Program-made: the position numbers and the translations under genes
Shown: in pieces, positions 1 through 26,315 of the stretch
Layout: each line of letters begins with the position of its first letter
How positions within the stretch are numbered: position 1 is the first letter of the stretch
Virus record (IMG/VR): IMGVR_UViG_3300026114_000153
Span: 1 to 26,315 of that record
Length of the DNA: 26,315 nt
Reading direction: 5' to 3' (one strand)
DNA from: a virus
The notes under the pieces: generated by a model
The model's input: only the letters and a program-made list of their open reading frames with translations
What the model was told of the DNA's origin: nothing
Databases searched by the model: none

Positions 1-1
1 A

Positions 2-355
2 AAACTTAATATTATTTGTGAAAACGATGAAACCGCTGATTCTGGTGAAATTGTAGTCAGCAACTATCAAACGCGTCATTATGATATGTGTCCTACTGCC
101 ACCAAACTATATGATGGCATTGAAGAGCAGGTTGATGATTTAGATTTAGCAGAAAGAACTGCAAAAATGCAAGACGTTCTTTTTTATCTAGAAAAACACA
201 CGGTTGAAGAAATGAAGTCAGCCACGCAGGAAGATGTGATGATGGCTGAAAATCTGGCTGAGCAGATAATGGCAATGGCTGATATGATGAATCTAAAAGA
301 AGAGCACAATTATATTCAAAGTCATGTTGATGCAATAAAAGAAGTGACTAAATAA
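2..355 (+). CDS. Hypothetical protein, 5' end cut by window edge
   Basis: The reading frame is open from base 2 and stops at 355, so the true start lies upstream of the window; an internal ATG at 86 is available but the frame before it reads as ordinary protein (for example CENDETADSGEIVVSNYQ). The visible 117 residues are acidic, largely helical in character and rich in Met, Glu and Asp, with no membrane segment. A histidine-cysteine stretch (RHYDMCPTA) precedes the helical part. The gene is followed after 4 bases by the next one, so the two are probably co-transcribed. I do not recognise a function; small conserved proteins of this kind are common in T4-like marine phages. Confidence 0.6.
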   Translation, partial: KLNIICENDETADSGEIVVSNYQTRHYDMCPTATKLYDGIEEQVDDLDLAERTAKMQDVLFYLEKHTVEEMKSATQEDVMMAENLAEQIMAMADMMNLKEEHNYIQSHVDAIKEVTK

Positions 356-359
356 TATT

Positions 360-1187
360 ATGATTGATCCAATTTATAACGCAATTAACGCCTTGGATGA
401 CATTTCCAATGGCAAAAAAGTAGATAACAAGAAATCCATGAGTGAAGATGGTACAAAAGATATTACTAATATCTTGAATCGTTTTGATACACTCACCGAA
501 GGTAGGGCCACGCAAGAAGCAAGACAAGTCCCAGAGGCAAAACAACTTCCGGCAGATTTTGAGCCTGAAACTATTTCTCCAGTAATCGGTGAACCAGAAA
601 AAGACCATCCCACGAAAGGATATTTTGTTGGTGGAGAAAGTGAATATGATGATAGTGGCAGTCGCGATACAACCGAGGCTGTTAAAAATGCAATCATACG
701 CAGAATAGCCATGCAACATATTGACCTGCTAACCAAGTATGGCCCAGAAGCAGTAATGGACGAGGTTGAAGATTTAGCAAGCACAATGGATGATTTAGAT
801 GAAATTGGTTCTTCTGATGTTTCTGCATTTGTTAAAGAAATAAAAAACAATCTAGAAAGTTCTGAAAATATACAAACTAAAGAAGATGTTGTTTCCGATG
901 AACCTATGAAATTGGGTGATTACCTAGATAACTTAGCCAATACCATTAGTAAAGATGCAGAGTTAAACAAAGCCGAGGTTATGAAAACTGATCCCGGCAG
1001 TATTGGCCCATCAATAAAAACTTATACTACAGATGATGGCCAAGAAATTAAAATTCATGGCAACGAAGATGATGGCTTTCGCATTTCTATTAAAGGAAAA
1101 CCAGCCAAAAGCACATTTTCAGAATTAGATGAAGCAACAATGGCTTGTGAGACGTATATTTCCCGTAAGTTCAATGCTTCTAAATAA
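360..1187 (+). CDS. Conserved acidic phage protein of unknown function
   Basis: This 275-residue acidic protein has three parts: a low-complexity N-terminal third rich in Glu, Asp, Pro and Lys; a helical middle (about residues 106-170) with the pattern IRRIAMQHIDLLTKYGPEAV followed by EIGSSDVSAFVKEI; and a C-terminal part (about 210-275) that reads as small beta strands plus a helix (DDGQEIKIHGNEDDGFRISI). From memory, the middle motif recurs in uncharacterised proteins of marine T4-like phages, but no function is known to me. The start ATG at 360 lies 4 bases after the previous stop and has no clear Shine-Dalgarno sequence, so it is probably translated by coupling. Its stop overlaps the next start by one base (TAATG). 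Confidence 0.65.
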   Translation: MIDPIYNAINALDDISNGKKVDNKKSMSEDGTKDITNILNRFDTLTEGRATQEARQVPEAKQLPADFEPETISPVIGEPEKDHPTKGYFVGGESEYDDSGSRDTTEAVKNAIIRRIAMQHIDLLTKYGPEAVMDEVEDLASTMDDLDEIGSSDVSAFVKEIKNNLESSENIQTKEDVVSDEPMKLGDYLDNLANTISKDAELNKAEVMKTDPGSIGPSIKTYTTDDGQEIKIHGNEDDGFRISIKGKPAKSTFSELDEATMACETYISRKFNASK

Positions 1188-2344
1188 TGGCTGAAAAAAA
1201 AGAATTTATTGATTATGTTGAATTTTACATAACAAACTCTTGCAATTTTAACTGTACTGGGTGCAATAGATTCAATAATTATGCATTCACAGGCCACCAA
1301 CGATGGGCTGATTACAAAGACATATACAGGCAATGGGCTGAAAAAATAGAATTTAATGACTATTATATTCTAGGTGGGGAGCCCATGAGCAATCCCGATT
1401 TGCTAGAGTGGATAACTGGCATAAGAAGTTTGTGGCAGAATACCAACAATGCTGTATTAGTAACAAACGGCAGTTATGAAAAAAAATTTAATAAAGAATT
1501 ATATAATGTCTTAGTTGATACAAATACCAACTTAGAAGTGGGGGTGCATAACATAAATCGCCGAGAACATGTCTTAGAATTAATTTTAGACTTTATTGCA
1601 CACCCGGCTCATATAATAAAAATTCCAGACATAAATTTGACTCCAACATTTGAACACTTGTCAAATTCTAATTACGTTTTCTTTGATGTCAAACACTCTT
1701 CGATACCTGCTAAACCACACGAATTAAAATCTCTGATTGAGTCATATAAATTTTGGGAAACGTTCAACGAGTTTTATAAAATGAACAGGACTGATCTGTG
1801 GCCAGAAGACGTCAAATCAATGAATGATTGGAATAATCTTGCAGATTATATGAAAGACGAATGTTTATCTCGTTATAACTTTAGTCCAGAAATAGAACAA
1901 AATTTCCAACTCGAATATGTTATAATTGACGCAAATAATCTAAAAATAAACATTAATCTAGAAAACTTTTTTCATCAAGGTGCATTAGTAGCACAACCAG
2001 AAAAAAATAGTTTTACTTTGCATGATAGTGATCCGAATATAGCACATGATATCTGCCACACAAAAAATTCACATCATTTTATTAAAGGAAAATTAAATAA
2101 ATGTGGAACATCATTTTTGTTCGATGAATTTGACAAACAGTTTAACCTAGATTTGTCAGAAGAAGATAGAAATTTAATACAAAATGTTCCAGTTGGGACA
2201 GTTGATATGTCTGGCGAGGAATTATCTATTTTTATTGAAAATCTAAAAAATCCAATTCCACAGTGTAAATTTTGTCCGCAAAATTATGAATTTTCAGAAT
2301 TATTTTCTTCATCAAAAAAATCAGTTTTTGGAAAGAAAAAATAA
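1187..2344 (+). CDS. Radical SAM protein with C-terminal SPASM-like cysteines
   Basis: The 385-residue protein carries the radical SAM signature CxxxCxxC at C19, C23 and C26, which in this superfamily binds the 4Fe-4S cluster that cleaves S-adenosylmethionine. A GGEP motif at residues 63-66 is the usual SAM-binding loop after strand 2. The C-terminal third holds more cysteines (DICH, LNKCGTSF and QCKFC near residue 363), a pattern like the SPASM/twitch auxiliary cluster domain. Substrate cannot be read. Radical SAM/SPASM proteins modify peptides or sugars among other substrates. The gene overlaps its upstream neighbour by one base (TAATG), implying coupling. A second, differently arranged radical SAM gene lies at 8466. 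Confidence 0.85.
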   Translation: MAEKKEFIDYVEFYITNSCNFNCTGCNRFNNYAFTGHQRWADYKDIYRQWAEKIEFNDYYILGGEPMSNPDLLEWITGIRSLWQNTNNAVLVTNGSYEKKFNKELYNVLVDTNTNLEVGVHNINRREHVLELILDFIAHPAHIIKIPDINLTPTFEHLSNSNYVFFDVKHSSIPAKPHELKSLIESYKFWETFNEFYKMNRTDLWPEDVKSMNDWNNLADYMKDECLSRYNFSPEIEQNFQLEYVIIDANNLKININLENFFHQGALVAQPEKNSFTLHDSDPNIAHDICHTKNSHHFIKGKLNKCGTSFLFDEFDKQFNLDLSEEDRNLIQNVPVGTVDMSGEELSIFIENLKNPIPQCKFCPQNYEFSELFSSSKKSVFGKKK

Positions 2345-2345
2345 A

Positions 2346-2353
2346 AATAAATA
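2346..2353 (+). promoter_or_regulatory. Candidate T4-type late promoter (AATAAATA)
   Basis: AATAAATA ends 21 bases before the ATG at 2375 and matches the T4 late consensus TATAAATA in seven of eight positions. The predicted transcript would begin about 6 bases downstream and include the AGGA ribosome binding site at 2361. The surrounding sequence is very A-rich, so a chance match is possible; similar boxes precede 21340, 22061, 22821 and 23190. Confidence 0.45.
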
Positions 2354-2374
2354 CATTGCTAGGAAAAAAATATA

Positions 2375-2851
2375 ATGAACATACAAGATCTATTTGAAAA
2401 TGATGATGAAAAAAAAGGACAAGATGTAGCAACGTCTGATCGTATGGAGCGTATTCTTCGCCAATTGCGAGTCAGAAACCCCGGTGCTGGAAATGACCTT
2501 GAGGCTTTGTTATATGATTTTGACAGAAGTCAGAAAATGGATCGTCGTGATATATCACGCTTAAGTCAAGAAAACGAAACTGCTGAACAGACGATTGACA
2601 GAATCCAAAAAGAACTAGATCAATTAAAAAAGCAGCGTGGAATGGCTGAATCTTCCGAGATGCGTAGTAAACCAAAAAATGTTGCTATAGAAATAAATGG
2701 CAAAGTATGGAAAGTTATTCCCGGTGAGTCAGATTTTTCTCCTATTGCGATGGATCGTGCAAAAAGAATGGCAGAAAAAATAAAACAAAACAGCAAGTCT
2801 GATTCAAAGCCAGATATTAAAGTATACCTAACCTCTAAAAACCCAAAATAG
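2375..2851 (+). CDS. Hypothetical protein with coiled coil
   Basis: A 158-residue charged protein. Residues about 25-95 are helical and heptad-like (repeated Glu, Gln, Leu, Lys) and probably form a coiled coil. The C-terminal half contains a small strand-rich element (NVAIEINGKVWKVIPG) followed by a basic helix (AMDRAKRMAEKIKQ) and a final strand (IKVYLTS), which reads like a small alpha-beta domain. There is no signal peptide or membrane segment. The start is supported by AGGA at 2361 and by a late-promoter-like box just upstream. The next gene follows after 9 bases. I do not recognise the family; a scaffold or DNA-associated role would be a guess. Confidence 0.65.
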   Translation: MNIQDLFENDDEKKGQDVATSDRMERILRQLRVRNPGAGNDLEALLYDFDRSQKMDRRDISRLSQENETAEQTIDRIQKELDQLKKQRGMAESSEMRSKPKNVAIEINGKVWKVIPGESDFSPIAMDRAKRMAEKIKQNSKSDSKPDIKVYLTSKNPK

Positions 2852-2860
2852 AATGCACAG

Positions 2861-3106
2861 ATGAATCAGTCTGGAAATCAAACATCTGAAAAAGTCCGCT
2901 ACATTTATGAAAGTACAGATGGTGGTAGAACAGTATATCGTCGAAAGCCCGGCAGTAGTTTGCGTAAAAAAATATCTGTTACTACAAACGAACAAAAAAT
3001 AGATTATGAAACTTTTTTGAAAATTTCTGAATTGGCAAAAACTGATTTAGCGATGCAAAATATATTGGATCAATTATATACATATTGGCTTCTTAAACAT
3101 TCATAG
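2861..3106 (+). CDS. Hypothetical small protein
   Basis: An 81-residue protein, basic in its first half (RRKPGSSLRKK near residues 27-37) and helical in its second half. An N-terminal strand-like stretch (VRYIYESTDGGRTVYRR) suggests a beta hairpin. It is the last gene before an untranslated region with three stem-loops, so it likely ends the transcription unit that includes 2375-2851. No ribosome binding site stronger than weak purine tracts is visible before the ATG. No family recognised. Confidence 0.6.
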   Translation: MNQSGNQTSEKVRYIYESTDGGRTVYRRKPGSSLRKKISVTTNEQKIDYETFLKISELAKTDLAMQNILDQLYTYWLLKHS

Positions 3107-3109
3107 TTT

Positions 3110-3179
3110 CAACCCTTAGGACCGTTTGGGTTGTGGAAAGGCGGCTGCTGCCTTTAAAACAGATTGCTACCCTGTTTTA
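3110..3179 (+). other. Three consecutive stem-loops, possible terminator region
   Basis: Three short inverted repeats follow one another: CAACCC/GGGTTG (3110-3115 with 3128-3133), AAAGGC/GCCTTT (3137-3142 with 3150-3155) and TAAAACAG/CTGTTTTA (3155-3162 with 3172-3179). The last stem ends in four T, and a T-run (3191-3196) lies further down. They separate the upstream transcription unit from the dsbA promoter and could act as a weak terminator, an RNA-stabilising 3' end or a small structured RNA. Confidence 0.45.
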
Positions 3180-3218
3180 TAAAGTGAGCATTTTTTCTTA
3201 TAATCATTCAAAAATACA

Positions 3219-3247
3219 TTGACACTAATATTCAAATGCTATATACT
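3219..3247 (+). promoter_or_regulatory. Sigma70-type promoter for dsbA
   Basis: TTGACA at 3219-3224 and TATACT at 3242-3247 are separated by exactly 17 bases, a near-consensus bacterial housekeeping promoter. It lies 31 bases before the dsbA start, with the ribosome binding site GAAGGA at 3268-3273 between them. This suggests transcription by unmodified host RNA polymerase early in infection. Confidence 0.8.
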
Positions 3248-3278
3248 GCTAATATTATACCACCAATGAAGGAAAACC

Positions 3279-3536
3279 ATGTCACAACATTTTGACCAAG
3301 AACAAAAAACCAAAATCACTCAGGTAATCAACGAAGGCATGCAAGTTATGCATGAAGTTGAGTCTCTTAACACAGGACTAACTGATACTGTAAAAGCAGT
3401 TGCAGAAGAACTTGATATCAAGCCGTCTGTTCTCAAAAAAGCAATTCGCTTAGCTCATAAAGCCAGTTTTACACAAGAACAAGAAGATCATGAACTTGTT
3501 GAAACAATTCTAACTACCGCTGGCAAAACTCTTTAA
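3279..3536 (+). CDS. dsbA: DsbA-like dsDNA-binding late transcription protein
   Basis: The 85-residue protein matches T4 DsbA (89 residues) in length and in pattern: an N-terminal helix ending NEGMQ, a run resembling 'N-x-x-I/L-x-D-x-x-K/R-x-x-A-x-x-E-L-x-I-x-x-x-x-x-x-x-x-x-x-L-x-H-K' (here LNTGLTDTVKAVAEELDIK then LKKAIRLAHKAS), and an acidic C-terminal helix. T4 DsbA is a double-stranded DNA-binding protein that binds near late promoters and enhances late transcription. The assignment is from remembered pattern, not alignment. GAAGGA at 3268-3273 supports the start. In T4, dsbA sits beside rnh; here it stands alone before the DNA polymerase gene with its own sigma70 promoter, while rnh is about 16 kb away. 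Confidence 0.7.
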   Translation: MSQHFDQEQKTKITQVINEGMQVMHEVESLNTGLTDTVKAVAEELDIKPSVLKKAIRLAHKASFTQEQEDHELVETILTTAGKTL

Positions 3537-3616
3537 TATTTTAAAAACCATTCTGAGTCGCTCACAACACGAGCATGAATAACGGTATAGTCGGCCATAA
3601 ACGATAGTAGGAAAAA

Positions 3617-6277
3617 ATGAGTTATATTGATTGTTTGTTTGATCGCAAACGAGACCGAATACATGTAGTTGGCAGAGACGCAGGAGAAAGGTATTACACC
3701 GAATATCCTGCGTCTTATGTCCTTTATTATGATGATCCGAAAGGAAAGTTTCGTAGCATCTATGGAACACCAGTAAGTCGGTTTAGTACAAAAAGCAGCA
3801 GAGAGTTCAGACGCGAACAGAATTCACATAGCAACAAACAATTGTATGAATCTGACATTAATCCAATCTTTCGATGTCTAGCAGACAACTATCTTAATGC
3901 AGAAGCACCTAAACTCCACACTGCTTTTTTTGACATTGAGGTAGACTTTGATCCGGAGCGTGGCTACTCTAGACCCGACGATCCATTTACACCAATTACT
4001 GCAATTACTGTGTATCTTGATTGGTTAGATCGCCTTGTCACATTTGCAATGCCACCAAAACATATGAGCATGGAAACTGCTACCGAAATTGGCAATAGTT
4101 TCAATGATACCTTTATGTTTGAACGCGAAGAAGATTTACTCCAAGCATTTCTTGAAGTAATTGAAGACGCTGATGTCCTTTCAGGGTGGAACTCAGAAGG
4201 ATACGATATTCCTTACACAATATTACGGATTACTCGAATTTTAAGTAAGGATGATACTCGTCGTTTGTGCCTGTGGGATCAACTGCCGAAGCAAAGAGAG
4301 TTTGAACGCTTTGGTGCAGAGCAAACTACTTTTGATCTTATTGGCCGTGTTCATATGGACTATATGCAACTTTACCGCAAATATACCTATGAAGAACGAC
4401 ATAGCTATAGCCTAGACTCTATATTAGATTATGAGGGGTTGGGTTCTAAAACAGTGTACGAAGGAACACTGGATCAATTATATAATCAAGATTTCAAAAA
4501 GTTTATTGAATACAACAGACAGGATGTTCGTGGCCTTGCACAAATTGATCAGAAATTGCAATTTCTTGATCTTGCAAATAAGATTGCACATGAAAACACC
4601 GTTCTTCTTCCTACAACAATGGGTGCTGTTGCAGTTACTGAACAGGCAATTATTAATGAAGCCCATGAGCGTGGGGTAGTAGTTCCTGACCGCAAAAAAG
4701 ACTTGTCCACTGAAGAAATGCAAGCCGCAGGTGCATATGTTGCACATCCAAAGCGAGGAATGCATGATTGGATAGGTTCGGTTGATATTAACAGTCTGTA
4801 CCCATCTGTCATTCGTGCATTGAATATGGGCCCAGAAACTATTGCTGGGCAATTGCGACCAATTATGACTGATCAGATGATAAAAGAACGCATGTCAAAA
4901 AAGCAAAGTTTTGCAGAAGCGTGGGAAGGGCTGTTTGCAACACTAGAGTATAGTGCTGTAATGAACCAAGAGGTTGGTACTGAAATCACAATTGATTGGC
5001 AATCTGGTGAGAGTGAGGTTTATAGTGCTTCAGAAATATGGAAAATGATTTTTGATTCAAAGAAACCGTGGGTTCTAAGTGCTAATGGTACTATTTTTAC
5101 ATACGAGTTTGATGGTGTCATTCCCGGTCTACTACAACGTTGGTACGCTGAACGAAAAGAAATGCAAAAAAGTTTGAAGAAGTCAGAAAGTGATTCGGAC
5201 CGTGAGTATTGGGACAAACGCCAACTGGTTAAAAAAATTAACCTTAACTCACTATATGGTGCAATTCTGAATCCATATTGTCGATTTTTTGATAAACGCA
5301 TTGGCCAATCTACAACACTTACAGGAAGATCGATTGCAAAGCACATGGATGCATATACAAATGAATGTATAACAGGCAAATATGATCATGCAGGTGAAGC
5401 AATAATATACGGAGATACAGACAGTTGTTACTTTACTGCGTGGCCCATCGTAAAGGACGAGGTTGAATCTGGAAAAATGACTTGGGATAAAAGCACAGTC
5501 ATCCAACTTTACAATAATATTGCTGAACAAGTTAGTGATAGTTTCCCAGCATTTATGGAGCAAGCATTTCATAGTCCTAGACACATGGGCCAACTTATCA
5601 AGTGTGCTCGCGAATTGGTGGCCTCACGCGGATTGTTTATCAAGAAAAAGCGATATGCCGTAATGGTGATTGACAATGAGGGTAAGCGTTTAGACAAAGA
5701 CGGAAAACCCGGGAAAGTTAAACCGATGGGCCTTGACCTTAAACGCTCAGATACACCAAAAGTTATTCAAGACTTCTTAAGTGATGTGCTTGAAACCGTT
5801 CTAGATGCTGCAACAACAGATGAAGTTATTGAACACATCCGTAAATTTAAAAAAGATTTTACTACTCGACCGGGGTGGGAAAAAGGTTCGCCTAAGCGTG
5901 TCAATAATCTAACTATGTATAGTGAAAGAGAAAAGAAGCACGGCAAAACAAATATGCCCGGTCATGTTCGTGCTGCAATGAACTGGAATAATATGAAGAA
6001 GATGAATTCTGATAATTACAGTACAACCATTATGGATGGCATGAAAGTTGTTGTATGTAAATTAAAATCCAATGCACTTGGCTGGACTTCAATAGCCTAC
6101 CCAACAGATGAAACGAGGTTGCCAGAATGGTTTAAAGAATTGCCGTTTGATGAAACTGATATGGAAGCAACAGTCATAGACAAGAAACTTGATAATCTGT
6201 TGGGTGTTCTCGGTTGGGATATTGCCAGTGCTACCAATACAGAAAATAATTTCCAAGACCTATTTGACTTTGAATGA
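3617..6277 (+). CDS. 43: T4-type DNA polymerase gp43 (family B)
   Basis: This 886-residue protein is the replicative DNA polymerase with 3'-5' proofreading exonuclease; T4 gp43 has 898 residues. Exonuclease motifs are intact: FFDIEVD with D106 and E108 (Exo I), WNSEGYDIPY near 191-200 (Exo II) and YNRQDV near 299-304 with D303 (Exo III). Polymerase motifs follow in order: DINSLYPSVIR at 390-400 (motif A), KKINLNSLYGA near 539-549 (motif B) and YGDTDS at 598-603 (motif C). The C-terminus ends NNFQDLFDFE, a short acidic-hydrophobic tail of the kind by which T4 gp43 contacts its sliding clamp. The start ATG follows AGGA. The stop overlaps the methyltransferase-like gene by four bases (ATGA), so cargo translation is coupled to polymerase. 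Confidence 0.97.
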   Translation: MSYIDCLFDRKRDRIHVVGRDAGERYYTEYPASYVLYYDDPKGKFRSIYGTPVSRFSTKSSREFRREQNSHSNKQLYESDINPIFRCLADNYLNAEAPKLHTAFFDIEVDFDPERGYSRPDDPFTPITAITVYLDWLDRLVTFAMPPKHMSMETATEIGNSFNDTFMFEREEDLLQAFLEVIEDADVLSGWNSEGYDIPYTILRITRILSKDDTRRLCLWDQLPKQREFERFGAEQTTFDLIGRVHMDYMQLYRKYTYEERHSYSLDSILDYEGLGSKTVYEGTLDQLYNQDFKKFIEYNRQDVRGLAQIDQKLQFLDLANKIAHENTVLLPTTMGAVAVTEQAIINEAHERGVVVPDRKKDLSTEEMQAAGAYVAHPKRGMHDWIGSVDINSLYPSVIRALNMGPETIAGQLRPIMTDQMIKERMSKKQSFAEAWEGLFATLEYSAVMNQEVGTEITIDWQSGESEVYSASEIWKMIFDSKKPWVLSANGTIFTYEFDGVIPGLLQRWYAERKEMQKSLKKSESDSDREYWDKRQLVKKINLNSLYGAILNPYCRFFDKRIGQSTTLTGRSIAKHMDAYTNECITGKYDHAGEAIIYGDTDSCYFTAWPIVKDEVESGKMTWDKSTVIQLYNNIAEQVSDSFPAFMEQAFHSPRHMGQLIKCARELVASRGLFIKKKRYAVMVIDNEGKRLDKDGKPGKVKPMGLDLKRSDTPKVIQDFLSDVLETVLDAATTDEVIEHIRKFKKDFTTRPGWEKGSPKRVNNLTMYSEREKKHGKTNMPGHVRAAMNWNNMKKMNSDNYSTTIMDGMKVVVCKLKSNALGWTSIAYPTDETRLPEWFKELPFDETDMEATVIDKKLDNLLGVLGWDIASATNTENNFQDLFDFE

Positions 6278-7224
6278 AAAAGATAAGCGAATTAATTAAT
6301 CTAAAAAATTTATTACTTGATACCAGATGGGAAAGTTCTGTAAACGAATTATGTAATAGCATAGAAAAACTTAAATCAAATGTGGATTTTGTCAATTGTG
6401 AAACTAATATCGATAGTTCGCGATTGGCCGCTGTGCTGAACAATGTACAATCAAAATCAAATAAATCGGTGAATGAACTTAGTAACTATGTTAACAGTGT
6501 TAACTCTCTTATAAGAGAGTATGATGGTGAACTTAGAGAAATGAGTATGCAGCTCGATAAGGCATCTAATACAGACTCACCAGAACAAATTTTAAAGAAA
6601 ATTTCGGACAGAGAAAACACACACCACGAATTTACAAAGTCTTTGTTCGCTGAAAGATGTAAAATATATAGTAATTGGAAATACCCGGGGATGCACATCC
6701 GCCCGGGGTATGGTACTTGGACAAGAAATCTAGTTGACTTAGACCCACTATATTTGGTAGACATACATGAAGATTTGCTTAATCCAGCAAAAAAACAGTT
6801 TAATGAAAATTATCGTGCTCGGTTGCGGTTTAAAACAATATCAGATGTAGATACTCCTGTATTTGGACATTTTCCTAATAATCAGTTTGGGTTAATAGTC
6901 GCAACAGAGTTCTTTAATCAAAAGTCACTTGGCACATTTAAACGATATTTTGAAGAAATTTTTTCACTGCTCAGAGAAGGTGGGGTGTTCGTGTTTACGT
7001 TTAATGACTGTGATTTTCCTGAAGGGGCTAGAAACAGTGAGCATTGTTATGATTGTTATACTCCGGGGGATGAAATTAAATCAATTATAAAAAACGCTGG
7101 GTTTAATATAATGAATAACTACAACAGCAACGGCACGATGTGTTGGATGGAAATTCAAAAACCCGGAAAAAGATATTCTCTACGCGGAGGCCAACCATTA
7201 GCTAAAATTTTAAATAAGGAGTAG
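6274..7224 (+). CDS. Methyltransferase-like protein with N-terminal coiled coil
   Basis: The 316-residue protein has a helical, probably coiled-coil N-terminal region (about 1-130) and a C-terminal Rossmann-like domain. The latter shows a degenerate SAM-binding loop (RPGYGTWT at 143-150), an acidic residue after strand 2 (LVDIHEDLL with D163), a core strand (FGLIVATEFFNQ) in the place of methyltransferase motif IV, and a strand following a Leu-Arg-x-Gly-Gly turn (LLREGGVFVFTFND), typical of class I SAM-dependent methyltransferases. The substrate is unknown. The start overlaps the polymerase stop (ATGA); the next gene begins after 10 bases. Together with the asparagine-synthetase-like and radical SAM genes it forms one apparent cassette. 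Confidence 0.7.
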   Translation: MKKISELINLKNLLLDTRWESSVNELCNSIEKLKSNVDFVNCETNIDSSRLAAVLNNVQSKSNKSVNELSNYVNSVNSLIREYDGELREMSMQLDKASNTDSPEQILKKISDRENTHHEFTKSLFAERCKIYSNWKYPGMHIRPGYGTWTRNLVDLDPLYLVDIHEDLLNPAKKQFNENYRARLRFKTISDVDTPVFGHFPNNQFGLIVATEFFNQKSLGTFKRYFEEIFSLLREGGVFVFTFNDCDFPEGARNSEHCYDCYTPGDEIKSIIKNAGFNIMNNYNSNGTMCWMEIQKPGKRYSLRGGQPLAKILNKE

Positions 7225-7234
7225 CAATACCTAA

Positions 7235-8473
7235 ATGTTTTTTTCGATATCCAAAACCAACAATAACGACGAAAGATTTGCCATACAACACTCAGTATTT
7301 GATTTTAAAATTCATTTAGACTCAGGATGGGAAGAAATTAATAAAAATGAAACAACTATATTTTTTAAAGGGTATTGTGATACAGAAAAATTGGAAGAAG
7401 TCGTAAAAGAGTTTATCAATGACAAAACTCCAAAATATACTGGCAATTTTTGTATCATATTAGCTGATAAACATAAAGTAGTTATTACACATGATATTAA
7501 TCGTTCATTTCCATTAAAATATTATGCTAACAATTTATTGACTAACTTGCCGTATTCTGAGAACATAGGAATTGAAGATCATATATGGAGTGATAGTTTT
7601 GTTGAATACAAGAATTCAGGCATCAACAAGACATTTTTAAAAAATTTATATGATATTGATGTATCAAAAAATATCTCACTTGAAGAATGTAGCGACAGCA
7701 TAAAAAACATTCTAATCACAAAAATTGATGGACTTAACCAATTTGTTGATACATCTGGTACTATTAATGTATTCTTATCTGGGGGGATAGATACCAGTAT
7801 GGTATATTCCCTTCTTAAAAAATATTATAATAAAGATAAAGAAATTAATATTATTACAAAAGAATTTTTTGACTTTACAAAATTTACTGTGATGAATATG
7901 GATACCTTGTTGAAGCACCCAAATTTGTGGGGGTACAAATCTTTTCATCACTGGAAAGAAAAAACTCTTTATGCAACTGGTGGTATGGGAGATGAAATAT
8001 TTATGCGGGGGCCAACTACCACTGCGTTATGGTGTGCGTGGAATGATATTAATCTTATAGAAGAATTTGAAAAATTAAAGTATTCATATCACAAAAAATA
8101 TTTTTTACGTGATAAAAATACAAAAATTATAAATTACTACTGGAATAACAGAAAAGAATTACAAAAAGAGTATCCAAAATATTCTGATTTATGTCGGCAA
8201 ATATGCAACATGACGAGCAATGACCATCAGCATTGGCACCTCGAAAATACTATATCTTGGACGCCATTAAAAGATACAGAAATATTAAAAACTATATTAA
8301 AACTGCCAAAAGAAATTATTTTACAACAAATTATTCATGGAATAGTGGATATAAAGATTATTTCAGAATTATGCCCGGGTTTAGAAAAATATATTTGCAC
8401 CCATAAGAACGACAATCAATATAATAATCTCGTAAATTATCAACCATTTCTAGACAAATTAAACGATGCTTGA
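7235..8473 (+). CDS. Asparagine-synthetase-like amide ligase without glutaminase Cys
   Basis: A 412-residue protein of the asparagine synthase (AsnB) superfamily. The ATP pyrophosphatase loop SGGIDTS is at 182-188, preceded by the strand INVFL, and the second signature TGGMGDEIF at 248-256 corresponds to the family GGxGxDE motif. The N-terminal 130 residues resemble a reduced glutaminase domain (GNFCIILADKHKVVITHD), but residue 2 is Phe, not the catalytic Cys of class II amidotransferases, so ammonia cannot come from glutamine by the usual route. Family members without Cys2 include beta-lactam synthetases and lasso-peptide cyclases, which join a carboxylate to an internal or external amine. 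Asparagine synthetase in the strict sense (about 550 residues) is therefore unlikely. It overlaps the following radical SAM gene by 8 bases. Confidence 0.8.
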   Translation: MFFSISKTNNNDERFAIQHSVFDFKIHLDSGWEEINKNETTIFFKGYCDTEKLEEVVKEFINDKTPKYTGNFCIILADKHKVVITHDINRSFPLKYYANNLLTNLPYSENIGIEDHIWSDSFVEYKNSGINKTFLKNLYDIDVSKNISLEECSDSIKNILITKIDGLNQFVDTSGTINVFLSGGIDTSMVYSLLKKYYNKDKEINIITKEFFDFTKFTVMNMDTLLKHPNLWGYKSFHHWKEKTLYATGGMGDEIFMRGPTTTALWCAWNDINLIEEFEKLKYSYHKKYFLRDKNTKIINYYWNNRKELQKEYPKYSDLCRQICNMTSNDHQHWHLENTISWTPLKDTEILKTILKLPKEIILQQIIHGIVDIKIISELCPGLEKYICTHKNDNQYNNLVNYQPFLDKLNDA

Positions 8474-9620
8474 ATGTAAATTTATAACAAATGGCATGGC
8501 AATACGATACGATGGGGTAATAAGACCATGTTGTGCATGGACAGTTGATGAAAAGTGGAAAAAAGAAAATCATTACAGTAAAATCACTGACATTGAAAAC
8601 TGGCATAATTCCCCACAAGTATTAGAAAAACGAAAAATGTTAGAGCGAGGGGAGTGGCCTACCAATTGTGTCAAATGTCAACATGCAGAGGAATCTGGCA
8701 GAGATGATAGTATGCGTGGCAATGGAAATAATGCGTACTATGATTATAGTGAAAAAGACATTACAATAGAAATACGCCCGGGAAGTGTATGTAACTTTGC
8801 TTGCCAAAGCTGCTGGCCTGACGCTAGTACTCGTGTAAAACACTTTATGGACAAGGCTGGATTAATAGATAAAAATGAAGTTGATGCAGCATCAATAACA
8901 GATTTTGAATTTCTCACACCAGTCTCACACAGAATTAAAGATATTGTTTTATTAGGCGGAGAACCATTTTACGATAAAAATTGTTTAAAATTTTTGAATT
9001 GGGCTACAGAAAACATTAATGCCAACATTATGATTTTTACTAATGGGCTATATATTGATTATAATTTTATTGAAAAATACAAATCAAAAATTACTTTAAT
9101 ATTTAGCATTGATGCAATCGGAAGACCCGCAGATTACATAAGATACGGCAGTCAATGGGAAAAAGTAAAAGAAAACTATTATAAAACAAGAAAATATGAA
9201 AATACTGAAGTAAGAGTAAACATAACCACTTCAGCATATAACTTTTGTTATCTAGAAACATTATTAGACTTTTTTAAAAATGACTGGCCTGACTTAATAA
9301 CATTTGGGTACGCAAGTGAACCACATCTTCAACCAGATGTAATTCCGATTGAAAAAAGATCAGTTATTGTTGAAAGTTTAGAAAGAATACCTGAGAAGAT
9401 TTGGAAATCAAATATACACAAAGACCAACAGCACAACACATCTAATTCTATTAATAGTATTATAAACAGTCTAAAAACTAATAGTTTTAATATTGAACAA
9501 TATGATTATTTTTGTTCTTATATAGAAAAAATGGACAAGGTCAAAAAAATCAAAATAAAAGATTATTGCCCAGAACTGTGTGATATTTTATTTCACCACA
9601 ATACAAAATTCATAAATTAA
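8466..9620 (+). CDS. Radical SAM protein with N-terminal twitch/SPASM half
   Basis: The 384-residue protein has an unusual order: an N-terminal auxiliary-cluster region with C4, C22, C23, C68 and C71 (pattern GVIRPCCAW and NCVKCQ), then the radical SAM core with C109, C113 and C116 (VCNFACQSC) and GGEP at 164-167. From memory this arrangement matches phage proteins annotated as twitch-domain radical SAM enzymes. Further cysteines near the C-terminus (FCSY, DYCPELC) may complete a second cluster. The reaction and substrate are unknown. It starts inside the asparagine-synthetase-like gene, so both are probably translated together, and the sliding clamp gene follows after 24 bases. Confidence 0.85.
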   Translation: MLECKFITNGMAIRYDGVIRPCCAWTVDEKWKKENHYSKITDIENWHNSPQVLEKRKMLERGEWPTNCVKCQHAEESGRDDSMRGNGNNAYYDYSEKDITIEIRPGSVCNFACQSCWPDASTRVKHFMDKAGLIDKNEVDAASITDFEFLTPVSHRIKDIVLLGGEPFYDKNCLKFLNWATENINANIMIFTNGLYIDYNFIEKYKSKITLIFSIDAIGRPADYIRYGSQWEKVKENYYKTRKYENTEVRVNITTSAYNFCYLETLLDFFKNDWPDLITFGYASEPHLQPDVIPIEKRSVIVESLERIPEKIWKSNIHKDQQHNTSNSINSIINSLKTNSFNIEQYDYFCSYIEKMDKVKKIKIKDYCPELCDILFHHNTKFIN

Positions 9621-9644
9621 TAATATTTTAAAAACGGAGAAATT

Positions 9645-10376
9645 ATGAGAGATCAATTACTAGATCTAATACAACACACCTATCACCTTGGCTGCATTGA
9701 CCTTGTTAAAATTACAGGAACAGCAAGCGAAACAGCAATCAGTGCAGTTGCTGAAGATAGATCAGTTGTTGTGGATGCAAAGTATTCACAACCTATGAAT
9801 GAATTTCAAGGAACATTTGGAATGCCAAACCTTGCAAAACTCAAAATTCTACTAAATCTTCCTGAGTATTATGAGAATGAAAAAATAGAAGTTAATCATC
9901 AAAGTCGTAACGGCGAAAGTGTTCCGGTAGGAATTCATTTTGAAAATGCTACTGGTGACTTTAGAAACGATTATCGATTCATGGCACAAGAAGTTATTAC
10001 AGAGAAGTTAAAAACACCCAAGTTTAAAGGTGCAAACTGGGACGTAGAATTTGAACCAACAATGGCTGGCATTCAGCGGCTTAAAATGCAAGCACGAGCC
10101 AACTCAGAAGAATCAAACTTTCAAGTTACTACTGACTCGGGCAATTTAAAGTTTTTATTCGGCGACCGTAGCACGCACGCTGGAGAATTTGTATTTCAAT
10201 CTGACGTGTCTGGAAATCTCAAGGGACGTTGGCTATACAAAGTAACGCAGGTAATCAACATCTTAGATTTGGTTGGCGATAAAACTATGCGTATTAGTGA
10301 TAGTGGAGTTGCACAAATCACTGTAAATTCTGGTATTGCTGAATATAATTATATCTTGCCAGCATATACACAGTAA
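9645..10376 (+). CDS. 45: Sliding clamp gp45
   Basis: The 243-residue protein fits the T4 gp45 trimeric processivity clamp (228 residues), a ring that tethers gp43 to DNA and, in T4, also activates late transcription. Recognisable elements include the N-terminal domain stretch FQGTFGMPNLAKLKILLNLP, with the Leu-rich helix after a strand, the interdomain segment EFEPTMAGIQRLKMQA, and the strand-rich second domain ending IAEYNYILPAY. The protein is beta-rich without membrane segments. CGGAGA before the ATG supports the start. The stop overlaps the sulfotransferase-like gene by one base (TAATG). Position near polymerase and the overall replication context support the call. Confidence 0.85.
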   Translation: MRDQLLDLIQHTYHLGCIDLVKITGTASETAISAVAEDRSVVVDAKYSQPMNEFQGTFGMPNLAKLKILLNLPEYYENEKIEVNHQSRNGESVPVGIHFENATGDFRNDYRFMAQEVITEKLKTPKFKGANWDVEFEPTMAGIQRLKMQARANSEESNFQVTTDSGNLKFLFGDRSTHAGEFVFQSDVSGNLKGRWLYKVTQVINILDLVGDKTMRISDSGVAQITVNSGIAEYNYILPAYTQ

Positions 10377-11014
10377 TGTTAGATTTTTACGTCAAGCGTA
10401 GAGATTTTGGTTATAGTAGTGGATTCTTATCCCCAGACACAACAAAATTTTATATTAATATTCCAAAAAGTGCCAGCACGTTTGTTGGTTCTTGGTTGTT
10501 ATCATCTGGATGGACATCAACAACAATAGGAAGATGGGGAACTAATTGGAATAATATTAATGAAGTTATAATTGTGATGCGAGATCCGCTTGATAGATGG
10601 ATTTCGGGCATGTCACAATATATTAAAGGCAATATTTTAGAATCTGATAATCCAGAAAATTTTGCAGCCGACTACACAGATTTAACAGAAAAAATTATAG
10701 TGGATAATTTAGACATATTTGATGATCATGTATGGCCTCAGCATTGTTTTTTTGAAAACATTTTGCCCGAAGCCAAGCGAAAATACATATATGTCAATTC
10801 TAATCTTGAAGAAACACTAACGCGAGAATTAAATTTGGTATGGCCCGTTCCATCAGATGTTGATTTTAATAAAAGTGAAGATGACCCAGACTTAAGAGAA
10901 CTAAAACAGTTCTTTGCTGAGCGTGTTCAAAAAAATAATAATCTTCGTGCTGCAATACAGAATATATACAAGCGAGACTATGAAATTATAAACAATAATT
11001 GCGTAGTTTGTTAA
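10376..11014 (+). CDS. Sulfotransferase-like protein
   Basis: The 212-residue protein shows the two PAPS-binding signatures of sulfotransferases: a 5'-phosphosulfate loop after a strand (INIPKSASTFVGSWL, loop at 30-36) and a 3'-phosphate site (VIVMRDPLDRWISG at 65-78, with the RDPxxR-type motif and following Ser). The family transfers sulfate from PAPS to hydroxyls or amines of carbohydrates, lipids or proteins. It is short but not clearly broken, and ends CVVC. The substrate cannot be inferred, though nearby sugar-modifying genes make a glycan plausible. The one-base overlap with gene 45 suggests both are translated from one message. Confidence 0.75.
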   Translation: MLDFYVKRRDFGYSSGFLSPDTTKFYINIPKSASTFVGSWLLSSGWTSTTIGRWGTNWNNINEVIIVMRDPLDRWISGMSQYIKGNILESDNPENFAADYTDLTEKIIVDNLDIFDDHVWPQHCFFENILPEAKRKYIYVNSNLEETLTRELNLVWPVPSDVDFNKSEDDPDLRELKQFFAERVQKNNNLRAAIQNIYKRDYEIINNNCVVC

Positions 11015-11042
11015 ACTCACCAATAATGTAAAAGAGGAAAAA

Positions 11043-11234
11043 ATGAGTGAAGCAGTAGATAAAATCTTTGATGATTTAGACAATTTTAAAGACTTTTGCC
11101 GAGACTATGGATATCGGTACAATGAAAAAGATCTTTATAATTGGAAAAGTTATGCATGGCAACAGTATAACAAATTTCTTAATGGCAAAAATGTAAAAAA
11201 CATGTGGGAACAAGACAGCAAACGCTTTGGCTGA
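11043..11234 (+). CDS. Small conserved hypothetical protein
   Basis: A 63-residue aromatic-rich soluble protein (DLDNFKDFCRDYGYRYNEKD then YAWQQYNKFLNGK). GAGG at 11034-11037 supports the ATG. The pattern looks like small proteins I recall from T4-like marine phages, but with no known role. Its stop overlaps the beginning of the epimerase gene by 8 bases. Confidence 0.6.
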   Translation: MSEAVDKIFDDLDNFKDFCRDYGYRYNEKDLYNWKSYAWQQYNKFLNGKNVKNMWEQDSKRFG

Positions 11235-12213
11235 TCAAAAGTCTGATATATTGTCGGTTGTTGTAACAGGTGCTGCTGGTTATATCGGCGGCCAGACTGT
11301 CTTAGAATTTTCTGATGCAGGATATGATGTCGTAGGGATAGATATTAAACAACCGCGAAAATCTGTATTACATGCAATGTCAAGATTTGTGACAGTAAAT
11401 TTTTCTACAGATCGTGCAACTGACGAAATATCTAAATCTAATCCAATAGCCATTATTCACTGTGCAGGAAGCAGCCTTGTTGCACCTAGTGTTGATGATC
11501 CAGAGTCATATTACACAAATAACTTTATCAAAACAAAGCGACTGCTGGATAACCTGTTAGAAACCAGATCTTGTTCTAAGATTATTACCAGTTCAAGTGC
11601 CGCTGTTTATGGAAATCCTATTCAAACCCCTATATCTGAAAACTCTCCATGTGCCCCAATATCTCCATACGGAGAGAGCAAACTCATGGTAGATATGTTG
11701 CTATCGGCTTACCACAAAGCATATGGTATAGATTATGTTGCCTTTAGATACTTTAATGCTTGTGGTGCTGACCCACAAAACCGCCACGGTCAAGATTCAG
11801 ATGCAACACATATCATTGCTCGTATCACCAATAGTTTAAAAAACGATAAACAATTTATCCTTAATGGAAAAAACTATGATACGCCTGATGGAACGTGTAT
11901 AAGAGATTATATTCATGTTTCAGATATTGCACGTGCACACAGACTTGCAGTTGAAAATGAGACAGAATCTCGACCATATAATCTTGGCAGTAGCACAGGA
12001 TTGAGTAATCTTGATATTATTAATCAAGCACAAAAAACTATTGACAAAGATTTACTTTGGAAATATGGTGAAGAACGCGATGGCGACCCAGACATACTCA
12101 CTGCTGATGCAGAGGCATTTAGGCAACAAACTGGGTGGGGACCAACTTGGGGGATTGATGACATTATAATCCACGCTTGGAATTGGCAAACACAAAGCAT
12201 AGGCAATGCCTAA
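11227..12213 (+). CDS. galE: UDP-glucose 4-epimerase (GalE family)
   Basis: This 328-residue protein is an extended short-chain dehydrogenase of the GalE type (E. coli GalE has 338 residues), which interconverts UDP-glucose and UDP-galactose or their N-acetyl forms. It has the NAD-binding TGAAGYIG loop at 14-21, D39 after strand 2, the SSSAAVYG motif near 122-129 and the catalytic YGESK (Y148, K152). Typical GalE segments follow: FRYFNACGADP, DGTCIRDYIHVSDIA and YNLGSSTGLSN. No in-frame ATG exists near the N-terminus; TTG at 11227 overlapping the previous stop is taken, with TTG at 11251 as an alternative. It would feed glycan synthesis together with the glycosyltransferase at 15839. Confidence 0.92.
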   Translation: MADQKSDILSVVVTGAAGYIGGQTVLEFSDAGYDVVGIDIKQPRKSVLHAMSRFVTVNFSTDRATDEISKSNPIAIIHCAGSSLVAPSVDDPESYYTNNFIKTKRLLDNLLETRSCSKIITSSSAAVYGNPIQTPISENSPCAPISPYGESKLMVDMLLSAYHKAYGIDYVAFRYFNACGADPQNRHGQDSDATHIIARITNSLKNDKQFILNGKNYDTPDGTCIRDYIHVSDIARAHRLAVENETESRPYNLGSSTGLSNLDIINQAQKTIDKDLLWKYGEERDGDPDILTADAEAFRQQTGWGPTWGIDDIIIHAWNWQTQSIGNA

Positions 12214-12436
12214 TTCTTACAATTCAAAGTTGGTTAACAATACACAATTTGTACCTATTGTGGCCAACGAAGATATTAATGACCACCACGCTGAAATAGT
12301 TGAGTGGTGTGAATATCATGGCATTGAAGCGAAATTTGCTGGTATGTGGATTGTCACTGACAAAGTTAATCAATACTCACTCTGGGAAATTAACGATCCA
12401 CAACATTTAGTTGTGTTTAAACTTAAATGGTCATAG
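12206..12436 (+). CDS. Small hypothetical protein
   Basis: A 76-residue acidic protein that starts within the last codons of the epimerase gene (8-base overlap). It reads as a small alpha-beta domain (IVEWCEYHGIEAKFAGMWIVTD then LWEINDPQHLVVFKLKW), with no signal peptide or membrane segment. It is probably translated by coupling, since no Shine-Dalgarno sequence is evident. Function unknown. Confidence 0.6.
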   Translation: MPNSYNSKLVNNTQFVPIVANEDINDHHAEIVEWCEYHGIEAKFAGMWIVTDKVNQYSLWEINDPQHLVVFKLKWS

Positions 12437-12442
12437 TTAGTA

Positions 12443-12706
12443 ATGCAAGTTATAGTACATGAGTTTTATGTTTATGAAATAGAAGACCCAGATATTCATG
12501 CTGCAACATCCCTATATAACTGGGAAAGCACTGAAAAAGGTCAGTGGGCTTTTAAAAATTCACTTTCAACGCCGACATGGCACAGATGTCACTGTGGTCA
12601 TTCGCTGGGGTGGAAATATATCGTAAAGGCTGAACTTGAAGGTGCAACACTAACTGAATGGTTATTAAAACACGAATCAACAAAATCCAAATATAAGTAC
12701 AATTGA
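12443..12706 (+). CDS. Small conserved hypothetical protein
   Basis: An 87-residue protein with many aromatic residues and a cluster CHCGHS near residue 52 that could bind a metal. The N-terminal half has the pattern 'FYVYEIEDPDIHAATSLYNW', then a region (SEKGQW-like: STEKGQWAFKNS) that I recall from small conserved proteins in T4-like cyanophages. Its stop directly abuts the ATG of the aminotransferase-like gene (TGAATG). Function unknown. Confidence 0.6.
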   Translation: MQVIVHEFYVYEIEDPDIHAATSLYNWESTEKGQWAFKNSLSTPTWHRCHCGHSLGWKYIVKAELEGATLTEWLLKHESTKSKYKYN

Positions 12707-13327
12707 ATGAGCTTTGACACCCTTTTTAAATTTGAAGAAAAATTAGCACAATATACTGGAGCACCATATGCAATAGCAACTGACTGCTGCACACATGCTA
12801 TTGAATTGTGCATGCTTTATGACAATGTGAAAGTCACACAGTTTACTTCCCGAACCTATCTCTCTGTTCCAATGACTCTACATCGTTTGGGTATAAAATT
12901 TGATATGTTTGATCATATATGGACAGGAGAATATAAATTTGAAAATACACGTATATGGGATTCCGCCAGAAGACTAGAGCCTAGAATGTATCGTAAGGGT
13001 CAAATGCAATGTTTGAGTTTTGGTTATTCCAAGCCCTTACATCTAGGCAGATGTGGTGCTATACTATTAGATGATAAGGCTGCATACCATCTAATCAGCG
13101 AAATGCGTGCTGATGGTAGAGCACTTGAAAAAAGCCCATGGTCATTACAAAAACATTTTTACCTTGGTTATCATTATTGTCCAACCCTAGAAACATGTCA
13201 GTTGGGCATAGATAAGTTAGACAGGGTTGTCCCGCAATGCCAAGTTGGCAGTTACCCAGACTGCCGACAATTCATGTTCTCAGAACGCAGTAAAAATCTA
13301 CATTCTTCACAATTAAGCTTATTCTAA
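12707..13327 (+). CDS. Minimal DegT/DnrJ/EryC1-type aminotransferase-like protein
   Basis: The 206-residue protein reads as a reduced member of the PLP-dependent sugar aminotransferase family, usually 370-390 residues. It begins at the family's 'E-x-x-A-x-Y-x-G-A-P-Y-A-I-A-T' region, where the usual SGT is replaced by TDCCTHA. The PLP-pyridine acid appears in WDSARRLE (D85), and the Schiff-base lysine fits K109 in SFGYSKPLHLGRCGAIL. The C-terminal small domain is missing, yet the frame is intact. Such short DegT-like proteins are, from memory, found in marine phages. Full-length relatives aminate nucleotide-linked keto sugars, which would suit the neighbouring epimerase; whether this small form is active is uncertain. 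Confidence 0.65.
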   Translation: MSFDTLFKFEEKLAQYTGAPYAIATDCCTHAIELCMLYDNVKVTQFTSRTYLSVPMTLHRLGIKFDMFDHIWTGEYKFENTRIWDSARRLEPRMYRKGQMQCLSFGYSKPLHLGRCGAILLDDKAAYHLISEMRADGRALEKSPWSLQKHFYLGYHYCPTLETCQLGIDKLDRVVPQCQVGSYPDCRQFMFSERSKNLHSSQLSLF

Positions 13328-13337
13328 TTTTTTATTC

Positions 13338-13366
13338 TTGACAACAATAATGTCAGGATGTATATT
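13338..13366 (+). promoter_or_regulatory. Sigma70-type promoter for the lipoprotein gene
   Basis: TTGACA at 13338-13343 and TATATT at 13361-13366 are spaced by exactly 17 bases. The predicted transcript would start near 13373, 25 bases before the lipoprotein ATG at 13398. The presence of a private host-type promoter supports independent expression of this gene. Confidence 0.75.
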
Positions 13367-13397
13367 AATTGGGTGTTCAACTTTAAACTCAATTAAA

Positions 13398-15797
13398 ATG
13401 AAAAATTATACACCAATACTTTTCGTCTCATTATCATTGCTAACCGCCTGTGGTGGTGGCGGGGGAGCATCTGGACCAACAGTCAGCAATAATGTTCCCT
13501 CTGAACGAACAGTTATTATCGGAGATTATACGCCTGTTGTAATTGAGACATATGACCCGGTTGAGGGTGCTATTACCGCTACACCCGACGATGAAATCTA
13601 TACACAGGATTTAAACAAATCTGGTGCAGAGGAAGTGGTCATTGCGGGCCGCAGTAGCCAGTCGTTTGATATGGAGACCGATGACATCAACACGTGGCAG
13701 AACTACGAAATGCAAGTCTATGGCTGGAACACCGGAGACTTTAGCAATGAGACGGAGTCATGGTTTGAAGGAACTGAAAATAGTATCTTAGGCACTGAGC
13801 CTAGCGTTCATTTTGCTGACTTTGATGGTGATGGCCATGTAGATATGGCTGTTCCACATGGTACAGACATGGACCTTTATGGGCCGAGTCATGTCTATTT
13901 TAACACTGGTTCAAGTTCTTTTGAGCGAGTTCAAATAGATCACAAGGATACATGGGCCCATGATGCGGCGGTTGCCGACTTTAACGGAGATGGGTTTGAT
14001 GATTTTCTCGTAGGAAGTTTTAGGGGAAACATGTCACTTTCGCTCGGAGCAGCGGATCGAACTTTTGAGATGTATCAATCTGATAATTCCCCCACCGGGG
14101 TTGGAATTGCAGTTGGTGATTTTTTAGGTGACGACACTGTTAGTATTATCACAACCGCAGGGGGGAACAAACAAGAATTATATACGTGGAATATTGAAAA
14201 TGATGAGTTAGTGTTAACTCGTGAATCTGTTCTTCCCGATGTTCGATTTGAACTCTCTAAATGGGATGACGAGCGAGCGGCACAAGAGGACGAGTATTCC
14301 ACTATCAGGGCTATCACGTTTGATTTTGATAATAATGGCATCGATGACGTTGTTACTATTAGTACTCTTGATAAAGATGATAATGTTCATGGTTATACCG
14401 AGGTTCAATTCCTTCAAAACGACGGTTCTGGGAATTTTACTGACGTAACTGATAATATTTTAAAAGATTTTGATACTAATCAACTTGCCCCGTACAATCC
14501 CGTATTGGTCGATGTCAATGATGATGGATTGATGGATATTCTTTTAAGTAGTATTGCATTTGCAGAAGAACCATCGACTTCAATTCTTGTCCAAGAGGCA
14601 GGAGGCACATTTAGGGAGCAATTTGTCGATGAATTTTCGGCGTATAATGACACTCTCAATAGTTTAGGCGACGACAACTTGGTCGCTGACCCAGTACATT
14701 CTATAGTTTCCGGCCCTGATAATACTCGTTACTTGGTGAGTGTTGGGCTAGTTACGGACCAAGAATCAGGAGATTATAAAAATCGTGTTTTCTTATCGGA
14801 AATTGGTAATGAAGGGACAATCACAGTCTCAAATACGGTTTCTGCACTAAAAGCCCAGTGGCCATGGATAACAGATTCACAGGCTCAAGAGATTCTTTCT
14901 CTTACATCCTCGGGAATAGTGGAGGGAATGCCTGTCATTGATTACTATAAAGCGATGTCTCCTGTTGGAAACTTGTCCTTAGTAAGCAAAGGTGGAAAGA
15001 AATTTTACACTATTGCGGGTCACGTCTCTGGTGTTAAATTAGGTAATAACGTCCCTGTCTTGGCCACAGATAGTGTCGGCAGAACCTTCTCTGTCAACTT
15101 AGATAGGTCTGTGTATACAGCAGCAACCAGTTGGGATACATATACTAGCCACATTGATCAATCCTTTGTAGATTACAATGTGCGGTCGTCTAACCTAGTG
15201 GGTGGTAAAAATCTTTTATTGGGTGGGGTATCTCTGCACCAAGAGAATGCTGATTTAAATAATTATAGCCTCTCGCTGCCAACTGTAAAAATTAGCGAAA
15301 ACGCATTTTTGACAGCATCATTTACCGAGGTAGACTTTAGCCCATGGTTAAGTATGTCTGGCATATGGGGAGAAGTAAATAAATCAAATATTACAGAAGG
15401 AACTCTAACTGTAAAAGAAGGCAATTGGATAGCAAATACTGGAATCATGCATACCCAAACAAGTATTAATCCGGGATTAATCACGTCTGTTAATGACATT
15501 TATGCAGCGTGGGGGGATTTTGGATGGCGACACAAAAATAACAAATTTGGAGTATACGGTGGTATTGATCCAGTTGTTGTTTCTGGCTCCGTTAATGTCT
15601 CATTGCCAGAGGCCGTAGATAATAATGGCAATGTATCGTATTCCAATAATGAAATTTCATTGTTTAGTGTTAACAATTACTATATTAGAACGCATGCCGA
15701 GCATAGCTTTTCCGATGGTTTGAGTGTAATAGCTAGTGGAATTGTTAGGCAAAATAATAAAAATAATCTCGTGGTTAACGTAAACTGGGAATTTTAA
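13398..15797 (+). CDS. FG-GAP repeat lipoprotein with beta-rich C-terminus
   Basis: The 799-residue protein begins with a lipoprotein signal peptide: a hydrophobic stretch then LLTAC (lipobox, C18) followed by five Gly, so it should be lipidated and exported. Calcium-binding FG-GAP/VCBS-type repeats follow, with FADFDGDGHVDM near 139-150, VADFNGDGFDDFLVG near 192-206, FDFDNNGIDDVV near 314 and VDVNDDGLMDILLSS near 370. The last 250 residues are rich in alternating hydrophobics, Gly and aromatics and end WEF, as outer-membrane beta-barrel or autotransporter-like domains do. ATG 13398 is chosen because an upstream TTG at 13338 is part of the promoter. GC counted on lines at 13801, 14881 and 15061 is 45-47%, against 28-35% in neighbours, suggesting recent acquisition. 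Role unknown: adhesin, receptor masking or exclusion are possibilities. Confidence 0.85.
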   Translation: MKNYTPILFVSLSLLTACGGGGGASGPTVSNNVPSERTVIIGDYTPVVIETYDPVEGAITATPDDEIYTQDLNKSGAEEVVIAGRSSQSFDMETDDINTWQNYEMQVYGWNTGDFSNETESWFEGTENSILGTEPSVHFADFDGDGHVDMAVPHGTDMDLYGPSHVYFNTGSSSFERVQIDHKDTWAHDAAVADFNGDGFDDFLVGSFRGNMSLSLGAADRTFEMYQSDNSPTGVGIAVGDFLGDDTVSIITTAGGNKQELYTWNIENDELVLTRESVLPDVRFELSKWDDERAAQEDEYSTIRAITFDFDNNGIDDVVTISTLDKDDNVHGYTEVQFLQNDGSGNFTDVTDNILKDFDTNQLAPYNPVLVDVNDDGLMDILLSSIAFAEEPSTSILVQEAGGTFREQFVDEFSAYNDTLNSLGDDNLVADPVHSIVSGPDNTRYLVSVGLVTDQESGDYKNRVFLSEIGNEGTITVSNTVSALKAQWPWITDSQAQEILSLTSSGIVEGMPVIDYYKAMSPVGNLSLVSKGGKKFYTIAGHVSGVKLGNNVPVLATDSVGRTFSVNLDRSVYTAATSWDTYTSHIDQSFVDYNVRSSNLVGGKNLLLGGVSLHQENADLNNYSLSLPTVKISENAFLTASFTEVDFSPWLSMSGIWGEVNKSNITEGTLTVKEGNWIANTGIMHTQTSINPGLITSVNDIYAAWGDFGWRHKNNKFGVYGGIDPVVVSGSVNVSLPEAVDNNGNVSYSNNEISLFSVNNYYIRTHAEHSFSDGLSVIASGIVRQNNKNNLVVNVNWEF

Positions 15798-15838
15798 ATT
15801 ATTTTAGAATTTATAATTACTTTTGGTAAGTATTTGCT

Positions 15839-16687
15839 ATGCAATTAATATCAGCCGACTCAACACTGGGCATTTCAATATTGTTACCGACACGCGGCAG
15901 AACTGAGCAATTATTAAAAAGCCTCAACAGCCTAATAACGACAGTGTCTGATACTTCTAATATAGAAATACTTCTTGCGTTTGATAGTGATGACACAAAA
16001 AGTTTTGAATATTTTAGTACTAATATTATTCCCGAATTGGAAAAATACGGGGTTTCCTATACGGCACTGAAGTTTTCTCCACTGGGGTACACTCGCTTAA
16101 ATGAATATATAAATCACTTGGCGGGACATGCACGGGGCCGATGGTTATTTTTTTGGAACGACGACGCCGAAATGCAATCAAAAAATTGGGATAAAGAATT
16201 TTATAAACAAGATGGAAATTTTCGTGTACTAGCGGTGCACACTCATAATGAACATCCATATAGTATTTTTCCAATTGTTCCCATTGAGTGGTATAAATTA
16301 TTAGGTTATTTGAGCAGACATCCTCTAAACGATGCAGAAATTTCACAAATTGCATATGTATTAGGAATATTTGAAAAAATTGATGTGTGGGTTGAGCATG
16401 ATCGCTTTGACTTGACAGGCAATAATCATGACAATACATTTGAGTCTAGAAGACTTTTAGAAGGAAATCCTGCACAACCCGGAGATATTGCACACAAGGA
16501 TGCAAGAACAAAACGATACCAAACAGCGGATCGGATTGCGTGGTTTTTAAAAATGCAAGGTATATCTGTTAAGCCATGGATAGATTATTTGACCGGCGAA
16601 AGAGATCCATGGGAAGATATAATGGCGGCTGATATAAACAACCAAATGCAGTTAATTAATTTAAAAAAATACGATCAAGAAAAATAG
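15839..16687 (+). CDS. Family 2-type glycosyltransferase
   Basis: The 282-residue protein has a GT-A fold start: GISILLPTRGRTEQLLKSL at 11-29, a second strand ILLAFDSDD (44-52) and the acidic cluster WNDDAEM (106-112), which sits where the DxD metal and sugar-nucleotide site of family 2 enzymes lies. It probably transfers a sugar from a nucleotide donor. The C-terminal half has WVEHDRFDLTGNNHDNT. There is no membrane segment. The start has no strong Shine-Dalgarno sequence. It lies 41 bases after the lipoprotein gene and 4 bases before an SGNH-like gene. The donor might be supplied by the GalE-type epimerase, but acceptor and product are unknown. Confidence 0.8.
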   Translation: MQLISADSTLGISILLPTRGRTEQLLKSLNSLITTVSDTSNIEILLAFDSDDTKSFEYFSTNIIPELEKYGVSYTALKFSPLGYTRLNEYINHLAGHARGRWLFFWNDDAEMQSKNWDKEFYKQDGNFRVLAVHTHNEHPYSIFPIVPIEWYKLLGYLSRHPLNDAEISQIAYVLGIFEKIDVWVEHDRFDLTGNNHDNTFESRRLLEGNPAQPGDIAHKDARTKRYQTADRIAWFLKMQGISVKPWIDYLTGERDPWEDIMAADINNQMQLINLKKYDQEK

Positions 16688-16691
16688 TTGT

Positions 16692-17462
16692 ATGTCTAAA
16701 ATAGTTTCATTTGGTGATAGTTTTATATTTGGATATGAAATACCAGAAAATTATGATGGGTCAGCAGGTTGGCCAAGCCTAGCAGCCAAGAAACTAGGCA
16801 TCCAATTTGAATGTAAAGCATCACCGGGCTCAAGTAATCAATCTATAATGAGAAGAATTTTAGATTATTATTCAAAAAATGAAAACCTAGACGACATAGC
16901 AGTTGTAAATTGGACATGGACTCATAGATGGAGCTACTTTGTTAATCAGCACAATTGCAATACATGGATAAATTTTGGACCAACAGTCTACAAATATCCA
17001 TTTATAAAAAATCAAGAAATTGAAAATGTTGATTTAAAAAATCAAAAGCTTTATGATCCCATTGAAAATAAAATTAAAAAATGTGATGTTGACTATCAAA
17101 AGCAACTAGAAAGCATGTATATTGAATACATTAGCGATAACCAAATGATGAACAAATTTAATTCATTGCAATCAATTTATTGTGCCACGTCATTTTTATT
17201 GAATAAAGGTATAAAATTTGTTCAAACTGATATGGATAGTGAAATATTCGAAACTAAATGGTTTTGTGGTGGGTATATATCTGAACTTCAAAAATTCATA
17301 CTACCCCACATAAATTCTTTTGATAATTTAAATTTTTTGGATTGGAGTAAAAAAAATAAATTTAAAGTTACAGACCCGGGGTGGCACCCACTAGAAGATG
17401 CCCACCTTGCTGCCGCTAAATATTGGTTACCAACATACAAAAAACTTTTAGATTTAAATTAA
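16692..17462 (+). CDS. SGNH/GDSL hydrolase-like protein
   Basis: The 256-residue protein begins with IVSFGDSFIFGYE, matching block I of SGNH esterases (nucleophile S10). A conserved-looking SPGSSNQSI (44-52) resembles the Gly/Asn blocks, and near the C-terminus DPGWHPLEDAHLAAAKYW holds D228, H232 and D236/H238 at the place of the DxxH block, though spacing is not the classical one. Members remove acyl groups from glycans or lipids. The gene follows the glycosyltransferase by 4 bases, so sugar O-deacylation or decoration is reasonable. A second protein of similar type is encoded at 18880. Its stop overlaps the stop of the minus-strand gene. Confidence 0.75.
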   Translation: MSKIVSFGDSFIFGYEIPENYDGSAGWPSLAAKKLGIQFECKASPGSSNQSIMRRILDYYSKNENLDDIAVVNWTWTHRWSYFVNQHNCNTWINFGPTVYKYPFIKNQEIENVDLKNQKLYDPIENKIKKCDVDYQKQLESMYIEYISDNQMMNKFNSLQSIYCATSFLLNKGIKFVQTDMDSEIFETKWFCGGYISELQKFILPHINSFDNLNFLDWSKKNKFKVTDPGWHPLEDAHLAAAKYWLPTYKKLLDLN

Positions 17463-18004
17463 AGATACTGTTTGACTAAGTCTAATTTTTTATCATACGA
17501 TTCAATCCAGCCAGTAAAAGAACTCATATCTATTTCACTTGCCTCATCTTCTTTGAACTTATATTTCACTGCTGGATCTTTCTGAGTAATAGTTTTGTGT
17601 TCTTCTTTTAATTTTTTAAGAACTTCAACGAGATCAGGCGTTAGATGTTTTTCTAATGCTTCAAGAATCTTTTTGTATTGTGGTGATTCTGTGGGCTTAG
17701 GATCTTTGGATATTTCTAAAATGACATTTTTTGTTTCAATGACACGAGTAAAAACAGCATCTTCAACGTCAAATAAAAATGCAACGTCTTGTCGTGTCTG
17801 CGTTTTTGTGGTATCTTGCATTTGTTTTAGTTGGGCTTTTAAATTATCTACTGTTTGCAAATCATCTACAAGTCGATCAAACTTTGGTCCCAGTTTGCTA
17901 TCAATTTGAGCAGTGATTTTTGTGTCATCACGATCATATTGTTTAACACCGGGAACACCAGCCGCTTCAACAATATTCATAAAATTTTTAATGTCATCAA
18001 TCAT
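17459..18004 (-). CDS. Hypothetical helical protein, only minus-strand gene
   Basis: The 181-residue protein is almost entirely helical and charged, with a heptad-like region (LVDDLQTVDNLKAQLKQMQD) and a middle segment (RQDVAFLFDVEDAVFTRVIE) that looks conserved in style. No signal peptide or membrane segment is visible. It is the only gene read on the minus strand here. Its stop codon overlaps the stop of 16692-17462 by two bases, with no terminator hairpin between, so the two transcripts would converge and overlap. AATAAATA on the minus strand (18017 to 18010) lies only 5 bases before the ATG, too close to leave a leader. Function unknown. Confidence 0.65.
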   Translation of the reverse strand: MIDDIKNFMNIVEAAGVPGVKQYDRDDTKITAQIDSKLGPKFDRLVDDLQTVDNLKAQLKQMQDTTKTQTRQDVAFLFDVEDAVFTRVIETKNVILEISKDPKPTESPQYKKILEALEKHLTPDLVEVLKKLKEEHKTITQKDPAVKYKFKEDEASEIDMSSFTGWIESYDKKLDLVKQYL

Positions 18005-18035
18005 AATGATATTTATTACAGAGAGGAAATAAAAT

Positions 18036-18404
18036 ATGACAAACCCATTTAAAGACCAAAAGACATTTATGACAGCATGTGATCAAACTGTTGGTGTTCA
18101 TAACCAAGAACAATTTGATTTATACAGAACCTTAATTAAAGAAGAGGTGGGAGAGTTAGACGACGCAATCAATGCTGGCGACAGAATAGAACAACTTGAT
18201 GCATTGCTTGACATTATGGTTGTAACTCTTGGTGCACTCCACTCCCTTGGCGTTGATGATGAAAATGCATGGAAGGAAGTTATTTCTTCTAATATGAGTA
18301 AGATTGATGCTGAAACAGGGAAAGTATTAAAAAGAGAAGATGGAAAAGTGATTAAACCAGATACATTTAAACCACCAAGATTGGATCAGTTTTTTCTTAA
18401 TTAA
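18036..18404 (+). CDS. MazG-like nucleotide pyrophosphohydrolase
   Basis: The 122-residue protein fits the all-alpha NTP pyrophosphatase superfamily (MazG, dUTPase-like and phosphoribosyl-ATP pyrophosphohydrolase types). The metal-binding signature is EEVGE (36-40) followed by EQLD (52-55) and D59, matching the family pattern EExxE then ExxD. It would hydrolyse a nucleoside triphosphate to the monophosphate and pyrophosphate. MazG-like genes are frequent in marine phages, where they are thought to adjust nucleotide or alarmone pools. GAGAGG upstream supports the start. The C-terminus has a short hairpin-like stretch (KVLKREDGKVIKPDTFKPP), as in many phage members. Confidence 0.82.
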   Translation: MTNPFKDQKTFMTACDQTVGVHNQEQFDLYRTLIKEEVGELDDAINAGDRIEQLDALLDIMVVTLGALHSLGVDDENAWKEVISSNMSKIDAETGKVLKREDGKVIKPDTFKPPRLDQFFLN

Positions 18405-18474
18405 TTAAATATGCACATGAAGCGGTTTGTAAGTTTTGGCTGGGCAAATATAAAAATTTAATAAATCAATAGTA

Positions 18475-18503
18475 TTGACATTATAATACCACTAGAGTAA
18501 AAT
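18475..18503 (+). promoter_or_regulatory. Sigma70-type promoter before 18512
   Basis: TTGACA at 18475-18480 and TAAAAT at 18498-18503 are spaced by 17 bases; a perfect TATAAT at 18482-18487 is also present but has no suitable -35 element. With the first pair, transcription would begin near 18510, only a couple of bases before the ATG at 18512, giving a nearly leaderless mRNA. A short imperfect inverted repeat (TAGTATT with AATACcaCTA) covers the -35 element and might be an operator. Confidence 0.55.
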
Positions 18504-18511
18504 TATTAACT

Positions 18512-18883
18512 ATGTTTGAAAATATTAAAAAACGGTTTCAAAAACCAAAAGCACAGACTTCACCCACGCCACCCAAGCCAAAGAAAAGTGAGAAAGAGAT
18601 TGCAGACAAAAAAGGTGAACCTTATGTTGCAATTTTAAGAATGGATGTAGATCCAGAAAATCTACATCAAGGTTCTTTCGAGCTTGATTGGAATGAAAAG
18701 TTTGTTACCAATCTGATTAGAGCCGGATATCAGGGTGAAACTGATGCTGACATCGTGGACCAATGGTTTCAAGCTGTGTGTCGCCATGTTGTTATGGAAA
18801 CGTATGACCAATATGATGCCATGAATCATGAAACTTATGTACACACTCGTGATTTGGGTGATGGTAGAAAAGAAATTTCATGA
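18512..18883 (+). CDS. Conserved phage hypothetical protein
   Basis: The 123-residue protein has a basic, Pro- and Lys-rich N-terminal tail (residues 1-35) and an alpha-beta domain with the pattern GEPYVAILRMDVDPENLHQG, SFELDWNEKFVTNLIRAGY and VDQWFQAVCRHV. From memory similar proteins are common in T4-like cyanophages, without known function. There is no good ribosome binding site (the upstream bases are AT only), consistent with near-leaderless expression from the promoter at 18475-18503. Its stop overlaps the following start by four bases (ATGA). Confidence 0.65.
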   Translation: MFENIKKRFQKPKAQTSPTPPKPKKSEKEIADKKGEPYVAILRMDVDPENLHQGSFELDWNEKFVTNLIRAGYQGETDADIVDQWFQAVCRHVVMETYDQYDAMNHETYVHTRDLGDGRKEIS

Positions 18884-19587
18884 TACTTTATGTAAATGGT
18901 GATAGTCACACGGCTGCTGCCGAAGCAGTCAATGGCTATGCATTTGCCGAAGATGATGGGAAATACTTTTACAAAGGCAGATCGCCACACCCTGACAATT
19001 TAAAAGTTAGTTGGGGCAAACTGTTAGCAGATTCTCTCCATGCAGGATTTCATTGTGGTGCCGAGAGTGCAAGTTCTAATGAAAGAATACTACGAACATC
19101 CAGAAAGTGGATTGAAGAAACATATCCAAAATTCAATGATGAATTAATAGTTTTTATTCAGTGGTCTACTTGGGAAAGAGAAGAATGGTTAATAGACAAC
19201 GAATACTACCAAATTAATGCATCTGGGAAAGATAATCTCCCAAAATCACACCAAGAAAAATATAAAGAATTTATATCTACATTAGATTTGCCAAGAAAAA
19301 CAATGCATATACATAAAGATATTTGGAATTTTCACTGTGAATTGCTAGAAAAAAATATAAAACATGTATTTTTTAATGGAAATATGTACTTCAGAACGAT
19401 TAATAATATGCAGGATTGGGGCATAAATTACATTGGACCTTATGAAGCTAATAAAACGTTTGATGCGACTTTAAAAAACTCTGGATATAAAACCGTGTCT
19501 CCAAATTCATGGCATTATGGCAGAGATGCTCATAGTTTTTGGGCAAAACATATGTTACAATACATTCTCAAACACAATATTATATAG
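18880..19587 (+). CDS. Second SGNH hydrolase-like protein
   Basis: The 235-residue protein starts ILYVNGDSHTAA, a block I GDS motif (nucleophile S9), followed by SWGKLLADSL, then AESASSNERILR, which fits the Asn block, and ends with GRDAHSFWAKHML, holding an Asp-His pair where the catalytic D and H are expected. The plan is the same as in 16692-17462, so the two are probably distant paralogues. The substrate is unknown. It overlaps the previous gene by four bases (ATGA) and the RNase H gene follows after 7 bases. Confidence 0.7.
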   Translation: MILYVNGDSHTAAAEAVNGYAFAEDDGKYFYKGRSPHPDNLKVSWGKLLADSLHAGFHCGAESASSNERILRTSRKWIEETYPKFNDELIVFIQWSTWEREEWLIDNEYYQINASGKDNLPKSHQEKYKEFISTLDLPRKTMHIHKDIWNFHCELLEKNIKHVFFNGNMYFRTINNMQDWGINYIGPYEANKTFDATLKNSGYKTVSPNSWHYGRDAHSFWAKHMLQYILKHNII

Positions 19588-19594
19588 GCAACCT

Positions 19595-20617
19595 ATGCGA
19601 TATCTAATTATCGACACTGCTAACACGTTCTTTCGTGCACGACATGCTGCATTCCGTGCGGCAGATACGCATGAAAAAGTTGGTTACGCAATGCACGTAA
19701 CACTTAGTTCAATAAACAAAATGTACCGAAAATTTGGTGCAGACCACGTGGTATTTTGTTTAGAAGGCAAGAGTTGGCGTAAAGAAATTTATCCACGTTA
19801 TAAAAGAAACCGGTCTGATGCTCGTGCTGCTCTGACAGAGCGGGAACAAGAAGAAGAAAAAGTTTTTTGGGAAACCTTTGAAGAACTTACCAACTATTTA
19901 AAAACCCAGACCAACTGCTCAGTTCTCAGACATGAACGTGCTGAAGCAGACGATATTATCGCACGATGGATTGATTTACACCCTGATGACAACCATATAA
20001 TTATTTCTAGTGACACTGATTTTGTGCAATTGATGGCTGACAATGTTCAGCAATACAATGGAGTTTCGGGTCATTTAATTACAACCGCGGGAATTTTGGA
20101 CGACCAAGATAAACCAGTAAAAGATAAAAAAACCGGTGAATTCAAAGAAACGCCTGACCCTGAATGGCTGCTTTTTGAAAAGTGTGTTCGTGGCGATGCC
20201 ACTGACAATGTATTCTCTGCATACCCCGGTGTTAGAAAAAAAGGTACTAAAAACAAGACTGGACTTATTGAGGCATTTAATGACAGATTTTCAAAAGGGT
20301 TTTCTTGGAATAATCTAATGCTACAACGCTGGACTGACCACGAAGATGTTGAACATCGTGTATTAGATGATTATGAAAGAAATCGTAAATTAATTGATTT
20401 GCGGGCACAACCAGAAGAAATTAAAGAGGCCATTGATGCAGCAATTGCAGAACAGGCCTCTAGAAAAGATATCTCACAAGTTGGCGTTCGGTTTATGAAA
20501 TTTTGTGGCCGACACGAACTAATCAAATTATCAGAAATGGCCACCCAACTTTCTGAGTGGCTAAATAAAACGTATCAAGGAGCAATTGATGATAAAAGCA
20601 ACCCCAGTAATAAGTGA
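19595..20617 (+). CDS. rnh: RNase H, T4 type (5'-3' nuclease, FEN-1 family)
   Basis: The 340-residue protein is of the T4 RNase H / flap endonuclease family (T4 protein 305 residues), which removes RNA primers from Okazaki fragments. Metal-binding acids are present: LIIDTANTFFRA (D7), AEADDII (E117, D119, D120), ISSDTDFVQL (D140, D142) and RGDATDNV (D201, D204). FCLEGKSWRKEIYPRYKRNR at 54-73 is the arch-region DNA-binding motif. ATG 19595 is chosen since protein similarity begins there; an upstream ATG at 19517 lies inside the preceding gene. The insert around 170-190 (KPVKDKKTGEFKETP) lies before the H3TH-type region. T4 places rnh next to dsbA; here they are separate. Confidence 0.92.
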   Translation: MRYLIIDTANTFFRARHAAFRAADTHEKVGYAMHVTLSSINKMYRKFGADHVVFCLEGKSWRKEIYPRYKRNRSDARAALTEREQEEEKVFWETFEELTNYLKTQTNCSVLRHERAEADDIIARWIDLHPDDNHIIISSDTDFVQLMADNVQQYNGVSGHLITTAGILDDQDKPVKDKKTGEFKETPDPEWLLFEKCVRGDATDNVFSAYPGVRKKGTKNKTGLIEAFNDRFSKGFSWNNLMLQRWTDHEDVEHRVLDDYERNRKLIDLRAQPEEIKEAIDAAIAEQASRKDISQVGVRFMKFCGRHELIKLSEMATQLSEWLNKTYQGAIDDKSNPSNK

Positions 20618-21041
20618 TGAATTCTGGATTCTCAAGGAGCAAGACAGAAAAGTAGGCGAACTATCTGCCGAGCCAGATGGATCTTATTCACTACGAATTA
20701 ACGGCCAAGTTCAGCCTCTTGGTAATGACCTCGAAGAAATTAAAAAAAATGCTGACCTTGACTTTGATGAAATTAATACTCAAGTAGTTCCCACACGCCC
20801 ATCGACCTCGGTCTATGGCTTCCCCGCTGATTCCAAAGTGCATAATCCTGTCTTTGATGTTAAAAATCGCATGGCACTATATACTAAAGCAAACGATAGT
20901 CGATCATGGTATGCCGCGGGATATTTTAGATTAAAACAACATCGCGAGTGGGAAACTGTGTTCTGCCCAAAACTTATTTTACTTGAGCGTTATCCATATT
21001 TTGGCCCTGTTAAAGACCCAGAGGACTTTGAGTTTAAGTGA
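20589..21041 (+). CDS. Conserved hypothetical protein
   Basis: A 150-residue protein that starts inside the 3' end of rnh. AAGGAG at 20577-20582 lies six bases before ATG 20589, a well-placed ribosome binding site that favours this ATG over the TTG at 20586. The first half looks like a beta-rich small domain (WILKEQDRKVGELSAEPDGSY), and the second half has an aromatic motif (WYAAGYFRLKQHREWETVF then LLERYPYFGPVKDPEDFEF). No membrane segment. In T4 the genes after rnh are dsbA, 33 and 59; I cannot match this protein to any of them. The stop overlaps the next GTG start by four bases. Confidence 0.65.
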   Translation: MIKATPVISDEFWILKEQDRKVGELSAEPDGSYSLRINGQVQPLGNDLEEIKKNADLDFDEINTQVVPTRPSTSVYGFPADSKVHNPVFDVKNRMALYTKANDSRSWYAAGYFRLKQHREWETVFCPKLILLERYPYFGPVKDPEDFEFK

Positions 21042-21265
21042 GTTACCCGGCAATCTACCGTTTTGTTGATAGAGTCAGGGGTGTCTCACCAACTGCTCGT
21101 GATTTTTCAATGTCTGTTGCTGATGCAAAAGCATTGCATTCTGAAGTCACCAAATTACTTTTGACGCTAGAACATATGCGTGACTCTGAAAATAAAAATA
21201 ATACAGACTCCGCTGCTACATTTAACATTGGTGAAAAAATAGAACTTAAAGGTGGAAGTTTCTAG
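21038..21265 (+). CDS. Small conserved hypothetical protein, GTG start
   Basis: A 75-residue protein starting with GTG, overlapping the previous stop (GTGA). It reads IYRFVDRVRGVSPTARDFSM, then a helix rich in Leu and Glu (DAKALHSEVTKLLLTLEHMRD) and ends IELKGGSF. From memory this resembles a small conserved protein in T4-like cyanophages. Size and location near rnh would allow a late-transcription coactivator (gp33-like) role, but no sequence evidence supports that. Function unknown. Confidence 0.6.
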   Translation: MSYPAIYRFVDRVRGVSPTARDFSMSVADAKALHSEVTKLLLTLEHMRDSENKNNTDSAATFNIGEKIELKGGSF

Positions 21266-21284
21266 ATAACCCGCAGTCCGTGCC

Positions 21285-21331
21285 CCTTTAGTTAACACCT
21301 ATGATAAATAATGGTAGTTAAATTAAAGGAG
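21285..21331 (+). promoter_or_regulatory. Late promoter inside hairpin that covers the ribosome binding site
   Basis: An inverted repeat pairs 21285-21299 with 21313-21329 (CCTTTA with TAAAGG, then a G-T pair, TT with AA, AAC with GTT and ACC with GGT; two single-base bulges, A21316 and A21320). The 13-base loop 21300-21312 contains GATAAATA (21303-21310), a T4-type late promoter box. The 3' arm contains AAAGGAG (21325-21331), the ribosome binding site for the TTG start at 21340. Transcripts starting upstream would fold and hide the site; transcripts from the late box would begin near 21316 and lack the 5' arm. Confidence 0.65.
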
Positions 21332-21339
21332 TCACAAAG

Positions 21340-21648
21340 TTGTCACGCCCAAAGCCAGAAATACTGCTAGAGAAAACAGACAAAGCAACATATAAAACTG
21401 AGCAGATTCTTGCTGCTGATGGTATATGGGCAGTATTTTTTGATGGCAAGCCAATCAATCTAAAAACCGGGAATCAACTAGTGCAGTATCCCGGGCCAAA
21501 GTATGTCAAGGTTTCATTTTCAAACCAAGGACATGCAATTAACTTGGCAAAGAAACTCAACTCAAAATACAAAACTGATAAATTTACAGTGGTATTCCTA
21601 AATCAAGGTGAGCAAGTTTATCCTGAGCCACCCAAATCAAAAAAGTAA
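21340..21648 (+). CDS. Conserved phage hypothetical protein, TTG start
   Basis: A 102-residue basic protein starting with TTG; AAAGGAG at 21325-21331, eight bases before, decides the start. Pattern: SRPKPEILLEKTDKATYKTEQ at the N-terminus, VFFDGKPINLKTG in the middle and YVKVSFSNQGHAINLAKKLN. From memory the pattern is well conserved in T4-like marine phages but has no assigned role. It looks like a small alpha-beta fold with many Lys near the C-terminus, compatible with nucleic-acid binding, which is only inference. Expression appears to be controlled by the hairpin and late box upstream. Confidence 0.7.
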   Translation: MSRPKPEILLEKTDKATYKTEQILAADGIWAVFFDGKPINLKTGNQLVQYPGPKYVKVSFSNQGHAINLAKKLNSKYKTDKFTVVFLNQGEQVYPEPPKSKK

Positions 21649-21994
21649 AATAACTCAACAGTTAGTTAAACTGCTGCCAGACACCGAATCGTGTGATTAT
21701 AATGAAGCGATGAGTACTTGGTGGTATAACATACGAAAACGAGGTGGATTACGTTTGACTGATATTGGATTAAAAATATTCAAAGATATACTTGAGTTTG
21801 ATACTTGGTCAGCCGATATTTCATCCAACAAGCAACGCGTCAATCAACGAATTTTATTGCAACTTGATAGAAACCTAGATTGGCCATATTACGTTGATAA
21901 AAAGAAACAAAAAATCCATTTCTTTTCTAGTCGTGAAGCAACACTCGCGACATTATATGGCGACGTCCATGAATGGTTATCAAAAATCGGGTAA
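21608..21994 (+). CDS. Conserved phage hypothetical protein, GTG start
   Basis: The 128-residue protein is taken from GTG 21608, inside the preceding gene; this start is uncertain since no other codon before residue 36 is better. The core reads NEAMSTWWYNIRKRGGLRLT, then TDIGLKIFKDILEFDTW, and LLQLDRNLDWPYYVDKKKQK ending FFSSREATLATLYGDVHEWL. The WW..R..GGLRLT and YGDV patterns resemble, from memory, uncharacterised proteins conserved in T4-like phages. Overlap of 41 bases with the previous gene in another frame suggests coupled translation. Function unknown. Confidence 0.6.
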   Translation: MSKFILSHPNQKSKITQQLVKLLPDTESCDYNEAMSTWWYNIRKRGGLRLTDIGLKIFKDILEFDTWSADISSNKQRVNQRILLQLDRNLDWPYYVDKKKQKIHFFSSREATLATLYGDVHEWLSKIG

Positions 21995-22030
21995 TTTTGG
22001 CTCCGTTTAACCGGATAAGAACAATCAACA

Positions 22031-22038
22031 AATAAATA
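22031..22038 (+). promoter_or_regulatory. Candidate T4-type late promoter (AATAAATA)
   Basis: AATAAATA ends 22 bases before the ATG at 22061 and fits the T4 late box in seven of eight positions. The predicted leader would be short, with only a weak AAGAA ribosome binding site. Only a 6-base complementarity (TTTTGG 21995-22000 with CCAAAA 22045-22050) flanks it, so the hairpin arrangement seen at 21285 and 22768 is not convincing here. Confidence 0.5.
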
Positions 22039-22060
22039 TTTTCACCAAAAAAGAATAATA

Positions 22061-22771
22061 ATGAAAATAAGTATTGAACAAACCCCACGCCAGATCATGT
22101 CTCCATACGTACTTAATCATGTTGATTCTGTTAGTATCGTACATCTTCCAAAAAATCGTTTATCAGAAACACTGCATACCATAGCGGCTTTACAAAAACA
22201 AAACACAAATATTAAAATTATTCCACATATTGCTGCTCGTAGTTTAAAGAATAAAGATGAATTATTTTCAAACTGCGACAAGTTTGCAGAAATGGGTATT
22301 AAAGATATTCTTATAATAGGCGGTGGTACAAAGACTGGTCATTGTTATAGTAGTGCCTTTGGTGTCTATGATGATATCCTCAACAAAAATTATAAGTTCA
22401 ATATGATGTGTGGAGTATATCCACAAAATGAAACTAGTAATGAAGTTGACGATAACAAGTACTCAAAATTTACACGTGGCATAACACAAGTATGTTTAAG
22501 TCGCCGACTTTTAAATCAATTTGATAACAGAACTATTGTAGGTGTTCCAAGCAATTGTTCAGCAAAAGAATTGATACGGTTTATTAAATTATGTGGTATT
22601 ACTCGTTCTATTCGCGAAGCCATCCCAAATATCGTTGGGGCAAAATATATTTCATTTTCTGGTTTCAATACTGCCAAATTCGTTAGTGACCTATCAGGTG
22701 ACCGCGACATCCATATCTTTAATTTCGGCAATCTAGAAAAAACTGTCCGCTCTCTACAAAAATTATTATAA
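22061..22771 (+). CDS. Divergent methylenetetrahydrofolate reductase-like protein
   Basis: The 236-residue protein aligns by eye with the MTHFR TIM barrel (E. coli MetF is about 296 residues). ISIEQTPRQ (3-11) corresponds to the family start 'SFEFFPPK', so E6 fits the catalytic glutamate. Then come VSIVHLPKNRLSETLHTIAAL, IIPHIAARSLKNKDELF with GIKDILIIGGG (79-89) in place of the family 'H-x-x-x-x..GI-x-x-x-L-x-L-R-G-D', a strand GVYPQNE (118-124) in place of 'AAYPExH', and GITQVCLS in place of the 'xITQ-aromatic' strand. The family's Asp after 'RG' is replaced by Gly. Known members bind FAD and reduce 5,10-methylene- to 5-methyl-tetrahydrofolate. Activity and true substrate are uncertain given divergence and shortness. 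A late-type box precedes it. Confidence 0.72.
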   Translation: MKISIEQTPRQIMSPYVLNHVDSVSIVHLPKNRLSETLHTIAALQKQNTNIKIIPHIAARSLKNKDELFSNCDKFAEMGIKDILIIGGGTKTGHCYSSAFGVYDDILNKNYKFNMMCGVYPQNETSNEVDDNKYSKFTRGITQVCLSRRLLNQFDNRTIVGVPSNCSAKELIRFIKLCGITRSIREAIPNIVGAKYISFSGFNTAKFVSDLSGDRDIHIFNFGNLEKTVRSLQKLL

Positions 22772-22815
22772 CCGTAGTTTTCTTATCTAAATACTTTTAA
22801 GAAAACACAGGTTAT
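22768..22815 (+). promoter_or_regulatory. Late promoter inside an 18-base inverted repeat covering the ribosome binding site
   Basis: Arm 1 (22768-22785) ATAACCGTAGTTTTCTTA and arm 2 (22798-22815) TAAGAAAACACAGGTTAT are complementary in 15 of 18 positions, with one symmetrical 3-by-3 mismatch. The 12-base loop contains TCTAAATA (22786-22793), a late-promoter box. AGG at 22809-22811, the only Shine-Dalgarno-like element before ATG 22821, lies in arm 2. A transcript starting about 6 bases after the box would begin at arm 2 and lack arm 1. There is no T-run after arm 2, so it is not a normal terminator. Confidence 0.7.
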
Positions 22816-22820
22816 TATTA

Positions 22821-23033
22821 ATGAAAAAGTTAAGAGATATAATTTTCAAATCTGCCGAAGCCCACTTTATTGGTCACATTAAAAAGCATCGTGCTAATGT
22901 AGAAATTTTGCTAGAAAATCCAGTTGGCACTGGAGAAGGTGCTGGTGATATTTTAGAAGAAATTGAAAAAGAGTTGGCTGAAATTGCTGATTACGATGAC
23001 AAACTAGAGATGCTAAACAAATACTTTACTTAA
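22821..23033 (+). CDS. Small conserved helical protein
   Basis: A 70-residue acidic protein, helical, with the pattern MKKLRDIIFKSAEAHFIGHI, HRANVEILLENP and ILEEIEKELAEIADYDDKLE. From memory, this pattern (KHRANVEI-LLENP and EKELxxIAxYxDKLxxL) recurs in small proteins of T4-like phages of unknown role. The start is ATG 22821 with a weak AGG 9 bases before it inside the hairpin arm. It is preceded by a hairpin-embedded late promoter and followed by three stem-loops, so it may be a monocistronic late gene. Confidence 0.7.
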   Translation: MKKLRDIIFKSAEAHFIGHIKKHRANVEILLENPVGTGEGAGDILEEIEKELAEIADYDDKLEMLNKYFT

Positions 23034-23049
23034 AATAAAAACGAGCATC

Positions 23050-23105
23050 TGATTACCACTGGTAATCACAACGCCAACTGTAGTTATTGCTCCTAGCTAC
23101 AGTTG
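23050..23105 (+). other. Two stem-loops after 23033
   Basis: TGATTACC with GGTAATCA (23050-23057 and 23061-23068, 3-base loop) and CAACTGTAG with CTACAGTTG (23075-23083 and 23097-23105, followed by TTTT at 23106-23109). Together with the terminator at 23113 they make three perfect stems in about 105 bases. They may be tandem terminators or a small structured 3' RNA. Confidence 0.6.
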
Positions 23106-23112
23106 TTTTCCC

Positions 23113-23154
23113 AGAGGTATTGTACATCCGCTCCCGTGCAATACCTCTTTTTTT
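23113..23154 (+). terminator. Rho-independent terminator
   Basis: AGAGGTATTG (23113-23122) pairs perfectly with CAATACCTCT (23139-23148), extendable by a G-T and an A-T pair, and the 3' side continues into seven T (23148-23154). This is a strong intrinsic terminator closing the transcript of the gene ending at 23033. Confidence 0.88.
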
Positions 23155-23162
23155 ATGTCAGC

Positions 23163-23170
23163 AATAAATA
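23163..23170 (+). promoter_or_regulatory. Candidate T4-type late promoter (AATAAATA)
   Basis: AATAAATA ends 19 bases before ATG 23190 and directly follows a strong terminator, as expected for the start of a new unit. A weak stem of CTCTTTTTTT (23145-23154) with GGAAAACAGAG (23172-23182, one bulge) could place the box in its loop and the AGAG ribosome binding site in its 3' arm, but that stem is AT-rich and competes with the terminator. Confidence 0.55.
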
Positions 23171-23189
23171 CGGAAAACAGAGAACCGTA

Positions 23190-23741
23190 ATGCACCATTT
23201 TAAGTCTGACATTTTTAGATACAGCGTCTTTTCAATGGTGCTATTCTATGCTGCAATAGTAATTGCCTACGAATATACTCAATATCAAATAAAGTCCGTA
23301 ATGGTTGAACACATTGAATGGATTACTGAAAACACATCACTTGAATACAATGGAGAAACACTGCCGTCTGTAAAGCGTCGTACTGCAGATGAAATGGCAG
23401 CAATGTTTTATGGGTTAAATGAAGATCCGAATAACCATAGTGAAAATGATAGAAAAGTAGTAAAGAACAGCAACGTCAGTGCATTGTATAATTTTCGTAC
23501 AAATACTCTATACTTTAAACCAGACTTTAGATTTGCCGATTGGGAAACAACACACATTTTAGTTCATGAATTAGTTCATTTTCTTCAAATGACCAACAAT
23601 AGATATGGTGACAACCCTTGTATGCCACGATTAGAAGGGTATGCTTATATGATACAAACTCAATGGCAAAAAGAACATGAGCACCCCGCTGACATACCAA
23701 ATGGCTTACGCATAATGACGTTAATTACAGCAGGTTGCTAG
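23190..23741 (+). CDS. Membrane-anchored zinc metalloprotease-like protein
   Basis: The 183-residue protein has a short N-terminal cytoplasmic segment, one hydrophobic segment (about residues 12-28, VFSMVLFYAAIVIAYEY) and a soluble domain. HILVHELVHFLQ contains the zinc-binding HExxH (H126, E127, H130), and RLEGYAYMIQTQW 19 residues later supplies a likely third ligand (E149), as in gluzincins. The fold would place the catalytic domain outside the cytoplasm. It also has NFRTNTLYF before the helix, as expected for an edge strand. ATG 23190 is chosen because the upstream frame runs through the terminator. Envelope degradation, lysis or protein processing are possible roles; substrate unknown. 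It resembles small HExxH proteins of unknown function rather than any named phage protease. Confidence 0.72.
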   Translation: MHHFKSDIFRYSVFSMVLFYAAIVIAYEYTQYQIKSVMVEHIEWITENTSLEYNGETLPSVKRRTADEMAAMFYGLNEDPNNHSENDRKVVKNSNVSALYNFRTNTLYFKPDFRFADWETTHILVHELVHFLQMTNNRYGDNPCMPRLEGYAYMIQTQWQKEHEHPADIPNGLRIMTLITAGC

Positions 23742-23805
23742 ACGGGTTGACGACGCACCTTAAATTGATTACACTATAATTATTATTAGTAGATAAGAGT
23801 ATATC

Positions 23806-24183
23806 ATGCTTAAAACAGAAAGCATGCTTGACATTGCGTTTAATTCGCCATCAGACAAACATAAAGTAGCGTGTGCTTGTTATGACAAGCGTGGTCGATT
23901 ACTTTCAACAGCATGGAATATGCCGCAAAAAAGCCACCCAATTCAAGCTCGTTACGCCCAGTTGGCTGGTATGGAAAAAAGAATAAATCTTCACGCAGAA
24001 ATCCTAGCACTCATTCGTGCTCGCGACGATGTCCATACTATACAGGTAGTTCGCACTAGCCGAGCAGGTATGCCCAAGGCTTCTTTTCCGTGCAAGATTT
24101 GTATGGGATATATACTGGACACCAATGTGAAAGAAATCATTTTTCACAACCAGAGTGGTAATCAGATTATTGAAACAATTTAG
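23806..24183 (+). CDS. Cytidine/dCMP deaminase-fold protein
   Basis: The 125-residue protein has the zinc-dependent deaminase signature: HAE at 63-65 (H63 zinc ligand, E65 proton shuttle) and PCKIC at 95-99 (C96 and C99 zinc ligands), spaced as in the cytidine deaminase-like family. The N-terminal strand HKVACACYDKRGRLLSTAW fits the core sheet. T4-like phages often carry dCMP deaminase, but that protein is longer (about 190 residues) with an allosteric site; here the size is nearer cytidine, guanine or tRNA deaminases. The likely role is nucleotide supply, with substrate undecided. TATAAT at 23775-23780 lies upstream without a good -35. Confidence 0.82.
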   Translation: MLKTESMLDIAFNSPSDKHKVACACYDKRGRLLSTAWNMPQKSHPIQARYAQLAGMEKRINLHAEILALIRARDDVHTIQVVRTSRAGMPKASFPCKICMGYILDTNVKEIIFHNQSGNQIIETI

Positions 24184-24192
24184 GAGAATAAA

Positions 24193-24441
24193 ATGAGCAT
24201 GAATAAAGTAAGAGAAAGACAAGCACGAAAGTTTCAAGCAGAACTGGCTACTTTACTAGAAAAATACCAAGTGAGCATTAATTCTGTAGTGGGCGAAGGA
24301 TCGGATAGCCATAGGTTATATGATAAAAAGATCGAGTTTGCTCCAATTGATCAACGTTGGAAAATGTGGGTATACGGGAACAAAGTTGTTTCGTCAAACC
24401 TTCAAAAGCTAACGGAGAATCCTGTAACAAATCATGACTAA
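24193..24441 (+). CDS. Small hypothetical protein
   Basis: An 82-residue basic protein with a helical N-terminus (VRERQARKFQAELATLLEKYQ) and a strand-rich second half ending KMWVYGNKVVSSN. AGGAGA just after the previous stop, well spaced from ATG 24193, supports the start. The last codons overlap a 39-residue gene. Function unknown; the basic helical start suits nucleic-acid contact but that is only inference. Confidence 0.65.
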   Translation: MSMNKVRERQARKFQAELATLLEKYQVSINSVVGEGSDSHRLYDKKIEFAPIDQRWKMWVYGNKVVSSNLQKLTENPVTNHD

Positions 24442-24553
24442 ACGAAAACCAGAAAAAATGACCGAAACCGAGTGGAATCGTTCAGTTGGTTATGGACGAC
24501 CACCACGAGACAATAAATCTGAAAAGGAAAAAGAGGAAAAAGATATTAAATGA
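24434..24553 (+). CDS. Small ORF of 39 residues linking two genes
   Basis: ATG 24434 overlaps the last codons of the previous gene and the stop TGA (24551-24553) overlaps the flavoprotein ATG at 24550 (ATGA). The product is highly charged (TKRKPEKMTETEWNRSVGYG then RPPRDNKSEKEKEEKDIK). The exact overlaps at both ends suggest a real coupled gene, which is too short for standard gene finding. Function unknown. Confidence 0.5.
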   Translation: MTKRKPEKMTETEWNRSVGYGRPPRDNKSEKEKEEKDIK

Positions 24554-25728
24554 CTATCACTGTAATTGGTGCTGGTATTACTGGCATTACTACAGCATAT
24601 TATCTTGCACGGTCAGGCTATGATGTGCTCGTTGTCGACCAAGAACGATATCCGGGAATGGGAACATCGTATGCCAACGGTGGGCAATTAAGTGCGTCAA
24701 ATGCAGAGGTGTGGAATAGTTGGCATAATGTAGCCAAGGGTGCTAAGTGGATGTTTCGTAAAGATGCCCCGCTAAAAATAAATCCAGCACCATCACTACA
24801 CAAGTATTCTTGGTTTGCAAAGTTTTTATCTAATATTCCCAACCGAGAAAGAAATACTTTCAAAACGTGCGAGATGGCAATTGATGCACACGACCTGTAT
24901 AAAAATATTGCAGAACGTGAAGGTATAGATTTTGATTGTGTAAAAGAAGGCATACTACACATATACTCCAATGATAAAGACATTCAACATGCACGCGAAA
25001 CTAATGTCATTTATCAATCTGCTGGACTAGAACGTCGTGAAGTCACTTCCGAAGAAGTTTTTAATATTGAACCACAATTATCAAATTCCAGACGCTCTAT
25101 AGTTGGTGGGTTTTATACAGAAGAAGATTTTACAGGTGACATTCACAAGTTCTGTGCAAACCTTGCACGTTGTTTAGAAACCCGATATGCCGTTCAGTTT
25201 GTCCAAGAAACGGTAGATAAGGAATCACTAGAACTATTTCAAAAACAAGGTCCCGTAATTGTTTGTGCTGGTACCGGAAGTCGTGACATTGCAAAACTTG
25301 TTGGTGATAACTTGCCAATCTACCCCGTAAAAGGATATTCTATTACTGTCAACGAGCCGGGCAATGGTCCTTGGGTGAGTCTACTTGATGATGAAACAAA
25401 AATTGTAAGTGCTAGGTTGGGTGATTCTAGATTTAGAGCGGCTGGTACTGCAGAATTTAACGGATATAACCGCGATATTCTAAAGCATCGTATTCAACCA
25501 TTAGTTGATTGGACAGAAGACTTATTTCCACAGATGAATACAGAAGATGTAGTACCATGGGCTGGGCTTCGTCCAATGACACCAAATATGATGCCTATTG
25601 TTAGACAAAGTAAAAAAAATCCGAAAGTCTGGTATAACACTGGACACGGCCATCTTGGTTGGACACTCTCTGCATATACTGCCATTGACATTGCAAACAA
25701 AATACTCCATAATGATGCAAACAAATAA
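24550..25728 (+). CDS. dadA: D-amino acid dehydrogenase-like flavoprotein (DadA family)
   Basis: The 392-residue protein matches E. coli DadA (432 residues) along its length: ITVIGAGITGITTAYYLA with the FAD-binding GxGxxG at 7-12 and D30 after strand 2; SYANGGQLSAS corresponding to DadA's SAANAGQISPG; KWMFRKDAPL; the middle PVKGYSITV (DadA PLKGYSLTI); LRPMTPNMMPIV and NTGHGHLGWTLSA near the C-terminus. The bacterial enzyme oxidises D-amino acids to keto acids, passing electrons to the membrane quinone pool. The D-alanine role in bacteria makes peptidoglycan recycling one possibility. Related oxidoreductases act on sarcosine or glycine, so substrate is uncertain. ATGA overlap shows coupling to the small gene before it. 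Confidence 0.85.
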   Translation: MTITVIGAGITGITTAYYLARSGYDVLVVDQERYPGMGTSYANGGQLSASNAEVWNSWHNVAKGAKWMFRKDAPLKINPAPSLHKYSWFAKFLSNIPNRERNTFKTCEMAIDAHDLYKNIAEREGIDFDCVKEGILHIYSNDKDIQHARETNVIYQSAGLERREVTSEEVFNIEPQLSNSRRSIVGGFYTEEDFTGDIHKFCANLARCLETRYAVQFVQETVDKESLELFQKQGPVIVCAGTGSRDIAKLVGDNLPIYPVKGYSITVNEPGNGPWVSLLDDETKIVSARLGDSRFRAAGTAEFNGYNRDILKHRIQPLVDWTEDLFPQMNTEDVVPWAGLRPMTPNMMPIVRQSKKNPKVWYNTGHGHLGWTLSAYTAIDIANKILHNDANK

Positions 25729-25735
25729 TATCAAT

Positions 25736-26047
25736 ATGACTAATATAAATGCTAATGGAATAACGAACTCTACTATTGCAGCAAGTGAAATCGACTGGAA
25801 CAAAAATGTGAGTTCGGGAATAAAAATTACTGACGCCAATCTTGTTATTGAAAATGGCGACGTGTTGATAGACAATTATAGTCTTTTAGAAGTACTCAAA
25901 AATATAGAAGAAAGATTAGCATTGCTGACACCGAACTCAGAGTTGGAAAATGATTGGGAAGAACTTAAAAATCTCGGCAATCAATATAGAGAATTAGAAA
26001 AAAAGATTTTAGAAAAAGAAAAAACGTGGGAATTATTAAAAAGATAA
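25736..26047 (+). CDS. Conserved phage hypothetical protein with coiled coil
   Basis: A 103-residue protein with a beta-rich N-terminus (TNINANGITNSTIAASEIDW) followed by GIKITDANLVIENGDVLIDN, SLLEVLKNIEERLALLTPN and a C-terminal helix/coiled coil (ELENDWEELKNLGNQYRELE). From memory this strand-plus-helix pattern occurs in small virion-associated or hypothetical proteins of T4-like cyanophages. The start is uncertain: ATG 25736 is taken because it lies after the flavoprotein stop and resembles the recalled family start; ATG 25712 or 25715 would overlap the previous gene. No ribosome binding site is obvious for any of them. Confidence 0.6.
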   Translation: MTNINANGITNSTIAASEIDWNKNVSSGIKITDANLVIENGDVLIDNYSLLEVLKNIEERLALLTPNSELENDWEELKNLGNQYRELEKKILEKEKTWELLKR

Positions 26048-26077
26048 AACCACAAAACAACATGAAGAGAGAAATAA

Positions 26078-26284
26078 ATGAATGAACTAGAAATTCAATT
26101 CGAAAAACAAATAGGTGGTGGGGCGACAGACCAGTTTATCTATGGGGTCGAAACACTCGCAGAAACTTTGGCAGATTCCACAGTTGAAATCAAAATTCAT
26201 AAAGGAACACTAGATAGTTTTCCAGATAATTTAGAGTTTATAAGAATGATGTCTGACGCTACCCCTTTATTCAAGGAGATATAA
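26078..26284 (+). CDS. Small hypothetical protein
   Basis: A 68-residue acidic protein with a Gly-rich turn (KQIGGGATDQF near residue 10) and a helix-rich second half. GAAGAGAG upstream supports ATG 26078. It opens MNELEIQFE, similar to the MNEVELEIE start of the next gene, which hints at duplicated small genes. No function recognised. Confidence 0.6.
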   Translation: MNELEIQFEKQIGGGATDQFIYGVETLAETLADSTVEIKIHKGTLDSFPDNLEFIRMMSDATPLFKEI

Positions 26285-26285
26285 A

Positions 26286-26315
26286 ATGAATGAAGTAGAA
26301 TTAGAAATTGAAGAA
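26286..26315 (+). CDS. Start of a further gene, cut by window end
   Basis: ATG 26286 follows AAGGAGA (26275-26281) by four bases and opens an uninterrupted frame of ten codons (MNEVELEIEE) to the end of the window. The strong ribosome binding site supports a real gene. It may be related to 26078-26284 by its opening residues. Confidence 0.55.
   Translation, partial: MNEVELEIEE

What the first reader, a model, noticed from the sequence alone, without database searches (positions are those of the whole stretch)
22768..22815. Late promoter box in the loop of an 18-base inverted repeat whose 3' arm holds the ribosome binding site
Arms 22768-22785 and 22798-22815 match in 15 of 18 positions around a loop with TCTAAATA. 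The AGG before ATG 22821 lies in the 3' arm. Read-through RNA from the MTHFR-like gene would hide it; RNA starting at the late box would begin at the arm and be free. T4 uses this logic for gene e, soc, gene 49 and I-TevI mRNA. The exact position of the box in the loop is hard to explain by chance.
Basis: partly seen in the sequence, partly recalled or inferred. Interest (0 to 1): 0.85.

Follow-up and report, generated by a model that had tools for sequence, protein, structure and literature searches.

The report
Late promoter inside ribosome-site-hiding RNA hairpin
A marine relative of phage T4 has a late-gene start signal inside an RNA hairpin that would hide the ribosome site of a small gene on read-through RNA but not on RNA started at the signal, a known T4 trick found here in a new phage group, though this particular hairpin is missing from the only comparable relative.

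Summary
The hairpin is real: arms 22768-22785/22798-22815 match 15/18, box TCTAAATA lies in the 12-nt loop and GG of the Shine-Dalgarno in the 3' arm. Folding z=-3.2; the box-spanning pairing is reached by about 1 in 10,000 shuffles. Predicted cost of opening the translation start falls from 10.5 kcal/mol (read-through RNA) to 2.5 (RNA from 22799).

In the only informative relative (G001, same gene order) the box and leader are conserved, but the 5' arm is not: five pairs break, one is compensated, and no RBS is hidden.

The logic itself recurs. Window gene 21340 has such a hairpin, and its G001 ortholog has a different one doing the same. RBS-hiding by pre-start sequence occurs at 8/28 boxed genes versus 6/94 others (p=0.0035), as in T4, where I-TevI, I-TevII, segB and e are recovered. 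Rivals are chance and translational coupling: a ribosome on the upstream stop codon (22769-22771), inside the 5' arm, would open the hairpin.

By-product: many TAAATA boxes in this phage and in HTVC008M lie exactly 11 nt before ATG without a Shine-Dalgarno, predicting leaderless late mRNAs; T4, Atu_ph07 and Phosso lack this.

Verdict: new member of a known kind, lineage-specific.

The parts
22061..22771 (+). MTHFR-like gene upstream; its stop codon TAA 22769-22771 lies inside the hairpin's 5' arm
   Evidence: ORF; PF02219 hit of the L003 ortholog E 3.7e-4, below Pfam's cut-off; PDB profile hit E 5e-6; 64% identical ortholog
22768..22785 (+). 5' arm of the inverted repeat, upstream of the predicted late start; diverged in the ortholog
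22786..22793 (+). late promoter box TCTAAATA (core TAAATA 22788-22793) in the hairpin loop; conserved in L003
22798..22815 (+). 3' arm; contains the Shine-Dalgarno AGG 22809-22811; predicted late RNA start at 22799
   Evidence: start position inferred from T4 geometry
22821..23033 (+). 70-aa gene of family phrog_1811 (function unknown, shared with cyanophages and pelagiphages), predicted helical hairpin; the gene whose translation start is hidden
21284..21337 (+). second hairpin of the same logic: 5' arm ends just before late box GATAAATA (21303-21310), SD AGGAG in the 3' arm, start TTG 21340; the G001 ortholog has a different hairpin with the same effect
21340..21648 (+). 102-aa gene controlled by the second hairpin/box
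   Evidence: ortholog in L003 1517-1825
22033..22038 (+). late box TAAATA of the MTHFR-like gene itself (ATG 28 nt downstream); weak hiding only

Best explanation
A T4-type late-promoter/RNA-hairpin switch. RNA that enters from upstream contains both arms, folds into a 17-pair hairpin and buries the GG of the Shine-Dalgarno of the 70-aa gene (phrog_1811). Late RNA polymerase with a gp55-type sigma starts at about 22799, after the box in the loop, so late RNA lacks the 5' arm and its Shine-Dalgarno is open. The gene would therefore be translated mainly from its own late transcript. Shown by computation: box, geometry, stability and the predicted change in accessibility, plus genome-wide enrichment of such arrangements at boxed genes. 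Inferred: the start site, the use of the box by a gp55-type sigma, and actual repression in the cell. The hairpin is probably a lineage-specific acquisition, since the ortholog keeps the box and leader but not the hairpin.
For: Hairpin z -3.2; box-in-loop pairing p 1e-4; opening cost 10.5 -> 2.5 kcal/mol, p 0.007, stable for any upstream length of 40-300 nt. The same test recovers the known T4 cases by position and length: segB, I-TevI, I-TevII, e. Boxed genes show it in 8/28 vs 6/94 unboxed (Fisher 0.0035; G001 alone 6/21 vs 3/70, 0.004; T4 9/30 vs 7/70, 0.016). Gene 21340 has it in both phages with different pairings (10.6 -> 4.0 and 13.8 -> 3.0 kcal/mol), which looks like selection on the function rather than on the sequence. 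gp55 homologs occur in the nearest named relatives, Phosso and Atu_ph07.
Against: The ortholog in G001 has lost or never had the hairpin: 5 broken pairs, 1 compensatory, gain 0, p 0.99. Only two independent sequences exist (L002 is the same phage). A ribosome at the upstream stop would open the hairpin (10.7 -> about 3 kcal/mol), so translated read-through RNA need not be silent. gp55 was not found in G001 or the window, both fragments. The rank test of z over all boxed against unboxed genes was not significant (p 0.17); only the tail is enriched. No transcript data.
Confidence: 0.58

Rival explanations
1. Translational coupling: the hairpin ties translation of the 70-aa gene to translation of the MTHFR-like gene. 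A ribosome terminating at 22769-22771 covers the 5' arm, opens the hairpin and lets the next ribosome load at 22809. The late box then adds an uncoupled transcript.
For: Stop codon lies inside the 5' arm; blocking a ribosome footprint drops the opening cost from 10.7 to about 3 kcal/mol, equal to late RNA.
Against: Not conserved in G001, where the stop position is identical but no hairpin exists. At the second hairpin (21284-21337) the upstream stop, 21263-21265, is too far away to be covered.
Confidence: 0.2
2. Chance: an AT-rich intergenic stretch that happens to pair; the conserved elements are only the late box and the leader with its ribosome site.
For: 5' arm diverges freely in G001 while box and leader are kept; about 6% of unboxed genes reach the same p threshold; the finding was picked from a 26-kb scan.
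Against: p about 1e-4 for the box-in-loop pairing; top z of 28 boxed genes; second, independent case 1.5 kb upstream whose function is kept in the relative.
Confidence: 0.18
3. DNA operator: the inverted repeat is a binding site of a dimeric repressor over the late promoter, as I-TevI represses its own late promoter.
For: Palindrome centred on the promoter; T4 precedent for a repressor over a late promoter (PMC2988022).
Against: 5' half not conserved; no second copy found: the 16-nt loop/arm core occurs once in the window and the leader pattern once per related contig. The product is a predicted helical hairpin without recognised DNA-binding relatives.
Confidence: 0.04

Closest known systems
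T4 gene e, I-TevI, I-TevII, I-TevIII, segB and phage Aeh1 mobE leader hairpins (PMC3014915, PMC2988022)
   Same: Late TATAAATA-type box in or beside the 5' arm of a hairpin that hides the Shine-Dalgarno; late RNA lacks the 5' arm; gene lies downstream of other genes of the same strand. My accessibility test scores four T4 cases in the same range (gains 10.7-12.9 kcal/mol, here 8.0).
   Different: Different phage lineage (polymerase nearest Phosso/Atu_ph07 jumbo phages); different gene (phrog_1811, not lysozyme or a homing endonuclease); upstream stop codon inside the 5' arm; hairpin not kept in the one relative.
T4 late promoters (gp55/gp33/gp45)
   Same: TAAATA core, strand-specific enrichment upstream of genes
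   Different: First bases vary (TCTAAATA here; T4 has TATAAATA). A large class in this phage lies 11 nt before ATG, not seen in T4.

Membership tests
T4-type late-promoter/RBS-hairpin switch | Hairpin in read-through RNA that pairs the Shine-Dalgarno or start codon | tested here: met
T4-type late-promoter/RBS-hairpin switch | T4-type late box placed so that late RNA lacks the 5' arm | tested here: met
   Box 22786-22793; predicted start 22799; opening cost falls to 2.5 kcal/mol. The start itself is not mapped.
T4-type late-promoter/RBS-hairpin switch | Arms maintained by covariation in relatives (supporting, not strictly required: gene e lacks the structure in Aeh1, 44RR, 25, 31) | tested here: not met
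   5 broken, 2 wobble, 1 compensatory of 8 changed hairpin pairs in G001
T4-type late-promoter/RBS-hairpin switch | Early/middle transcripts read through; protein made only late | not testable with these tools
   No RNA or protein data; no excess of sigma-70-like matches over shuffles (30 vs 29.1)
gp55-dependent late promoter | TAAATA-type box enriched on the sense strand upstream of genes | tested here: met
gp55-dependent late promoter | gp55 homolog in the genome | tested here: inconclusive
   Absent from G001 and the window, which are fragments; present in Phosso, Atu_ph07 and the other nine named phages searched

The most novel reading that the evidence does not exclude
In this marine T4-superfamily lineage the late promoter doubles as a translation switch in two ways: for some genes the box sits in or next to a hairpin that hides the ribosome site on read-through RNA, and for a second large class the box sits exactly 11 nt before ATG, so that late mRNAs are leaderless and start at AUG. 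Late structural genes (baseplate wedge, head) would then be translated by leaderless initiation. HTVC008M of Pelagibacter shows the same geometry.
Probability: 0.45. Interest if true: 0.7.

Novelty: new member of a known kind. Interest (0 to 1): 0.45.

Why it matters
It extends the T4 late-promoter/hairpin logic, known from a few lysis and homing-endonuclease genes, to an uncultured marine jumbo-type lineage, and gives a genome-wide test showing that the arrangement is enriched at late boxes rather than anecdotal. It also suggests that such hairpins turn over quickly while the function can be kept (gene 21340: two different hairpins, same predicted effect). The by-product, predicted leaderless late mRNAs in this phage and in the isolate HTVC008M, is directly testable by 5'-end sequencing.

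Tried and rejected
Terminator: no U-run after the stem and an AU-rich stem, so rejected. Known RNA family: nothing above gathering score at 22000-23800. A hidden long-range hairpin in the ortholog: opening cost stays 2-5.5 kcal/mol for 40-300 nt of upstream RNA. More relatives: two protein-based scans, a profile scan and a scan for the conserved leader found only G001 and G002 with this gene order; no similar record among named phages by megablast, so covariation could not be tested on more than two independent sequences. First hairpin screen required the box to be unpaired and missed the G001 134210 case, whose stem includes part of the box; replaced by the upstream-versus-leader test. Function of the 70-aa protein: no Pfam hit, phrog_1811 of unknown function, confident helical-hairpin model (pLDDT 86.7) but no PDB match with E below 0.001.

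Full report
WHAT IS THERE. The arms 22768-22785 and 22798-22815 match 15 of 18; the loop 22786-22797 holds TCTAAATA; the Shine-Dalgarno AGG (22809-22811) is in the 3' arm, 9 nt before ATG 22821. The region folds at -18.9 kcal/mol, z -3.2. Requiring the box to be unpaired, the pairing of the two flanks is matched by 1 in 10,000 shuffles.

CONTEXT. The window is a 26-kb virus fragment whose DNA polymerase is nearest to jumbo phages Phosso and Atu_ph07 (49% and 47% identity). The upstream gene is MTHFR-like; the downstream 70-aa gene is phrog_1811, shared with cyanophages and pelagiphages and modelled as a helical hairpin. TAAATA is the most strand-specific 6-mer upstream of genes in the window plus the 194-kb relative G001 (61 vs 14), so the box is a T4-type late box. 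gp55 itself was not found in G001, a fragment, but is present in all eleven named phages searched.

THE RELATIVE. Two other contigs carry the locus. L002/G002 is nearly identical and adds nothing. L003/G001 has the same gene order, a 64% identical MTHFR-like protein and a 90% identical 70-aa protein. Its intergenic region keeps the box and leader almost unchanged, but the 13 bases between the upstream stop and the box have diverged. Of the 8 hairpin pairs that changed, 5 are broken, 2 become G-U and 1 is compensated. Its fold is no better than shuffled (z +0.49) and upstream RNA does not hide the ribosome site (2.4 vs 2.4 kcal/mol). So selection is visible on the promoter and leader but not on this hairpin.

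IS THE LOGIC REAL IN THIS PHAGE? I computed the cost of opening the translation start in read-through RNA and in RNA begun at box+11, against shuffled upstream sequence. Four known T4 cases, identified by position and protein length, give gains of 10.7-12.9 kcal/mol and top the T4 list. The finding gives 8.0 (p 0.007). The gene at 21340 gives 6.6 in the window, and its G001 ortholog gives 10.8 through a wholly different stem. Over all genes with a box 20-48 nt before the start, 8/28 reach p<=0.05 against 6/94 genes without a box (Fisher 0.0035); T4 gives 9/30 against 7/70 (0.016). The whole-distribution rank test is not significant for this phage (p 0.17), so a minority of genes carries the effect. 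Limits: gene starts are my own calls, shuffles were 60 per gene, two of the 28 boxed genes are orthologs of others in the set, and start sites are inferred from T4 geometry (box about one helical turn upstream, PMC2988020; the exact +1 at box+11 is from my own knowledge of T4).

MECHANISM. Most likely a T4-type switch: read-through RNA hides the site, late RNA from 22799 does not. If a terminating ribosome masks 22755 to about 22780, the opening cost falls from 10.7 to about 3 kcal/mol. So translated read-through RNA could still express the gene by coupling; sequestration would bite mainly on untranslated or slowly translated RNA. The upstream gene also has a late box at 22033, so some read-through RNA is itself late.

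LEADERLESS CLASS. While placing the box I found that the distance from TAAATA to ATG is bimodal. In G001 15-16 sites lie at exactly 11 nt (0.54 expected per offset, Poisson 5e-17; HTVC008M 12, 0.63 expected, 4e-12), and 27 of 134 at 11-13; permuted 6-mers average 2%. T4, Phosso and Atu_ph07 show about 2%, i.e. no excess. With the T4 start position, RNA would begin at the A of ATG. None of 25 such G001 genes has a Shine-Dalgarno, against 11 of 22 in the leader class. In HTVC008M all eight d=11 sites inside the stretch I viewed (6-32 kb) are annotated CDS starts, among them csgF, head closure, tail tube cap, baseplate wedge, tape measure and DNA end protector. In G001 such genes include baseplate wedge and head proteins. 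I found no report of leaderless T4-type late mRNAs in the searched library, which is not the whole literature.

COMPARISON. Even gene e lacks the structure in several relatives, so absence in G001 is not decisive. I rate the hairpin a new member of a known kind, lineage-specific, moderately interesting.

Noticed in passing
window 349-362 (+), 18002-18015 (-); G001 e.g. 113073, 131014, 191564; HTVC008M 12 sites: TAAATA exactly 11 nt before ATG with no Shine-Dalgarno: predicted leaderless late mRNAs. Both window sites are conserved in G001; no excess in T4, Phosso and Atu_ph07.
   Followed up: yes
window 21284-21340; G001 134202-134250: A second late-box hairpin hiding the start of a 102-aa gene; the ortholog has a different hairpin with the same predicted effect.
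   Followed up: yes
window 23031-23165; L003 3211-3340: Three consecutive hairpins after the 70-aa gene, conserved in G001 with 10 pairs changed on both sides. Loops of hairpins 2 and 3 both hold GCTCC; the last is followed by a T run in the window (terminator-like). A covariance model finds no other copy in about 0.9 Mb of related phages. Small RNA or double terminator, unexplained.
   Followed up: partly
G001 28237, 42414, 80260, 22158: Further late boxes with predicted hairpins hiding the ribosome site in read-through RNA.
   Followed up: partly
window 1187-2344, 8466-9620, 11227-12213, 12707-13327, 24550-25728: Host-like enzymes: two radical SAM proteins, a sugar epimerase/dehydratase, a DegT aminotransferase fragment and a DAO-type FAD oxidoreductase.
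   Followed up: no
window 13338-15797: About 800-aa FG-GAP repeat protein whose N-terminus looks like a lipoprotein signal (LTACGG) (signal by eye).
   Followed up: no
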